Shown one piece after another: positions 1 through 64,000 of a DNA stretch of 64,000 bases; position 1 is the first letter of the stretch, and the number at the start of each line of letters is the position of its first letter. The notes beneath the pieces are model-generated. The model was not told the origin of the DNA and did no database searches. It worked only from the letters and a program-made list of their open reading frames with translations. A program made the translations under genes and the position numbers. This DNA is from Rarobacter incanus (GTDB taxonomy: Bacteria; Actinomycetota; Actinomycetes; Actinomycetales; Cellulomonadaceae), in the NCBI RefSeq assembly GCF_006715765.1, contig NZ_VFNV01000001.1:1798001-1862000 (forward strand), read 5' to 3'.

Positions 1-3000
1 CCGGCAAGCAGTTCCACCTCGGCGATCGTCGCCGGTTCGCCGGTGCTGGTCGCCTCGATCACGATGCGGTAGCTGCTGTACGTCCCGGGGTCTTCCACCT
101 GGAAGGGCCTGGTTTGCGTGGCCCAGCGGAATTCCTGGTCAGAACGCGAATCAAGGGTCTTCCACGTGGTTCCGTCATTGGACCCCTGGAGCTTCCACGC
201 CTTGGGGGCCGCGCCGCTTGACGCGTTGGTCAGGGTGTAGCTCTGCACCGATGCCGCCACGGCCTTCGAGGCGAATGTGAGGGAAGCGGTCGCGGAGTTG
301 AGCGCGATTGACGTCGTCGACGAGTTGTCGACGAGCTTGTCGGTTGCGGTTCCATCACTCGCCTGGACAGTCGCGTAGTCCGGGCCGGTCACATCGACCA
401 GGGGCTGGGCGGACTGGGCGGTGAAGGTGCGCTCGCCCCACGTGGTCGGGGTCGCCGACATTTCGAACGACAGCGTGTGATCGCCCGCCGCGTTCAGGGC
501 GGCTTGAGACAGCGAGGCCGTTCCAAGGGATTCGCCATCCAGCGTGGCCGAGGCGATGTACACGTTATCGCGCGAGTTTGCGTTTGCATCGATGGTCAGG
601 TCGCCGTTTTCCCTGTGCACGACGACGTGGTCGTAGAGCGGGGAGCCGATCGTGAATTCGCCCGAGCCGAGCGAAAGCGGATAGAAGCCCAGGGAGGCGA
701 AGATCTGCCACGATGACATTTCGCCGTTGTCCTCATCGCCCGGGTAACCCTGTCCGATTTCGGAACCGACGAAGAGGCGCTGCATGACCTCGCGTACCGC
801 GGCCTGCGTCTTCGACGGCTTGCCCGCCGCCGCATAGATCCACGGGATGTGGTGGGATACCTGGTTGCTCATCCCGAATTCGCCCATCCGCACGTCGCGT
901 GCTTCGAGCATCTCGTGGATGACCCCGCCGTAACCACCCGGCTTGTCGGCCTTCTCCTGGGTGGTGAAGAACGCGTCGAGCTTGTCGATCAGGCCCTGCT
1001 GGCCGCCGTACAGGGCGGCCAGCCCCTCCACGTCGAAGGGAGCGTGGAAGGCGAAGTTCCAGCCGTTGGTTTCGGTGAATACGCCGCCCCAGACCTCGGG
1101 GTCGAACGACGCGGAAGCGGTTGCGAAGGCCCCCGAGCTTGTCTTGCCCTGGAAGAAGCCCGCGGTCGAGTCGAACATGTTGACGTAGTTCTTCGCGCGT
1201 TGGCGCAGGTAGGTCGCCTCCTGCGCGATTTGCGCGCGACGTGCTTGTGGCACCGCGGTGTCGGTTGCAAGCTTCGCGGCCATGTCTGCGAGCGCATTGT
1301 CGTTGATGTAACCCTCCAGCGCCCACGAAACCGATTCCGAGGTTGCCGTCGAGGTGTAGCCGACGAACTGCGACGTATTGAGACCCTTGCGGCCGGTCTG
1401 CGACTGAGGGGACACGACGGTGGCGTTCTTGAGCCCGGCGTCGTATGCCTCGAGCGCGGTAGCGGTGTCAATGGCTCCCGACGTGTACGCCTCGGCGAAG
1501 GACGCGTCCGAAGACGTGCCGGTCATCGAATCCGCGTAGCCGGGGGAGGACCAGCGTGCCACCCAGCCGCCTTCGCGGTACTGCTGCACAAACCCGTCTA
1601 CCAATTCCTCGGCAATGTCGGGGTAAAGGAACGAGTACAGCGGCCAGACGGTGCGGTACGTGTCCCAGAACCCGTTATTGACGTAGATCTTGCCGTCCTT
1701 GATCTGCGCGTTCGTCGTTGTCGCCGTCGCCGATCCGGTCGTAGCCAGCACCGGGGAGGCGTGCTTGTATTCGGGGGTGTTTGAGCCCAGCTGCGACACG
1801 TCCTCGAATTGGGAGTTCGGGTAGAGGTTGAGGCGGTACAGGTTGGAGTAGGTCGTCACCTTCTGGGCGTCCGTGGCGTTAGAATCCGCCAGGTCAATGA
1901 CCCCAAGGCGTGCGTTCCACGCGGCGCCGGCCGCCTGCCGGATCTGGTCGAACGTCTTGCCCGTCACCTCGCGGTCCAGGTTCAACTGCGCCTGGTCCTG
2001 GGAAATGAACGAGGTGGCGATCCGCAGCTCGACCTGCTTGTTGCCGTCCAACTGCACGACTGAAATTTTGCTCGCGGTGCGGTCCGTTCCGGCCGTCGTT
2101 GCGCTTGGAGCGGACGAGTACTTGCCTGCGATGAACATGCGCGTGGCACCGGAGCCGCCGTTCGGATCGACCCACCCGGTCACAGCGCCCGCGGCATCGA
2201 CCGTGAAGCTCCCCTGGCCGCCGACAATGTCGATGAGGGAACGCAGGGTTGTGTCGCCAGACTTGTTGTTGGTGTAGCGGATGATTGCGCCGTGGTCCGT
2301 GGGCGATATTTCGGTGCGCAGATTACCGCCGTCGAGCATCACCGAGTAGTAGTCGGGGCGCGCAATCTCGGTGTCGTGGGAGTATGTCTTGGCGCGCGAC
2401 GAGAGATTGCCGCTGCCGCCCGTGCCGGCCGTATCGGGCATGAAGACGACCTGGTTGCGGTCGCCCATCCACGGGCTCGGCTCGTGGGAGATGCCGAAGC
2501 CGTTGAGCTTATTGGCGCCCGTGGTCGAATCTACGTAGGTGGAGTTCTGATACGAGTATTCCCACCTGCTGGAGCTCGCATCCGTCATGGGGGTGAAGAA
2601 GTTGAAGCCGTTTGGCATCGCGGTGATCGGCAGGTTGTTCCCGCGCGAAAACTTGTCATTGGAATTGGTGCCACGGCGGGTGTCGACGTAGCTGACTAGG
2701 CCGGCGGAGGTGTCGCGGGCTGTCGCATCCGCGATCTTGATGTCATCTACCCAACCGGCAAACGCCGTGGTGGCGGATCCGTTGGGGTTGTCGTACGAGA
2801 TGAGGATCTTCTTGATAGTGCGGCCGGCCAGGCTACCGAGGTCCACGGTGACCTTGTTCCATTGGGAGCCGTACAGCGCCTTTTGCTCCCCGTAGGCGCT
2901 GGCCTTGAAGTCGAAACCGTTGGTGTCGACCAGGCCCTTCGACGACACCAACGTGTTGTCGTCGAGAACCAGGTCGAGCGCCGTGTAGGTCGCCGGATAC

Positions 3001-3905
3001 GTCAGGTCGGTCTCGTCGAGGATGGGGAAAATTGCGTACGACAACTGGGACGAGTCGCCGATGGCGATGTTCTGGTCATCGAAAAGCACCCCCGCACCCT
3101 TGGCCTCCCCCGCCGCGATGTGCGCACCGACGTATTGCATCGATGCCTTGCCGGTGAAACCAGCGTTGACTCGCGCGACCTTCGCGGAGACGGGGCCCGT
3201 GCTCACGGTGGTTTGGATCGGGGAAGGAGATGCCGCATTGGACGTTCCGTCCAGGATTTCCCAGTCGCCTAGCTGAATCATCGAATCGCCGTTGTTGGCG
3301 TCAATGGCGAGCCGGTAGTACGAATACGCGGTGTTGTTGTCGATGTTGTAGGTGAAAGTCGTCAGCTTCGGCGTCGAGGTGGGAAGCTGATCTGCCCGCG
3401 TGTCCAGGGTGTCCCACGAGCTACCGTCGGTGGATCCCTGCACCTTCCAGCTCTTCGGGTTTCGCGCCGGGGAGTCGTCCGCGGTGGTCATCTTGTATTG
3501 CTTCACTACCGCGGGGCTGCTCAACTGGTACTGCAACCATCCGGTGTTGGTCTTGACCAGCCATTTCGTGCTGCTCACGCCGTCCGCGGCTTTAGCAGCC
3601 CCCTCGTTTGGCAGGTTTTCGCCCGATGCGGTGACCGCGGAAACCAATCCGAGCAGGCTGCCCGCCGAGAATTTTTTCCCCGTCACGTTCGTTAATGCGC
3701 CGTAGGCGGTGCCCGTCAGGGGCTGCGCCTCGGAGGCCTCGAAGGAAGTCGAGAAGGTGCCACCCGTAGCGGGGGCAGCCTGCGCGATGGGTGTGGAAAT
3801 GCCCGCCATCGTAACGCCCAGGGCGATGCTGACGCCGAGGGAGATTGTGCGGGCGGAGCGGCCTGCGCGGCCGCGGATCCGCGGCTCGATGCGTTTTCTG
3901 TTCAC
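1..3905 (-). CDS. Secreted GH92 alpha-mannosidase with two discoidin domains (3' end beyond the window)
   Basis: Exo-alpha-mannosidase of glycoside hydrolase family 92, calcium-dependent enzymes that remove mannose from N-glycans or mannans; likely extracellular. The frame is open to the window edge (1301 codons seen, C-terminus missing). The GTG start at 3905 has AGGAG about 9 nt upstream. Residues 1-43 are a signal peptide (basic N-region, hydrophobic core, end AQA). A discoidin/F5-8C carbohydrate-binding domain lies at about 90-200, the GH92 region at about 400-1085 (FSRGNNLP near its start), and the family hallmark GYPGDEDNGEMSSWQIF at about 1050-1066. A second discoidin-like domain starts near 1130. 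A 14-bp inverted repeat lies about 80 bp upstream (see 3986). Family call is firm; linkage specificity cannot be read from the sequence. Confidence 0.93.
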   Translation of the reverse strand, partial: MNRKRIEPRIRGRAGRSARTISLGVSIALGVTMAGISTPIAQAAPATGGTFSTSFEASEAQPLTGTAYGALTNVTGKKFSAGSLLGLVSAVTASGENLPNEGAAKAADGVSSTKWLVKTNTGWLQYQLSSPAVVKQYKMTTADDSPARNPKSWKVQGSTDGSSWDTLDTRADQLPTSTPKLTTFTYNIDNNTAYSYYRLAIDANNGDSMIQLGDWEILDGTSNAASPSPIQTTVSTGPVSAKVARVNAGFTGKASMQYVGAHIAAGEAKGAGVLFDDQNIAIGDSSQLSYAIFPILDETDLTYPATYTALDLVLDDNTLVSSKGLVDTNGFDFKASAYGEQKALYGSQWNKVTVDLGSLAGRTIKKILISYDNPNGSATTAFAGWVDDIKIADATARDTSAGLVSYVDTRRGTNSNDKFSRGNNLPITAMPNGFNFFTPMTDASSSRWEYSYQNSTYVDSTTGANKLNGFGISHEPSPWMGDRNQVVFMPDTAGTGGSGNLSSRAKTYSHDTEIARPDYYSVMLDGGNLRTEISPTDHGAIIRYTNNKSGDTTLRSLIDIVGGQGSFTVDAAGAVTGWVDPNGGSGATRMFIAGKYSSAPSATTAGTDRTASKISVVQLDGNKQVELRIATSFISQDQAQLNLDREVTGKTFDQIRQAAGAAWNARLGVIDLADSNATDAQKVTTYSNLYRLNLYPNSQFEDVSQLGSNTPEYKHASPVLATTGSATATTTNAQIKDGKIYVNNGFWDTYRTVWPLYSFLYPDIAEELVDGFVQQYREGGWVARWSSPGYADSMTGTSSDASFAEAYTSGAIDTATALEAYDAGLKNATVVSPQSQTGRKGLNTSQFVGYTSTATSESVSWALEGYINDNALADMAAKLATDTAVPQARRAQIAQEATYLRQRAKNYVNMFDSTAGFFQGKTSSGAFATASASFDPEVWGGVFTETNGWNFAFHAPFDVEGLAALYGGQQGLIDKLDAFFTTQEKADKPGGYGGVIHEMLEARDVRMGEFGMSNQVSHHIPWIYAAAGKPSKTQAAVREVMQRLFVGSEIGQGYPGDEDNGEMSSWQIFASLGFYPLSLGSGEFTIGSPLYDHVVVHRENGDLTIDANANSRDNVYIASATLDGESLGTASLSQAALNAAGDHTLSFEMSATPTTWGERTFTAQSAQPLVDVTGPDYATVQASDGTATDKLVDNSSTTSIALNSATASLTFASKAVAASVQSYTLTNASSGAAPKAWKLQGSNDGTTWKTLDSRSDQEFRWATQTRPFQVEDPGTYSSYRIVIEATSTGEPATIAEVELLA

Positions 3906-3985
3906 GAGATTGCTCCTGCTGCTGTTGGATTGAACCGGTGAGATACGCCCATGTACCTCACTTCGCGCGAATATATCCAATTCGC

Positions 3986-3999
3986 TGACAACGCTGTCA
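3986..3999 (-). promoter_or_regulatory. LacI-type operator candidate upstream of the GH92 gene
   Basis: TGACAACGCTGTCA, arms TGACA/TGTCA around ACGC. It lies 81 bp upstream of the mannosidase start. On the minus strand it is followed about 13 nt later by GATATAT, a possible -10, so it would overlap the -35 region. Near-identical sites occur at 55118 and 59478 before the two beta-helix genes. LacI-family operators commonly have this central-CG palindromic form; the cognate regulator is not in the window. Confidence 0.6.
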
Positions 4000-4092
4000 C
4001 TTATCGCAAGTATTCAACCGTAAGCGCACAAAGTCAAGCCGGGTTTCGCCTCCGCCGGCGGGGGCCGATCGCGGGCGGATCATGGGCGCGGT

Positions 4093-4098
4093 TACGAT
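4093..4098 (+). promoter_or_regulatory. -10 box TACGAT of a probable leaderless transcript
   Basis: TACGAT is separated by 6 nt (ATTCGG) from the ATG at 4105 and there is no Shine-Dalgarno, so transcription probably begins at the start codon. Confidence 0.6.
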
Positions 4099-4104
4099 AT
4101 TCGG

Positions 4105-4797
4105 ATGCTTGAAAACCGTCCGTCACCCGGTGCGCCGCTCACTGCGAAGTCGGCAAGCGGAACCCGCCTCCAGGGTGCTCCCACGCCCACGGGCGCCGCG
4201 CGCGGGGACGCGCGCGCGAAGTTCGACCCCGAACTGATCGCGGGCGGCGACACCCGGAACGTGGTAGACGAATTCCGGCTGTGGACCGTTGACGCAATCC
4301 GCGACGAACTGGACGCGCGCGCCGCGGCCGCGCTCGCGGCGGGGCAGGGGCAACTGCAAATCGCGATCGAAAACTGGGGACACGACTTCAACATCGGTTC
4401 GGTGGTGCGCACCGCGAACGCCATGGGCGTGCGCCACGTGCATATCGTCGGTCGCCGTCGCTGGAACAAGCGCGGCGCCATGGTAACCGACCGCTATTTG
4501 CACGTGCACCATCACGAATCGATCGCCTCGCTGGTGGGGTGGGCGAGGGACTTCGACCTAGAGGTGATCGGAATCGACAACGTCCCCGGCTCGGAGGCGA
4601 TGGAGGGCTGGGCCCCGCCGCGATCCGCCCTCATGGTTTTTGGCGAAGAATCGCAGGGATTGAGCGACGAGGCCCGCCTCGCCGCCACGACTATCCGGCA
4701 TATAACGCAGTTCGGCTCCACACGTTCGATCAACGCCGGGGCGGCCGCGGCGGTCGCGATGTACCACTGGCGGCAGTTCAGGGCCACTGGCAGCTGA
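4105..4797 (+). CDS. TrmH/SpoU-family RNA 2'-O-methyltransferase
   Basis: SAM-dependent 2'-O-ribose methyltransferase of the SPOUT superfamily acting on tRNA or rRNA; 230 aa. The three SpoU motifs are present in order: N-x-x-NIGSVVRTANAMGV at about 97-111, LMVFGEESQGLS at about 177-188, and QFGSTRSINAGAAAA at about 203-217. Together they form the knotted cofactor pocket; the Asn and Arg of motif 1 are the usual catalytic residues. The N-terminal 60 residues are basic, low in complexity and not conserved-looking. The start is the ATG directly behind a leaderless-type -10 box. It converges on the next gene across a strong hairpin. The exact RNA target is not determinable. Confidence 0.88.
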   Translation: MLENRPSPGAPLTAKSASGTRLQGAPTPTGAARGDARAKFDPELIAGGDTRNVVDEFRLWTVDAIRDELDARAAAALAAGQGQLQIAIENWGHDFNIGSVVRTANAMGVRHVHIVGRRRWNKRGAMVTDRYLHVHHHESIASLVGWARDFDLEVIGIDNVPGSEAMEGWAPPRSALMVFGEESQGLSDEARLAATTIRHITQFGSTRSINAGAAAAVAMYHWRQFRATGS

Positions 4798-4800
4798 TCG

Positions 4801-4837
4801 CGGTGCCTGCCCGCTACATGGCCGCGGGCAGGCACCG
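4801..4837. terminator. Bidirectional hairpin terminator between convergent genes
   Basis: Perfect 14-bp stem (CGGTGCCTGCCCGC with its complement at 4824-4837) and a 9-nt loop, lying between the ends of the convergent genes at 4797 and 4854. There is no long T run. Confidence 0.7.
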
Positions 4838-4853
4838 ATGGGTATCTGCTTTC

Positions 4854-6854
4854 CTACCTGACCCGGATGGTCGTGCCCTTCTTGGCGGACAGAGCCGTCG
4901 CGTTACCGCCGTAGGACACGGTGATCTTGACCTTGCCGCGCTTGGTGAGCTTCTGCGACTTCACGGTTGCCTTCCCCGCCCGGGACAGCTTCTTGGTGAA
5001 CTTCTTGCTGCCCACCTTGACCGTGACCTTCCCCGTGCCGGCAGCCCCGCCGGCGCGCACGGTCACCGTTATCGTCGCGCGCTTGCCCTTGCGCACCTTC
5101 TTCTTTGCAAGTTTCACGCTGATGCTTGCTGCCGCCTTCTTCACCGGGGCGGTGGGCGTACCGCCTGCGTTGGTGCCGCCCGTGTCGGTTCCCCCGGACG
5201 CGGCTGCTGTGACGGCCGCGGTCGGGGCGGTCGTCAGGGGCGTAACGGTTGCATACTGCTTGACGGGGGTGACCGTGACCGTCAGCTGCGCCGCAAGGTC
5301 GGCCTGCGTCACCAGGTAGGTCTCGGCCGTCGCCCCCGGAATCGGTTCGCCGTTGCGGTTCCACTGGTAATCGAACGAGGTGGGCTCGTTGGTCCACTGG
5401 CCGGGGGTGACGGTAAGCGTCTGCCCCACCTGCGCGTTGCCGGAGATTGCGGGCACGACCGATGGGGTAGGTGCCTGCGGGCTCCCGATGGGGGAAACGA
5501 TCTCCGGAAGCGGAGTGGACGAGCCGCTGATCGATGAAAGCGCAACGTTGAGGTATGTCTCAGAGAGGAAACCGATGCCCCTTCCCACGGCCAACCCCTT
5601 GCCGGGCACCGACACGATCGCAATGACCGCTATCGCCAGGTAGTCATTGAACTGAGGGGTCACCTCGAGGGAATCGGACGTCGATAGCACCCGGGCCGTG
5701 GTCCCCAGATCCGCCATGGAATCGATCGCCGCCCACACGTAGCTGACGGAAACCTGGTCCTGGTCGAGCGCCGCGATCGCCGTCGGCAGCGTGACGTGTG
5801 CCGTCAGCGATTCGCCGTACACAGCGTTGCCCGTGACGTTCACGATCGGGGACAGGGTGGAGATGGAATCCGCATTCAGCACGGGTTCGATCGCGACCTC
5901 GAGCGGCGATTCGGCCCCGCTGGCCGATTCGGTCACCGTGACCAGGGATGAGCCTGCGGCCGCCGCGCCGCCAACGGTACCGTTCGCCGAGATGAGCGTG
6001 GGTCCCGGGGTCAATCCGCGCAGCGTAACCGAGTTTTCGGCGTCCGTCGCAACCGGGGTCGAAGTGCTGTAGAACGACGACGGTGACGTCGACTCGACGT
6101 CGGGTGACGCGTCGAACCCGGCTGCGCTCACGTGCACCGGGCGGCTGGTGCGCCACGCGGTTGAGTCGATCGTGATGGGTGCGGGGGAGGCCTCATCCAC
6201 CGGCGCGAATGTGCCGGAAGCGGAGCCCGGTGGCGCGGTGAACGTCGCGCCGTCCGAATACTGAGTGAAGTAGTCACCGTGCGCCCGCACCAATATCTGG
6301 AACGAGGCGCCGCTGACCACGGGCACGTACGTGGTGCCATCGGCGGCGGTTGGTGCCGCACCGCCTGCCGAGACGAATGGCATCTGCAGGCCCATATTCG
6401 ATGCGTACTGAACCGCCGCAAGCGTCACATCCGCCTGGGCGGGGCTTACGGTCACCGGGACAAGCACCGTGCTGGGCACGCTCACGGTGATGGCGGAGGC
6501 CCCCGCGGACGTTGTCACGGATTGGGTGATGACGCCGTCGGCGACAAATACGCCCGCCGCGGTGCTTAGCCCGATCTGATAGCACTGCGTCGGCAGTGCC
6601 GGAATTGTGAACTGGCCCGCTGCGTCGCTCGTGGCCGAGACGGAGGAGCCTGCGGAAACCTTCGCGTTGCACGCCACCGGCGTGTACGTCAGCACCTCGC
6701 CGGGAAGCGGCGCGCCGGAAACGGACGCGACCGTCACGACGAGTGGTGTGGGGGCGGCGAACGCTTGGGTGGGTTGCGCTCCGGCTAGCGCCACTGCGAC
6801 TGCCAGGCCCAAAGCGGGGCCGCAGCGCCGAGACCGGCGGGGATTGGATTGCAT
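4854..6854 (-). CDS. Secreted Ig-like repeat protein with Lys-rich C-terminal domain
   Basis: Unrecognised 666-aa exported protein. Residues 1-32 form a signal peptide (RRSRR, then a hydrophobic stretch ending TQAFAA). About 35-120 resembles a carboxypeptidase-regulatory/SpaA-like beta domain (LPGEVLTYTP...DAAGQFTIPAL). About 465-550 is an Ig-like module (VGQTLTVTPGQW, YQWNRNG, the common actinobacterial form). A Gly/Thr linker leads to a final 85-residue beta-type domain dense in Lys. No LPXTG, no TM anchor at the C-terminus and no enzyme motif. ATG start with AAGAAGG about 6 nt upstream. Likely a surface adhesin or matrix protein; the basic end may hold it on the anionic wall (inference). 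Confidence 0.8.
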   Translation of the reverse strand: MQSNPRRSRRCGPALGLAVAVALAGAQPTQAFAAPTPLVVTVASVSGAPLPGEVLTYTPVACNAKVSAGSSVSATSDAAGQFTIPALPTQCYQIGLSTAAGVFVADGVITQSVTTSAGASAITVSVPSTVLVPVTVSPAQADVTLAAVQYASNMGLQMPFVSAGGAAPTAADGTTYVPVVSGASFQILVRAHGDYFTQYSDGATFTAPPGSASGTFAPVDEASPAPITIDSTAWRTSRPVHVSAAGFDASPDVESTSPSSFYSTSTPVATDAENSVTLRGLTPGPTLISANGTVGGAAAAGSSLVTVTESASGAESPLEVAIEPVLNADSISTLSPIVNVTGNAVYGESLTAHVTLPTAIAALDQDQVSVSYVWAAIDSMADLGTTARVLSTSDSLEVTPQFNDYLAIAVIAIVSVPGKGLAVGRGIGFLSETYLNVALSSISGSSTPLPEIVSPIGSPQAPTPSVVPAISGNAQVGQTLTVTPGQWTNEPTSFDYQWNRNGEPIPGATAETYLVTQADLAAQLTVTVTPVKQYATVTPLTTAPTAAVTAAASGGTDTGGTNAGGTPTAPVKKAAASISVKLAKKKVRKGKRATITVTVRAGGAAGTGKVTVKVGSKKFTKKLSRAGKATVKSQKLTKRGKVKITVSYGGNATALSAKKGTTIRVR

Positions 6855-7018
6855 GCTTGCCTTCTTTGGTTAGAGCAAATGTGACGAAGCGGACATCCCG
6901 CCTCAAAGGCAACTTTATATGCGAACGTGGTAAACGCACCCATTCGGGACGAAATTCGCGATGCGCGTTCGGGTACTACGGCCCACCCGCAATCGCGGGT
7001 TTTCTGGGATACTGGTGG

Positions 7019-7032
7019 TGATCCATTGATCA
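7019..7032. promoter_or_regulatory. Palindrome TGATC-CATT-GATCA in the fba leader
   Basis: Perfect 5-bp arms around a 4-nt centre, 26 bp before the aldolase start and just after a GATACT box at about 7008. A possible operator; a chance palindrome cannot be excluded. Confidence 0.3.
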
Positions 7033-7057
7033 CGACATCTCTACAGGAGCGCCACAG

Positions 7058-8077
<1,020 letters not shown>

Positions 8078-8118
8078 TTTACCCGCCGCGGTAGCGCCTA
8101 GCGTTCCGCGTCGATGAC

Positions 8119-8160
8119 AAGCGTGGGGGCCGTCAGCCAAAGCTGGCGGCCCCCACGCTT
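8119..8160 (+). terminator. Hairpin terminator after fba
   Basis: Long stem AAGCGTGGGGGCCG-T-CAGC pairing with GCTG-G-CGGCCCCCACGCTT, one G-U wobble, 4-nt loop. It lies 40 nt after the aldolase stop. No T tract. Confidence 0.75.
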
Positions 8161-8209
8161 GCGCAAACGCTCTATTTCGGTGAGTCGGGCGGCGCGGTCG
8201 CGGAGCCCC

Positions 8210-8539
8210 CTATTCGACGATTTCCACCAGGTCCGCGGTGGACGTCACCTCTAACAGGAACTTGACCGTGGGCGGCACGTGCAGCAGGCGCGGCCGCGCC
8301 GGAGCCGCTAACGCGATCTTGGAAACGAAGGCCACGCCGAACGAGTCCATGAAGGTGACGTGCCGCAGGTCGAAAGTGACGGGGAGCGCGGACGAGGTGG
8401 CCTCGTTCATCGCTGCATTGAATTCCCCTGTGAGGCTCGCGTCTATCTCGCCGGACAGCACTATCCGCAACTCATCGCGTTGAACCAGGATATGGAGCGA
8501 CCCGGCCCCCGCGGCCGCGCCGGAATCCACGCCGTGCAT
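8210..8539 (-). CDS. STAS-domain anti-sigma factor antagonist (RsbV/SpoIIAA-like)
   Basis: 109-aa STAS protein of the partner-switching type: unphosphorylated, such proteins bind an RsbW-like kinase/anti-sigma factor and release the sigma factor. LRIVLSGEIDASLTGEF is the typical beta-strand/helix start, and HVTFMDSFGVAF holds the conserved phospho-acceptor Ser (family form MDSSG; the second Ser is Phe here). Start chosen at 8539 because GGAGG lies 7-8 nt upstream; about 50 residues of open frame further upstream look non-coding. Divergent from the phosphatase/kinase fusion at 8754, its likely regulator. Confidence 0.85.
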   Translation of the reverse strand: MHGVDSGAAAGAGSLHILVQRDELRIVLSGEIDASLTGEFNAAMNEATSSALPVTFDLRHVTFMDSFGVAFVSKIALAAPARPRLLHVPPTVKFLLEVTSTADLVEIVE

Positions 8540-8739
8540 ATTGCTACCTCCAGGAACTTCCACATCGAACAATCTACGACGATAGGGCACCCGTTCGCTC
8601 CCCGGAAGGGGTGCGACGGAAGGTGACGGCAGCCAGAACGAGGGGTGGTGCAGATCGACGCCGCATGAGAACATGCAGTCACACCGCATCACCTAGGGAC
8701 ACCATCGGCGCTGCCCGCTGGGCCCGGACCGTCAATCGA

Positions 8740-8748
8740 TAGGATAAT
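8740..8748 (+). promoter_or_regulatory. -10 region TAGGATAAT of a probable leaderless transcript
   Basis: TAGGAT (8 nt before the start) overlaps GATAAT (5 nt before the start) ahead of the GTG at 8754. No Shine-Dalgarno is present. Confidence 0.55.
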
Positions 8749-8753
8749 TCCCT

Positions 8754-11132
8754 GTGGACGAAATGTCTGGTTCGAGCCCGCACGAACCCGAAATTCATCC
8801 GGCTTATTCGCCCGACGGACCACCCGCGGGCATCGACCGGGTACTCGTTGCGGGGATCGCGGAGCTTGCCACCCCGATTGCGGTCCTGGAATTGCGGCGC
8901 GATCTTCTCGCGGCGCAGGCGATTGCGCCGCCGGCGAACGCGACGATGCCGCCCGCGTTCGGATCGATGATCGTGGTCTGGGCGAACCGTGCCGCCCTCG
9001 AAGATTGGGGACACGATTCGCGGCCCGTCGTAGGTGAGTCGCTTGGCGCGCTGGCCCCGGGCATCTCGTTCCTGTCCGGGACGTGGGAAATCGAGGCGGG
9101 GCTAAGCTCGCGCAGGCCAGTCGACACCGAGGTGCGCGGCATCCTGGAGCATCGCGATTCAGCGGACGAGTTCGCCTACACCTGCACCGTGCAACCGCTT
9201 GCGGGCGCGACGGCGCGCGGTGGTGAACTGTGGATGATGCAGCTTTCCGGGCAGGGTGTGGCGGGTGCGGGTGTGGCCGCACCCGCACCCGCCACACCGG
9301 CCTATGCGGGCCTCGCCCCCGCAACGCTGGGGGCGGACGCCGATGCGAGGGTCATCGCGGATCACCAGTCGCGCCGCGCTCTGGCGGTTCTTGCGCGCAT
9401 ATCCGAGTACCTGATCGACGTCGATCGCCTCGGCGTGCTCACCGACATTTGCGGGGTCCTGCAAGAGGCCATGGGCGGCTGGTTCGGGTTCTACTTGCGC
9501 GTCGGCGACGCGCTCGAATACGTCGAATCGCTTGCAACCGCGTCGTCCGAGGGAACCCGGGCCGTCGCCATCCGGGCCGAATCGGGGCTCGACGCGCTGG
9601 GCGACCCCCACCTTCCGGGTATGGGCACCCGCGTCATAGAGGGCCCCGAGATCACCGAGGTGCAGGACCCGGTCCGCGCGCTGCTGCTCGGAAAGGTGGG
9701 ACACAACGCGGACTTCATATTGCAGGCGGCCTATATGCCGGGCACGGTCTCGAGAGAGCTTGCGCAGGATGTCGGCAAGCGCCTGCCCAACGCGCCTGGC
9801 AGGGAGTATGGCAACGCCGTCGTCTACGCGCTGCCGGGGCGCGCGCAGGCGCTCGGCGTCCTGGTGGCGGTCATGCCGGGGTTGAGCGAGGAGACGACCA
9901 TCGTCGGGACGTCGGCGCGCGTCAAGCGCGCGGCCGCCTGGGGCACAACGTTCGAGGACGGCGCGTCGGTGCTTGACCTCACCGCGCGCCGAGTCGGGAT
10001 GGCGGTAGAAAACGCGCAGTTGCACCGCCGCGAGCACCAGGTCGCGGAGGCGCTGCAGCGCTCCATGTTGCCGGAGCAGATCGACGTCCCGGGCTTGGAC
10101 GTGTGGAGCTATTACGCCCCGGCATCGGGGCACGCGCAGGTTGGCGGCGACTGGTTCGACGTCCTGCAATTGGACGATTCCACGGCGGGAATCGTCATCG
10201 GTGACGTGGTCGGGCACGACATCGAAGCGGCCGCAACCATGGGGCAGCTGCGATCTATCATCCGCGCCTACGCCTTCGAGCTCATGGATCCGGCGGTGGT
10301 GCTGGCCCGTGCCGATCGCATCGCCGCGGAGATGCGGTTGCCTCGTCCGTCCTCGGTTGTCTACGGGTCCCTTGCCAAGATGCGCACCGGCTGGAAATTT
10401 GAATTTGCGCGAGCGGGCCACCTGCCGCCGCTCGTGTCCCGCGCGGATGGAGTGGAGGTGTTGCGCGGCGAAGGCGGTCTGCTGGTTGGCTACGGCCGGG
10501 GTGCGCGCAAGTCCAGTCGCACCAAGCTTTTGCCCGGGGACGCAATCGTGTTGTACACCGACGGGCTTATCGAGCGGCGGGCGGAGTCGTTGCGCGACGC
10601 GCTTGAACACCTGCAACAGTGCCTGGCGCGCACGCGCGGCCTCGACGCGGCCGGCATCGGTGAGGAATTGCTGACCCAATTGCGCGGGGAACAAGAAGAC
10701 GACACCGCGCTGGTGATCGTGCGGGTGCCTGATGCAGCCACCGGTCCGGCCGCCGCCCCCCAGCGGCAGGCGCGCCGGTGGACGCTGCCGAGCGAGTCGG
10801 CGTCGATAGCGCGGGTTCGGCACGCCGTCGTGGCGGCCGCTACGCAATGGGAGTTCGCGGGCGTGGCGGATGCCGAACTCGTCGCCTCCGAACTTGCCGC
10901 CAATGCCGTCTTGCATGGATGGGGCCGCCTTGGCCTGCGAGTTTCGATGGATTCTGACGGGCTGCGCGTCGAGGTCGAGGACTCGAATCCGGCGCCGCCG
11001 GTGCTGACGACGGGGCACGCCAACCGCGCGGGCGGGTTCGGAATGCGGATCGTGGACAGGTTGGCGACCTGGGGATGGGAACCCAGCGGCAGCGGCAAGG
11101 TGGTGTGGGCCGTGATCGCCCACCCGGCCTGA
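8754..11132 (+). CDS. PAS/GAF-like sensor - PP2C (SpoIIE-type) phosphatase - RsbW-like ATPase fusion
   Basis: 792-aa cytoplasmic partner-switching regulator that joins in one chain the phosphatase and kinase roles usually split between RsbU and RsbW. About 20-120 is PAS-like; about 200-420 is GAF-like. The PP2C domain at about 425-660 has its metal motifs intact: GGDWFDV, GDVVGHDIEAA, LYTDGLIER and EDDTALV. At about 675-792 an HATPase domain shows the N box ELVASELAANAVLHG, a G1-like VEDSNPAPP and GGFGMRIVD. By family logic the PP2C part dephosphorylates STAS antagonists and the ATPase part phosphorylates them. STAS genes lie on both sides (8210, 11154); no sigma factor is in the window. GTG start follows a leaderless-type -10. 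Confidence 0.9.
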   Translation: MDEMSGSSPHEPEIHPAYSPDGPPAGIDRVLVAGIAELATPIAVLELRRDLLAAQAIAPPANATMPPAFGSMIVVWANRAALEDWGHDSRPVVGESLGALAPGISFLSGTWEIEAGLSSRRPVDTEVRGILEHRDSADEFAYTCTVQPLAGATARGGELWMMQLSGQGVAGAGVAAPAPATPAYAGLAPATLGADADARVIADHQSRRALAVLARISEYLIDVDRLGVLTDICGVLQEAMGGWFGFYLRVGDALEYVESLATASSEGTRAVAIRAESGLDALGDPHLPGMGTRVIEGPEITEVQDPVRALLLGKVGHNADFILQAAYMPGTVSRELAQDVGKRLPNAPGREYGNAVVYALPGRAQALGVLVAVMPGLSEETTIVGTSARVKRAAAWGTTFEDGASVLDLTARRVGMAVENAQLHRREHQVAEALQRSMLPEQIDVPGLDVWSYYAPASGHAQVGGDWFDVLQLDDSTAGIVIGDVVGHDIEAAATMGQLRSIIRAYAFELMDPAVVLARADRIAAEMRLPRPSSVVYGSLAKMRTGWKFEFARAGHLPPLVSRADGVEVLRGEGGLLVGYGRGARKSSRTKLLPGDAIVLYTDGLIERRAESLRDALEHLQQCLARTRGLDAAGIGEELLTQLRGEQEDDTALVIVRVPDAATGPAAAPQRQARRWTLPSESASIARVRHAVVAAATQWEFAGVADAELVASELAANAVLHGWGRLGLRVSMDSDGLRVEVEDSNPAPPVLTTGHANRAGGFGMRIVDRLATWGWEPSGSGKVVWAVIAHPA

Positions 11133-11153
11133 TCCCAATCCGACCGGGGGTAG

Positions 11154-13031
<1,878 letters not shown>

Positions 13032-13059
13032 GACTTTGCCGGGGTCGGTTCGGAGATTT

Positions 13060-13084
13060 GATAAAAGTATAGATAGGATATCCC
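13060..13084 (+). promoter_or_regulatory. AT-rich promoter region of the ROK gene
   Basis: An AT-rich patch (TTGATAAAAGTATAGATAGG) in otherwise GC-rich DNA, 30-55 bp after the purA stop and 60-85 bp before the ROK gene. It holds overlapping TATAGA and TAGGAT -10-like boxes; no clear -35 at standard spacing. Confidence 0.4.
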
Positions 13085-13143
13085 GACTTCTCTTTAGGTA
13101 ATGGTGGGCTGTTCGAGGCTCAACGCGGTGACAGGCGAGAGTG

Positions 13144-14346
13144 ATGAGTAGCGAAAACGGTTTGACCGGCAGGCAGCGTAATCGCGCGGCGGCGCTTGAG
13201 TACATTCGGCGTGCGGGAGGGTGCTCCCGCAACGAGCTCATGGACTATCTGGGGCTCTCTCGCGGCGGCGTGGCTCACCTGGTCAACTCGTTATTGGAGA
13301 CCCACGACGTCGAGATTGTCGAGGAAGATTCGCGGCCGATAGCCAAGCGCGGCCGGCCGGCTTCCAAGATCATCTACAAGTCGCCGCCGGCGCTCGTGGT
13401 GGGAATTGACTTCGGGCACACCCATGTCACCGTCGCCATCGCCGACCTGGGCGGACGGGTTTTGGCGGAGCGGACGATCGCGTACGACGTCAATAAGGAC
13501 GCGCCGGGGGCCTGCGCGCAGGCGCGAGTGATGCTCGACGGGTTGCTGTACGAATCGGGCGCGGGCAACCCCGTCATCTACGCGGTTGCCGGCATCCCCA
13601 TTTCGATCGATCGGCGCACCGGCGGCATGCGTGCCAATATGCGGCGGTCGAGCTGGGCGCAGGGGCGCCCGCAAGAGATCATCGAGAATGCCCTGGGCAT
13701 GAGCGTCCGGCTCGAACACGACACTAACCTCGGGGCGCTGGGGGAAATGCGGGTGGGTTCTGCCCGCGGCCTCACGGACGCCCTCTACATCAAGATATCC
13801 AGCGGAATCGGTGCGGGGCTGATCTTCGACGGGAAAATCTACCCGGGGTCCAGCGGTTTCGCCGGCGAAATTGGGCACATCAAGGTTCCCGGTTCCTCCG
13901 AATTGTGCCGCTGCGGTTCGCGGGGGTGCTTGGAGGCGCTGGCCGGCATCGAGCCGGTTGCGCGGCAGCTGTCGATGGCGACGCGATCGACGATCGATGA
14001 ATCGGGCAGGATCATCACGCCTGGCCACGATCCCGCCGCCGAGCGGATCCTCATGGAGGCGGGCTGGACGATCGGCCGCCTCATCGCGGACCTGGCGAAC
14101 TGCCTCGATCCGCAGACGATCATTCTCGGTGGTCGCCTCGGCGCGGAAAACGAGACCGTGCGCGAGGGGGTGGCGCAGGCGATGATGCGGCACGCCGAGC
14201 CCGCGATCGCTTCGACCATCCCGGTGCGGCGCGCAAGCCTTGGGCAGCGTGCGGAAATCGTGGGCGCGGTGACGCTGGCCGTGGACGATGCGGTGGTGCT
14301 GCTTGATTCCCAGCGCACTGCCGCCGACGCCACGCGCGACCGATAG
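13144..14346 (+). CDS. ROK-family transcriptional regulator/sugar kinase homologue
   Basis: 400-aa NagC/XylR-type protein: N-terminal winged HTH (about 20-50, CSRNELMDYLGLSRGGVAHLV) and a C-terminal sugar-kinase-like ROK domain. Seen: GIDFGHTHVTVAIADLGG (phosphate loop), EHDTNLGALGE, SSGIGAGLI, and the zinc motif GH-x9-CRCGSRGCLE at about 247-264 with all Cys present. Such proteins usually repress sugar-uptake genes and respond to a (phospho)sugar. ATG 13144 is directly preceded by an in-frame GTG at 13141, which is the alternative start. Its stop codon overlaps the -10 box of purD. Its target genes are not evident. Confidence 0.9.
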   Translation: MSSENGLTGRQRNRAAALEYIRRAGGCSRNELMDYLGLSRGGVAHLVNSLLETHDVEIVEEDSRPIAKRGRPASKIIYKSPPALVVGIDFGHTHVTVAIADLGGRVLAERTIAYDVNKDAPGACAQARVMLDGLLYESGAGNPVIYAVAGIPISIDRRTGGMRANMRRSSWAQGRPQEIIENALGMSVRLEHDTNLGALGEMRVGSARGLTDALYIKISSGIGAGLIFDGKIYPGSSGFAGEIGHIKVPGSSELCRCGSRGCLEALAGIEPVARQLSMATRSTIDESGRIITPGHDPAAERILMEAGWTIGRLIADLANCLDPQTIILGGRLGAENETVREGVAQAMMRHAEPAIASTIPVRRASLGQRAEIVGAVTLAVDDAVVLLDSQRTAADATRDR

Positions 14347-14349
14347 AAT
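14344..14349 (+). promoter_or_regulatory. -10 box TAGAAT of purD
   Basis: TAGAAT overlaps the ROK stop codon and is 8 nt before the purD GTG; no Shine-Dalgarno. Probable leaderless start. Confidence 0.55.
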
Positions 14350-14357
14350 CTTGCCTC

Positions 14358-15623
14358 GTGAAGATCCTTGTCTTGGGCTCAGGTGCCCGCGAACACGCCA
14401 TCGTCCACTCGCTCGCCGGCGAACAGGAAGCCCACGAGTTGCACGCCGCGCCCGGAAACCCGGGTATTGCGGAGCACGCCGTGCTGCACGAAGTGAAGGC
14501 CGATGACCCTGCGGCGGTTACGCGGTTGGCCAAGCAGCTAACGCCGGATCTGGTCGTCATAGGCCCCGAGGCACCGTTGGTGGCGGGGGTCGCCGACGCC
14601 CTGCGCGAGGCCGGTTTCGATGTCTTTGGGCCATCCGGCGCCGCGGCGCAGCTGGAGGGCTCCAAGGCCTTCGCGAAGGAAATCATGGCCGGCGCGGATG
14701 TCCCCACGGCGCTGGCGCACGTGTGCACCACCATCGCCGAGGTGGCGGACGCGCTCGACGCATTCGGCGCTCCCTACGTCGTCAAGGACGATGGCCTGGC
14801 CGCGGGCAAGGGTGTCATTGTCACCTCCGATCGCGAGGCCGCGCTCGATCACGCGCGCGCCGCGCTCGCCGCCCGCGGGGACGATGGCCGCGTCGTCATC
14901 GAGGAATACCTGGACGGGCCCGAGGTGTCGCTGTTTTGCATCAGCGACGGCAAGGACGTCGTTCCGCTGGTCGCCGCGCAGGACTTCAAGCGCGCGCTGG
15001 ACGACGACCAGGGTCCCAACACGGGGGGCATGGGGGCATACAGCCCGCTCCCGTGGGCGCCCGCCGACCTCACCGAAATCGTCATGGACCGCGTGGCACG
15101 TCCGACCATCGCCGCCATGGCGAATCGCGGAACGCCCTTTGCGGGGGTCCTCTACTGCGGGCTGGCGCTGACTTCCCGGGGCGTGCGCGTCGTGGAATTC
15201 AACGCGCGCTTCGGTGATCCGGAGACGCAGGTGGTGCTTTCCAGGCTCCAGACCCCGTTGTCGCAGCTGCTGGTGGCCTCCGCGCGCGGAACCATCGGTC
15301 AGCTCCCGGCGTTGCAGTGGAAGGACCAGGCGGCAGTGACGGTCGTTGTGGCCGCCCACGGGTACCCGGGGGAGGTCCGGGCGGGGGACCCCATCACGGG
15401 AACGGATGCGGCCGCGCGCGTCCCCGGAGTGCACGTCTTGCACGCCGGCACGGCCCTTGACCCGAGCGGCCGCTTGGTGTCGGCCGGCGGGCGCGTCTTG
15501 AGCGTGGTTGGCGTTGGCGCAACTCTGCAAGAAGCGCACGATGCCGCGTACCGGGGCGTCGCCCTCATCGATCTGCCCGGCTCCCAGCACCGATCGGACA
15601 TCGCCGCGAAGGTGCTGGGCTAA
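14358..15623 (+). CDS. purD: Phosphoribosylamine-glycine ligase (GARS)
   Basis: ATP-grasp ligase making glycinamide ribonucleotide from phosphoribosylamine and glycine, second step of purine synthesis. 421 aa, normal length. N-terminal MKILVLGSGAREHAI (nucleotide-like fold, GSGGREHA family form), LEGSKAFAKEIM, the ATP-grasp loop VVKDDGLAAGKGVIV at about 139-153, the EEYLDGPEVSLF strand and EFNARFGDPETQ near 280 (metal ligands) are visible. GTG start with a leaderless -10. Its TAA overlaps by 4 nt the stop of the convergent gene at 15620. No frameshift or missing motif. Confidence 0.96.
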   Translation: MKILVLGSGAREHAIVHSLAGEQEAHELHAAPGNPGIAEHAVLHEVKADDPAAVTRLAKQLTPDLVVIGPEAPLVAGVADALREAGFDVFGPSGAAAQLEGSKAFAKEIMAGADVPTALAHVCTTIAEVADALDAFGAPYVVKDDGLAAGKGVIVTSDREAALDHARAALAARGDDGRVVIEEYLDGPEVSLFCISDGKDVVPLVAAQDFKRALDDDQGPNTGGMGAYSPLPWAPADLTEIVMDRVARPTIAAMANRGTPFAGVLYCGLALTSRGVRVVEFNARFGDPETQVVLSRLQTPLSQLLVASARGTIGQLPALQWKDQAAVTVVVAAHGYPGEVRAGDPITGTDAAARVPGVHVLHAGTALDPSGRLVSAGGRVLSVVGVGATLQEAHDAAYRGVALIDLPGSQHRSDIAAKVLG

Positions 15624-16264
15624 CTCCCCGCTTGCGCGGCGACGCGCGAGACTTGCAAGCCAGCGGCGTTTCGCCAGTAGACCTCGATGGTGATCGGGTT
15701 GCCCTGCGCCACGGTGTCGCGTTGGACCACGACCTGCGTGATGGCTACCGGACGCGGGCTATCGCCCATGACGTCGGCGACGGCCCGCCCGATCTGTCCA
15801 CCAGAGACGTCCGCCAGCGCGAACGCGCTCGCCGAAGTGGGTGCGGTAAGCGGGTCGCCCAGCGAAACCGCGGTGTCCTCGACGTAAACGTAGTCCTGCC
15901 AGGCGCCGTCTGCTGCCTTTCCCGTTGCCTGAATCTGCGTCGAGGTGAGCAGTAGGCGGCTGAGCGCAGTGATGCCGTGTTCGGTATGCAAGGCGTCGAG
16001 CGCGCGTTGCGGCCAGGGCGAAGCCATGAGGCCCGGATCGAGCGTTGCCTGCGACGTTGCGGCGGCCGATGGCGTCGCGGGGGAGCCCGCCCGCCACGGC
16101 CCCCACCAGGCGACGGCGATCAACGATGCGACGACCGCGCCCGCCGCGATCCACCACCACCGCGCGGCGCGCCGGGAGGCGGGCGAGGCCAACTCGTCGG
16201 CCAATTCCTCCCACTCATCCCCCTGCCCGCGCGGGGGCTTGTCGGGGTCGGTTGCCAGGCCCAT
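15620..16264 (-). CDS. Unrecognised single-pass membrane protein
   Basis: Not a family I recognise. 214 aa: a charged cytoplasmic N-terminus rich in Asp/Glu (to about residue 33), one strong transmembrane helix at about 37-58 (WWWIAAGAVVASLIAVAWW), then about 155 extracellular residues with no enzyme motif or Cys pair. The outer part ends in a regular beta-like segment (VAITQVVVQRDTV...ITIEVYWRN). ATG 16264 chosen because AAGGAA lies 6 nt upstream; the frame extends 27 codons further without a better site. It lies divergent from purC and convergent with purD. Confidence 0.65.
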   Translation of the reverse strand: MGLATDPDKPPRGQGDEWEELADELASPASRRAARWWWIAAGAVVASLIAVAWWGPWRAGSPATPSAAATSQATLDPGLMASPWPQRALDALHTEHGITALSRLLLTSTQIQATGKAADGAWQDYVYVEDTAVSLGDPLTAPTSASAFALADVSGGQIGRAVADVMGDSPRPVAITQVVVQRDTVAQGNPITIEVYWRNAAGLQVSRVAAQAGS

Positions 16265-16310
16265 GTTGCGTTCCTTCGCTTCGGGATTTTTGCGCACGCT
16301 CACTATGGAC

Positions 16311-16316
16311 CACACT
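16311..16316 (+). promoter_or_regulatory. -10-like CACACT before purC
   Basis: CACACT, 6-nt spacer, then GTG at 16323; the same spacing as the other leaderless genes, which supports this start over the ATG at 16305. Confidence 0.4.
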
Positions 16317-16322
16317 AGAGGG

Positions 16323-17285
16323 GTGATCTCGGAATCGAATGACACCGCTCCGTCCGGCTGGACACACGCCTACTCGGGAAAGGTGCGCGACCTTTACGTT
16401 CCCGACCTCGAATTGTTGGGCGGCGCGCATCCGCTCGGCGATGTCGTCTTGGTCGTCGCCTCCGACCGGATCAGCGCGTACGACCACGCGCTGTCGCCCG
16501 AAATCGCGGACAAGGGACGAGTCCTGACCGCCTTGAGCCTGTGGTGGTTCGAACAGATCAGCGACATAGTCGACAACCACGTCGTATCCGTTGAGGTATC
16601 CACAACCCACGCCGATGGCCTGATCCCGCCACAGTTCGCCGGCCGCGCGATGATTTGCAAGCGCCTGAACATGTTCCCGATCGAATGCGTCGTGCGCGGG
16701 TACCTGACGGGCTCGGGCCTGGTCGAATACCGCGCCGCGCAGGCCGCGGGACTGCCGGGGCAGGTGTGCGGCGTCGAACTGCCCACCGGACTCACCGATG
16801 GCTCCAAGCTTCCCGCGCCGATCTTTACCCCGGCCACCAAGGCGGAGCTGGGCGATCACGATGAGAACATCTCCCTGGCGCAGGCGGCCGCCCGCATCGG
16901 CGAGGAGCCGGCCGCCCGGCTGCGCGACCTATCGATCGCCGTCTACGAGCGCGCGGAGAAAATCGCCCGCTCCCGCGGCATCATCGTGGCCGACACCAAA
17001 CTAGAGTTCGGGATCGACTCGGCGACGGGATCGATCGTGATCGGCGACGAGGTGCTCACTCCCGACTCCTCACGCTTCTGGCCCGCCGACGAGTGGGAGC
17101 CGGGGCGCGCGCAGTCCAGCTTCGACAAACAATTCGTGCGCGATTGGCTCACCTCCCCGGATTCGGGCTGGGATCGCGCGGCCGACGGGACGCCCCCCGC
17201 GTTGCCCGCCGTCGTCGTCGCGCGGACCCGCGCGCGCTACCTTGAGGCCTACGAGCGCCTGACCGGGCAGCCCCTGGCGCAGTAG
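16323..17285 (+). CDS. purC: SAICAR synthetase
   Basis: Phosphoribosylaminoimidazole-succinocarboxamide synthase: joins CAIR with aspartate using ATP. 320 aa from the chosen GTG, the long form usual in actinobacteria. SGKVRDLY near 17-24 (ATP loop), VVASDRISAYD, KRLNMFPIECVVRGYLTGSG (SAICAR signature) near 117-136, DGSKLPAPIFTPATKAE, and KLEFGID near 223 are seen. An in-frame ATG at 16305 would add 6 residues. First gene of the run purC-purS-purQ; 55 nt separate it from purS. Confidence 0.95.
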   Translation: MISESNDTAPSGWTHAYSGKVRDLYVPDLELLGGAHPLGDVVLVVASDRISAYDHALSPEIADKGRVLTALSLWWFEQISDIVDNHVVSVEVSTTHADGLIPPQFAGRAMICKRLNMFPIECVVRGYLTGSGLVEYRAAQAAGLPGQVCGVELPTGLTDGSKLPAPIFTPATKAELGDHDENISLAQAAARIGEEPAARLRDLSIAVYERAEKIARSRGIIVADTKLEFGIDSATGSIVIGDEVLTPDSSRFWPADEWEPGRAQSSFDKQFVRDWLTSPDSGWDRAADGTPPALPAVVVARTRARYLEAYERLTGQPLAQ

Positions 17286-17340
17286 CCCCGGTCGAGTAGG
17301 ATAGTTGCAAACCGCCCACCACTTTGAGAGGGAGCCCCCT

Positions 17341-17598
17341 GTGGCACGAGTGATCGTCGACGTCATGCCCAAACCTGAGATCCTTGACCCGCAGGGCAAG
17401 GCGGTGGCAGGTGCCCTACCGCGACTCGGTTTCACGCAGTTCGCGTCGGTGCGTCAGGGTAAGCGATTCGAACTCGAAGTGACGGGGGAAATCACGGACG
17501 AGGTCCTGCTCGCCGCCCGCCAGGCCGCCGCGCAGGTGCTGTCGAACCCGATTATCGAGGATGTCGTGGCTGTCACGATCGCGGAGGACGACAAGTGA
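17341..17598 (+). CDS. purS: FGAM synthetase subunit PurS
   Basis: Small subunit of formylglycinamidine ribonucleotide synthetase; bridges PurQ and PurL for ammonia channelling. 85 aa, typical. The sequence begins [21 protein letters not shown], the usual PurS start, followed by [22 protein letters not shown] and an acidic end. GTG 17341 is preceded by GAGAGGGAG. Its TGA overlaps the purQ GTG (GTGA), showing translational coupling. The large subunit purL is 10 kb away at 28454. Confidence 0.95.
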
Positions 17599-18308
17599 CC
17601 GCAGCGGCCGGGGCCCGCATCGGCGTCATTACGTTTCCCGGCACGCTTGACGACCGCGATGCGGCCCGCGCGGTCCGCCTCGCCGGCGCCGAGGCCGTGA
17701 GTTTGTGGCACGGCGACGACGACCTGCACTCCGTCGACGCGGTGGTGGTGCCCGGGGGTTTTAGCTACGGGGATTACCTGCGCGCCGGGGCCATTAGCCG
17801 CTTTGCGCCGGTGATGCGCGCCGTGATCGACGCGGCGCAGGGCGGGATGCCGGTGCTCGGTATCTGCAACGGGTTCCAGATACTGACCGAATCGCACCTG
17901 CTGCCCGGCTCCATGATCAAGAACGATCACCTGCATTTCGTCTGCCGCGAGCAGCAGCTACTCGTTGAAAACACCTCCACGGCGTGGACAAACGAATACG
18001 CGAAGGGCGAGATAATCACCGTTCCGCTCAAGAATCAGGACGGCCAGTTCGTCGCGGATCAGCGCACGCTCGACGAACTCGAGGACACCGGGCGCATCGT
18101 GTTTCGATACGAAGGCGTCAACCCCAACGGTTCGCGCCACAACATCGCCGGCATAACGAACGAGCGCGGCAACGTTGTCGGCTTGATGCCGCACCCCGAA
18201 CACGCGGTCGAGGCGGGCTTCGGCCCGACGGCCGCGGACGGTTCGCGCACCGGCACCGACGGTTTGCGCTTCTTCACCTCGGCCATCGCCTCCTTGGTAG
18301 CGTCGTAG
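17595..18308 (+). CDS. purQ: FGAM synthetase glutaminase subunit PurQ
   Basis: Class I glutamine amidotransferase supplying ammonia to PurL. 237 aa. The nucleophile Cys lies in [10 protein letters not shown] at about 94-103 and the His/Glu pair in MPHPEHAVE at about 197-205, so the triad is complete; [14 protein letters not shown] is the oxyanion region. GTG start overlaps the purS stop. Followed after 9 nt by the GH3 gene. Confidence 0.96.
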
Positions 18309-18317
18309 CGGGTACCC

Positions 18318-19613
18318 ATGTGGGCAAAGCGTGCACGCACCCCACGGCGGCGCCGGACGGCGATCGCATTGGGCGGTGTGCTCGCATTCGTGGTCGTCTT
18401 CGCCGTTAGCGTCTACGCGGCCACGTCCCAGCAGCGTGCGGCCAGCGCCACGTCGCAGGCAACCATCGGCGGGGGGACGGGGAACTCGTCCCTGCCCGTG
18501 CAGACCACCACCGAACAGCCGTCGCCCGCGACGGACGGACCGACGGAATCGGACCCGGCAGCAATATCTGGGCAGTCGGCACCCTCCCTCGAAGACGTAT
18601 CCGCATGGCCGATCGAGCAGCAGGTGGGGCAGCTGTTCATGGTGGGTGCGGCCGCGACCGGCGACGACGCGCAGGCGGTTTCCGCGATTGAGGAACGCCA
18701 CGTCGGGAACGTCTTCTTGCACGGTCGATCGCAGGCGGGCGTCGCCGCCACCCGGAAGCTAGTGGACACAATGACCGCGCTGGTTTCGCGTGAAACCACG
18801 CGGGACCTGCCGCTCTTCGTCGCCACCGACCAGGAAGGCGGCGACGTGCAGGTACTGCGCGGGAGCGGCTTTTCCGACATTCCCGATGCGGTCTCCCAAT
18901 CCCGCGAAACGGAAGGGGACCTGCAAGAGTTTGCGACCATCTGGGGCAAGGAACTGGGGTCAGCGGGGGTGAATCTCAACCTCGCACCGGTGCTCGACGT
19001 TGTGCCTAATAAGGCAGCCGCCGCAAATAACCCTCCGATCGGTGCGTTCAAACGCAATTACGGCTATGGCCAAAAATCGGCGATGCGCGGCCTGGCCTTC
19101 GGGCGAGGTATGCGCGCTGCGGGGGTTTTGGACACGGTCAAGCACTTTCCCGGCCTGGGGCTAGTGGCCGCCAACACGGACGTGAGCGCGGACGTAGTTG
19201 ACACAGAAACGAGCGCATCGTCGCCGTCCGTCCAGGTCTTTCGCGCCGCCATCGAAGACGGTGCGCCCTTCGTCATGGTGTCGTCCGCCACCTACCAAAA
19301 GATCGACCCGGACACCATCGCCGCGTTCTCTCCGATCGTGATCGAGGACCTGCTGCGCGGCGAGTTGGGTTTCGCCGGGGTGGTAATCTCGGACGACGTT
19401 TCGGCGGCGAAGGCCGTCGCCGCCTGGACTCCCGCCGAGCGGGCGGTGAATTTCATCGCTGCCGGAGGGGATATGGTGCTGGTGTCCGCTCTGCCGTCCG
19501 CGGCCCCGGAGATGATCGACGCGGTGGTGGCAAAGGCAAAGGCCGATCCCGCGTTCGCCCGGCGGGTCGCGCAGTCGTGCCACCGCGTGGTCGTCGCCAA
19601 GCAACTGCTGTAG
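18318..19613 (+). CDS. Membrane-anchored GH3 (NagZ/LpqI-like) protein
   Basis: 431-aa family 3 glycoside hydrolase, single domain, related to beta-N-acetylglucosaminidases that recycle peptidoglycan sugars. Residues 1-36 hold a basic N-terminus and a hydrophobic helix (signal anchor), so it is extracytoplasmic. VGQLFMVG, GNVFLHGRS, ATDQEGG and the nucleophile Asp in GVVISDD match. The loop after KHFPG reads LGLVAANTD, where NagZ has HGD...DSH, so the Asp-His acid/base dyad is not seen. Some actinobacterial relatives share the NTD variant. It is 9 nt behind purQ, so possibly cotranscribed, without an evident functional link. Catalysis is uncertain; fold is secure. Confidence 0.82.
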   Translation: MWAKRARTPRRRRTAIALGGVLAFVVVFAVSVYAATSQQRAASATSQATIGGGTGNSSLPVQTTTEQPSPATDGPTESDPAAISGQSAPSLEDVSAWPIEQQVGQLFMVGAAATGDDAQAVSAIEERHVGNVFLHGRSQAGVAATRKLVDTMTALVSRETTRDLPLFVATDQEGGDVQVLRGSGFSDIPDAVSQSRETEGDLQEFATIWGKELGSAGVNLNLAPVLDVVPNKAAAANNPPIGAFKRNYGYGQKSAMRGLAFGRGMRAAGVLDTVKHFPGLGLVAANTDVSADVVDTETSASSPSVQVFRAAIEDGAPFVMVSSATYQKIDPDTIAAFSPIVIEDLLRGELGFAGVVISDDVSAAKAVAAWTPAERAVNFIAAGGDMVLVSALPSAAPEMIDAVVAKAKADPAFARRVAQSCHRVVVAKQLL

Positions 19614-19642
19614 CGCGCGGCGTAGGACCGGGTTCGGGGCGA

Positions 19643-20944
19643 TCAGCCCGCGGCGGCCCGCGCCGCGGCGGGCAACGCGGCAAGGATTCGTTCCACGGCG
19701 GCATCGTCGTGGGCGGCCGACACGAACCACGCCTCGAGCGCGGACGGCGGCAGCAGCACGCCCGCATCCGCCATGGCGTGAAAGAAGGGGGCGTAGCGAA
19801 AAAGCTCCTGGTCGCGCGCCTGGGAGTAGTTCTTGGGGGCGTGTTCGCGAAATGCCAACGATACGAGGTTGCCGGCGCGTTGGACCCGGTGCGCGACGCC
19901 GGCAGCGTGCAGCGCCTCGCGGAGCCCGGCGGCGATGGCGGAGGCGGCCTTGTTGATGCGGGCGTACGCCGCATCGTCAGCATGGCCGAGCATCGCCAAG
20001 CCTGCGGCGGTTGCCAAGGGATTTCCGGACAAGGTTCCCGCCTGGTAGACGGGGCCAGCGGGCGCCAAGAGCCCCATGAGCGACCCGGGTCCCGCCAATG
20101 CGGCGAGCGGCAGGCCGCCCCCGATGACCTTTCCGAAGGTGAAGAGGTCGGGCGACCACCCCTCGGCCGCACCCTCCAAACCCCACCATCCGCGGGGATC
20201 GACGCGGAATCCGGTCAGCACCTCATCGAAGATGAGCAGGGCGCCGTCGGCGGCGGTGATGGCGCGCAACTCTGCGTTGAAGCCGGGGCGCGGTGGGACA
20301 ACGCCCATGTTGGCGGGCGCCGCTTCGGTAATGACTGCCGCGATGCGGCCCGGATGCGCGGCGAACGCATCGCGCACGGCCTGCGCATCGTTGTAATCGA
20401 CCACGATCGTGGTTGCGGACACCGCCGCCGGAACCCCGGCCGAATCGGGCAGCCCGAGCGTCGCCACCCCGGAACCCGCCGCCGTCAGCAGGCCGTCGGA
20501 GTGCCCGTGGTAGCAACCCGCAAACTTCACAATGAGATCGCGTCCCGTTGCGGCGCGGGCCAGGCGCAGGGCCGTCATGGTCGCCTCGGTGCCGGAAGAC
20601 ACGAAGCGGACCTGTTCGACCGGGGGAATGCGCTCGACGATGGATCGGGCCAGTTCGGTTTCCCGCGGGTGGGGAGCGCCGAAGCCCAACCCCGCAGCGG
20701 CCGCCGATTGCACGGCAGCGACGACCTCCCGGTGCGCGTGCCCCAACAGTGCGGGCCCCCATTGGCCAACTAGGTCGACATACGTTGCGCCATCGGCGTC
20801 GGTGACGTACGCGCCGCGCCCGCTGACCAGGAAGCGGGGGACCCCGCCGACGGCACCCCACGCGCGCACGGGCGAATCGACGCCGCCGGGAAGGACCGCC
20901 CGCGCGGCACCGAACAGTCGTTGGTTCGCGGTGCGTCCCGTCAC
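19643..20944 (-). CDS. hemL: Glutamate-1-semialdehyde 2,1-aminomutase
   Basis: PLP enzyme converting glutamate-1-semialdehyde to 5-aminolevulinate in the C5 pathway. 433 aa. [13 protein letters not shown] near the start, [27 protein letters not shown] (about 232-240) and the PLP-Lys motif [14 protein letters not shown] (Lys at about 261) are present. The GTG at 20944 overlaps the hemB TGA (GTGA), so it is preferred to the ATG 7 codons upstream. Last gene of cobA-hemCD-hemB-hemL. hemA, which makes its substrate, is not in the window. Confidence 0.96.
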
Positions 20945-21921
20945 AGAGTTCCCGCGGCTATCCACCCGGCGGCCTGCAAGGCGAAGTAGGTCAAGATGAT
21001 CGAGGCCCCCGCCCTCTTGATCGAAAGCAGTGACTCCCCGGCGACGCTGTCGGCATCGATCCAGCCGTTGGCGCCCGCGGCCGCGATCATCGAATACTCA
21101 CCAGAGACCTGATAGGCCGCGACCGGCAGATCCGACGCTTGCGCGAACTTCGCTACGACGTCCAGGTAGGAACCGGCGGGCTTGACCATGACCATGTCAG
21201 CGCCGGCAGCTGCTTCCAACGTTAGGGCTCGCAAAGCCTCGCGCTGCCGCGCGAAATCCATCTGATAGGCCCGCCGGTTGCCTACCAGTGTCGATTCCAC
21301 CGCGTCGCGGAAGGGACCGTAGAAGGAGGAAGCGTACTTCGCGGTGTAGCTCAGGATGGAGGTGGCGGTGAACCCGGCCTCATCCAGGGCGTGGCGAACG
21401 TGGGCGGTCTGCCCGTCCATCATTCCGGAAAGGCCCACGGCGTCCGCGCCCGCGCCGGCGTGCAGCACGGCCATGGTGGCGTAGGTCGCCAGCGTGGCCT
21501 CACCATCGATGTGGCCGTTCTTGCCAAGAATGCCGCAATGGCCGTGGTCGGTGAACTCGTCCAAACAAACGTCGGAAAAAATGACCAGGTCCTCGCCGGC
21601 CTCCTGGCGGGCGGCGCGGATCGCAACCGGGAGGATCCCGCTGGGGTCCGTTGCGCCAGAGCCGAGGCGATTGCGCACCGACGGCACCCCGAAAATCATC
21701 ACGCCGCCGATGCCGGCCGCGGCCGCGGCGCGCACCTCCTCGCGCAGGCTGGCAATGGAGTGCTGGACGACCCCGGGCATGGAGGGGATCGGCACGGGCT
21801 CGGTGAGTCCCTGCTTGACGAAGACGGGCAGCACCAGATCGCGGGGGTGGATGCGCACATCCGCGAGCAGTTCGCGCATGGCCGAGGAGGTCCGTGCGCG
21901 CTGGGGACGGACGATGGGCAT
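20941..21921 (-). CDS. hemB: Delta-aminolevulinic acid dehydratase (porphobilinogen synthase)
   Basis: Condenses two 5-aminolevulinates to porphobilinogen. 326 aa. Metal-site Cys in [14 protein letters not shown] at about 117-130 suggest a zinc-type site. The two active Lys lie in [15 protein letters not shown] (about 192-206) and [23 protein letters not shown] is also typical. The ATG follows the hemCD TAA after one base and its own stop overlaps the hemL start. Confidence 0.97.
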
Positions 21922-21922
21922 G

Positions 21923-23698
21923 TTACTCCTTGCTGAGCGGCGGCAGAATCTGGTTCAGGGCGGCGGCTAAGCCGATGGCGTCGGGCGACACCGCAGTCGC
22001 CGCGAGCGGCATTCCCAATTCGCATACTGCGCGGGCGGTGACCGGGCCCAGCGCGACGACGGGGACCGATCGGGACAGGGGATGAAGTCGCTCCCATGAG
22101 CGGGCGCTCGATGGCGATGTCAGAACGACCGCATCCGGCGGTTTATTCAGTTGCTGCAATGATACTTCGTCGGCGGCGATACAAGATGTTTCGGACAAAA
22201 CGACTTGGTATGCGGTGATTCGCCGCACACGGTGCCCACGCTTTTCCAGCGCCGCGGCGATCGCGCCCGCCGTGCGCGCGGACGCCGGTATCGCGATGCG
22301 AGACGAGGGGCGCAATTGCCATGCATCGAGGGCGCTATCGCGCAAGGTTCCGTCCGCCTCCCACAGCCCGGCGGCGCCGCTGAGCGTGCGGGTGACTTCG
22401 AATCCCGCCCGCGTCGCGGCGGCGGCGGTGGCGGAGCCGATGACTTCGACCGCAAAACCGCCCTGCCGCTGCGCATCGCGCAGATCCGCCCCGGTGCGTT
22501 GCAGCGCCTCGATTGTCCGGGCGCTGGTGAGAAAGAGTTGGTCGAACTTCCCCAGCGCCAAATCGGCGACGAGTTCCGCCACCGCCGTCGCATGGGCCTG
22601 GTAGTCGGTGCGCAGCAACCTGATCGGCACGGGGATGGCCCCCGCTGCGCGCACCGCCTGCGACCAGCGGTCAGATCCGTCGGAAGGTATGGGCGCGGCA
22701 ACCAGGGGGGCGTCGACTACGGCGCGGCCGGGCCCGCGGCCCCCGCCGGCGGGCGCTTCCGGGTTCGGGGGCGCGGGGGGCGGTGGCGACTGCGCGCCAA
22801 TTCCATCGCACGTGCCCGCGCCCTGGGCCAGCAGCGCGCCGGCGACCAGTCCCCCCGCCGCGGCGGCGCTTGGTGCGGTGGCCGTCGCGCGCAGCGGGGC
22901 ATCCGCTTCCCGCCACAACGTGGCATGAACGGTGACGCGATCATTGTGTGCCCGCGCCCACGCGCCGAGCGCCGCGGTGCATCCGGCATCGAGGCGTTCC
23001 AGCACCGCGCGTTCCGCGGTCGTCTCCAACCGTGACGTGGCATCGTCCAGTCGTGCCAGTGCCGCGATCGAAGCTGCGTCATTGGCCCGGCATTCGATCG
23101 CTAGCGCACCCTGACCGGGCGCGTAGGGTGCATCTACCGGATCGAAAATGTCCGTTATTGCATCGATCCTGCCCAGGCGGGCGAGGCCCGCGACCGCCAA
23201 GACCACGGCGTCCAATTCGCCATCGGCAACCTTTTGGAGGCGGGAATCGACGTTTCCGCGAAGCGGCTCAACGCGCAGATCCGGGCGCCGGGAAAGCAGA
23301 TGCAGCCGCCTGCGGGCCGATCCCGTGCCCACGCGGGCGTCAGCGGGCAGCCGCGAGAGGGGCAGACCGTCGCGCGCGCACAGGGCATCGCGCGGGTCGA
23401 CCCGCGCGCTGATCGCCGCCACGATGATCCCGGGCGGTTGAGCTACGGGCAGGTCCTTGAGCGAGTGGACGGCAACATCGCAGCGACCGGCGATGAGCGC
23501 GTCGCGGACGCCGCTGACAAATACACCCGCACCGCCGATTTGTTCGATCGGAGCGTTGCTGCGATCCCCGCGCGTGGAGACCACGACCAGTTCGGTCGCT
23601 ATCCCGGCTTCGCCGAGCAGGGAGGCTATTGTGCCCGATTGGGCGCGTGCCAGCGCCGAGCCTCGGGTGCCGATGCGCAAAGCGCGGTGTGCCGTCAC
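21923..23698 (-). CDS. hemCD: HemC-HemD fusion: porphobilinogen deaminase / uroporphyrinogen-III synthase
   Basis: 591-aa bifunctional protein making uroporphyrinogen III from porphobilinogen. HemC covers about 1-275: IGTRGSALARAQ, HSLKDLP, RGNVDSRL, and the dipyrromethane-cofactor Cys in LDAGCTAALGA near 240. A Pro/Gly-rich linker (about 285-325, containing QSPPPPAPPNPEAP) joins it to a HemD domain at about 330-591 (FDQLFLTSARTIEAL, TAYQVVLSE, VVLTSPSSARSWER, VVALGPVTARA). The linkage lets the unstable hydroxymethylbilane pass directly to HemD (inference). The GTG start overlaps the cobA stop (GTGA). Confidence 0.95.
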   Translation of the reverse strand: MTAHRALRIGTRGSALARAQSGTIASLLGEAGIATELVVVSTRGDRSNAPIEQIGGAGVFVSGVRDALIAGRCDVAVHSLKDLPVAQPPGIIVAAISARVDPRDALCARDGLPLSRLPADARVGTGSARRRLHLLSRRPDLRVEPLRGNVDSRLQKVADGELDAVVLAVAGLARLGRIDAITDIFDPVDAPYAPGQGALAIECRANDAASIAALARLDDATSRLETTAERAVLERLDAGCTAALGAWARAHNDRVTVHATLWREADAPLRATATAPSAAAAGGLVAGALLAQGAGTCDGIGAQSPPPPAPPNPEAPAGGGRGPGRAVVDAPLVAAPIPSDGSDRWSQAVRAAGAIPVPIRLLRTDYQAHATAVAELVADLALGKFDQLFLTSARTIEALQRTGADLRDAQRQGGFAVEVIGSATAAAATRAGFEVTRTLSGAAGLWEADGTLRDSALDAWQLRPSSRIAIPASARTAGAIAAALEKRGHRVRRITAYQVVLSETSCIAADEVSLQQLNKPPDAVVLTSPSSARSWERLHPLSRSVPVVALGPVTARAVCELGMPLAATAVSPDAIGLAAALNQILPPLSKE

Positions 23699-24456
23699 GG
23701 GACAACCTTGCCAGTATTTTGCGCCAGCGCGCCCACAACGTCGCCGACGACGATCACCGCGGGCGATGTGATGCCGTGTTCCGCTGCGTCACCGGTCACG
23801 TGTCCGAGCGTCGAGACGATGTGGGTCTGATTCCTGCCGAAGCCGTCGTGAATGATCGCGACCGGAGTCGAACCGTCGGCACCCGCTGCCGTGAGGGCCT
23901 GGACGTGGCTGGCCAACAGCAACATCCCCATGAGTATCACGAGTGTGTTGCCGCCGCTAACCAGCGCGCCGTAGGCGCTCGCGGTTGCCCGCGGCCAGGC
24001 TTCGTGCCCGGTGGCGACCGTGAAGCTGCGGGCCACCTGCCGCGCCGTGACCGGGATGCCGACGCTTCCCGGCACGGAGATTGCGCTGGTGATCCCGGGG
24101 ATCACTTCGACCGGGACGCCGGCAGCGAGGCAGGCGTCCACTTCCTCGCTGCCGCGTCCAAAGACGAAGGGGTCGCCGCCCTTGAGTCGCACGACGTTTT
24201 TTCCGGCGCGGGCGGACTCGATGATTTTCTCGTTAATTGCCTCTTGCGGTACGCGGTGGTAGCCGGGGAGCTTGCCGACGTCGAGCAGAACGGCCTGAGG
24301 GGCGAGCTCGCCGAGATCGTCCGTGGGGCCGAGGCGGTCGTAGAGCACCACCTGCGCGTGCCGCAGGGCGCGGGCCCCCGCGACGGTGATGAGATCGGCC
24401 GGCCCGGGACCGCCCCCGACTAGGGTCACGGTTCCGTACGGGGGCCGTTCGGTCAT
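23695..24456 (-). CDS. cobA: Uroporphyrinogen-III C-methyltransferase (SUMT)
   Basis: SAM-dependent bis-methylation of uroporphyrinogen III to precorrin-2, the branch toward siroheme/cobalamin. 253 aa from ATG 24456, which has GGGAGGA about 10 nt upstream. VTLVGGGPGPADLIT (about 10-24), YDRLG, VRLKGGDPFVFGRGSEE (about 89-105), and EVIPGITSAIS are the SUMT signatures. First gene of the overlapping tetrapyrrole operon, so siroheme and heme branches are coexpressed. No CysG-like dehydrogenase/ferrochelatase domain is attached. Confidence 0.95.
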   Translation of the reverse strand: MTERPPYGTVTLVGGGPGPADLITVAGARALRHAQVVLYDRLGPTDDLGELAPQAVLLDVGKLPGYHRVPQEAINEKIIESARAGKNVVRLKGGDPFVFGRGSEEVDACLAAGVPVEVIPGITSAISVPGSVGIPVTARQVARSFTVATGHEAWPRATASAYGALVSGGNTLVILMGMLLLASHVQALTAAGADGSTPVAIIHDGFGRNQTHIVSTLGHVTGDAAEHGITSPAVIVVGDVVGALAQNTGKVVP

Positions 24457-24572
24457 GGCTGTGTGGTCCTCCCGGTGTAGTTGGCAGCCGAGTGCGGATG
24501 CCTGGAACAGCATTATTGTGCCGCTTTTGTGTCGCCTTTGCGTATTCTGTCTGCCCTTTGGGCAATCTGGGT

Positions 24573-24578
24573 TAGGTT
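24573..24578 (+). promoter_or_regulatory. -10 box TAGGTT of a probable leaderless transcript
   Basis: TAGGTT, 6-nt spacer AGGACC, then ATG at 24585. The overlapping TTAGGTTAGG also resembles half of a DtxR-type site, without the second half. Confidence 0.5.
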
Positions 24579-24584
24579 AGGACC

Positions 24585-25769
24585 ATGACTCAGCCGATTC
24601 CCGTTATCCCGCCCGCCCGGCCCGGATCGGGCGCGTCTTCGACCCCGCCGCGATGGCTTCCGAAGGCGTTGCTGATGGCTGTCATCACCGTCTTTGTGGG
24701 CATATTCGCTTGGCACGCGCTGGGTTCCTTGACCACGTTGGGCGTGTACCTGTTGCTCGCCTTCTTCCTGTCGTTGGCGCTCGAACCGGTCGTTCTGTGG
24801 CTGGTCAAACACAAGTGGAAGAGGGGCCGGGCGGCCGCCGCATCGCTGGTTGGGTTCGTGCTGGTTGCATTGATCATCACGGCGTTGTTCGGGCAGCTTC
24901 TGGTGCAGCAGGTCATGGAGTTCTCGAAGCAGGCGCCGCAAATCCTTGAGAATCTGCGCGATTCGCTGGACGGAAAGTTCGGGTTGAAAATTCCCGAAAC
25001 CAGCGACCTGCTATCGCAGGCGATGACGCGATTCGGCGACGACGTGACGTCCGGTGCGTTGGCGATCGGAACCGGCGTGGTGTCTGGCATTTTCGCGACG
25101 ATGACGATCATGCTGGTTACCTACTACCTCATGGCCGCTGGGCCGAGGTTCCGGGCCTCCATCTGCGGTTTCCTCCCGGCGGAACAACAAACCGAGGTCT
25201 TGCGGTTCTGGGAGATCACGCAGGACAAGGTGTCGGGTTTTATCAGCTCGCGTTTGATCTTGGCCCTGTTTTCCAGCCTGGCCACTTTCGCCTGCCTGAC
25301 GATCCTGGGAACGCCGTACTCGGTGCCGCTGTCGCTCTTCATGGGAATCGTGTCGCAGTTCATCCCAACCATCGGTACCTACATCGGTGGCGCGCTGCCG
25401 GTGCTGGTCGCGCTCGCCGGCCAAGGGTGGGTTAAGGCAGTGATCATCCTGGGGTTCCTCATTGCCTACCAACAGGTCGAGAACCTGCTTTTGCAGCCCA
25501 AGATCTCGGCAAAGGCACTCGAGATGAACCCGGCGGTTGCGTTCATAGTCGTGATCGCGTTCGGTTCCGTATTCGGCGCGATAGGTGCCTTCTTGGGCTT
25601 GCCCATCGCGGCCGTCATCCAGGCGGGCATGTCGACGTACATCAGGCGGCACGAACTCATCGATTCGGAGATGCTGCACGACCCCAACCAGACGGGGCCC
25701 GTGGTGGTGCAAACGGGAGGCGGCGCAGACCAAAGCGTCGCGAAGGGCGATGACGAGGGCAAGGCCTAG
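24585..25769 (+). CDS. AI-2E family (PF01594) transporter
   Basis: 394-aa polytopic membrane protein of the AI-2E/TqsA exporter family. Hydrophobic helices are clustered at about 27-65 and 88-110, then after a soluble loop (about 112-155, amphipathic) at 163-190, 222-260, 265-300 and 310-345, giving about eight. The family signature IVSQFIPTIGTYIGGALPV lies at about 258-276 and QVENLLLQPKI at about 300. The substrate is unknown; some members act as Na+/H+ antiporters, so an autoinducer role should not be assumed. Divergent from cobA; ends 38 bp from convergent metZ. Confidence 0.88.
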   Translation: MTQPIPVIPPARPGSGASSTPPRWLPKALLMAVITVFVGIFAWHALGSLTTLGVYLLLAFFLSLALEPVVLWLVKHKWKRGRAAAASLVGFVLVALIITALFGQLLVQQVMEFSKQAPQILENLRDSLDGKFGLKIPETSDLLSQAMTRFGDDVTSGALAIGTGVVSGIFATMTIMLVTYYLMAAGPRFRASICGFLPAEQQTEVLRFWEITQDKVSGFISSRLILALFSSLATFACLTILGTPYSVPLSLFMGIVSQFIPTIGTYIGGALPVLVALAGQGWVKAVIILGFLIAYQQVENLLLQPKISAKALEMNPAVAFIVVIAFGSVFGAIGAFLGLPIAAVIQAGMSTYIRRHELIDSEMLHDPNQTGPVVVQTGGGADQSVAKGDDEGKA

Positions 25770-25806
25770 CGGGGGCGACGCCGTTGCATGGAGTCGCCAG
25801 GAGTCG

Positions 25807-27030
25807 CTAGGAACTTAGGGCCTGCGTGATGTCGGCGATAATGTCGGCGGTATCTTCCAGACCCACCGAGAGCCGCACCGTCGTTTCGCTGATCCCCACG
25901 GCAGCGCGACCCGCGACCCCGAGCTTTGCGTGGGTCGTCGTCGCGGGGTGAGTCACTAGGGATTTGGCGTCGCCGAGGTTGTTCGAGATATCGACGATCT
26001 GCAGTGCGTCCAGGAATCGGAACGTGCGTTCTTTGGCCGCTTGCGGCTCGGTGCCGTCGGGAACCGCAATGTCGAACGTGACGACCGTGCCTCCGCCGCT
26101 CTGCTGGGACCTAGCCAGGTCGAACTGCGGATGCGATTCCAGGTACGGATAGCGGACTCGGGCGATCGCCCCGCTGTCTTCGAGCGCGCGCGCGACCGTC
26201 AGCGCGCTGTCGTTTTGGGCTTTGACGCGCACCGATAGCGTCTCAAGGCCCTTGAGTAGAACCCAGGCATTGAAGGGACTCAAGGATGGCCCGGTGTTTC
26301 GGATCAACTTTTCCACGGGACCGTGGATGAACTCGTTCGTCCCCAAAACTGCGCCGCCAAGGACGCGTCCCTGCCCATCAATGTGCTTCGTCGCGGAATA
26401 GACCACGACGTCCACCCCGAATTCGAGCGGACGCTGCAGGATCGGCGTCGCGAACACGTTGTCAACAATCACGGTCGCCCCGGCGCCGTGCGCCAGCGCG
26501 GACACCGCCGCCACGTCAACTATGTCCTGCATCGGATTCGACGGTGTCTCGAAGAACACGACATCCGCGGGTTGCGAGAGGGCCGTCCTCCACTGCGCAA
26601 GGTCGTGCCCATCGACGTAGTCGGTGGTGACTCCCCATCCGGCAAAGACCTCGTTGAAGAGCACCAGGGTGGATCCGAAGAGCGCGCGCGCGGCAACGAT
26701 GCGGGAGCCGGAGCGCACAACGGCCGCGAGAGCGGTGAAGACGGCTGACATGCCGGTGGTTGTGGCGTAGGCGGCCTCGGCCCCCTCAAGCAGCCGCAGG
26801 CGTTCCTCAAAGATGTGGACCGTTGGATTGGCATAGCGCGAGTACATATACTGGTCGCGCGTGCCTGCGAACGCGTCCTCCGCGTCCTGCGCGCGGTCGT
26901 ACACGTAGCCTTGGGTCAAGAACAGGCCCTCGGATGTTTCGCCGAAGGGAGTGCGGTCGTGCCCACCGCGCACCGCGATCGTCGCGGGGTGCGCCCAATC
27001 TGGAAGGGGCTTGTGCCCCGAACCGCTCAC
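25807..27030 (-). CDS. metZ: O-succinylhomoserine sulfhydrylase (Cys/Met metabolism PLP enzyme)
   Basis: Gamma-family PLP enzyme that makes homocysteine from an activated homoserine and sulfide. 407 aa. Seen: TIAVRGGHDRTPFGE, SRYANPTV, ETPSNPMQDIVD, and the PLP Lys in VVYSATKHIDGQGRVLGG (about 215), the last typical of MetZ rather than MetB/MetC. GTG 27030 chosen since it overlaps the stop of the upstream rhodanese gene (GTGA) and GGAAG precedes it. The coupling suggests the rhodanese delivers or handles sulfur for this step (inference). Confidence 0.9.
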   Translation of the reverse strand: MSGSGHKPLPDWAHPATIAVRGGHDRTPFGETSEGLFLTQGYVYDRAQDAEDAFAGTRDQYMYSRYANPTVHIFEERLRLLEGAEAAYATTTGMSAVFTALAAVVRSGSRIVAARALFGSTLVLFNEVFAGWGVTTDYVDGHDLAQWRTALSQPADVVFFETPSNPMQDIVDVAAVSALAHGAGATVIVDNVFATPILQRPLEFGVDVVVYSATKHIDGQGRVLGGAVLGTNEFIHGPVEKLIRNTGPSLSPFNAWVLLKGLETLSVRVKAQNDSALTVARALEDSGAIARVRYPYLESHPQFDLARSQQSGGGTVVTFDIAVPDGTEPQAAKERTFRFLDALQIVDISNNLGDAKSLVTHPATTTHAKLGVAGRAAVGISETTVRLSVGLEDTADIIADITQALSS

Positions 27031-27443
27031 AACGACTTCCAGGGAAGATTCGCGACCTTCCACCCGGATACGTTGCGCTGCCCGTCGGGCCCGACCGGCC
27101 CTTCAAAACCGTCAAGCACGTTATAGGCCGGGCCGAACCCGGCTGCCGTCGCGGCATTTGCCGCGCCGATAGAACGCTGCCCGGAACGGCACAGGAACAC
27201 GACCGGGCGGCCGTCTGCGGGTTCCAACCCCAGCGCCGCGAGGTCGGATATGAACGATGGGTTTGGTTGTCCCTGGTCGTTGACCCAGGGAACGAAGCCC
27301 GCTTCGCGGCCGGTGGCCGACGTGTCTGGCACACCGATCTGCTTCCATTCGCCGGGTGTGCGAACATCCACCAAGATCGCGTCGGGCGATTCTGTTAGCA
27401 GACTCCACGCCTCTTGCGTTGTCAGGTCACCTGCGTAGGACAT
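27027..27443 (-). CDS. Rhodanese-domain sulfurtransferase coupled to metZ
   Basis: 138-aa single rhodanese domain. LVDVRTPGEWKQIGVPD at about 26-42 is the usual entry and VVFLCRSGQRS at about 84-94 holds the active Cys in a CRSGQRS loop. The start is one of two adjacent ATGs (27446 or 27443) following GGAGGA. It shares a 4-nt overlap with metZ; this rhodanese-metZ pairing is seen in other bacteria (general knowledge). Likely transfers sulfane sulfur in methionine synthesis or protects from it; physiological donor unknown. Confidence 0.88.
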   Translation of the reverse strand: MSYAGDLTTQEAWSLLTESPDAILVDVRTPGEWKQIGVPDTSATGREAGFVPWVNDQGQPNPSFISDLAALGLEPADGRPVVFLCRSGQRSIGAANAATAAGFGPAYNVLDGFEGPVGPDGQRNVSGWKVANLPWKSL

Positions 27444-27579
27444 CATTCCTCCGGGCATTGCGAATACTGCTGATGCTACGAGGATGCGCCGTTTACAGCG
27501 GGCCGCGAAACCCGGCTCAGTATGTGAGACGGGATGGGGTGGAGTGTCCCGTTTGCGCTGAACGGATCCCCCGGTTGCG

Positions 27580-28278
27580 CTAGGCGGAATCCGCGTCCGG
27601 ATCGGCGAGCGTCAACACTCCCCGTTTGTATACCGGCGCCTTGAAATCGGGGTTCTTGACGGAGGCCTGCGCCACCTCTTTGACAATTTCATCCGTATCC
27701 GCAAGCCCTGCCATGTCAAGAATGATGCGAATAGTGCGGAAACGCTCGACGCCGACCGGGCGCTCCGACCTGGTCGATACGAAATTCTGCCCGATCAGCA
27801 GGCTCGTCACGGCTTCGGAAACCAGATCATAACCGCGTTTGGGTGTGGTGCCGTATTTCTCGCCAATTCGGGAGATGTAGTCCTGGACGGGTTCGCGAAA
27901 GGTCGCGATGATCGCCTTTGAATTCTCTACCGGCGACGTCAAATCGAAGGCCAAAGTCGCTGATGCGCGCGTGATCGGATCGGCGGCAAGGTGATGCCCC
28001 AGGCCGATGAGATAGAGAACAAATGCGTGCGCGGGTTGATCGGGGTAAATTGTGTCCGCCGCCGCCTTTACCTTGCGTGAATCCACGTCAAAGGCGTCGG
28101 CCAGCGCATCGGCTATCGATTTCTTGGTGGGAAAATGGTAGGCGAAGGCGCCTTTCGTTAAACCGAGCCGACGGGCGACCGTTGACAAGGCGGATGAAGC
28201 ATATCCATTTTCCGCGATTACTTCGGCCGCGGACGTTAGAAGCCGCTGCCGTGTTAGCGATGACCGTGATGATTGCAC
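27580..28278 (-). CDS. TetR-family transcriptional regulator
   Basis: 232-aa TetR-type repressor. N-terminal HTH at about 10-55, with recognition segment VARRLGLTKGAFAYHFPTKK; the C-terminal ligand domain is hydrophobic/helical and does not show a specific subfamily to me. It resembles gamma-butyrolactone-type receptors in length and in the FAYHFPTK motif, a weak suggestion only. GTG start with a TAGCAT box 5 nt upstream, so possibly leaderless. Divergent from purL; the 175-bp gap may hold its operator. Confidence 0.85.
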   Translation of the reverse strand: MQSSRSSLTRQRLLTSAAEVIAENGYASSALSTVARRLGLTKGAFAYHFPTKKSIADALADAFDVDSRKVKAAADTIYPDQPAHAFVLYLIGLGHHLAADPITRASATLAFDLTSPVENSKAIIATFREPVQDYISRIGEKYGTTPKRGYDLVSEAVTSLLIGQNFVSTRSERPVGVERFRTIRIILDMAGLADTDEIVKEVAQASVKNPDFKAPVYKRGVLTLADPDADSA

Positions 28279-28289
28279 ATTTCATGCTA

Positions 28290-28340
28290 ATCGCCCGGAC
28301 CAAATTATTCACCCCGGGAAACGAGTGAAATCGGACCGCG
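28290..28340. promoter_or_regulatory. Inverted-repeat region between TetR and purL genes
   Basis: CCCGG (28297-28301) and CCGGG (28315-28319) face each other around an AT-rich centre, and TTCAC (28308-28312) faces GTGAA (28325-28329). Either could be the TetR operator; neither is long enough to be certain. Confidence 0.25.
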
Positions 28341-28353
28341 CGGTCGACGAAGG

Positions 28354-28359
28354 TAGAAT
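28354..28359 (+). promoter_or_regulatory. -10 box TAGAAT upstream of purL
   Basis: TAGAAT about 95 nt before the purL ATG, giving a leader of about 88 nt. No good -35 is visible. Confidence 0.4.
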
Positions 28360-28396
28360 GGTGCCGGTTCGCGGTAGACCCGGCGATCCCACTTGA

Positions 28397-28414
28397 GCCT
28401 CCTTCCCCGGAGGC
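28397..28414 (+). other. Small hairpin in the purL leader
   Basis: GCCTCC-TTCCCC-GGAGGC, a perfect 6-bp stem with a 6-nt loop in the predicted 5' leader. It could be structural noise or part of a leader control element. Confidence 0.3.
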
Positions 28415-28453
28415 ATTGCATGCGACTTCGCGCCAACGTAACTGAGGGAAGTA

Positions 28454-30796
28454 ATGAGCGACTTAGCCAAAGATGCCGTCCGCCCCGCGCTGGACACGGT
28501 AGACAACGCCGCCGTGACGCCGGATGAGCCGCAGCCGTACGCGGAGTTGGGGCTGAAGAAGGACGAATACTTGCAGATTCGCGAGCTCCTGGGTCGGCGG
28601 CCCACCGCCGCCGAGTTGGCAATGTACTCGGTTATGTGGTCCGAGCACTGTAGCTATAAGTCGTCCAAGGTTCACCTGCGTAAGTTCGGCGACGCCACAA
28701 CCGATGAGATGAAGTCCCGCCTCCTGGTGGGCATCGGGGAAAACGCCGGGGTCGTCGACATCGGCGATGGCTGGGCCGTGACGTTCAAAGTCGAGAGCCA
28801 CAATCACCCCAGTTTCGTTGAGCCCTATCAGGGGGCGGCCACCGGAGTGGGCGGCATCGTGCGCGACATCATCTCCATGGGGGCGCGGCCCGTGGCGGTC
28901 ATGGATCAACTGCGGTTCGGCGCAGTGGACCACCCCGACACCGCCCGCGTGGTGCACGGCGTGGTGTCCGGAGTCGGCGGTTATGGCAACTGCCTCGGCT
29001 TGCCGAACATAGGCGGTGAGTTGGTATTTGACTCGTCGTACCAGGGGAATCCGTTGGTCAACGCGCTGTGCCTGGGCGTATTGCGGCATGAGGACATCCA
29101 CCTGGCAAGCGCGACCGGGGTCGGCAACAAGGTGATCCTGTTCGGCGCCCGCACCGGCGGCGACGGCATCGGGGGCGCTTCCATCCTGGCGTCGGAAACC
29201 TTCGAGGATGGCGTTCCGGCCAAGCGACCCAGCGTGCAGGTCGGCGACCCGTTTATGGAAAAGGTCCTGATCGAATGCTGCCTGGAACTGTTCGCCGCGG
29301 GCGTGGTTGAAGGCATCCAGGACTTGGGCGCCGCTGGGATCTCCTGCGCAACCTCCGAACTGGCCTCCAACGGCGACGGCGGTATGCACGTTTGGCTCGA
29401 CGACGTCTTGCTGCGGGACCCCACGCTCAACGCCGGGGAAATCCTGATGAGCGAATCCCAGGAACGCATGATGGCGGTCGTTCACCCCGCCAAGCTCGCT
29501 CAGTTCATGCAGATCACGAAGAAATGGGACGTCGAATCGTCGGTCATCGGCGAGGTCAACGACTCCGGTCGGCTGACCATTGATCACCACGGCGAGCGGA
29601 TCGTCGACGTCGATCCGCGCACGGTTGCGCACGAGGGTCCGGTCTACGACCGCCCCTACGCCCGCCCGGCCTGGCAGGACGCGCTCAACCTGGATTCGAT
29701 CTCGACTTCCGCGGGCAAGGCGCGGTTTGCGCGCCCCGCGGGCGGCGACCAGCTTCGCTCCTCCGCTCTGGAGTTGTTGGGGTCGCCGAACCTTGCATCC
29801 AAATCCTGGGTGACAGATCAGTACGACCGCTTTGTGCAGGGTAATACGGCGCAGGCGCAGCCGGACGATTCGGGCATTATCAGAGTGGACGAGGCCACCG
29901 GGCTCGGGGTGGCGCTGGCGACCGACGCGAACGGGCGCTACGCCAAACTCGATCCTCGTACCGGGGCGCAGTTGGCGCTCGTGGAGGCATACCGCAACGT
30001 TGCATCGGTCGGCGCGGAACCTCTCGCGATCACCGACTGCCTCAACTTCGGGACGCCGGAACACCCGGACAGCATGTGGCAGCTCGTGGAGGCGATCGAG
30101 GGACTGGCGGATGGCTGCCGGGAGCTGGGCGTACCCGTTACCGGCGGAAATGTGTCGCTTTACAACACGACGGGCGACCCGGGGGAGCGGGACTCGTCCA
30201 TTCATCCAACGCCGGTGGTCGGGGTGCTGGGCCTCCTGGAGGACGTGAGCACGGCGATCCCGATGGGTTGGAACGCGGCGGGATTGAACGTCCTCCTGCT
30301 CGGCGTGACGCGGCCGGAGCTTGACGGGTCGGCGTGGGCCGAGGTCGCGCACGCACACCTGGGCGGGGTCCCTCCGATCGTCGATTTCGCGGCCGAGGAA
30401 GCGCTGGCCGATTTGCTCACTTCCGCACGCCGTCGCGGCCTGGTCGCGGGCAGCCACGACCTGTCTGAGGGCGGACTGATCCAGGCGCTCATCGAGGCGA
30501 GCCTGCGTCACGGGTTCGGGGTGCGCGTTTCTGTGGACCCGGTGACCGAGCGCGACTCTGTTGACGAGTTCGAGGCGCTGTTTTCGGAGTCGACGGCGCG
30601 CATTCTTGTGGGAGTCACCGACCGTAACCTTGCCGCATTCATCGAGTTGGCCGCTTCGGTCGGGGTGCCGCTCGCCGCGCTGGGTCGTACCACCGCCAAG
30701 CAGGATGCGTCGATTGAGGTGGTCGGGCAGTTCATCATAGGTTTGGACGAGGCCCGCTCGCGCTTTGAGCAGACCTTGCCGTCGTTGTTCGCGTAG
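28454..30796 (+). CDS. purL: FGAM synthetase large subunit PurL
   Basis: ATP-dependent conversion of FGAR to FGAM with ammonia from PurQ. 780 aa, the small PurL form that needs separate PurS and PurQ, both encoded at 17.3-18.3 kb. [12 protein letters not shown] near 62-73, [24 protein letters not shown] near 115-138, [20 protein letters not shown], and [12 protein letters not shown] near 564 are seen, with the two AIRS-like halves intact. ATG 28454 has GAGGGAAG about 6 nt upstream. Confidence 0.97.
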
Positions 30797-30807
30797 AAGG
30801 TCGCGAA

Positions 30808-30868
30808 GCGGGCGTTTTCCCCGCGCCGGCGTGCGGATTGCGCGCCGCCAGTCTCGACTGAAGTCGAG
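30808..30868 (+). terminator. Two small inverted repeats after purL
   Basis: GCGGG-CGTTTT-CCCCGC at about 30810-30826, and CTCGACT-GA-AGTCGAG at 30853-30868. Either may end the purL transcript; neither has a T run. Confidence 0.35.
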
Positions 30869-30912
30869 GGCCGCGGTGACTGCGGGTCGTGCGGGCTGCG
30901 GGCAAATCTCGC

Positions 30913-30927
30913 GTTCAAGTATTGAAC
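30913..30927. promoter_or_regulatory. Palindrome GTTCAA-GTA-TTGAAC upstream of the gene at 31002
   Basis: Perfect 6-bp arms with a 3-nt centre, 75-90 bp upstream of the next start and upstream of a GATACT box (30957-30962). A candidate operator. Confidence 0.35.
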
Positions 30928-31001
30928 GATGCTGAAGGGCTTTGTCGTACGCTGCCGATACTCTGGTTCATCAAGGCGGTCGACACTGGAGGTGCGCAGA
31001 G

Positions 31002-31634
31002 ATGCCAATAACGTTATCGACGGCGGAACTCTTCTCGGCTTTTCTCGAGATCGTTGAGGCATCAGAGCAGTTGCCCCCGATCCTGGCCGAAGACGTCCGG
31101 TTCTCGTTCGTTTCCAGCGTGCTCGAATCGTTTCGCGCGGAGGGCCTGCACGGCCTGCAGGAACGGGGGCTCATCCGGGTGGCGGCAACGGTCGAACTGG
31201 ACCCATTTTTGCGCGCGGTGCTGCGCACCATCCGCATCGCTGACGTGCGCATCGACATTCGCGTAGAAGTGACGGGGCGTGGTATCGGGGCTTCGGTGCC
31301 ATTTCTGTCCGCCTTCGGTTTCGATTCCGGAGAGTCGATGTGGACGATCCTGCGCAATTCGACCGACGGCCTCAACGGACTGCACGCGGCCGCACGCGAC
31401 AGCGCACTTGCCAGCATCAATGAGACGGTAGCGGCAGCATTCGACGGCACGGACGACGGAACCGCGCTGACCGTTTACGTCCTCAAGAAGATGGTGGGGC
31501 GCACCGAGGCGCTGGAAGTGGCGCGCGGCAGGACGCTGCGCGGCGACATCGAGGGAGTCGGAACCCAATCGCACTTCCGGCCGGTGGGCGAGGCGATGAT
31601 GTGGGATCCCCAGTTGCTCCGCGCAAGCAACTGA
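31002..31634 (+). CDS. Unrecognised cytoplasmic protein, weakly EspG-like layout
   Basis: 210 aa, no signal peptide, TM segment or Cys pair. ATG 31002 with TGGAGGTG about 8 nt upstream fixes the start. The order short strand/helix (LPPILAEDVRF), then ERGLIRVAATVELDPFLRAVLRTI, then RIDIRVEVTG recalls EspG-type ESX-secretion chaperones in length and pattern, but no ESX, WXG100 or EccC gene is nearby, so this is only a suggestion. The rest (SESMWTILRNSTDGLNGLHAAAR-like helix, GRTLRGDIEGVGTQSHFRP at the end) gives no function. It appears monocistronic. Confidence 0.7.
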   Translation: MPITLSTAELFSAFLEIVEASEQLPPILAEDVRFSFVSSVLESFRAEGLHGLQERGLIRVAATVELDPFLRAVLRTIRIADVRIDIRVEVTGRGIGASVPFLSAFGFDSGESMWTILRNSTDGLNGLHAAARDSALASINETVAAAFDGTDDGTALTVYVLKKMVGRTEALEVARGRTLRGDIEGVGTQSHFRPVGEAMMWDPQLLRASN

Positions 31635-31675
31635 CTTCCCGTCACGGCGCGGCGGATGCGGGTCGGCGCGGACCT

Positions 31676-32656
31676 CTAGGCGGCATCCCGGCGTTGGAAC
31701 ACTATGGCACCGGCGACCGCGACAACCACGGCAAGAACTGCTAGGTAGATCAACGACTCGCCCTGGTAGACGTGGTACAGCTTCGGGGTGCATCCGTTCA
31801 TCGCATCAAAGTTCGTGCACACCTCGTAGGCTTCAAACTCCCATTTGCCGTTGAGCCACGCATAGAGCCTTGGCGTGGTGGCGAATCGCCAGCCGCTCCG
31901 GATGGCGTGCGTCGCGTAGAGGTCTGCCACCGTCCACATCAGCACGGCGCCCATCGCGATCGCCGCGTGACGCGCGAGGGTTGCGATCCCGTACCCGATC
32001 AGCACAAAGAGCACCAGGAGGACGAGCGCCCGCAAGCCGGTTTTGAGGGCGTCGTTTGCCAGCGTGGAAGCGTTGGCTTCCAATGCGCCGTTGTACCGTG
32101 CGATCGCGTACACGATCCCGAGGTTCGAGCCGACTACGACGATTCCGGCCGCGACGAGTGCCAGTAGAAGGGCCGTCAACTTGCTTGAATAGACGCGCAT
32201 GCGCCGCGGTTCGAACGTCAACCAATTACTCATGGCACCGGAAGACAGGTCCGCCGTCATGAAGCTGATCGAAATGATCAGTGCGGCTATGAGAAGCGTG
32301 ATCGCTGAAAAGACCATCGAGGGGGTTGCCACATCCGCATACGTGGCGGCGTGCTTCAGGAAATCGTCGATTGTCAGCGCTACGCCCTGATCATCGCAGC
32401 CGAAATCAGCATCCGGGCCCGCCGCCTCTTGTTCCTTCATGCATTGCCCATCCGGCCCGTAGTATTCCGCGTCCAACCGATTGATGTCGTCGAGTTGGGC
32501 TTGGGCGTTCGCGACCTGGGCTGCCGACGGGGGTGCGGTAGACGAGAACACATTCGCAAAGATCAGTGCTTGGCTCAATACCAGGATGGCCAGTCCCGCC
32601 AGGATGAGCCAGCGGTGAGAGAACCGGCGTAACTCCGCCGTCACCAAGCGGATCAT
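31676..32656 (-). CDS. ABC transporter permease (ABC-2 type)
   Basis: 326-aa membrane protein paired with the ATPase at 32653. TM helices at about 15-37, 112-135, 160-185, 205-230, 235-255 and 298-320; a large extracellular loop (about 38-108) has two Cys (GQCMKEQ, FGCDDQ) and a second outer loop has two more (VCTNF, NGCTPK). The ATG overlaps the ATPase stop (ATGA), so the two form one exporter. Substrate unknown; the architecture fits two-component ABC-2 exporters of peptides or lipids. Confidence 0.85.
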   Translation of the reverse strand: MIRLVTAELRRFSHRWLILAGLAILVLSQALIFANVFSSTAPPSAAQVANAQAQLDDINRLDAEYYGPDGQCMKEQEAAGPDADFGCDDQGVALTIDDFLKHAATYADVATPSMVFSAITLLIAALIISISFMTADLSSGAMSNWLTFEPRRMRVYSSKLTALLLALVAAGIVVVGSNLGIVYAIARYNGALEANASTLANDALKTGLRALVLLVLFVLIGYGIATLARHAAIAMGAVLMWTVADLYATHAIRSGWRFATTPRLYAWLNGKWEFEAYEVCTNFDAMNGCTPKLYHVYQGESLIYLAVLAVVVAVAGAIVFQRRDAA

Positions 32657-33666
32657 TTTGCAGCCTCCCCAGCAGTTGCCACGATGGATCGATCATTCGT
32701 CGAGCTGGGGACAGCGGCGGCTGCGCCTCCCCCCGGCACCTCACCTGCGGTGAGTTCCAGGAACAGGGCCTCCAGGGTGTTCCCCTCGCTGGTTAGGCCC
32801 GAGGCGAAGAGGCCATTGCGGGCCAGCGTCTCGTTGACGCGTGCGGGGTCGGCGGCGCCCGTCACGTGCAGTTCTCCGGCGGTGGGACGTACCTGGTATC
32901 CCGCCATCTGTAGCGCGATGAGCCCCGCCGCAATCTCGGTTGGTCGCAACGTCACCTTCACGGTATTGGAACCGCGGGCCGCCAGGAGGTCCGTGACTCG
33001 TCCCTGCGCCACGACGGAGCCCGAACCGATGATCGAAACGGTGTCCGCAACCAATTCGACCTCGGACAGAATGTGGCTGGAGACGATCACCGTCTTGCCG
33101 GCATCGGCCAGCGAGCGCATCGTTCCGCGAATTTCGCGAATTCCCGCGGGGTCGAGGCCGTTGGTCGGCTCATCGAAGATCAGCAGATCCGGGTCCTTGA
33201 GGAGCGTTGCCGCAACTGCGAGTCTTTGCTTCATTCCCAACGAGTATCCCGCGTAGCGGTTCTTTGCGCGCCCGGTAAGTCCGACCGAGTCTATGACTTC
33301 ATGGACCCGCGCGGCTGGGACCCCGATCGCGATCGAGAGCTGCCGCAGGTTTTCGTATCCCGAGAAATGCGGATAGAACTTCGGCTGTTCGACGATCGCC
33401 CCAATTGCCGGGGTGACCTGGGCCAGGTGCTTCGGCACGGCTCGGCCAAGTATCTCCATGGTCCCGGAATCCGCTCTAATCAGCCCGAGGAGCATGCGGA
33501 TCGTGGTGGTCTTCCCGGAGCCGTTTGGGCCTAGGAATCCATGCACCCCGTGCGCAGGAACGTCCAGATCGAGGTTATTGACCGCAATGACCTTGCGACC
33601 GGTGAAGGTGCGATATGTCTTGCGCAATCCGCGGGTGACAACCGCGCAATGGTCGAATGTGGACAT
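32653..33666 (-). CDS. ABC transporter ATP-binding protein (ABC-2 exporter)
   Basis: 337-aa ATPase of the CcmA/NatA type. Walker A GPNGSGKTT at about 47-55, Q-loop EQPKFYPHFS, signature YSLGMKQRLAVA at about 140-151, Walker B LLIFDEPTNGLDP at about 160-172, H-loop SSHILSEVE. C-terminal 100 residues form the regulatory extension usual in this group, ending in a low-complexity Gly/Ala tail. ATG 33666 is chosen since upstream frame is antisense-like. Cotranslated with the permease at 31676. Confidence 0.92.
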   Translation of the reverse strand: MSTFDHCAVVTRGLRKTYRTFTGRKVIAVNNLDLDVPAHGVHGFLGPNGSGKTTTIRMLLGLIRADSGTMEILGRAVPKHLAQVTPAIGAIVEQPKFYPHFSGYENLRQLSIAIGVPAARVHEVIDSVGLTGRAKNRYAGYSLGMKQRLAVAATLLKDPDLLIFDEPTNGLDPAGIREIRGTMRSLADAGKTVIVSSHILSEVELVADTVSIIGSGSVVAQGRVTDLLAARGSNTVKVTLRPTEIAAGLIALQMAGYQVRPTAGELHVTGAADPARVNETLARNGLFASGLTSEGNTLEALFLELTAGEVPGGGAAAAVPSSTNDRSIVATAGEAAK

Positions 33667-33765
33667 AGGGACGCGCCCCCTTGCGTCGTGATGATGGACC
33701 TTTGGTTCCAGGTTCCCGTGAACACGATACATGGGGGCGCGCTGTGCCGTCTGGCGGCGCTGGGT

Positions 33766-34596
33766 TTAGGCAGTCGCCAGGAACTCCCTGATCGGGGTGT
33801 TGACCCAGGCTGACCACGAGCCGGGGTATAGAGCCGCGCGGTATCCGGCAATGGTCAATGCCAGGACCTCGTGGGCGGCGGCGATTCCCGATGTGCAGTA
33901 GACCGCGACCGGGGTCGAGGGGTCGAGTCCCAGCGCGCTGAAGCGGGTGCGAAGCTGATCGGCGTCCTTGAGGGTTCCGTCTTCGTTGATGTTGAACGTG
34001 GTGGGCACGCTCAGCGCGCCGGGTATGTGCCCGCCGCGCGGCTCACCTATGTCCGCAATGCCGTGGAAGTGTTCTGTGGCACGTGCGTCGAGGAGCGCCC
34101 TGCGCGCTGCCACCGCCGGAATCTCGTCCGTTTCGAGTGCGTCGAGGTGACCGTATCTCAACGTTGCGGTTCCGGGCCGCACGAACGGGGTCCCAGCCTC
34201 CAGCTTGCCGCCCGCGGCGCGCCAGCCGGCGAGCGCGCCGTCCAGAATGCGGACCTTCTTGAGGCCTGCGTGTCGCAGCACCCACCAGGCGCGGGCGGCG
34301 GAGATTGAGGAGTTGTCGTCGTAGACGACGACCTCGTCCTCATCGCTGATTCCCCACCGGCGCACGGCCGATTGCAGCAGGTCGAGCGGCGGAAGGGGGT
34401 GACGTCCCTCGCTGCGGGCGCCCCGGAACGCGAGTTCGGTTTCGAGGTCGACGTATACGGCCTCCGGCAGGTGGCCGGAAACATAGTCGGCCTGGCCGTT
34501 CGGGGCGATCGGGCGCCAGCGAACGTCGAGAATGCGCGGCGCCTTGCCGCGGGAGATGAGGCGCTTGAGCTGGGCGGGGGTAATGAGATGCGTCAT
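33766..34596 (-). CDS. sseA: Thiosulfate/3-mercaptopyruvate sulfurtransferase
   Basis: 276-aa tandem rhodanese. The N-terminal domain (ILDVRWRP, GHLPEAVYVDLE, DEVVVYDDNSS) is inactive in type, and the C-terminal domain carries the active Cys in VAVYCTSGIAAAHE near 236. LDARATEHFHG and HIPGALSVP are standard. CTSGI-type loops fit either thiosulfate or mercaptopyruvate as donor; the choice is open. Monocistronic. Confidence 0.9.
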   Translation of the reverse strand: MTHLITPAQLKRLISRGKAPRILDVRWRPIAPNGQADYVSGHLPEAVYVDLETELAFRGARSEGRHPLPPLDLLQSAVRRWGISDEDEVVVYDDNSSISAARAWWVLRHAGLKKVRILDGALAGWRAAGGKLEAGTPFVRPGTATLRYGHLDALETDEIPAVAARRALLDARATEHFHGIADIGEPRGGHIPGALSVPTTFNINEDGTLKDADQLRTRFSALGLDPSTPVAVYCTSGIAAAHEVLALTIAGYRAALYPGSWSAWVNTPIREFLATA

Positions 34597-35061
34597 GGCG
34601 GATGTCCTTTTGCGAAAGTCTGGGTGCCCCAGTGGGCGGGCCGGATGGTGCGATGCACGCTCGCGGCCGAACGGGAATGTGGTGCCACGGATGGGATCCG
34701 GGCAAAGAAATACCTGCGCGGTGCGGTTGCTGCCAGCGCAGGTTGGTCGATCAGTTGTCTCGCTGGAATAAGCGGAGATGATCGGCTATCACGCGGCTGG
34801 ACAGGGACGACAGCAGTCGTCCATGGGCATGCACATTCGGGACATTCGACAACAGGGGGAAACGCGGACGAAAGACAGGGATACCGAGCGGGTACCGGAC
34901 TGTGTGCGTGCGTTTGCCATGTAAGTAGGATAGAGGCGGTGACCGCGACTGTCCATCCCCCATATCAATCTGTGAGATGAGCGGCGGGAATGTGGCATTC
35001 TCGGCGCGGGAGGATGCGATTTGTACGCAATTTGTCTCGCCATGTGGACAGGGTGTGAGGT
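34597..35061. other. 465-bp intergenic region with hairpins and a possible 13-codon ORF
   Basis: No gene of normal size is supported. Visible structure: an 8-bp inverted repeat (34712-34719 with 34736-34743) followed on the minus strand by a T-rich run (ATTTCTTTG), which looks like a minus-strand terminator; a 7-bp hairpin GGACGAC-AGCA-GTCGTCC (34805-34822); and a short leaderless-type ORF at 34939. An unannotated small RNA could lie here. Confidence 0.4.
34939..34980 (+). CDS. Possible leaderless 13-codon ORF
   Basis: TAGGAT (34926-34931), 7-nt spacer, GTG, 12 further codons (VTATVHPPYQSVR) and TGA. The box-to-start spacing matches the window's leaderless genes. It lies 81 nt upstream of the sterol-carrier-like gene. 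No regulatory amino-acid run is seen, so translation is the only suggestion. Confidence 0.25.
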   Translation: MTATVHPPYQSVR

Positions 35062-35409
35062 GTGCGGAAGACGATAGAGCCTGAGCGGGGGATCGCCGCC
35101 GTTGCTCGGTGGCGAGACGGCGATTCCTCACGAGCGACAATGACGATTGCGGTGCGCTATACGCTCGAGGAACTTGCCCGGCGCGTGCCGGGCAACAGCG
35201 TCGAGGTGAGGGTGCCTCCCTATGCTGCCGTGCAGTGCATTCCAGGGCCCCGGCATACTCGCGGAACGCCTCCCAATGTCGTGGAGATGGACGCGCAGGT
35301 GTGGCTCGAGTTGGCGACGGGTGCGACCACCTGGTCCGCCGCCTACGGTGCAGGAAGGGTACGCGCATCCGGAACGCGTGCCTCGCTGGAGGACGTGCTG
35401 CCGGTGTGA
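35062..35409 (+). CDS. Sterol-carrier-family protein (actinobacterial SCP-like)
   Basis: 115-aa protein of a conserved actinobacterial family annotated as sterol carrier family or SCP2-like. The characteristic run is AVRYTLEELARRVPGNSVEVRVPPY, then AVQCIPGPRHTRGTPPNVVEMDA and the end ASGTRASLEDVLPV. Small cytoplasmic protein; ligand unknown, lipid binding is inferred from fold. Commonly found near purF in actinobacteria (general knowledge), as here. GTG 35062 with GAGG just upstream. Confidence 0.85.
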   Translation: MRKTIEPERGIAAVARWRDGDSSRATMTIAVRYTLEELARRVPGNSVEVRVPPYAAVQCIPGPRHTRGTPPNVVEMDAQVWLELATGATTWSAAYGAGRVRASGTRASLEDVLPV

Positions 35410-35438
35410 GGGGGCCTCGTCGGTAGAAATCATCCAAC

Positions 35439-35444
35439 TACGAT
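35439..35444 (+). promoter_or_regulatory. -10 box TACGAT of a probable leaderless transcript
   Basis: TACGAT with an 8-nt spacer to the ATG at 35453; no Shine-Dalgarno. Confidence 0.5.
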
Positions 35445-35452
35445 TGTTGGCC

Positions 35453-35740
35453 ATGAGCACTAGTAACGATGCACGCGACCCGCAGGGCCACGTCCCGCCA
35501 TCGGAATCCGACGAACCGCAGGTCGTTACGCCGCGACGGGCCCCCAGGTTTGGCAGGTTTGTGGCCTGTGGAGCGGTTGTGGGGGCGGTTCTGGGTGCGC
35601 TCGCGTCGCTCATCGCGGGGCTGGCCACGGGGCATTCGCAGAATGCTGGCGCTATCGCCTTATTCTGCGCGGCAGGGCTTGCCGCGGTGGGTGCCTTGGT
35701 GGCGGCCGGCATCGCCCTTTATTGGGACGGTAGGTCTTAG
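35453..35740 (+). CDS. Small two-helix membrane protein
   Basis: 95 aa. Residues 1-32 are polar and charged (RDPQGHVPPSESDEPQ); two TM helices at about 36-58 and 66-89 with a short loop, ending in a polar YWDGRS. Function unknown. The shorter start at ATG 35453, directly behind a -10-like box, is preferred to the 77 extra codons upstream, which overlap the SCP-like gene in another frame. Probably a conserved actinobacterial membrane protein of the purF region. Confidence 0.65.
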   Translation: MSTSNDARDPQGHVPPSESDEPQVVTPRRAPRFGRFVACGAVVGAVLGALASLIAGLATGHSQNAGAIALFCAAGLAAVGALVAAGIALYWDGRS

Positions 35741-35884
35741 GGTGTCACCCCCGCTGTGAAGTTACGCGCGATGAAGCGGGCATGTCGGGGATGATTTGCG
35801 CGGGTTCTTTGCGTGCCGAAACGAGTGCGAGGGGCGCTTGGTGCGGCCCGGCCCGTCTGATGTCTGGTGCTCGCCCTGGCGGTT

Positions 35885-35960
35885 CGGTCACGGGTTCGGT
35901 TCTTTGTTCGGTTCTTCGTTCGGTTCTGCGTTCGGTTCTGCGTTCGGTTCTTTGTTGGGT
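35885..35960. repeat. 12-bp tandem repeat, TTCGGTTCTNNG type
   Basis: Consecutive imperfect copies of a TTCGGTTCTTTG/TTCGGTTCTGCG unit, about six copies. Confidence 0.8.
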
Positions 35961-36065
35961 CCCCGCTGGCGCCACGACGTTGGTCGGCATCCTGTTTGGC
36001 CCCACGGTGCAGGGGTGCGACGCAGTGGGGGTTCTCCATGCGGGGCACTGGCCACGGGCGCGTTG

Positions 36066-36262
36066 GCGGCTGTGCGCTGGGCACATGGGCGACTGTGGCG
36101 GCTGTGCGCGTGGGCACATGGGCGACTGGGGCAGCTGTGCGCTGGGCACATGGGCGACTGGGGCAGCTGTGCGCTGGGCACATGGGCGACTGGGGCAGCT
36201 GTGCGCTGGGCACATGGGCGACTGGGGCAGCTGTGCGCTGGGCACATGGGCGACTGGGGCGG
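36066..36262. repeat. 33-bp tandem repeat, about six copies
   Basis: Unit begins GCAGCTGTGCGCTGGGCACA and is 33 bp; the central copies are identical and the outer copies diverged. Contiguous units, no spacers, so not CRISPR. Multiples of three bases in length. Confidence 0.9.
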
Positions 36263-36469
36263 CTGGGCGGCTGGGTGCTGGTGGGGCGGCTGTGCTCTGA
36301 CGGGGGCGGCTGTGTGCTGTGGCGTCGTCTCGGGGTGTCGTGGCGTGTGTTTTGTGGTGAATTTGTTGGGTCTGAAAGTGCTGGTCGCGGTGGCGATTGG
36401 TCGTGGGGTGGGCTGGTTTGGTTGGGCTTTGGGCGCGACAATGTCACAGGCTCATGCAACACTTGTTTC

Positions 36470-39223
36470 ATGGATGGGGAGAATGTTGTAACAAGGGCCG
36501 ACGTACCCTCGGCCCGCGCGGTCGCGCCCGGCGGGGGTGACCGCGCGGGTGCTGGCGGCGTGCGAGCCCGCAAGAGCGCTGGCGTTCCTGCGGGCGGTGG
36601 CGCTAGCGCCACGGCTGGCGCTGCCGCATCCGCTGCCGTTGACGCCCCCACCGCCTCTGCCTCTGCCGCCTCTGCCTCTGCCGCTGCCGCCACGGCTGGC
36701 GCTGCCGCATCCGCTGCCGTTGACGCCCCCACCGCCTCTGCCTCTGCCGCCTCTGCCTCTGCCGCTGCCGCCACGGCTGCTGCCGTCAAAGCCTCCACTG
36801 CTGCTGTCGCCGACGTTGCCGCCGACGTTGCCGCCTCCACTGCCGATGCCGTTGGTGTTGGTGTTGATGTTGGTGATGTGTTGGTGGGGCGGTTGGCGGG
36901 GGTGTATGAGCGTATTCGGGTGTTGGAGTGTGAGGCGGTGGGGTTGGTTGGTCAGATTGTTGGCCGGTGTGGGGTTGGTGATGGTGATCAGGATGTGGCG
37001 GTTCGGCATGGGTATAGGAATGCGGTGTCGTTGGTTGAGGGTGTGACTGGTGTTAGTGCGCGGTGTGCTCGGATGTTGGTTGGTGTTGCGGGGGCTACGG
37101 CGGATCGGGTGATGCTTACCGGTGAGGTGTTGGAGCCGCGGTTTAGTGTTGTGGCTGGTGTGGTGGGTCGGGGTGGGGTTGGTTTAGAGACTGCGAATGC
37201 GATTGTGGTGGGTTTGTCGGATGCGTGGGGTCGGGCTGATGAGGGTAGTTTTGTGGCTGCGCAGCGTGGTTTGGTTGATATGGCTACTGGTGGTATTCAG
37301 GATGGTCCGGGTGCTGGTGTGGCGTATTCGTGTGATCTTGTTGCTCGTGCGGCTAGGGTGTGGAAAGACCGGATTGATCCTGATGGTGTTGAGCCGCGTG
37401 GGGATGTAGCGCATAAGAATCGGCAGTTGTGGGTTTCGACGCGTGCTGTTGGGGGGTTGCATGCTGTTCGTGGTGGGGTGCCTTCGGATGTTGCTGCTCG
37501 TTTCCACGCGATGATGGATGCGCAAAGAGCCCGTCTGGTTACTACACGCGAAACAGGCCCTCAAGAACCACCCACCCCCACCAACACGACCAGCACGGGC
37601 GGGCTGACGGCCACCGCGGGCGACGCGACCACCGCGGGCGGTACGGCCACCGCTGGCGGTACGACCACCGCGGGCGGTACGGCCACCGCTGGCGGTACGA
37701 CCACCGCGGGCGGTACGGCCACCGCGTCCACCGCGTCTACCGCGTCCACCGCGTCCACGGCGTCCACTGCGGGTGGTGCGGCTGGTGTGTCTACGGCGGG
37801 TGGTGCGTCTGGTGTGGGGGTGGTGGTGGGTGGTGATGTTGTGCGGGCGCGTGATGATCGTAGGACGCTTCGCCAAATTGGTGCGGATTTGTTTGCTGCT
37901 CTTGTGACGCAGTGTCTGGCGGCCCACCAACTCGAGGACCTATCACGCCCGGCAACAGTGCTTGGGTGTGTTGACGAGTCGGGCCAACAACCCCAGGACC
38001 TGTCAAGCTCGGTGGGGTCGGGTCAACAACCCCAGGACCTGTCAAGCTCGGTGGGGTCGGGTCAACAGTCTGAGGGTGGACCGCACTCGGTGGGGTCGGG
38101 TCAGTGGTCTGAGGGCGGACCACGCTCGGTGGGGTCGGGCAGGTTTGGTGGGGTTGTGCCTGTGTTGGTGACGATTGCGGCTGACCGGGGTAGTGACGTG
38201 TTGGCGCCGGCGGGTTTGATTGGGGATGAGTCTGTTCCTCGCTCGATGATTGAGCAGTGGGCTTGTAATGGTGGTATTCAGCGTGTGTGGACGGAGCCTG
38301 GTGGGCGGGTTGTGGTTTTAGAGACCCCCTCGCGGGTTTTTTCTGCTCATCAGCGAAGAGCGATCGCGGCTCGTGATGGTAATACGTGTGTGATTCCGCA
38401 TTGCACTATCCCGGCTCTGGCTTGTGAGGCCCATCACGTGACTGCGTGGGCGTTGGGTGGTAAGACCGTGGTCGATAACGGTGTGCTTTTGTGTTGGTCG
38501 CACCACCGCACGATCGAGAATGGGTATTGGGCCATCACCATGGTTCAAGGACGCCCCGTGATCACGCACGCGATACGCTCTTTCCACCCGCGGTCTCCCG
38601 CAGGTGGTAACTACCCACCACGCCCACCCCAACAACCCGGACCAGCAAGACCACCGCGGCCACCGGTATCGCCGGGATTACGGGCGCAGGCACCAGGATC
38701 GTGGGGATCATCGGGCTCACCGGGATCGCCGGGGTTACGGGTGCAGGCACCAGAAGCGTGGGGATCATCGGGCTCGCCGGGGTTACGGGCGCAGGCGCCA
38801 GAAGCGTGGGGGGCGCGGGCATCGACGCAGGACGCGCAGGTGCGAGTATCGCCAAGGGCGCAGTCACGGGCACTGGCGCGAACACGGCCACAAGCACACG
38901 CGCAAATACAGATACCATCCGTGGAGCCGGGCTCACCGCAGTCGTATGCGCAGTCACCGGTCGAGCCGGGATCACAGTGGCAGACGGGATCGCCACTATT
39001 ACCGCAGTCGTATGCGCAGTCACCGGTCGAGCCGGCATCGCAGCCGACGGTCGACCCGCGGTCAAGATCAAGGTCGAGGTCGGGGCCGAGGTTGAGGTCT
39101 CACCCGCAGGCGCGGTCGAGGTCGCCGGTAGAGCCCCAGGCGCAAGGGCCGCCGGGTACTTGTGCTGGTCAAGTCACCGGAACTGACCCGACTCGCGACA
39201 GAAACCACCCACTACGGACATAA
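36470..39223 (+). CDS. DUF222/HNH endonuclease-domain protein (13E12-type) with hypervariable repeat segments
   Basis: Large actinobacterial 13E12-repeat-type protein, about 917 aa. Low-complexity Ala-rich N-terminal segment (about 15-120), DUF222 region (about 130-340), three repeat-rich insertions (about 375-430, 500-560, 720-880), and an HNH nuclease domain at about 625-690: CVIPHC, EAHHVTAWALGG, LLCWSHHRTIENG (Cys and His ligands intact). The core uses T-ending codons far more than its neighbours (GGT, GTT, TTG), suggesting acquisition. Start at ATG 36470 is uncertain (no ribosome site; the open frame extends to 35867 through repeats). DUF222-HNH genes occur in many near-identical copies in actinobacteria; function unknown. 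Confidence 0.75.
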   Translation: MDGENVVTRADVPSARAVAPGGGDRAGAGGVRARKSAGVPAGGGASATAGAAASAAVDAPTASASAASASAAAATAGAAASAAVDAPTASASAASASAAAATAAAVKASTAAVADVAADVAASTADAVGVGVDVGDVLVGRLAGVYERIRVLECEAVGLVGQIVGRCGVGDGDQDVAVRHGYRNAVSLVEGVTGVSARCARMLVGVAGATADRVMLTGEVLEPRFSVVAGVVGRGGVGLETANAIVVGLSDAWGRADEGSFVAAQRGLVDMATGGIQDGPGAGVAYSCDLVARAARVWKDRIDPDGVEPRGDVAHKNRQLWVSTRAVGGLHAVRGGVPSDVAARFHAMMDAQRARLVTTRETGPQEPPTPTNTTSTGGLTATAGDATTAGGTATAGGTTTAGGTATAGGTTTAGGTATASTASTASTASTASTAGGAAGVSTAGGASGVGVVVGGDVVRARDDRRTLRQIGADLFAALVTQCLAAHQLEDLSRPATVLGCVDESGQQPQDLSSSVGSGQQPQDLSSSVGSGQQSEGGPHSVGSGQWSEGGPRSVGSGRFGGVVPVLVTIAADRGSDVLAPAGLIGDESVPRSMIEQWACNGGIQRVWTEPGGRVVVLETPSRVFSAHQRRAIAARDGNTCVIPHCTIPALACEAHHVTAWALGGKTVVDNGVLLCWSHHRTIENGYWAITMVQGRPVITHAIRSFHPRSPAGGNYPPRPPQQPGPARPPRPPVSPGLRAQAPGSWGSSGSPGSPGLRVQAPEAWGSSGSPGLRAQAPEAWGARASTQDAQVRVSPRAQSRALARTRPQAHAQIQIPSVEPGSPQSYAQSPVEPGSQWQTGSPLLPQSYAQSPVEPASQPTVDPRSRSRSRSGPRLRSHPQARSRSPVEPQAQGPPGTCAGQVTGTDPTRDRNHPLRT
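36608..36769. repeat. 81-bp tandem repeat, two copies, inside the DUF222/HNH gene
   Basis: GCCACGGCTGGCGCTGCCGC starts at 36608 and again at 36689; each 81-bp unit encodes 27 residues of Ala/Ser-rich sequence and a third partial copy follows. Confidence 0.9.
37631..37765. repeat. 36-bp then 9-bp tandem repeats inside the DUF222/HNH gene
   Basis: Two and a half copies of a 36-bp unit (starts 37631, 37667, 37703) encoding TAGGTATAGGTT, then a run of the 9-bp unit ACCGCGTCC from about 37721. All lengths keep the reading frame. Confidence 0.9.
37979..38134. repeat. 39-bp tandem repeat, four copies, inside the DUF222/HNH gene
   Basis: Four 39-bp units encoding SGQQPQDLSSSVG-like 13-residue blocks; the first two are nearly identical, the last two diverge to SGQQSEGGPHSVG and SGQWSEGGPRSVG. 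Confidence 0.9.
38660..38825. repeat. Imperfect repeat (LRAQAP-WGSSGSPG type) inside the DUF222/HNH gene
   Basis: Three successive imperfect copies encoding GLRAQAPGSWGSSGSPG-type blocks of about 16-19 residues. Followed by further low-complexity Pro/Ser/Gln sequence to the stop. Confidence 0.75.
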
Positions 39224-39370
39224 CGGTGGGCATTGGGTAGTGGGAACTGGTCGGCGGGGTGCTGCGGCGCGCCCGGAATCACGCGGTTCGCCGCGCGGTT
39301 TCCCCGGTGACGCTCGCCACCAAATCCGACGCTTGGACCTGCCACCAAAGTCGACGTGCTACCGCCACCT

Positions 39371-39409
39371 ACGTGCCTACGTGCCTGCGTGCCTACGTGC
39401 CTGCGTGCC
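39371..39409. repeat. 8-bp tandem repeat, about five copies
   Basis: ACGTGCCT or GCGTGCCT repeated end to end five times. Confidence 0.9.
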
Positions 39410-39737
39410 GCCTGCGGGCTGCCTGCGGGTCTGCGGGCTTGCGGGTGTTGTGGATCTGCGGACCTGGCCGCCGGGGCGTACCAGCGGGTGCACGCACGAG
39501 CGGTCTTTCGAGTAGCTCCGGGCATGCGCGGGACGTGAAGCTATGGCTTTGGCACCGTCGGCGGGTGCGGGGTGCGGGTTTATGAGGCAATCGGAACCGC
39601 GGTCTCGTCTTGGCGGCGTGTGCGAAGAGAACCGCACCGCGAAGCTTGGCAACTACCGACAACAGTGTTCCCCGGCGCTCATCCAGGCTAATGTAGCCAT
39701 GCAAATCCGCACGCGGGCTATTGGTCGCTTGATATGG

Positions 39738-39743
39738 GACAAT
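39738..39743 (+). promoter_or_regulatory. -10 box GACAAT of purF
   Basis: GACAAT, 6-nt spacer GATTCC, then the GTG at 39750; supports a leaderless purF transcript and this start. Confidence 0.5.
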
Positions 39744-39749
39744 GATTCC

Positions 39750-41291
39750 GTGGCTTTGCGCGGAGATGGACGCCTGAATCATGACCTCTTACCGGATGAG
39801 AAGGGGCCGCAGGACGAATGCGGTGTCTTCGGTCTGTGGGCACCGGGGGAAGAAGTAGCGAAGCTCGCATACTTCGGCCTCTACGCCCTGCAACACAGGG
39901 GGCAAGAATCGGCGGGAATAGCAACATCGAACGGTGAACAGATCCTCGTCTACAAGGACATGGGTTTGGTTTCACAGGTCTTCGATGAAACTGCCTTGAA
40001 TGCCCTTACCGGGCACCTGGCTGTGGGGCATTGTCGGTACTCGACGACAGGCGGCAATACCTGGGAGAACGCGCAGCCTACTCTCGGCGCGACTGCCTCG
40101 GGGACCGTCGCGCTGGCCCACAACGGCAACCTCACGAACACCGCCGACCTCGTCGAATTGGTCGCCGAGCGTTACGGTGCGCAGCGACGCGGCGAGCTTG
40201 CCCGCGGAAACACCACCGACACTGCTCTCATCACTGCCCTATTCACGGGCGATGACGGCCACTCCCTCGAGGAAACGGCCATGGAGGTATTGCCGCGTTT
40301 GGAAGGCGCCTTTTCGCTAGTCTTCATGGACGAGCACGCCCTCTACGCCGCCCGCGATCCCCAGGGCGTGCGCCCACTGGTGCTAGGCCGGTTGGACCGC
40401 GGGTGGGTCGTTGCCTCGGAGACGCCCGCACTCGATATCGTCGGCGCCAGCTACGTCCGGGAAATCGAACCCGGAGAATTCATCAGGATCGACCAGGACG
40501 GCCTAGTTTCTAGGAAATTCGCGGAGCCCAAGCGGGCCGGATGCGTGTTCGAGTACGTCTACCTGGCGCGTCCCGATACATCGATCCGCGGCCGCTCGGT
40601 GCATGCCGCGCGTGTCGAAATGGGCAAAATACTCGCCCAAGAACACCCCGTCGAGGCCGACCTGGTCATTCCGGTTCCCGAGTCCGGGACGCCGGCTGCC
40701 GTTGGATACGCCCAAGAATCGGGGATCCCGTTCGGGCAGGGATTGACGAAGAACAGTTACGTTGGGCGAACATTCATCCAGCCTTCGGACACCTTGAGAC
40801 AACTCGGTATCCGCCTGAAGCTCAACCCGCTACGCGAAGTCATCCGCGGGCGAAAGCTCGTCGTGGTCGACGATTCGATTGTGCGCGGCAACACCCAACG
40901 TGCCCTCATCCGGATGCTGCGCGAGGCCGGCGCCGATGAGGTACACGTCCGCATCAGCTCCCCTCCCGTCAAATGGCCGTGCTTCTACGGCATCGATTTC
41001 GCGTCCCGCGCTGAGTTGATTGCCAACGGGCTTTCCGCGGACGAGATCGCCTCGTCCCTGGGAGCGGATTCCCTCGGATACATCTCGCTGGAGGGAATGA
41101 TCGCTGCCTCCAACCAGCCAGCATCCGAGCTCTGCGCAGCCTGCTTCACGGGCGAGTACCCGATCGAGCTGCCGTCGGAGGAGCGTCGCGGCAAGCACCT
41201 GCTGGAGATGCCGACAATGGGCAACCCCGACGACGGGTTGCATTCGCTCACGGTCGGTGCCGGCGGTGCCGGCGCCCTTCAACACCCGTAG
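39750..41291 (+). CDS. purF: Amidophosphoribosyltransferase
   Basis: First committed step of purine synthesis: PRPP plus glutamine to phosphoribosylamine. 513 aa. A short N-terminal propeptide (VALRGDGRLNHDLLPDEKGPQDE) precedes the Cys of CGVFGLWAPG, which becomes the N-terminal nucleophile after cleavage as in Bacillus-type PurF. QHRGQESAGI, HNGNLTN, and the PRPP-binding VVVDDSIVRGNTQ near 373-385 are intact. The Cys set (CVFEYVYLARPDS-type, PCFYGID, CAACFTGEYP) fits the iron-sulfur-cluster class. GTG 39750 is preferred to an in-frame ATG 69 codons upstream. Followed by purM after 74 nt. Confidence 0.96.
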   Translation: MALRGDGRLNHDLLPDEKGPQDECGVFGLWAPGEEVAKLAYFGLYALQHRGQESAGIATSNGEQILVYKDMGLVSQVFDETALNALTGHLAVGHCRYSTTGGNTWENAQPTLGATASGTVALAHNGNLTNTADLVELVAERYGAQRRGELARGNTTDTALITALFTGDDGHSLEETAMEVLPRLEGAFSLVFMDEHALYAARDPQGVRPLVLGRLDRGWVVASETPALDIVGASYVREIEPGEFIRIDQDGLVSRKFAEPKRAGCVFEYVYLARPDTSIRGRSVHAARVEMGKILAQEHPVEADLVIPVPESGTPAAVGYAQESGIPFGQGLTKNSYVGRTFIQPSDTLRQLGIRLKLNPLREVIRGRKLVVVDDSIVRGNTQRALIRMLREAGADEVHVRISSPPVKWPCFYGIDFASRAELIANGLSADEIASSLGADSLGYISLEGMIAASNQPASELCAACFTGEYPIELPSEERRGKHLLEMPTMGNPDDGLHSLTVGAGGAGALQHP

Positions 41292-41365
41292 GTCGCGGCG
41301 GCGGTGGCCCTTGGCACGCCCCGGGAACAATTACGCACCATCCGACTCATTGCAAGGAGATACCC

Positions 41366-42490
41366 GTGACTAACCCACCGGCATTGACATATGCCAGCGC
41401 TGGCGTGGATACCGAGGCGGGCGACCGCGCCGTTGAACTCATGAAGGGCGCGGTGAAGCGCACCCATTCCGATGCGGTTTTGGGCGGTGTCGGCGGATTC
41501 GCTGGAATGTACGACGCAAGCTTCTTGTTGCGTTACGAACGTCCCTTGCTGGCGACGTCGACCGATGGCGTGGGAACGAAGGTAGCGATCGCGCAGGCGC
41601 TCGACATCCACGACACCATCGGCTTCGATCTGGTGGGAATGGTCGTTGACGACATCGTAGTGGTCGGCGCGGAGCCATTGTTTATGACCGACTACATTGC
41701 CACCGGCAAGCTGGTCCCGGAACGCATAGCCGCGATTGTCAGCGGTATTGCGCAAGCCTGCGAGGTTGCCGGGACGGCGCTGGTCGGCGGCGAAACCGCT
41801 GAGCACCCGGGCCTGCTTGCAGCCGATGAATACGACGTGGCCGGGGCTGCGACCGGCGTGGTCGAGGCCGCCAACGTTCTTGGGCCGGAACGCGTAGAAG
41901 ATGGTGATGTGCTGGTCGCCTTGGCATCTTCAGGCCTGCACTCGAATGGCTATTCCCTGGTGCGAGCGGTCATCGCGAATGCGGGGTGGGACCTGACCAA
42001 ACCGGTACCCGAATTTGGCCGCACGCTCGGTGAAGAACTTTTGGAGCCTACCCGTGTGTACGCAAGCGACTGCCTCGAACTCATCCGCACCGACGGGCTG
42101 GACGTTCACGCGATGACCCACGTTACCGGTGGCGGGCTGGCGGCGAACCTGGCTCGGGTGTTGCCCGCGGGAATGGTGGCGACGGTCGACCGCTCCGCGT
42201 GGGAGGTGCCTGCAGTCTTCCGTGTCATCAAGGAGCTCGGCAACGTTCCCGTCGCCGACTGGGAATCGACGCTAAACCTCGGCGTTGGGATGGTTGCGAT
42301 CGTGTCCGCTAGCAGCGCCGACGCGTACGTGAGTGCGGCGCGGCAGCTCGGGACCCCAGCATGGGTCATTGGCGAGGTGGCAGCTGCAACGTCAGCGCGG
42401 GGCGCAGAAGCTCTCGCTGATTCGACGTTGGTCGCAGGGACCAAGGGCGTCGAGGGCGGCGCGGTGCACCTAGTCGGTCAATACCGATAA
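41366..42490 (+). CDS. purM: Phosphoribosylformylglycinamidine cyclo-ligase (AIR synthetase)
   Basis: ATP-dependent closure of FGAM to AIR. 374 aa. TYASAGVDTEAGDRAVELMK, GGVGGFAGMYD, ATSTDGVGTKVAIA (about 64-77), DIVVVGAEPLFMTDYIA, ALVGGETAEHPG and SSGLHSNGYSLVR are all present. GTG start with CAAGGAGA upstream. Likely cotranscribed with purF. Complete, no anomalies. Confidence 0.97.
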   Translation: MTNPPALTYASAGVDTEAGDRAVELMKGAVKRTHSDAVLGGVGGFAGMYDASFLLRYERPLLATSTDGVGTKVAIAQALDIHDTIGFDLVGMVVDDIVVVGAEPLFMTDYIATGKLVPERIAAIVSGIAQACEVAGTALVGGETAEHPGLLAADEYDVAGAATGVVEAANVLGPERVEDGDVLVALASSGLHSNGYSLVRAVIANAGWDLTKPVPEFGRTLGEELLEPTRVYASDCLELIRTDGLDVHAMTHVTGGGLAANLARVLPAGMVATVDRSAWEVPAVFRVIKELGNVPVADWESTLNLGVGMVAIVSASSADAYVSAARQLGTPAWVIGEVAAATSARGAEALADSTLVAGTKGVEGGAVHLVGQYR

Positions 42491-42517
42491 ATCGGTCGAT
42501 GGTTGGTTGCGGGGCGC

Positions 42518-42540
42518 GCTGCCGCGTACCCCGCGGCAGC
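42518..42540 (+). terminator. Hairpin after purM
   Basis: GCTGCCGCG-TACCC-CGCGGCAGC, 9-bp perfect stem with 5-nt loop, 27 nt after the purM stop; no T run. Confidence 0.55.
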
Positions 42541-42572
42541 TACCAATGGTTCCGTATGTCCTGCCCGAAAGC

Positions 42573-42682
42573 GGTGGAACGCTGGGTGTGCGGGTCTGGT
42601 GTTTCCGCGTAGGCGCGGTCCGTGGTCGGTGGAACGCTGGGTGTGCGGGTCTGGCGTTCCCCGTAGGCGCGGTCCGGAACCG
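42573..42682. repeat. 55-bp tandem direct repeat, two copies
   Basis: GGTGGAACGCTGGGTGTGCG starts at 42573 and 42628; copies differ at a few positions. It lies in the purM-DUF3073 gap, in no supported gene. Confidence 0.9.
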
Positions 42683-42764
42683 TCACGGCGTCTTACCTCC
42701 AGCGACGCAGTACCTCCGCGGTTTGCCCACGGCGACGTTTTGTCACACTAGCTGGACCGGTGCG

Positions 42765-42953
42765 TCAACGCCCGTACGATGACCACTTATCGTCGTCGTC
42801 CTCCGGTACGTCCCACCGTGACTCGGTGGCGACATCCGTTTTAGAACTGCCAGACAACTCTGCCTCGAGAGCCCGATAATCGGTCTCTGGGCTGTAGTAC
42901 TTGAGTTCGCGAGCAACCTTGGTGTGCTTCGCCTTCTGACGGCCGCGGCCCAT
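42765..42953 (-). CDS. DUF3073 family protein
   Basis: 62-aa basic-then-acidic protein with the family start MGRGRQKAKHTKVARELKYYSP, then TDYRALEAELSG and an Asp/Glu-rich end (PEDDDDKW). Family of unknown function restricted to actinobacteria, usually beside purM and bldC, as here. The start at ATG 42953 gives the standard N-terminus; 22 extra upstream codons are rejected. Confidence 0.9.
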   Translation of the reverse strand: MGRGRQKAKHTKVARELKYYSPETDYRALEAELSGSSKTDVATESRWDVPEDDDDKWSSYGR

Positions 42954-43293
42954 GGCTCCGACCCCCTCAACGTGGAAGCGAGGCGGCGACGCTCCTGGGC
43001 GTGCGGCCTCGGTGATCAATCAATGTTTCGTAGCACTACCGTACATGTTCAAGTACCCTTGGGGCTAGTTCAGGGGAGCTTGATTCGCCACAAGCGAAGT
43101 CGGAGCGCCTTTGCGGGCGGGGCGACGCGCCGAAAAAACGCCGTTTCAAAACGGAAAAATGGCACTCTTCGCCCGAACCTGGGCCTTAGGTCTATGTCGG
43201 ACACTGGTCGATTCGTCCATGCTTGATGTATTGGTTATTCATATTGCCGGAGGTCGGTAGATTGTGCGGCCCCCGCCGAAGGAAGGTGGAACG
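42954..43293. promoter_or_regulatory. 340-bp divergent regulatory region of DUF3073 and bldC
   Basis: No gene seen. Holds CCGTTT-CA-AAACGG (about 43142-43155), and for bldC a TTATTC (43235-43240), 17-nt spacer and TAGATT (43258-43263), a plausible promoter. A leader of about 23-30 nt with AAGGTGG follows. The long gap between divergent genes suggests further control sites or a small RNA. Confidence 0.4.
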
Positions 43294-43500
43294 ATGACCA
43301 CTGCATCCTCGACGTCCGAGGTTCTGCTGACACCCGCGGAAGTCGCGAACATGTTCCGCGTGGACCCAAAGACGGTGACGCGCTGGGCGAAGGCAGGGAA
43401 GTTGAGTTCGATCCGTACCCTGGGTGGGCATCGCCGCTACCGCGAATCCGAGGTCCGTAGCCTGTTGGCAGACTTTGAAGCGGGTCAGCACGGAAACTGA
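43294..43500 (+). CDS. bldC: BldC-type MerR-like DNA-binding protein
   Basis: 68-aa single winged-HTH protein: LLTPAEVANMFRVDPKTVTRWAKAGKLSSIRTLGGHRRYRESEV is the complete BldC/MerR helix-turn-helix plus wing. In Streptomyces BldC controls entry into development; in non-sporulating actinobacteria the role is less clear. ATG 43294 with AAGGTGG upstream. Adjacent to DUF3073 and purM, the standard neighbourhood. Confidence 0.93.
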   Translation: MTTASSTSEVLLTPAEVANMFRVDPKTVTRWAKAGKLSSIRTLGGHRRYRESEVRSLLADFEAGQHGN

Positions 43501-43727
43501 TGCTTGCTGCGCCGGGGCGACCCGGTGACAGACCAACAATTGGCAGGCAAGTGGGCAGTCAGTCGGCTGGCGGCCGATAGTTAGGCGGCTGGGGCTGTCG
43601 TGCCCGCCGGGGCGACCCGGTGACCGGCTGGCGGTTGGGTATGTAAGTTGGCGGCTGACAGGCAAGGTGGTCGACAAGTAGGCAGCCGACGCTCTCGCTT
43701 GGCCCCGGCGGCCGCGAACCTGCGCTT
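43501..43727. repeat. 227-bp spacer with a 19-bp direct repeat
   Basis: GCCGGGGCGACCCGGTGAC occurs at 43511-43529 and 43606-43624, 95 bp apart, amid degenerate GGCTGGCGGC-type repeats. No gene supported; it also separates convergent transcripts. Confidence 0.6.
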
Positions 43728-44027
43728 CTAGCGAGACCTGCGGATCGCCTTCACGATTCCGCCCGCGGCAATGGCGCCCGCGGCCACGAGCGCCGCGATC
43801 GTCTTCTTACGGCGAGAGTCATCGGCGGGAAGCCCATTCCCCGTTGCGGCGGCAACTACGTCGCGGACGGTCCGCTTGCCCTCATCCTGGAGATCGCGGG
43901 CGATTGCGCGAGGCTGAACTCGTTCAACCAACTCACCCAATGCGGCGTCGAGTTCCCTGCGGGCGTTGGCAGTCGAGGGGATGGCGTCCGAGCCGTTCTC
44001 CGCGGGTGCGTCGTGGGTCATTTTCAT
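43728..44027 (-). CDS. DUF3618-like small membrane-associated protein
   Basis: 99 aa. Residues 20-55 form an amphipathic helix (ARRELDAALGELVERVQPRAIARD, the DUF3618 pattern); a TM helix at about 76-92 (KKTIAALVAAGAIAAGG) is followed by a basic tail (KAIRRSR). The start overlaps the stop of the gene at 44024 (ATGA), so they are co-translated. DUF3618 proteins normally accompany a DUF1469 holin-like protein, as here. Confidence 0.75.
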   Translation of the reverse strand: MKMTHDAPAENGSDAIPSTANARRELDAALGELVERVQPRAIARDLQDEGKRTVRDVVAAATGNGLPADDSRRKKTIAALVAAGAIAAGGIVKAIRRSR

Positions 44028-44455
44028 GCCTCCGGGGTTTCCTCGTGTGCGGATGCGGTCTGTTGCGCCTGCGAGATGCTGTCGGCGAGGGAATCTTTGA
44101 TCTTGGCGGGCACTTCACCGGCGCTAGGCACCTGGTGTCGCTTCATCAGGGAAGCGCCGATGGCTCCCAAAGCCGCGGCAATCACGGCCATCGCGGCGGC
44201 AAGTACCAGCCCTGCAAGCCAGGCGGGCATCGCGAGGCACAGACCCTGATAGGCCGCCACAGAAAGGTAGACGGCAGTCAATAGGACGAGCACCCCAGCG
44301 GCAGCGAATAGGCCGATCGCGATCGCGGATTCTTTGAGTTTGACGACCAATGAGTTCTTGTACGCGGCGATTTCGGCCTTTGCAAGATCGACGATTGCCG
44401 TGATCGCACGCGCAATGACGGCGCTGAGCGGTGGTCGGTCGGTTGGTGTCGTCAT
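44024..44455 (-). CDS. Phage-holin-superfamily (DUF1469/PF07332) membrane protein
   Basis: 143-aa two-helix membrane protein: an amphipathic helix at about 10-38 (AITAIVDLAKAEIAAYKNS), TM helices at about 45-70 and 75-103, then a polar Lys/Gln-rich tail. Domain name notwithstanding, members are widespread actinobacterial envelope proteins and not phage components. ATG 44455 with GAGGAGA upstream. Cotranscribed with the DUF3618-like gene. Confidence 0.8.
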   Translation of the reverse strand: MTTPTDRPPLSAVIARAITAIVDLAKAEIAAYKNSLVVKLKESAIAIGLFAAAGVLVLLTAVYLSVAAYQGLCLAMPAWLAGLVLAAAMAVIAAALGAIGASLMKRHQVPSAGEVPAKIKDSLADSISQAQQTASAHEETPEA

Positions 44456-44567
44456 GGGGTTCTCCTCAAGGGGCGTCGGACTGCACTTCGCGGCTAACGC
44501 CAACCTAGCGATCAGAATTAGGATGAGTCGAGCGCAGTTACAAGACTACGCGTGAAGGAGAATTCTT

Positions 44568-45605
44568 GTGAGTAGAGCGCAGGACCAGGCCCGCGCCGGG
44601 GTCGACATCATGACGTCGGCGGAGCCCGAAGCGGTGGTCTTGTGCGTGGAGAATTCCTGCGGTGAGTACCCGTCGCGCGCGCAGGACCGGGCCCAATATG
44701 CGGTCGATATTGTCGAAATTGCGGGCGGGTTCGCGCGCCTGGGGATCCGGGGCACGGATGCTGCCCGCCGGGACTACTTGCAATTTCACATTCACATTGG
44801 CAGCCGCTTGGAATCGCACACCTCCGTCAGCGCAGGAATCGATAGCTATACTCTCGTGGCTCCGGTTGAAGTGGATCGGGGCGCGACGATTGCCGCCTTC
44901 AATGCCTACGAGTCCTTTCTGGCCAGCTTCTGCCGCGCCCTGATCGCAGTCGATTCCGGTGCGGATATTGCCGTTCGGGGAGCATTGCGGGACCTGGCGG
45001 TAGTCGCCGACTACGAAATGCCTCAGCCCGCACCGGCACCCGCCCAGCGTCCGTGGCGCGCACCGATCCCCAGCGCGCCGTGGGCGGTTGCGGGCGCGCC
45101 GGGAGGCGCAGCGGATGGGGCCGAGTCGGGTGGGCCTGGGGTGTCCGTGCCGGGAAGCGCAGCGGATGGGGCCGAGTCGGGTGGGCCTGGGGGGACGGGC
45201 CCTGGCGTGTCCGCGCCGGGTGGCGCCCCGCGCCCACCGAGCGAACCGGTGAGCACGGAGAAGGCCGTCTTCACGATGGTCGATTCCACGGGCAACGTCT
45301 ACCCGGTCAAGGCCGTGAAGGTTCTCATGGGTAGGCGTCCCGATCGCGCAGGCTACCCCGGGATAACGACCCTGACTCTGGTGGACCCGTCGCGGACGGT
45401 GTCGAAAACGCACGGGTTGGCGGAACTCGTCGGTAATGTTCTGCATGTCACGGATGTCGGTTCGACAAATGGTGTGAGCCTGATCGGCGATGACGGTGTC
45501 AGCGTCGTAGTGCACATTAGTGCAGGTCAGACGGTACACGTCGAGCGTGGCGGGTGCTTTCAGCTCGGCGATTTGAAACTAGCCTGGGACCTTGGCGAGC
45601 GATGA
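44568..45605 (+). CDS. FHA-domain protein with unrecognised N-terminal domain
   Basis: 345 aa. The C-terminal FHA domain at about 245-345 (VLMGRRPDRAGYPG, SRTVSKTHGLAEL, VTDVGSTNGVSLIG) has the GR...S.xH...NG pattern of phosphothreonine binding. The N-terminal 1-150 (SAEPEAVVLCVENSCGEYPSR, DIAVRGALRDLAVVADYE) is an alpha/beta domain I do not recognise. A Pro/Gly/Ala linker (about 150-230) contains a near-perfect 17-residue repeat. No TM segment. GTG 44568 with GAAGGAG upstream. It probably reads out a Ser/Thr kinase signal; no kinase is in the window. Confidence 0.85.
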   Translation: MSRAQDQARAGVDIMTSAEPEAVVLCVENSCGEYPSRAQDRAQYAVDIVEIAGGFARLGIRGTDAARRDYLQFHIHIGSRLESHTSVSAGIDSYTLVAPVEVDRGATIAAFNAYESFLASFCRALIAVDSGADIAVRGALRDLAVVADYEMPQPAPAPAQRPWRAPIPSAPWAVAGAPGGAADGAESGGPGVSVPGSAADGAESGGPGGTGPGVSAPGGAPRPPSEPVSTEKAVFTMVDSTGNVYPVKAVKVLMGRRPDRAGYPGITTLTLVDPSRTVSKTHGLAELVGNVLHVTDVGSTNGVSLIGDDGVSVVVHISAGQTVHVERGGCFQLGDLKLAWDLGER

Positions 45606-45626
45606 GATGGGCGGCGCCGGCGCTCG

Positions 45627-46736
45627 CTAGCCGCGTCTGAACTGGGCGACCATGGGGCACTCGAATGGCGCGGGAGCGGCGAGGCCGACGGTGTTGAGGT
45701 AACCGATCACGATCGCGTACGAACGCAATAGCGACGTCTCGGTGTATGGCACATCGTGTTGAGCACAGAACTCCTTGACGATCGCGCGCGTTTTGGCCAA
45801 GTGAGGACGCGCCATGCTCGGGAATAGGTGGTGTTCGATCTGGTAGTTGAGCCCGCCCATGAGCGCCGTCATCCACCACCCGCCGCGAATGTTGCGAGAA
45901 GTACGGATCTGTTTGGAAAAGAAATCTAGCTTCGAATCGGGGGCGATGATCGGCATGCCCTTGTGGTTGGGGGCGAACGATGCCCCCATATAGAGCCCGA
46001 ACACTGCAAGCATCACGCCCGCGAACGCAAATGCCATCCCCAGCGGCAAAAGTGCGAAGATGGGCACGAATAGCAGCGCGGAGCGCACCAGAATCAGGGA
46101 GAGTTCCGTCCACCGGGACTTCACCTTTCCGGGACCGACAAGAAACCGCAGGCTGTGGAAGTGCAGGTTGAACCCCTCGAGGGTGAGCAACGGGAAGAAG
46201 AACCAGCCCTGCTTGCGGGTTATCAGGCGGCGGAACCCCCGTGCCTGTGTGGCGTCTTCGTCCAAGAACGAGATCGTGTCGACCTCGATATCGGGGTCTT
46301 TGCGGACACGGTTGGGGTTCGCGTGATGGCGGGTATGCTTCGCATCCCACCACGAATAGCTCATGCCGACGTAGGCCGCCAGGATCCGCGCCAGGCGATC
46401 GTTCGCCGGGCCGGAGGAGAGGATTTGGCGGTGCCCAGCCTCATGGGCTAAGAAGGCGACCTGTGTGAACAAAATCCCCAGCGCCGCCGCGATCAGTAGC
46501 TGAAACCACGAGTGTCCTAGCAAAACGAAACCGATGATAGCAAGCGCGAACAAAGCTGCGATGACCGCGCCGGTCGCAAGGTAGAAGCGGCGCGAACGCC
46601 GCAACAGTCCTGCCTCGCGGACCACCTCAGATAGCCTGGCGTAAGCGCGGATGATCGGCGGGAAGTCCTCGCTGCGTGAGTATTTTTGGGTGGTCGTCGC
46701 GGGGGAGCCGAGGGCATCGGCGAGTTGAGTGGAAAT
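45627..46736 (-). CDS. Membrane fatty-acid desaturase, apparent ATT start
   Basis: Di-iron acyl-chain desaturase, 369 aa from the proposed start. The three His boxes are present: HEAGH, HTRHH and IEHH (with QIEHHLFPSM). About four TM helices. The longest canonical ORF begins with GTG at 46625, but the same frame continues upstream for 37 codons with a normal desaturase-type N-terminus (TTTQKYSRSEDFPP, IIRAYARLSEVVREAG) and stops at a TAG at 46740-46742. No ATG, GTG, TTG or CTG lies in that stretch. The only candidate is ATT at 46736, with GAGG 7 nt upstream. Alternatives are a sequencing error or a truncated N-terminus. Converges on the FHA gene. Confidence 0.8.
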   Translation of the reverse strand: MSTQLADALGSPATTTQKYSRSEDFPPIIRAYARLSEVVREAGLLRRSRRFYLATGAVIAALFALAIIGFVLLGHSWFQLLIAAALGILFTQVAFLAHEAGHRQILSSGPANDRLARILAAYVGMSYSWWDAKHTRHHANPNRVRKDPDIEVDTISFLDEDATQARGFRRLITRKQGWFFFPLLTLEGFNLHFHSLRFLVGPGKVKSRWTELSLILVRSALLFVPIFALLPLGMAFAFAGVMLAVFGLYMGASFAPNHKGMPIIAPDSKLDFFSKQIRTSRNIRGGWWMTALMGGLNYQIEHHLFPSMARPHLAKTRAIVKEFCAQHDVPYTETSLLRSYAIVIGYLNTVGLAAPAPFECPMVAQFRRG

Positions 46737-46895
46737 ACTCTAACCTCGTTCTGTGACGGCGGCCGAGCGCCAGGTGGATTGCGCGCCCGGCGGTCGCCGA
46801 TCACTGAGGTCACAGTACGGCATGACGCTGCATAGGGCTAGGGCGTACCGCGTGTGGGTGTGGCGGGGACTTGGCCTGCGCGGCGACCCGCGCGC

Positions 46896-46935
46896 AAAAA
46901 AGAACCCTTGCGATGTAGAAGCTACGCAAGGGTTC
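46896..46935 (-). terminator. Rho-independent terminator of the tRNA cluster
   Basis: On the minus strand GAACCCTTGCG, 12-nt loop, CGCAAGGGTTC (11-bp stem), then TTTTTT. A textbook terminator just beyond tRNA-Phe. Confidence 0.92.
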
Positions 46936-46959
46936 AGCAGCGATGTAATAGTCGCTACG

Positions 46960-47032
46960 TGGCTCCGACCGGCGTCGATCCGGTGACCTTTCGATTTTCA
47001 GTCGAACGCTCTACCAACTGAGCTACAGAGCC
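46960..47032 (-). tRNA. tRNA-Phe (GAA)
   Basis: Reverse complement GGCTCTGTAGCTCAGTTGGT...; D-arm, anticodon loop CTGAAAA with GAA anticodon, T-arm ACCGG-ATCGACG-CCGGT, acceptor GGCTCTG/CGGAGCC, discriminator A. CCA is not encoded. Confidence 0.95.
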
Positions 47033-47070
47033 TAGCCTCACAGGCTGGCTGAGCCAGCTGCTGAGCCGAG

Positions 47071-47144
47071 CGACCCCGACGGGACTTGAACCCGCGACCT
47101 CCGCCGTGACAGGGCGGCGCGCTAACCAACTGCGCCACGGGGCC
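47071..47144 (-). tRNA. tRNA-Asp (GTC)
   Basis: GGCCCCGTGGCGCAGTTGGT... with anticodon loop CTGTCAC (GTC), T-arm GCGGG-TTCAAGT-CCCGT, acceptor ending CGGGGTC and discriminator G. Confidence 0.95.
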
Positions 47145-47236
47145 TTGATCAATCAAGACCTTGGTTCGACTTTTCACTTTCGAACCTGCACGATCGTACA
47201 CGATCATTTCCGCGGAGGGAAATCGCTTCCGATCGG

Positions 47237-47309
47237 TACCCCCAACGGGATTCGAACCCGTGTTACCGCCGTGAAAGGGCGGCGTCCTAGGCCACTAGAC
47301 GATGGGGGC
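47237..47309 (-). tRNA. tRNA-Glu (TTC)
   Basis: GCCCCCATCGTCTAGTGGCC... with anticodon loop CTTTCAC (TTC), T-arm ACGGG-TTCGAAT-CCCGT, acceptor ending TGGGGGT and discriminator A. First gene of the Glu-Asp-Phe cluster. Confidence 0.95.
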
Positions 47310-47479
47310 GCCTTGCCCGGTTCGTGGTCTTGGAGCATTCCGTGAGCCACCGCCCGGCAACGTGGAGTCGCGCGGCCTGGGGCCGAACAACTCGCCTAGC
47401 ATAATGGGAAAATGCCACTTTCGGCAACGTGAGGGTCCCGGGCGACGCGTTTCGTGTGGTTGATGGGCAATGCGGCGGG

Positions 47480-47485
47480 CACAAT
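47480..47485 (+). promoter_or_regulatory. -10 box CACAAT of a probable leaderless transcript
   Basis: CACAAT, 6-nt spacer GGGTCC, then ATG 47492. Confidence 0.5.
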
Positions 47486-47491
47486 GGGTCC

Positions 47492-47845
47492 ATGTTTGAG
47501 ATGTCCCAGGCCGATTTCCAGGCGATTGTTGCGGGGGTTTTGGATCGCATTCCGCACCAGATTGCGCGGCGCCTCGACAACGTCGCCTTTGTCGTGGAGG
47601 ACGACGCTCCGGACCACGACCCGCACTTATTGGGGCACTTCGATGGTTTTCCGGTCACGGCTGTTGGTGAGGGGGGTCCGGCGGGTGCGCTGCCCGACAA
47701 GATCACCATCTACCGGCTCCCGACGTTGCGCATGTGCGAAACGATTGACCAGGTCATTGAGGAAGTTTCGGTCACGGTGATACACGAAATCGGGCATTAC
47801 TTCGGCATTGACGACGCGCGCCTGCACGAACTCGGGTGGGCTTAG
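47492..47845 (+). CDS. Metallopeptidase-family protein (zincin-like, PF06262/DUF1025)
   Basis: 117-aa minimal zincin with HEIGHYFGIDD at about 94-104 (HExxH plus third ligand D) and the end RLHELGWA. MFEMSQADFQAIV, then ALPDKITIYRLP, are family hallmarks. Activity of these small zincins is not established. ATG 47492 is preferred to 21 upstream codons because a -10-like box precedes it. Confidence 0.85.
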   Translation: MFEMSQADFQAIVAGVLDRIPHQIARRLDNVAFVVEDDAPDHDPHLLGHFDGFPVTAVGEGGPAGALPDKITIYRLPTLRMCETIDQVIEEVSVTVIHEIGHYFGIDDARLHELGWA

Positions 47846-47890
47846 TTCAGTGAGGGACGAGGCCCACCACCCCGCTCCAGCTATTCCATA

Positions 47891-47920
47891 TTGGTAACCA
47901 TTACCAAATAGGGCTATAGT
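47891..47920 (+). promoter_or_regulatory. Operator and promoter of the zinc/manganese uptake operon
   Basis: TTGGTAA-CCA-TTACCAA (47891-47907), a perfect 7-bp-arm palindrome, followed by TATAGT (47915-47920). TTGGTA used as -35 is spaced 18 nt from TATAGT, so a bound repressor would cover the -35. Likely site of a Zur- or MntR-type metal repressor; the exact regulator is not shown by sequence. Confidence 0.7.
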
Positions 47921-47952
47921 GAGAACTGTTGTCAACTAGTAGGTAGGTATTG

Positions 47953-49029
47953 ATGAAGAAAACAGTTCTGGCCGTACCCGTCGCCCTCCTGGCGGCCGCG
48001 GCGCTCGCCGGGTGCGCGGGTGGAACCGCGGCCTCCTCGTCCTCGTCCTCCAGGCCTTCCGCCGGGAAATCGGACCTGGCGATCGTCGCAACAACCACGC
48101 AGGTTGCGGACTTCACACGAAACGTCGTAGGCGACCTGGCGCAGGTCACGCAACTCATTCAACCGAATGCTTCCGCACACAGCTTTGATCCGACGGCGGC
48201 GGAACTGTTGGCCATTTCGCAGGCGGACGTCATTGTCGAAAGCGGTGCGGGCCTGGAGACGTGGTTGTCCAAGGTGACTGAGGCGGCCGGGTTCAAGGGG
48301 ACTCTCGTGGATTCTTCGCAGGGTGTCGAGTTGGGCGGCGATGGTGACCACGACCACGACCACGGGGACGACGCTGATCACGCGGACGACCACGATGACG
48401 CTGATCACGCGGATGCGGATGGGCACACGGAAAACGAATCCGGACAAGAGGAGAGCAAAAACCCTCACATCTGGATGGACCCCGCCAACGCGATCATCAT
48501 GGTGACGAACATCGCTGACGCGCTCGCGGACAAGGATCCGACCAACGCGGCGGGCTTCAAGAAGAATGCAGAGACATACAACGCGAAGCTCAAGAAACTG
48601 GACGAATGGATCGCCGACAGCGTGGACCAGGTTCCCGCCGATAAACGCCTCATGGTCTCGAACCACGACGCCTTCTACTACTACACCCAGGCCTTCGACA
48701 TCGATTTCGTCGGCTCGATCATCCCGAACTTCGAGGACAACGCGGAACCGAGCGCTGCGCAGATTCAAGACCTCATCGACAACATCAAGAAGCTGGGCGT
48801 CAAGGCCATATTCTCCGAGTCGGCCATCGATCCGAAGGCCGCAGAACAGGTGGCCAAGTCCGCGGGCGTAACGGTTTACTCGGGTGAGGATGCCTTGTAT
48901 GCGGATTCACTCGGCCCCGCGGGATCGACGGGGGATACCTACATCAAGGCACAGATCCACAACACGACGGTGATTCTCAGCGCCTGGGGGGCCCAGCCGC
49001 TCACCCTCCCCAGTGACATACAGTCGTAG
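47953..49029 (+). CDS. Metal-binding lipoprotein of zinc/manganese ABC transporter
   Basis: 358-aa cluster A-I (ZnuA/TroA type) substrate-binding lipoprotein. A lipobox with LAGC at about 20-23 gives the lipidated Cys. VATTTQVADFTRNVVGD, NASAHSFDPTA (first metal His), PHIWMDP (second), MVSNHDAFYYY (third) and a late Asp/Glu region are seen. Between the first two lies a loop (about 128-170) densely packed with His and Asp (DGDHDHDHGDDADHADD), typical of zinc importers. ATG with AGGTAGGT upstream. Zinc favoured, manganese possible. Confidence 0.92.
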   Translation: MKKTVLAVPVALLAAAALAGCAGGTAASSSSSSRPSAGKSDLAIVATTTQVADFTRNVVGDLAQVTQLIQPNASAHSFDPTAAELLAISQADVIVESGAGLETWLSKVTEAAGFKGTLVDSSQGVELGGDGDHDHDHGDDADHADDHDDADHADADGHTENESGQEESKNPHIWMDPANAIIMVTNIADALADKDPTNAAGFKKNAETYNAKLKKLDEWIADSVDQVPADKRLMVSNHDAFYYYTQAFDIDFVGSIIPNFEDNAEPSAAQIQDLIDNIKKLGVKAIFSESAIDPKAAEQVAKSAGVTVYSGEDALYADSLGPAGSTGDTYIKAQIHNTTVILSAWGAQPLTLPSDIQS

Positions 49030-49030
49030 T

Positions 49031-49819
49031 GTGACTGGAACGGATGGAACTGCCCCGAGCCTTGATCTCGCGGACGCGGCCTTCAGCTACGGGGGACCCC
49101 CCGCGCTCAGCGGCGTAACCGCGCACGCGCGCGCGGGTGACGCGATCGCACTGATCGGACCGAACGGCTCGGGCAAGTCTACGTTGATCAAGGGCCTGCT
49201 GGGCCTGGTCGGATGCGTCAGCGGCACGGTGCGCGTCCTGGGCGAATCTCCCAGGGACGCGCGCCGCCGCGTGGGCCTGATGCCGCAGACGGAAGAACTC
49301 GACCCCGAATTTCCCGTTACCCTGCGGCAGGTCGTCATGATGGGGCGCTACCGGCAGATGGGTGCCATGCGCTGGCCCAGCGCCGCCGACAAAGAAGCCG
49401 TCAAGCAAGCGATAGATCGCGTGGGGCTGAGCGGGCACGAGCGGCGGCGCTTCGGCGAGCTGTCCGGAGGCCAACAGCAGCGCGGGATATTGGCGCGGGC
49501 AATAGTGTCAGGCCCGCGGATTCTGCTGCTCGACGAGCCTTTCAACGGCCTGGATCAGACCAATCGCGATGCGCTCCTCAAACTCGTAAGCGAACTGCGC
49601 GCGGAGGGCGTGACGATCGTGACGTCCACCCACGACCTGCAACTTGCCCGCGATGTTTGTAGCCACGTCATGCTGCTGAATAAGTCCATGATCGCGTTCG
49701 GACCCATCGCGTCAACCCTCACCCTCGACAAAATCGAAACGACCTTCCACGGGCTCGGGGTCGAGATCGACGAACACACCCTGACCACACCCGATCACGA
49801 CCACGGCCGGCACGGATGA
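49031..49819 (+). CDS. Zinc/manganese ABC transporter ATP-binding protein
   Basis: 262-aa ATPase. Walker A GPNGSGKST at about 42-50, Q-loop LMPQTEELD, signature ELSGGQQQRGILARA at about 140-154, Walker B LLLDEPFNGLD at about 163-173, H-loop STHDL. A His-rich end (DHDHGRHG) may help metal handling. GTG 49031 is used; an in-frame GTG at 49013 would overlap the lipoprotein gene by 17 nt. Its TGA overlaps the permease ATG (ATGA). Confidence 0.93.
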   Translation: MTGTDGTAPSLDLADAAFSYGGPPALSGVTAHARAGDAIALIGPNGSGKSTLIKGLLGLVGCVSGTVRVLGESPRDARRRVGLMPQTEELDPEFPVTLRQVVMMGRYRQMGAMRWPSAADKEAVKQAIDRVGLSGHERRRFGELSGGQQQRGILARAIVSGPRILLLDEPFNGLDQTNRDALLKLVSELRAEGVTIVTSTHDLQLARDVCSHVMLLNKSMIAFGPIASTLTLDKIETTFHGLGVEIDEHTLTTPDHDHGRHG

Positions 49820-51000
49820 GCCCGGCGGACATTGCGCAGGTATTCGCGCTTCCCTTCATGGGCAGGGCGCTGCTGGTGGCGGCGGTCATTTCCGTCGCCG
49901 CCGCGATGATCGGCCTGTTCGTGAACTTGCGAAACCTCGAATTCGTCTCCGACGGATTGACGCACTCGGTGTTCCCGGGCCTCGTCATCGGGTACATCGT
50001 GGGCGGCACGGAATGGATGGTGGTCGGCGCGCTCGCGGCCGCCATGATCGGCGCCGTTACGCTGACGGTCCTGGACCGCCGCCATGTTGGATCGGATGCC
50101 GCGGTCGCGGTCGTGCTCACGTCCATGTTCTCGATCGGGGTCGTGCTTGTTTCGCGGCGATCAGGTTACGTCTCGGAGCTGGAACAGCTACTGTTCGGGA
50201 ACCTGCTCGCTATTCCGCCGCAATTGGTCGGACAGATCGTTGCGGTGAGCGCCGCGGCCTGCCTGATCATCGTGATCGGCTGGAAGTGGTTCCTGTTCCG
50301 AGCCTTCGACGCGCGCGGGTTCGCCGCGGCCGGATTCCCGACGCTGCCGTACGACGTGGCGCTCAATAGTGCGGTCGCGCTAATCGTCGTCGCAGGGTCG
50401 CAGGCCATCGGGAATCTGATGGTTTTGGCCCTGATAATTGTTCCCGTGGGGGCGGCGCGCCTGGTTACGCGCAGGGTCCTTCTTATTACCCCGATTGCCG
50501 CTGCGCTGGCCGTCACGGCCAACGCGGTGGGTCTGGTCGTGGGCTTCGATCTATCGGTCAACCAGGACGTTTCGGCATCGCCATCGGCGGTCGCGGTGCT
50601 AACGCTCATAGCCTTCTACCTGGTCATCATGGCCATGGGCCTATTGGCGCGGGCCTTCGCATCGCACGGAAAATCACCGACGAGTTCCCCGTCCCCCCCT
50701 CCCAGCGCCCCCGATCACGATGCGGTTGACCGCGCGGCGGCGCGCGGCGCCGCGTTGTCGGGTGCCGGGGCGTCGGGTGCCGGTGAGGCGGGTGTTGCTT
50801 CGGCGGATGGTGCGATGTCGGATGCCGGTGTGCCGGGTGCCGGTGCGGCGGGTGTTGCTTCGGCGGATGGTGCGATGTCGGATGCCGGTGTGCCGGGTGG
50901 TGCGGCGGGTGCCGGCGCACCTGCCAGGGGCGGAGCCGAAGGCGGCGCAGCCGCCACCGCCACCGCATTCGATGGGGGACGGGAGGAAGGGCGAGGGTGA
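49816..51000 (+). CDS. Zinc/manganese ABC permease with repeat-rich C-terminal tail
   Basis: 394-aa ZnuB-type permease: about seven to eight TM helices fill residues 15-275 (family signature region SQAIGNLMVLALIIVP). The rest, about 290-394, is a polar, Ala/Gly/Ser-rich tail containing a tandem 20-residue repeat (GAGEAGVASADGAMSDAGVP), not part of any transporter family. Start overlaps the ATPase stop, and its stop overlaps the next permease start (GTGA), so four genes form one operon. Confidence 0.9.
   Translation: MSPADIAQVFALPFMGRALLVAAVISVAAAMIGLFVNLRNLEFVSDGLTHSVFPGLVIGYIVGGTEWMVVGALAAAMIGAVTLTVLDRRHVGSDAAVAVVLTSMFSIGVVLVSRRSGYVSELEQLLFGNLLAIPPQLVGQIVAVSAAACLIIVIGWKWFLFRAFDARGFAAAGFPTLPYDVALNSAVALIVVAGSQAIGNLMVLALIIVPVGAARLVTRRVLLITPIAAALAVTANAVGLVVGFDLSVNQDVSASPSAVAVLTLIAFYLVIMAMGLLARAFASHGKSPTSSPSPPPSAPDHDAVDRAAARGAALSGAGASGAGEAGVASADGAMSDAGVPGAGAAGVASADGAMSDAGVPGGAAGAGAPARGGAEGGAAATATAFDGGREEGRG
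50771..50890. repeat. 60-bp tandem repeat, two copies, in the permease tail
   Basis: Same 60-bp unit (GGTGTTGCTTCGGCGGATGG is part) at period 60 nt from about 50771 to 50890; keeps frame and encodes 20 residues per copy. Confidence 0.9.
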
Positions 51001-51803
51001 ACTCGTTCTATCAATTGGCGCAAAGCGAAGCGCTGGTGCTGGGGCTCCTGGCCGGGATCGTGGGGCCGATTGTGCTGCTGCGCAAGCGCGCGTTCTTTAC
51101 GGTTGCGCTCACTCACGCGAGCTTCCCCGGCGGCATCATCGCGGCGCTTATGGGAATGAATGTGGTCCTTGGAGCGGGGGTCTTCAGCCTGGTGCTCGTT
51201 GCGGTGCTGGCCGCGCTGAGCCGCGTCCGGCGGCAGGGCGACCAGGTTGCGACGGGCGTGGTGCTGACCGGCGGGTTTGCTCTGGGCATGCTGCTGCAAT
51301 CGCTCAATCCCGCGCGCGCGGGCGCGGTGAGTTCTTACCTGGTCGGATCCATCTTGACGGTGCGTGAATCCGACGTCGCGGCCAGTGCCGTGGTCCTGGC
51401 GGCGGCGGTCATTGTCGTGGGCGTTTGGGGTAAGGAACTGGTGTTTTCTAGCTTCGACCGCGTCGGCTATGCGGCGGTGGGGTACTCGCCGGTTTTCATC
51501 GATGTTATTGCGCTTGTGCTCATTGCCGCGACGGTTGCCGTGATGATGCCGGCAGCGGGCGCAATCCTTGCGATCGCGTTGATAGTGGGGCCAGCGGCCG
51601 CCGCCAGAGCGTTGACCGGGCGGCTGTTCCTGCTGATGCCGCTGGCGGCCACCTTCGGTGTCATTAGCACGCTCGGCGGGCTGGAGATATCGAAGGCCTG
51701 GAACGTGGCTGCGGGCGGTTCGATGTCGCTGCTCGCGGCCGCCTTATTCGTGTGTGCTCTGTTGGTGCGCGCCGGGGTGACGCGGCTGCGGGCGGCGCGC
51801 TGA
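50997..51803 (+). CDS. Second zinc/manganese ABC permease
   Basis: 268-aa ZnuB/TroC-type permease with about eight TM helices, shorter and without the repeat tail. LTHASFPGGIIA (the family's THASFPG loop) near 36-47 and PAAGAILAIALIVGPAAAARAL are seen. It is 20-25% like the upstream permease by eye, so the operon encodes two distinct permeases that may act as a heterodimer. Followed by a strong convergent terminator. Confidence 0.9.
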   Translation: MNSFYQLAQSEALVLGLLAGIVGPIVLLRKRAFFTVALTHASFPGGIIAALMGMNVVLGAGVFSLVLVAVLAALSRVRRQGDQVATGVVLTGGFALGMLLQSLNPARAGAVSSYLVGSILTVRESDVAASAVVLAAAVIVVGVWGKELVFSSFDRVGYAAVGYSPVFIDVIALVLIAATVAVMMPAAGAILAIALIVGPAAAARALTGRLFLLMPLAATFGVISTLGGLEISKAWNVAAGGSMSLLAAALFVCALLVRAGVTRLRAAR

Positions 51804-51847
51804 GGGGGAGTGCGCGGGTGCGGGTGGTTGGCCGCGAGCGAGCAAAA

Positions 51848-51885
51848 GGGGCGGGGCGACCACTGCGTAGTGGTCGCCCCGCCCC
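51848..51885. terminator. Perfect 17-bp bidirectional hairpin terminator
   Basis: GGGGCGGGGCGACCACT, 4-nt loop, exact complement. Between the permease (ends 51803) and the beta-helix gene (ends 51901); on the minus strand followed by TTTT. Confidence 0.9.
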
Positions 51886-51900
51886 TCCCCTCGTTGTCGG

Positions 51901-54900
51901 CTATCGCCAAGAGGCCTTGATCTTCTTGACCTTCGCCTTCGACCGGTTACCGGCCTTGTCGTAGGCCCTGACCTTGACCTTCTTCAGGTTCGCCGTGATC
52001 CGGATCTTCTTGCTGGACTTGTAGGTCTTCCACTTGCCCTTGCCGTTCACCTTGTACTGGATCTTCACGACCTTCGACGTTGCGTCCTTCGCGGTGAGCT
52101 TCAGCAACCTGGCCCCCTTGGACCGCTTTTTGAGTGCCTTGGCCTTGATCTTGGCGGGCTTCTTCGTGTCGATCTTCGCCGTTACGGAGTCAATCGGGGA
52201 CGTCTTCGAACCGGAGACCACCCGCGCCTGGACCTTGACGGCCTTGCCGTTGGTCTTGACCTTTACGGGGCCGGTGTAGGTCCGCCACGCTGCCGAGCCC
52301 ACCTTGATCTGCAGGAATCCCGGCGCCGAGGACAGGATCGTTCCCCGGGCCGCAACCGTCACTGCCTTCTTGTACCAGCCACGCTTGCCGTTGGGCTTGG
52401 TGGGGGTGATGCGCACGGTCGCGGAGAGCTTGGTGCCGATCGTGAGCGTGCCCGAAGGGTTTGTGCCCTGGTTGGGGTTGCTCGGATCAGTGCCCGAATC
52501 GGATGGCAGATCAGTGCCGCCGTTGTTGCCGCCGTTGTTGCCGCCGTTGTTGCCGCCGTTGTTGCCGCCGTTGTTGCCGCCGTTGTTGCCGCCGTTGTTG
52601 CCGCCGTTGTTGCCGCCTGTGCCGCCGCCGAGGTCCGGATCGGTGATCTTTCCGGGGTCTCCCTCATTGTCGACGTTGCCGGTCCAGGTTGCGAGCGCGG
52701 ACACGTTGCCCGCTTCGTCAACTGCCCGGACCTTGACCTCAACATTCGTGCCGTTCGGTGGCGTGATAGTGGCCACTCCGGTAGCGGCGTCGACCGCTGA
52801 GGCAGCGAGCCACAGGCTGTTGCCGACCTTGTAGTCGACGTGAATTCTGCTCGCTTCGCTGCCGCCCGCAGTGTCGCTAACCTTCGCCTTGAGCTGGGTG
52901 GCGATCGTGCCTCCCGTGGCGACCTGAACGGTTAGATTCGGCGCCGACACGTCGCCCGCCGTCGAATCATACTGGCGCATCCATTTGGTCTTTTCTTCGT
53001 CTCCGGCTGCTCCGGCGCTATCTGCCTGACCACCTTGGTCGTTGACGATGTGCCGGATCCCGCCGCCCTTTCCTTCAGCAGTACAGTTCGGGTCTGCGGC
53101 GCCTGCGTCAGTCGAGGCACAACCGTTCAACCAACGCGTTACGACTCGCTTGACCGACACGCCTTCTCGTTTTGGTACGGAGACCCCGGTGTGGGCCCAG
53201 ACCGTGTCCGACCAGCGGAAATAGGAATAGACGCCAGCACCGAAAAGCTCATGGCTTTTTACGGATGGGTCGACCTTATAGGCTGCGTACCCTTCGCGAC
53301 CGCGATCTGTCCACTGGTCCTGAGTCTCCGGCTCGTAGGGCAGCTCGTTTTGGTAAAAGATAGTCCGGCCGTTTTCCCCGTTCCAAATGGTTTGGTTTTT
53401 TTGATAGTGCTCGACAAAGAGTCCCAAAGCGGTGACGTTGTTTGCATTGACAAGGAGCCCGGTGCCTGCCTCGTTGTCGTTCCACCGGTAGCCGCTCTTC
53501 ACGCCGCTGTCAAAACCGTGATCGGCGCGCCAAGACCAGATGTTATCGATTTGCGTATGGGGGGAGTTGATCTCAATTGCCGTGTCGACGCTTCCGTATT
53601 GTGCGCCACCAATTCGGATGTAGATATCGGACAGCGTGGTTGGCGTCTTCGGATCGCTGGTTTTGGCGCCCCGCGGCCCGACCTGGATGAGCACGTCCGA
53701 TTTCTTCTCGGTGGGTTCGATCATCAATCCCGAAAGGCTGACATTCGAAACGTCCCCGACTGCAATCACAGCGTTACCGTTCGTGGGGCGTAGGGTCGCC
53801 AAACCAATGCCTAGCACTACCGTGTCTGCGTTTGTGACTTTGAGAGGCTCTGTCACTGAGTATTGGCCGGGGGTAAATAGTATGTGCTTTCCCGCGGCGA
53901 GCGCGCTGTTGGCGGCAGAGGCAGTGAAATTGCTGGGTTGGAACACAACGAAATCGCTCAAAGAAATGCTGGTGCCCTTGCCTGCGCTGGTTTCTGTCCA
54001 TTGGACACCGCTCGCATTCGTGCGCGCGTCCGGCACAAATACCTGGTAACCATCGGCGCTGTCCCAGGTGAGGAAAGGCGCGTCGCGACTAACGGGCGTA
54101 TCGCCGTAGTTCGCGTACTTTGACTGGTCTTTCGTGTCCGCGTTCTGGGCAGAATCCGGGTAACTGTCCGCGGGAGCTCCCGTGACCCCGGAAAACACCA
54201 TGTTCCAAACGGAGCCGTTCCAGGAACCTATTACGGAATCGCGGGTGTACCACTGCTGCTGACCGGCGGCGTAGACCTCACCGTCTACCTTTGAGCTTGC
54301 CATGAAGCCGCCTGAAGCAAAGCCGTAGTACTGGCCAATGAGAGAGAGTTGCCCCTTGATGTGCACGCGCCGTAGCGGAGCGGCTTGCGAGACGGCCCAT
54401 CGCACCGAGTTTGTTGCTGACTGTGCGGCGTTGCCGGTGTCGTAGAAGTCCTGATTCGGAATGGGGTTAATGGCCAGGTTCGACATGCCGCGCCAAAAAT
54501 TGTTGAGCGATCCGGGACTCTTGCAGAGGTCGCTGTCGTATCGGTCGCCAATTGCGCTGCATATGCCCTGATCTTGCGTATCATGTAGTTCCTGTTCGAC
54601 CGATAGCGAACCGTTGATGGTCACGGAATCGGGCGATGCGCCGAGGCCCGCGACGGTCGTGTAGTAACCCACCTCGGACTGTATTGGCGTTGCTGCTGTG
54701 CCATATGTCCCTGGCTTAAAAAAGAACGCTCTTCTTTCTGTGGACCAGTGGTTCGCGTCGCCGGCCATCGAGCTTGCTGCTGCTCGAAGGGTCGATTGAA
54801 TCGAGGGTGCGGGCATAGAGTCGTCAAAGATCGTGACGTTCGAACCGAAGTCAGGGTTCGTTGCATCGGCGAGGGTGTAAGCGGCCTGTGCGGGTGTCGC

Positions 54901-55014
54901 GGCGAGGGTGATGCCCGACGCGATGAGCGCAAGCGCGGCCGTCCCGGCGAGTGATGGTTTAAGCCTGCCTCTGCGGGGGGCTGTCGGTAATGTTCTGCGA
55001 TGGTGTTCGCTCAC
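51901..55014 (-). CDS. Giant secreted right-handed beta-helix protein, paralogue 1
   Basis: 1037 aa, function unknown. In actinobacteria relatives of this type are often auto-labelled 'adenylyl cyclase', a label I find no motif for. Signal peptide 1-45 (ending ATPAQA). Beta-helix region about 50-640: AFFFKPGTYG, SEVGYYT, VTING, LNNFWRGMSN, RWAVSQAAPLRRV, GGFMASSK, VWNMVFSGVTG, TVVLGIGLATL, AIEINS. One Ig-like/Big module follows (about 690-780), then an Asn-Gly linker (about 799-833), then a Lys-rich C-terminal module (about 840-1037). No LPXTG, no TM anchor. GTG 55014 with GAAGGAG 7 nt upstream; a longer ATG (55110) overlaps the operator. Neighbour of its paralogue at 55286. Confidence 0.85.
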   Translation of the reverse strand: MSEHHRRTLPTAPRRGRLKPSLAGTAALALIASGITLAATPAQAAYTLADATNPDFGSNVTIFDDSMPAPSIQSTLRAAASSMAGDANHWSTERRAFFFKPGTYGTAATPIQSEVGYYTTVAGLGASPDSVTINGSLSVEQELHDTQDQGICSAIGDRYDSDLCKSPGSLNNFWRGMSNLAINPIPNQDFYDTGNAAQSATNSVRWAVSQAAPLRRVHIKGQLSLIGQYYGFASGGFMASSKVDGEVYAAGQQQWYTRDSVIGSWNGSVWNMVFSGVTGAPADSYPDSAQNADTKDQSKYANYGDTPVSRDAPFLTWDSADGYQVFVPDARTNASGVQWTETSAGKGTSISLSDFVVFQPSNFTASAANSALAAGKHILFTPGQYSVTEPLKVTNADTVVLGIGLATLRPTNGNAVIAVGDVSNVSLSGLMIEPTEKKSDVLIQVGPRGAKTSDPKTPTTLSDIYIRIGGAQYGSVDTAIEINSPHTQIDNIWSWRADHGFDSGVKSGYRWNDNEAGTGLLVNANNVTALGLFVEHYQKNQTIWNGENGRTIFYQNELPYEPETQDQWTDRGREGYAAYKVDPSVKSHELFGAGVYSYFRWSDTVWAHTGVSVPKREGVSVKRVVTRWLNGCASTDAGAADPNCTAEGKGGGIRHIVNDQGGQADSAGAAGDEEKTKWMRQYDSTAGDVSAPNLTVQVATGGTIATQLKAKVSDTAGGSEASRIHVDYKVGNSLWLAASAVDAATGVATITPPNGTNVEVKVRAVDEAGNVSALATWTGNVDNEGDPGKITDPDLGGGTGGNNGGNNGGNNGGNNGGNNGGNNGGNNGGNNGGTDLPSDSGTDPSNPNQGTNPSGTLTIGTKLSATVRITPTKPNGKRGWYKKAVTVAARGTILSSAPGFLQIKVGSAAWRTYTGPVKVKTNGKAVKVQARVVSGSKTSPIDSVTAKIDTKKPAKIKAKALKKRSKGARLLKLTAKDATSKVVKIQYKVNGKGKWKTYKSSKKIRITANLKKVKVRAYDKAGNRSKAKVKKIKASWR
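52514..52616. repeat. 12-bp tandem repeat encoding an Asn-Gly linker
   Basis: About eight copies of a 12-bp unit (CCGCCGTTGTTG on the plus strand), encoding GGNN repeats between the Ig-like module and the Lys-rich module of the beta-helix protein. Confidence 0.95.
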
Positions 55015-55117
55015 GTGCGGGACTCCTTCAAACCGATGTGACGTTCGCTTCGTTGCGTAGCGTGGGGCGTGGGATTTGGTTGGGGCATGAGCGGCCACGC
55101 TGCTGCTCATGCACCGT

Positions 55118-55131
55118 TGACAACGTTATCA
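55118..55131 (-). promoter_or_regulatory. LacI-type operator candidate upstream of beta-helix gene 1
   Basis: TGACAACGTTATCA, 12 of 14 bases in common with the site at 3986 (TGACAACGCTGTCA). It is 104 bp upstream of the preferred GTG at 55014. Confidence 0.55.
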
Positions 55132-55216
55132 GCAAACGTGAAACGCGGCGACCCCAGCGTGCGTGCAACAAATGAACGTACCCGGTTTGTGGCTGTTTGT
55201 CCGCGCGCGAGGCGGA

Positions 55217-55260
55217 AACGGGTGGGCCCCGCAACCAATCGGTTGCGGGGCCCACCCGTT
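55217..55260 (-). terminator. Perfect 20-bp hairpin after beta-helix gene 2
   Basis: AACGGGTGGGCCCCGCAACC, 4-nt loop, exact complement; 26 nt past the end of the gene at 55286. No T run follows, so it may stop polymerase by strength alone or protect the 3' end. Confidence 0.75.
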
Positions 55261-55285
55261 GGCCAATGACCATTTCGGCAAGGTC

Positions 55286-58200
55286 TCAGACGACCTTCGC
55301 GAGGCGCTTCTTGAGCTTCTTCGCGATTTTCACCTTCGACTTCTTTCCCTTCTTCGAAGCGTTTCCTGCCTTGTCGATGGCATACACCCGCAGTTTCGCC
55401 TTCTTCTTGACGAGCTTGCGGACAATTTTGGCAATCTTCTTCTTCTTGGCCTTGAGCACAATGCCCTTCTTTTTGGCCTTCTTTGCCGTGATGGTCTTCC
55501 ACTTCTTGCCGGGCAACTTGTAGCGGAACTTCAAGACCTTCGAGTGCTTATCCGTCGCGGTGAGACGGATGTAGGCAACCCGCTTCTTCTTCTTGATCTT
55601 GATCTTGACCTTGATCTTCTTCGGCTTGACCTTGTCCACCTTGACCGACTTGCTAACGACAGGTGATGACTTGGTCATCGTGACTGTCCGAGCTTGGATC
55701 TGTGTCTTGCCGTTCGCGGAGACCAGCACGGGGCCCGCATAGGTGTACCACGGGCCGTTCCCCACCTTGATCTGCGCGACGGCACGGGTGCCAGCGGGAG
55801 CGGTTCCGGTAACCTTCACGGTTACGTTCTTCTTGAACCAGGTGTACCCCTTCTTCGGGGCCGCCGGTTTGGTGTGAATCGTCGCCGTGAGCGTCTTGCC
55901 GACAGTGATGGTACCGGGTGGGTTGCTGCCCAGGTTCCAGGGATCGCTCGCCGGCTTGGCAATGGTTCCGGTCCACTGCGCAACCTCGGATACGTTTCCG
56001 GCGGCATCGGTGGCGCGCGCCTTGACGGTGTACGTGCCGTTGTTGGTGAGCGTGATGGGCGTCGAGTACTCCACCCAGCCGTTGCCCAGGTCGTACTCCA
56101 GTTTTGCAACCGCACCGCTGTCGTCGCTTCCCGCGACCGTGAGGGTGACGGCGTTGGTGTACTTGCCGTTGGCATCCGGTGCGCGGTCGGGTGTGATGGT
56201 GGCGCTAGGGCTGGTCGCGTCGGGGAACCTTATTGTTCCGGTCCACGTTTTGACATCGCTCACCTTGCCGGCGCTGTCCGTGGCGCGGGCCTGGAGCGAA
56301 TGCTCACCCTCGGACGTGAACGTTACTGGACCGGTGTATGCCTCCCATTCGCCACCATCGCGCATAACTTCAATCGAAGGCGAAGGATCCTTGTCGTCGC
56401 TTGCGGTGACAGTGAGCTTGACCGAAGTCTCGTATTTGCCATTCGCACTAGGTGAAGACGGGTCCGACGAAATGGTCACCTTCGGTGCCTCCGCGTCCGG
56501 TAGCGACGTGTCGATCTTTCCGGTCCACGTCGCTTCACGCCAGTTCCCCTGCTTGTCGGTAGCCCGCGCTAGCACCGTGTAGGTGCCGTCATCTGTCAGC
56601 TTGAACGGCGCCGAGTAGTCGGTAGTGGCGCCGCCGTTGATTTTGTAGGTGACCTTCGGGTAGCCAGCGTTGGTCGTGACGTTATCCTTAGCAGTAATTG
56701 TCAGCGTGACCTGCTGCCGGAAGACACCATCAGTCGCAGCCTGCGGATCCGAAGTGATCTGCACCGTCGGCTTGGTCGTGTCGGCGGGGTCTGGGTCGGT
56801 TGGGTCCGGGTCGACGGGGTAGACGGGGCCTCCGATGTCCGGGTCGGTGCCCGACTCAGGATCGGTCAGGTCACCGGGGTTGCCGTCCGCGTTGATCTTG
56901 AATGTGCGGGAAGTTCTCGAGACGTTGCCGGCCTCATCGGTGGCGCGCAGTTTGACGGTGTGTTCGCCGCTGGGCGGGTTCAGTAGCCCCTTGCCGGTGT
57001 CTGCATTGATGCCGACGCGCTTCCAGTTCCTGTCGTCGATTTGGTATTCGAGCAGGATCTGGTCATTCGGAGTCTCATTGTCCGTTGCGCTGACCCACAG
57101 GTTCACCGGTGTGGTGTACGTATCGCCATCGTCGGGCGAGGCGGGATCCGCGTCGGTCAAGATCACAGGTGCGATGGAATCGGAATCGGAGTTCCAATCG
57201 AAGTTGGCTAGCCACGATGTGCGATCGTTGTCGTTGACCTTGCCGTTCGCGGTGAGATCGACGTTGGCGGCCTTGCGGCCGATCCGGTTCACCACGTGAT
57301 CGATGGACCCGTAGCCGTTCAAGAACCTTGTCACGGCCGACGTGACGGTCACATTCTCGGCGCGCGGGACGGAGATACCTGTCGAGGCGCTGGGATTGTC
57401 TTGCGCGTCCCGGAAGTATGAATACACGCCGGCGCCCCGGAGGCGGTGGTCCGTGACGTCGGGTGCGACCCGATACGAAGCGTAGCCGTCGCGGCCCTCG
57501 TCCTTGTACTTCGATTGGTTTGGAACTTCGTAGGGGAGTTCGGATTGGAAGAACACAACGTCGCCGTTGTTGCCGTTCCATTCGACCTGGTTCTTGTAGA
57601 AGTGCTCTGCGAACAGTCCGGTCGCGTGGACGCTGTCGCCGTTGACTCGAACGCCAGTTGGCGCGTAGTTGTCGGACCAGCCGTAAAGTCCGGTGCCGCT
57701 CGTCGAATCGCCGGTGCCATGGTCGGCGCGCCAAGTCCAGATGTCATCGAGCAAAACGTTGTCGCTGTTGATCTCGATAGCGGTGTCCGTGCGCCCCTTG
57801 TTCATGCCACCCACGCGGACGAAAACGTCCGACAGCGTGGTCGGGTTGTCGGGGTTGGAGTTGTCGGCGGTGTCGCCCTCACGGACGGGTCCCACCTTGA
57901 TCAGCGAATTGGTAAGGCGTTCGCCAGCATCAACCAGGATGCCCGCGATCTTGACGCCCTCAACGTCCGCGACCTTGATAACCGCGTCAGCATTCCCCAC
58001 CGGGGTTAGCGTCGCAAGGCCGAGCCCCAGAACGACAGTGTTGGCGTTCTTGATCACGATTGAGTGTGAGAGTTTGTAGACATCGGGGCTCAAGATCAAG
58101 TGGTTGCCGGGCGTCTCCAGCCACGCGTTAATGTCGTCAATCGACGTGTCCTTGTTGGCAACAAGGAACTTACTGAGTGAGATTGTCTGCGATGAACCGT

Positions 58201-59377
58201 TCGCGGATGCCGACCAGGTAGTTCCAGACGTGTTCTTTTGCGCATCGGGCACGACAACGGAGTAGCCGCTGGAGCTGTCCCACACGACGTACGGCGCCTC
58301 GCGCGAAACGGAGGTCTTATCAACGACCGTCCACTTGTGCAGGGTGCTTACGTCGGTTGTGTCGTTACTGGTGCTGGTCGGGAAGTCCGTCGCGGACGGA
58401 CCGCCCGTCACGCCCGAGAACACCATGTTCCACACGCCCTTGTCATCGAATTGCTTCGATGTGTCGTTCTGCGTATTGACCGCGCTGTTGCGGAAGAGGA
58501 ACTGCTGCTGGGAACCTGTTTGGATAGAACCCTGAATCTTGCTGTCGGCAATGAAGCCGCCCGAAGAATACTGGCCCCAGTGCGGGTACACACTCAGGTC
58601 ACCGTTGATCTGGACGCGACGCATGGGGGCCGCCTGCGACACGGCCCACCGCATCTGGCCCGCATCGGCGTTGCCCGCCGCCGTAGTTCCGCGGGCAGCG
58701 TCGTCGCCATACGCGAACTGCTTGGGATTGATCGTCATGTTAGAAAGCGAGCGCCAGAAATTGTTGAGCCCACCCGGCGAGAGGCACTTCGATAGGGACG
58801 CGTACTCTTCGGGCGTCAGCGTCTCGATGTAGTTCGAGTCATTGCCTGCGCCCCACGGTTGCTCGCTGCATTTTTGAACTTCCGCAGCCGTGAGCCCCGA
58901 ATACGTGGTCCCGGCGTTGTACTGCTCGCCCTCGACGTGGAGCGCGCCGTTGATGGTCACATCGCCGGGATTCTTTCCCAAACCTGAGATCTGGGTGTAG
59001 TAGCCCACTTCGGAGTTCACAATTTTCGTCGGGTCGTCGGTGGCGCCGTTGTATGACGAGTTCCCGTAGGTACCGGGCTTGAAGAAGAACGCCTTGCGGT
59101 CGGTTGACCAGTGCGTGCCCGCGCTCGCGGCGTTTCGCAGGGCCGTGTTGATGTTCTGATTCGACCACGAACTGTCGAAGATCGTGACATTGCCGCCGAA
59201 CGGATTCGCGGCCATGGGGTCGGCGCCTGAGGCTGCGGCGTGGGCCGGAACGGCGGCGGTGAGCGCGGTCGCCGTGAGCGCCGCGGTCGTCAGGGCCGCG
59301 ATGAGGCGGCGCTTGTGCAAACTTCTGTTGGGTGGTGCCCCACGTCCCGGGGCCCGAGTGCTTCCGAATGCGCTCAC
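55286..59377 (-). CDS. Giant secreted right-handed beta-helix protein, paralogue 2
   Basis: 1363 aa, function unknown, clear paralogue of the protein at 51901 (shared HWSTDRKAFFFKPGTYG, LNNFWRSLSNMTIN, RWAVSQAAPMRRV, VWNMVFSGVTGG, TVVLGLGLATL, WTWRADHG, VTRFLNGYGSIDHVVNRIG). Signal peptide about 1-48 (ending VPAHA). Beta-helix about 55-690; then three to four tandem Ig-like/Big modules (about 750-1150, each ending in a WTGxI-type strand such as ATWTGKID), one or two more than its paralogue. A Lys-rich C-terminal module (about 1160-1363) has QIKVGNGPWYTYAGPV and YAIDKAGNASKK. GTG 59377 with AAGGAG 8 nt upstream is preferred to ATG 59410. Likely exported and wall-retained (inference). Confidence 0.85.
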   Translation of the reverse strand: MSAFGSTRAPGRGAPPNRSLHKRRLIAALTTAALTATALTAAVPAHAAASGADPMAANPFGGNVTIFDSSWSNQNINTALRNAASAGTHWSTDRKAFFFKPGTYGNSSYNGATDDPTKIVNSEVGYYTQISGLGKNPGDVTINGALHVEGEQYNAGTTYSGLTAAEVQKCSEQPWGAGNDSNYIETLTPEEYASLSKCLSPGGLNNFWRSLSNMTINPKQFAYGDDAARGTTAAGNADAGQMRWAVSQAAPMRRVQINGDLSVYPHWGQYSSGGFIADSKIQGSIQTGSQQQFLFRNSAVNTQNDTSKQFDDKGVWNMVFSGVTGGPSATDFPTSTSNDTTDVSTLHKWTVVDKTSVSREAPYVVWDSSSGYSVVVPDAQKNTSGTTWSASANGSSQTISLSKFLVANKDTSIDDINAWLETPGNHLILSPDVYKLSHSIVIKNANTVVLGLGLATLTPVGNADAVIKVADVEGVKIAGILVDAGERLTNSLIKVGPVREGDTADNSNPDNPTTLSDVFVRVGGMNKGRTDTAIEINSDNVLLDDIWTWRADHGTGDSTSGTGLYGWSDNYAPTGVRVNGDSVHATGLFAEHFYKNQVEWNGNNGDVVFFQSELPYEVPNQSKYKDEGRDGYASYRVAPDVTDHRLRGAGVYSYFRDAQDNPSASTGISVPRAENVTVTSAVTRFLNGYGSIDHVVNRIGRKAANVDLTANGKVNDNDRTSWLANFDWNSDSDSIAPVILTDADPASPDDGDTYTTPVNLWVSATDNETPNDQILLEYQIDDRNWKRVGINADTGKGLLNPPSGEHTVKLRATDEAGNVSRTSRTFKINADGNPGDLTDPESGTDPDIGGPVYPVDPDPTDPDPADTTKPTVQITSDPQAATDGVFRQQVTLTITAKDNVTTNAGYPKVTYKINGGATTDYSAPFKLTDDGTYTVLARATDKQGNWREATWTGKIDTSLPDAEAPKVTISSDPSSPSANGKYETSVKLTVTASDDKDPSPSIEVMRDGGEWEAYTGPVTFTSEGEHSLQARATDSAGKVSDVKTWTGTIRFPDATSPSATITPDRAPDANGKYTNAVTLTVAGSDDSGAVAKLEYDLGNGWVEYSTPITLTNNGTYTVKARATDAAGNVSEVAQWTGTIAKPASDPWNLGSNPPGTITVGKTLTATIHTKPAAPKKGYTWFKKNVTVKVTGTAPAGTRAVAQIKVGNGPWYTYAGPVLVSANGKTQIQARTVTMTKSSPVVSKSVKVDKVKPKKIKVKIKIKKKKRVAYIRLTATDKHSKVLKFRYKLPGKKWKTITAKKAKKKGIVLKAKKKKIAKIVRKLVKKKAKLRVYAIDKAGNASKKGKKSKVKIAKKLKKRLAKVV

Positions 59378-59477
59378 GCGACTTGCTCCTTTTGTCTGCC
59401 GATTCAACATCGAACGGCGGCGATGCGGGCGGCCATTGCCCGCCGGGTTTCACCATCGGTGCGGCGCGACTATGCGC

Positions 59478-59491
59478 TGACAACGATGGCA
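59478..59491 (-). promoter_or_regulatory. LacI-type operator candidate upstream of beta-helix gene 2
   Basis: TGACAACGATGGCA, 12 of 14 bases in common with the site at 3986. On the minus strand a TATAGA box (59507-59502) lies just upstream, so a bound repressor would sit across the start of transcription. Located between divergent genes; the DUF885 gene could be affected too. Confidence 0.55.
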
Positions 59492-59640
59492 GGTATATCT
59501 ATAATTGCCTCACGATACTCGAAGTTGCAAAAGATGTGAGAGCAATCGTGAGTGAATGCGTCTATCCTTTAGATGCAGTGCGCGCGCGTGCGGGGGCGGG
59601 GCGCTCGTCGGTAGCAAAGACCTTTGTCACAGGGCAGTAC

Positions 59641-59646
59641 TACCCT
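59641..59646 (+). promoter_or_regulatory. -10 box TACCCT of a probable leaderless transcript
   Basis: TACCCT, 6-nt spacer GGTGAC, then ATG 59653. Confidence 0.5.
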
Positions 59647-59652
59647 GGTGAC

Positions 59653-61335
59653 ATGACAGACAATGACGCGGCAGGGCGCGAGCAATCGGCCATCGATCTC
59701 ATCGCCGAAAAGTGGCTCGACACGGTGGTGACGCTTTTCCCAGAGACCGGCACCTACACGGGCATTGACCCGCTGCCCGACCAGCACGCTGACTTCGGGC
59801 CCGAGGGCACGCAGCGCTACCTCGATGCGGCGAAGGCAACACTGCTTGAGCTCCACGACGCTCGGCCGCGCGATGACGTCGATCGGATCACGAAATTCGA
59901 TCTGGCGGAGCAAATTGGGCTAGAGATCGAGTCGTACGAGGCCGGCTTCCACCTGCGCGACCTCAACGTGTTGGCGTCGCCCGCGCAGGATATCCGGATG
60001 GTCTACGACCTGATGCCAACCGCAACCGAAGATGACTGGGCCGTGATCTCGCGAAGGCTGTCGAATGTTGGGCCGTCCATTCGCAGCTACATCGAAACGC
60101 TGCGGATCGGTATCGCGCGCGGCGTGACGCCCGCGATACGCCAGGTCAACGCGGTCGCGGATCTGGTCCAGACCTATGGAGGCCCGAACGGGTTGTTCGC
60201 GGCGATGGTGGGCGAGGAGAAGACGGCGCCTGCGCACATCCCCGAATCGCTGCGCGCGGATCTGCAGCAAAACGCGGCAAGGGCGGCGCGCGCCTATGAG
60301 GAATTCACCGAATTCTTGCGAACGGATTTGGCGCCCAACGCGACCGCGGACGACGCGATAGGGCGTGAGCTGTATTCGATCGCATCGCGAAAGTTCCTCG
60401 GAACACGCATCGATCTCGATGAGACCTACGAGTGGGGGATCGAGGAACTTGCCCGCATGGTCGCCGAACAGGAAGCCGTGGCCCGGCGCATCGACCCGTC
60501 GCGCAGCCTCGAGAATGTCATCGAATTTCTGGATGCGGACCCGCGGCGTAAGCTCCACGGCAAGGACGCACTGCAGGCATGGATGCAAGAAACGGCCGAT
60601 AAAGCAGTCGCGGATCTGCGCGGGACGCACTTCGACATTCCCGGGCCCGTGCAGAAGATCGAATGCATGATCGCCTCGACCGACGACGGCGGGATCTACT
60701 ACACCGGTCCGTCCGATGACTTCTCGCGGCCCGGGCGGATGTGGTGGTCCGTGCCGCCGGGCGTGGAGGACTTTGCGACGTGGCGCGAGCTGACCACCGT
60801 CTTCCATGAGGGGGTACCCGGACACCACCTGCAGATCGGGCAGGCCGTCTACAACCGCGCGGAGCTCAACGCCTGGCGCCGCCTGCTGGCGGGTACATCG
60901 GGGCACGCGGAGGGCTGGGCGCTGTACGCCGAAAGGCTGATGCAGGATCTGGGATACCTCAGTGACGACGCCGACCTACTCGGGATGCTAGACGGGCAGC
61001 GGATGCGCGCGGCGCGCGTGGTCCTTGACATCGGCGTGCACACCGGCAAACCGAACCTCGACGGCACCGGCGCGTGGACGTTCGAGTGGGCGCTCGACTT
61101 CTTCCGCAAGCACGTTCACATGAACGACGAATTCATCAAGTTCGAGGTCAACAGGTACTTCGGCTGGCCCGGACAAGCGCCGTCCTACAAGGTGGGGCAG
61201 CGGGTTTGGGAACAAATTAGGGACGAGGCCCGCGCCCGCGAGGGGGCCTCGTTCGATCTCAAGAGCTTCCACACGCGGGCGCTCAACGTCGGCTCGGTTG
61301 GTTTGGACACGCTTCGCATGGCGCTGCTTGGGTAG
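59653..61335 (+). CDS. DUF885 family metalloprotein
   Basis: 560-aa cytoplasmic protein of the DUF885 family (M3-like metallopeptidase fold). The zinc motif VFHEGVPGHHLQIG lies at about 383-396, with a second conserved segment SGHAEGWALYAERL at about 416-429 holding the further ligand Glu. No signal peptide or TM segment. GQAPSYKVG and the C-terminal ALNVGSVGLDTLR are also family-typical. Peptidase or amidase activity is unproven in most members. ATG 59653 is chosen over a frame opening at 59332 because a -10-like box precedes it and the upstream frame lacks resemblance. Confidence 0.88.
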   Translation: MTDNDAAGREQSAIDLIAEKWLDTVVTLFPETGTYTGIDPLPDQHADFGPEGTQRYLDAAKATLLELHDARPRDDVDRITKFDLAEQIGLEIESYEAGFHLRDLNVLASPAQDIRMVYDLMPTATEDDWAVISRRLSNVGPSIRSYIETLRIGIARGVTPAIRQVNAVADLVQTYGGPNGLFAAMVGEEKTAPAHIPESLRADLQQNAARAARAYEEFTEFLRTDLAPNATADDAIGRELYSIASRKFLGTRIDLDETYEWGIEELARMVAEQEAVARRIDPSRSLENVIEFLDADPRRKLHGKDALQAWMQETADKAVADLRGTHFDIPGPVQKIECMIASTDDGGIYYTGPSDDFSRPGRMWWSVPPGVEDFATWRELTTVFHEGVPGHHLQIGQAVYNRAELNAWRRLLAGTSGHAEGWALYAERLMQDLGYLSDDADLLGMLDGQRMRAARVVLDIGVHTGKPNLDGTGAWTFEWALDFFRKHVHMNDEFIKFEVNRYFGWPGQAPSYKVGQRVWEQIRDEARAREGASFDLKSFHTRALNVGSVGLDTLRMALLG

Positions 61336-61387
61336 CGCGCATCTGCGATCTGCCTGTGGATGGGACGGCCGTGTCGGTGGTCGGCGG

Positions 61388-61393
61388 TAGGGT
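61388..61393 (+). promoter_or_regulatory. -10 box TAGGGT of a probable leaderless transcript
   Basis: TAGGGT, 6-nt spacer CGCGGC, then ATG 61400. Confidence 0.5.
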
Positions 61394-61399
61394 CGCGGC

Positions 61400-64000
61400 A
61401 TGTACTTCTCACAAGGGCAAGTCGTCACTAGCCCGTCCGACCTGACGGTCGCGGCGCACTGCGAATTCGCATTCGCGCGGAAACTCGACGCCCTGCTGGG
61501 GCGGGTGCAACGGCCGCCGCGCGTCGAGGACCCGATGGCCGCGAGGGCGGCACATCTGGGTGACCGCCACGAGGCAGCAGTGCTGCAGCGATACCGCGAT
61601 CGCGGGTTGCGGGTCGTTGAGATTGCCCGGCCCGACCTGCGCGATCCCGGGCAGATGGAAGTTGCGCGGCAAGCAACGGTGACCGCGTTGAGGTCGGGAG
61701 CCGACGTCGTGTTTCAGGCCGCGTTCATGCACGCGGGCATGGTCGGATTCGCGGATTTCCTGGTGCGCACCGATGACGGCGCATATGAGGTGCAGGACAC
61801 GAAGCTGGCCCGTACGGCGAAGGTAACGGCGTTGATGCAACTTGCTTCCTACGCGGAGCAAATGCGTAGCATCGGGATTACGCCGGCACCAACCACACGT
61901 CTCATCCTCGGCGACGGCAGCGAATCCGTGCACGCCCTGCGCGACATCGAGCCAACGTATCGAGCGCGGGTAGAGCGCCTGCGATCGATAGTCGATGCGC
62001 GGGTGGGGGACAGCAAGGCAGTCGTGTGGGGAGCGCGCGGGTTGCATGCGTGCGGCACCTGCGAGTGGTGCTCTCCGGAAGTCGAACTTCACGATGACGT
62101 GTTGCAGGTGGCGGGCATGCGCGCGGCGCAGCGGGCGCGGCTGCTCGATGCGGGCGTGCGCACCGTTGCGGATTTGGCCGGGCGGCGCGCCGACGTGCCT
62201 GGAATCGGCAGCGGCACGCTGGAAGCGATGCGCCAGCAAGCCAAACTTCAACTTGCTGCGCGCGCGGGCGCAGACACCGGCGGGCACGAGCCGCCGGTGC
62301 AGGTCGTCGATCCGCGGGCCATCGCGGCGCTGCCGCGGCCGAACGTGGGGGATCTTTTCTTCGACTTCGAGGGCGACCCCATGTACTCGGAACCGGCGAC
62401 CACGCGCGGGCAAACGGCGTGGGGGCTGGACTACCTGTTCGGCGTCGTCAATCGGCGCGGGGCTTTCACTGCATTGTGGGCGCATTCCCTGGAACAAGAG
62501 AAGTCGGCGCTCGTTGCTTTCCTCGACCTGGTCGAACGAAGGCGCGCCGCATACCCCGACATGCACATCTACCACTACGCCGCTTATGAGCAAACTCACC
62601 TGCTGTCGATCGCGGCCCGGCACGGCGTGGGGGAGGATCGCGTGGACGCACTGCTGCGCGATGGCGTGCTGGTCGACCTGTACCCCGTTGTGCGCAGGTT
62701 CGTGCGAATAGGCGCAGGTTCATACTCGCTGAAAGCGATCGAGGCGCTGTACCTGCCTGCCCACATGCGCGACAACGATGTGAAGACGGCAACGGGGTCG
62801 GTTGAGGCCTACTGGGACTACTGCGATGCGCGCGACCGTGGGGACCACGAGGAAGCGCGGGCGATCCTGGAATCAATCGCCTACTACAACGAGGTTGACT
62901 GCGATTCGACGCGCAGGCTCCACGAATGGCTGGTGCGGCGCGGGGAGCAGGCGGGCGTGCGCCCGGGCGACGGGTCGGACACGGTCAGCGCGGAGGAGCA
63001 AGAGGCGCTTCGACCCGCCGAGTCTGCGCTCGCCGCAAGCCTTAGGGAGAAGGCGGGCGACCCGCTGAACCCCCACCGCAGCGCGCGGCAAACGCTGTGG
63101 GGGTTGGCCGGTGCCGCGGTCGATTACCACCGACGCGAAACAAAGACCTTCTGGCGGGCGCACTTCGAGCGGCGCCGCGCGCCGTTATCGGACTGGGCGC
63201 ACACTCGCGACGTGCTTGTGTGCGATGCGACCGGCGGCGATGCCGGGCCGTGGGAGCCCCCGGCGGGTAACAAGCGCTTGGCTTCGCGCCTGATCGAACT
63301 GCGTGGTGAGTTCGGCGACGGAACGACGCTGCGCGAGGGCAGCCAGGTTTTCTTGATGTACGAGTTCGGGAGCCGTGCGCAAGGTGGTAGCGAGCGCCCA
63401 GATATGCGACCGGCACATTCACGTGCCCTCGTAACCGCGATCGATGTGCCCCGCGGCTGGGTCCAGGTGGAAGAAAAGGCCGATCTCGGAGAGGAATACT
63501 CCGATCTCCCCGTCGCGCTCACGCCGGGGCCGCCGATCCGGCCGGGGTCGATTCCGGGCGCGATCAGCCGCTGGGCGGAGCGGGTGGACCGCGCGCATCC
63601 CGGTGTTCCGCGCGATCCGGTGGTTGACATCATGCTGCGTGCACCGTCGCGCACGCATTGCGGGACGCTGGTCCGACCCACATCGGGGAGCGATCTCGCC
63701 GCCGCGATCAGCGCAAGCGTCGCCGACCTCGATCATTCGTATGTGGCCGTCCAAGGGCCGCCCGGAACCGGAAAGACCTACACCGGGGCGCGCGTGATTG
63801 CCGACCTCGTGGGGCGCCGGAAGTGGAGAATTGGGGTCGTAGCCCAGTCGCACGCGGCCGTGGAGAATGTTCTGGCCGCCGTGGTCGAAGCGGGCGTCGA
63901 CCGGGACAACGTCGGCAAGAAGGCCGCGTTGGGAGCCGCGGCGGGCGAAACCAGGGCGTGGACGACCCTGCGCAACGATCGGATCCTCGATTTTGTGCAA
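61400..64000 (+). CDS. TM0106-type RecB-like nuclease/helicase (3' end beyond the window)
   Basis: 867 codons seen, open to the window edge. N-terminal region about 1-230 is RecB-nuclease-like: VTSPSDLTVAAHCEFAF, HLGDRHE and the catalytic-type YEVQDTKLAR (D-x-K) near 135. A Cys cluster CGTCEWC near 217-223 may coordinate a metal. About 310-530 is a ribonuclease-H-like/RuvC-type region (LFFDFEGDP, HIYHYAAYE, YNEVDC). An SF1 helicase domain begins near 780 with Walker A VQGPPGTGKTYTGARV. Family members are named TM0106 RecB-like putative nuclease; role in DNA repair or defence is not established. Leaderless-type -10 upstream. Confidence 0.9.
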   Translation, partial: MYFSQGQVVTSPSDLTVAAHCEFAFARKLDALLGRVQRPPRVEDPMAARAAHLGDRHEAAVLQRYRDRGLRVVEIARPDLRDPGQMEVARQATVTALRSGADVVFQAAFMHAGMVGFADFLVRTDDGAYEVQDTKLARTAKVTALMQLASYAEQMRSIGITPAPTTRLILGDGSESVHALRDIEPTYRARVERLRSIVDARVGDSKAVVWGARGLHACGTCEWCSPEVELHDDVLQVAGMRAAQRARLLDAGVRTVADLAGRRADVPGIGSGTLEAMRQQAKLQLAARAGADTGGHEPPVQVVDPRAIAALPRPNVGDLFFDFEGDPMYSEPATTRGQTAWGLDYLFGVVNRRGAFTALWAHSLEQEKSALVAFLDLVERRRAAYPDMHIYHYAAYEQTHLLSIAARHGVGEDRVDALLRDGVLVDLYPVVRRFVRIGAGSYSLKAIEALYLPAHMRDNDVKTATGSVEAYWDYCDARDRGDHEEARAILESIAYYNEVDCDSTRRLHEWLVRRGEQAGVRPGDGSDTVSAEEQEALRPAESALAASLREKAGDPLNPHRSARQTLWGLAGAAVDYHRRETKTFWRAHFERRRAPLSDWAHTRDVLVCDATGGDAGPWEPPAGNKRLASRLIELRGEFGDGTTLREGSQVFLMYEFGSRAQGGSERPDMRPAHSRALVTAIDVPRGWVQVEEKADLGEEYSDLPVALTPGPPIRPGSIPGAISRWAERVDRAHPGVPRDPVVDIMLRAPSRTHCGTLVRPTSGSDLAAAISASVADLDHSYVAVQGPPGTGKTYTGARVIADLVGRRKWRIGVVAQSHAAVENVLAAVVEAGVDRDNVGKKAALGAAAGETRAWTTLRNDRILDFVQ

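Follow-up and report, generated by a model that had tools for sequence, protein, structure and literature searches.

A tandem pair of giant beta-helix proteins in Rarobacter incanus belongs to glycoside hydrolase family 55 and carries operator-like sites of a putative yeast-wall regulon

Two giant genes lie side by side in the stretch of 64,000 nucleotides of Rarobacter incanus DNA analysed here (the window), and the question is what their products do. A first-pass annotation had described them as adjacent paralogues of 1037 and 1363 aa with a beta-helix fold and unknown function. The paralogy is clear: both genes are on the minus strand, their products are 41% identical over 818 aa (BLASTP, E 3e-176, far beyond chance) with a second block of 194 aa near the C-termini, also at 41% identity, and the four motifs named at the time (AFFFKPGTYG, RWAVSQAAP, VWNMVFSGVTG and GLATL) all occur in both translations. 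The lengths agree with GTG starts and, because ribosome-binding-site-like sequences (AAGGAG and AAAGGAG) precede the GTG codons at 55014 and 59377, respectively, they are likelier than those of the longer ORFs P0001 and P0002, to which the residue numbers refer (Table 1). We consider it very probable that genes A and B encode secreted multi-module GH55 beta-1,3-glucanases that act on the yeast wall and are co-regulated with a set of wall enzymes. The grounds are homology, the predicted fold of P0001, active-site conservation, gene order and operator statistics; activity, exo mode, yeast target, regulator and the role of the tails are what we infer.

Searches of Pfam with the helix regions of both proteins gave no match at E ≤ 1. 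Using phmmer, on the other hand, the chains of SacteLam55A, the GH55 enzyme of Streptomyces sp. SirexAA-E (PDB 4pew and related entries), were matched over the catalytic region with E-values of 1.9e-125 (P0001) and 4e-98 (P0002). A predicted model of P0001 aa 83-720 (pTM 0.85, mean pLDDT 78) retrieved GH55 structures throughout ranks 1-9 in Foldseek and, like SacteLam55A, has a paired beta-helix fold; VIA-align superposes it on 4pew with Z 49.0 at 2.1 Å over 540 residues. The fungal enzymes MnLam55A, PcLam55A and CtLam55 share this fold (Z 23.9-24.6) at 17-19% identity in the structural alignment, whereas the best match outside GH55 (Z 17.5) covers the second helix only. Genes A and B thus belong to the beta-1,3-glucan family GH55 by sequence and active site, and A also by predicted fold. 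The beta-helix assignment stands, in P0001 by structure prediction followed by Foldseek, and the suggested polysaccharide-active class agrees with the homology and the retained active-site residues. The label of unknown function is wrong, because both proteins match a characterised exo-beta-1,3-glucosidase. The enzyme kind is a known one with new members, and the putative regulon described below is the fresher part.

Relatives are widespread: with three candidates scored in each of the 221 genomes of the GTDB family, P0001 has a match at E ≤ 0.001 in 128, some of them to the C-terminal module only. Database entries name some relatives adenylyl cyclase, a label carried by three of the 18 plasmid records with a relative, two others being labelled glycoside hydrolase family 55. 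That the proteins are cyclases is so improbable as to be negligible, given that no cyclase family of Pfam or NCBIfam matches either of them at E ≤ 1 and that fold and active site are those of GH55. The earlier remark that this label lacked support was correct, and a misleading name can be replaced by a testable enzyme class.

Active-site residues were taken from the available part of PMC10637969 and scored in an alignment of 116 relatives, which holds six duplicate pairs and one incomplete row (L013) with a gap in four columns. In SacteLam55A numbering, F152, Q174, W444, W446 and D449 are kept in all 116 relatives, E480, H481, E502 and Y505 in 115, the remaining row being the incomplete sequence, and S198 in 114. 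Both P0001 and P0002 keep all ten equivalents, and thereby share the general acid, the orienting Tyr, the Ser, Gln and Glu of the relay, subsite −1 and the aromatic block with SacteLam55A; the catalytic residues are likewise shared with the fungal enzymes, as far as these are described in PMC10637969. The water-activating relay proposed for SacteLam55A consists of Thr149, Ser198, Gln174 and Glu480 (PMC10637969), and both paralogues have Leu in place of Thr149. Since the same Leu is found in 93 of the 116 relatives and MnLam55A carries Glu there (PMC10637969), this position is variable within GH55, and the substitution, being the commoner state, is no mark of new chemistry. This Leu, together with the large surface-like architecture of Ig-like modules and basic tail, could also be taken to mean that catalysis was lost and that the helices are glycan-binding surface adhesins. 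We regard this as very improbable: neither copy has lost the general acid, the orienting Tyr, the Ser and Gln, the second Glu of the relay or any of the named subsite −1 residues, and almost every relative retains them too, the majority with this same Leu.

For active GH55 enzymes, the mechanism can be carried over from SacteLam55A by analogy. The active site would be held between two side-by-side right-handed beta-helix domains, an arrangement found in P0001 by model and in P0002 by homology only. The Glu of the second helix (E589 or E624) would give a proton to the glycosidic oxygen, while a water activated via Ser and Gln of the first helix and the second Glu would attack the anomeric carbon; because the attack would come from the opposite side, the anomer would be inverted. 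Judging from sequence, the more likely action is removal of glucose from non-reducing ends, because the aromatic block closes off subsite −1. A rival to the exo mode and the substrate, although not to the family, is a GH55 enzyme of another kind, namely an endo-beta-1,3-glucanase or an enzyme of branched beta-1,3/1,6-glucan or of a plant glycoside. Endo-acting members of GH55 have the same residues at the catalytic positions and at subsite −1 (PMC10637969). Moreover, compared with SacteLam55A, phmmer alignments place a longer loop beside subsite −1, ahead of the Thr149 position, in both paralogues, and the plus-subsite aromatic positions 194/196 are Y/F in P0001 and G/Y in P0002 instead of Y/W. 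Because this long loop has a pLDDT below 50 in the P0001 model, exo and endo modes cannot be told apart from the model. Nor is beta-1,3-glucan certain as the substrate, since GH55 also includes a hesperidin-active enzyme (PMC10637969). Against these points, the closest characterised relative works in exo mode (PMC10637969) and the aromatic block is kept in A and B, though endo enzymes retain it too; we therefore hold another mode or substrate to be unlikely, with an appreciable residual chance, and continue with exo-acting beta-1,3-glucanases.

Outside the part aligned with SacteLam55A, both proteins carry Ig-like modules and a basic C-terminal tail. The Ig-like modules had been described as extra in the second protein; B does have more of them, with seven stretches matching NCBIfam NF047446, but A is not devoid of them, with three. 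The basic module of A is predicted to form beta strands resembling FN3/Ig pairs. Because Foldseek returned generic FN3/Ig pairs only, with low TM-scores, no ligand of the tail can be read from the model. The module is not a trait of the GH55 pair alone: the GH64 protein of the same genome carries it as well, and 83 of 220 genomes in the GTDB family have a match to it. By means of these basic modules, the enzymes are probably anchored to an acidic surface, either the cell's own wall or yeast phosphomannan.

Duplication followed by module gain had been proposed as the history of the pair. Tandem duplication fits, but a recent one is ruled out by the tree (a quick method with SH-aLRT support only, and with one of each of the six duplicate pairs excluded), in which three genomes, those of R. 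incanus, R. faecitabidus and KH10, hold both an A type and a B type. The B-type copy is the longer one in both relatives as well (1269 versus 1034 aa in R. faecitabidus, 1311 versus 1072 aa in KH10), lengths that fit gain in one copy and loss in the other alike.

Transcription of the pair as one operon is doubtful, with a 20-bp stem-loop between the genes and an operator-like site before each. The stem-loop is not on the list of predicted terminators, probably on account of the few T residues after the stem; if it is a terminator, A would have its own promoter. A promoter scan gave a single match, on the plus strand, which is no more than in shuffled sequences.

Table 1. Positions in the window of the features discussed, and active-site residues of the two proteins.
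Feature	Position	Strand	Remarks
GH55 gene A	51901..55014	−	1037 aa from GTG
P0001	51901-55110	−	ORF of gene A from ATG, 1069 aa
Basic C-terminal module of A	51904..52455	−	184 aa, net charge +47, pI 11.5
Gly/Asn-rich linker of A	52507..52632	−	P0001 ~aa 827-868, read by eye
Ig-like module of A	52681..52896	−	P0001 ~aa 739-810, PF12245 below its cut-off
Catalytic paired beta-helix of A	52951..54864	−	P0001 aa 83-720, predicted fold and active-site residues
Operator-like palindrome TGACAACGTTATCA	55118..55131	.	103 bp before GTG of A
Stem-loop (20 bp), possible terminator	55216..55259	−	between B and A
GH55 gene B	55286..59377	−	1363 aa from GTG
P0002	55286-59410	−	ORF of gene B from ATG, 1374 aa
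Basic C-terminal module of B	55289..55930	−	214 aa, net charge +63, pI 11.3
Ig-like modules of B	55931..57175	−	P0002 aa 746-1160, Big_13 and NF047446
Catalytic region of B	57176..59215	−	P0002 aa 66-745, sequence homology and active-site residues
Operator-like site TGACAACGATGGCA	59478..59491	.	100 bp before GTG of B
GH92 alpha-mannosidase gene	3..3980	−	extends beyond the window; same putative regulon
Operator-like site TGACAACGCTGTCA	3986-3999		before the GH92 gene
P0001 general acid, orienting Tyr			E589, Y592 (E502, Y505 in SacteLam55A)
P0001 relay			S266, Q242, E567; L202 at Thr149 position
P0001 subsite −1			W527, D530, E567, H568; aromatic block F205, W525, W527
P0002 general acid, orienting Tyr			E624, Y627
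P0002 relay			S283, Q259, E602; L215 at Thr149 position
P0002 subsite −1			W560, D563, E602, H603; aromatic block F218, W558, W560

Besides the GH55 pair, the genome encodes GH64, two GH81, GH30 and GH76 proteins, at least six GH92 proteins and a protein like protease I, the protease domain of which was recognised by eye. As judged from sequence, a protease with a lectin domain, beta-1,3- and beta-1,6-glucanase families and mannan enzymes thus occur together. The GH30 protein is probably a beta-1,6-glucanase, although it reaches only 224 of the 700 bits that the endo-1,6-beta-glucanase model requires. No GH16 match was found in this genome, in R. faecitabidus or in the MAG, and one was found in KH10. 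Protease I of R. faecitabidus carries a mannose-binding domain and lyses yeast; Cellulosimicrobium attacks yeast walls with a lytic protease and a beta-1,3-glucanase that work together (PMC1458353). Yeast wall beta-1,3-glucan is the probable substrate in this genus, and the GH55 pair would reach it alongside the protease I-like protein, the GH64 and GH81 beta-1,3-glucanases, GH30 and the mannan-degrading families GH92 and GH76. This amounts to a gene list for possible yeast-wall breakdown by a Rarobacter, with a testable putative binding site; a literature search found no such list for this genus.

The binding site is the palindrome TGACAACGNTGTCA, which is over-represented in the genome, with 25 and 22 matches on the two strands at ≤1 mismatch versus none on either for a control pattern, and which lies upstream of both GH55 genes as well as of other genes for wall enzymes. 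With strands merged, these matches form 29 places, 20 of them judged to lie where a secreted protein begins (with signal peptides assessed by eye; in five, the site overlaps or lies within the longest ORF and the true start was taken as further down). The other nine are internal to ORFs, upstream of an amino-acid permease gene or close to genes without a clear link. The GH64 site has two mismatches. Other operator-linked secreted proteins likewise have basic C-terminal stretches. That the matches before A and B are accidental, the genes being controlled otherwise, could be argued from the one mismatch to TGACAACGNTGTCA in each and from the relatives: no site precedes five of the six GH55 genes looked at in R. 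faecitabidus and KH10 (best E per region 0.22-0.86), and the sixth, the third GH55 gene of G001 (G001 and G003 being these two relatives), has a weak one (E 0.0068), so the relatives do not share the operator link of the pair. The empty control and the near-equal spacing to the start codons (103 and 100 bp) speak against accident, to which we assign a low probability; the E-value of both sites is at most about 0.00075 per 300-bp region, the sampling floor.

The distribution of TGACAACGNTGTCA instead suggests that it marks a yeast-wall regulon including the GH55 pair in this species, through whose operators the pair would be co-regulated with many wall enzymes. The putative regulator is perhaps a LacI-family protein; a candidate LacI gene (G000:C1:1664209-1665264) adjoins the GH92 cluster. 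More tentatively, and with a somewhat less than even chance of being right, a TGACAACGNTGTCA regulon, perhaps read by LacI, would extend through the genus Rarobacter, sense a fragment of yeast mannan or glucan and switch on a yeast-dissolving secretome of mannosidases, glucanases and, in this species, also protease. Many members with unrelated catalytic domains would share the linker type and the very basic Ig-like C-terminal tail, the old tandem GH55 pair having been recruited in R. incanus. If so, the shared tails would turn the cell surface or bound prey into a common lysis zone. In R. faecitabidus, the analysis covered 15 of the 30 operator places at ≤1 mismatch; the protease I-like lectin ORF of that species likewise has no site nearby at this tolerance.

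The yeast-lytic system of Cellulosimicrobium cellulans likewise directs beta-1,3-glucanases and a yeast-lytic protease at yeast walls, and shares CBM13-type lectin domains with Rarobacter protease I (PMC1458353). It differs in that the reviewed enzymes of C. cellulans are of the endo-glucanase type, GH55 going unmentioned in the available part of that review, and in that P0001 and P0002 have no lectin match in Pfam. Lectin matches do occur on the third GH55 protein of R. faecitabidus and on one GH55 protein of KH10.

The helix region of P0001 and P0002, the products of the adjacent GH55 genes A and B, is matched by no Pfam family, which is why the first-pass annotation had assigned no function to them. 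Both, however, were matched by phmmer in the PDB to SacteLam55A, the characterised GH55 exo-β-1,3-glucosidase of Streptomyces sp. SirexAA-E (PDB 4pew), with E-values of 1.9e-125 (P0001) and 4e-98 (P0002). An AlphaFold2 model of P0001 (residues 83-720, built from 13 sequences; mean pLDDT 78, pTM 0.85) is a β-helix, as had been supposed, and its top nine Foldseek matches are all GH55. VIA-align placed 540 residues of the model on 4pew at 2.1 Å (Z 49.0); three fungal GH55 structures scored Z 23.9 to 24.6, while the best non-GH55 entry among those listed, which covered the second helix, reached 17.5. Neither another fold nor a non-carbohydrate enzyme, the outcomes that the annotation had named as contradicting it, emerged for this model. 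We conclude that the pair are unremarkable members of GH55, and that it is the organism that is unusual.

The active-site residues of SacteLam55A, as named in excerpts of PMC10637969, were mapped on a 116-row alignment of relatives that includes P0001 and P0002; one of its rows is truncated, and six pairs of rows are duplicates. The general acid E502, Y505, E480 and H481 are conserved in 115 rows, the exception being the truncated one, F152, Q174, W444, W446 and D449 in all 116, and S198 in 114; P0001 and P0002 keep every one of them. The position of Thr149, proposed as a member of a water-activating relay, is occupied by Glu in the fungal MnLam55A (excerpts of PMC10637969). It is Leu in P0001 and P0002 and, over the alignment, Leu in 93/116 rows and Thr in 23/116. 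This variation suggests that the proposed relay may work without a polar side chain there, or that another residue may take over the role, a matter that concerns GH55 as a whole and is no peculiarity of the pair. The loop directly ahead of this position is shorter in SacteLam55A than in P0001 and P0002, and the model of P0001 does not define its shape, so that the pair may act in exo or in endo mode.

GTG codons at 55014 and 59377, each preceded by a ribosome-binding-site-like sequence, give proteins of 1037 and 1363 aa, in agreement with the annotated lengths. P0001 and P0002 are 41% identical across 818 aa and again over a further 194 aa near the C-termini, and the four motifs quoted as shared do occur in both. 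Extra Ig-like modules had been ascribed to the second protein; P0002 is indeed richer in NF047446 (Ig-like) stretches, with seven, but P0001 also has three. The rejection of the label adenylyl cyclase was borne out: among 18 plasmid records in which a relative occurs, three bear it, beside glycoside hydrolase family 55 (two), discoidin domain-containing (five), coagulation factor 5/8 type (one), hypothetical (two) and peptidase inhibitor (one), while four records have no gene at the place, the gene table of this collection being incomplete.

The window genome is a fourth member of the genus Rarobacter beside R. faecitabidus DSM 4813, Micrococcales bacterium KH10 and a MAG, and each of the four carries two or more GH55 genes. 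A tree of 111 rows, built by a quick method with SH-aLRT support, places the ten genus rows in a single clade (SH-aLRT 100), within which P0002 groups with rows of R. faecitabidus, KH10 and the MAG, and P0001 with rows of R. faecitabidus and KH10; one MAG row (L010) was unplaced. Since both types group across species, the A/B split is, on this tree, older than the species' own separation. The window and R. faecitabidus share the gene order DUF885, GH55 B, GH55 A, metal ABC transporter; KH10 has a comparable order, but with a third GH55 in between and one more gene ahead of the transporter (flanking genes in both relatives identified by eye). The metal ABC permease of the window has an Ala/Gly/Ser-rich C-terminal tail of low complexity, ~100 aa long. 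In R. faecitabidus, the third GH55 unites two β-1,3-glucanase families within a single chain, and the middle GH55 of KH10 has CBM5/12 and a ricin lectin at its end in place of the basic tail.

R. faecitabidus itself is described as yeast-lysing, and GH30, GH64, GH81, GH76, GH92 and protease families target yeast-wall polymers. The window genome encodes GH64, two GH81, GH76, at least six GH92, a GH30 whose top NCBIfam match, endo-1,6-β-glucanase, lies under the model's cut-off, and a protease I-like protein with an alpha-lytic protease prodomain, a ricin lectin and a protease domain recognised by eye. According to excerpts of PMC1458353, R. faecitabidus protease I is yeast-lytic and mannose-binding, and a β-1,3-glucanase and a protease of Cellulosimicrobium act jointly. 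We infer that the GH55 pair serves yeast lysis.

A palindromic operator-like motif, TGACAACGNTGTCA, precedes both GH55 genes. At ≤1 mismatch the window genome has 25 occurrences on one strand and 22 on the other (25/22), against 0/0 for a control in which the pattern is read backwards, and 25/23 (control 0/1), 9/9 (0/0) and 22/23 (3/0) times in the three relatives; at ≤2 mismatches, the window genome has 66/72 versus 10/11. Merging the strands gave 29 places in the window genome, and from the adjoining ORFs, inspected at all of them, we judged 20 to lie at starts of secreted proteins and nine elsewhere. The secreted proteins include GH92, GH76, GH81, GH30, the protease I-like protein and both GH55, as well as proteins with PAP2, DUF218 and debranching-like domains. 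Of 30 such places in R. faecitabidus, 15 were inspected: GH92 (five), GH64, a debranching-like hydrolase, GH97, CBM6, PAP2 and RCC1-repeat proteins are among the neighbours; at others the adjacent ORFs belong to no informative family, and one operator lies within the GH97 ORF.

With a scoring matrix built from 18 sites excluding those of GH55, the best sites lie 103 bp (P0001) and 100 bp (P0002) ahead of the GTG (E ≤ about 0.00075 per region, the sampling floor). In R. faecitabidus and KH10, where six GH55 genes were scanned in this way, one gene reached 0.0068 and the remaining five 0.22 to 0.86, and no operator at ≤1 mismatch lies near the protease I-like lectin ORF on contig G001:C2 of R. 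faecitabidus. Given these weak or absent sites and the counts in the relatives, the motif is genus-wide while its tie to GH55 is seen in the window species alone. The form of the motif points to a LacI protein as its reader; of four LacI-type HTH genes in the window genome, one immediately follows the GH92 cluster. In the literature text accessible to searching, neither of two 14-base forms of the operator was found, and the 12-base core appeared in two papers that, by title, concern other subjects. A regulon around the GH55 pair is worth testing.

Coordinates of the GH55 genes, their neighbours and operator-linked loci (G000, window genome; G001, R. faecitabidus; G003, KH10; C, contig; L, extracted locus)
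Feature	Location	Strand	Remarks
GH55 A ORF (P0001)	window 51901-55110	minus	ORF call
GH55 B ORF (P0002)	window 55286-59410	minus	ORF call
DUF885 protein	window 59332-61335		divergent from the pair; also its neighbour in R. faecitabidus and KH10 (by eye)
Metal ABC permease	window 49816-51000		
GH92 alpha-mannosidase with F5/8-type domain	window 3-3980		runs past window edge; exact operator immediately before, 3986-3999
Protease I-like protein and GH30 with ricin domains, adjacent	G000:C1:1224000-1234000 (L155)		operator ahead of each
Three GH92, then LacI-family gene	G000:C1:1646853-1665264 (L157, L139, L218)		several operators in between
RCC1-repeat protein with Ig modules, basic end	L226:973-2880, G001:C4		operator close to start
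R. faecitabidus third GH55	L142:6140-10429, G001:C1		1429-aa ORF: GH55, GH64, CBM5/12, ricin-type lectin
KH10 GH55 run	L141:4998-15933, G003:C5		three consecutive GH55 genes

The last 184 aa of P0001 have a net charge of +47 and the last 214 aa of P0002 one of +63, versus -21 and -23 for the catalytic parts. Six operator-linked proteins whose end was reached have +27 to +40 over the last 120 residues, and a seventh, its sequence stopping just before the end, has +33. Our best guess is that such basic tails hold the enzymes on an acidic surface. The basic C-terminal module is also present on the GH64 of the window genome, was matched in 83 of 220 genomes of the family Cellulomonadaceae, and is predicted to consist of β strands resembling FN3/Ig pairs.
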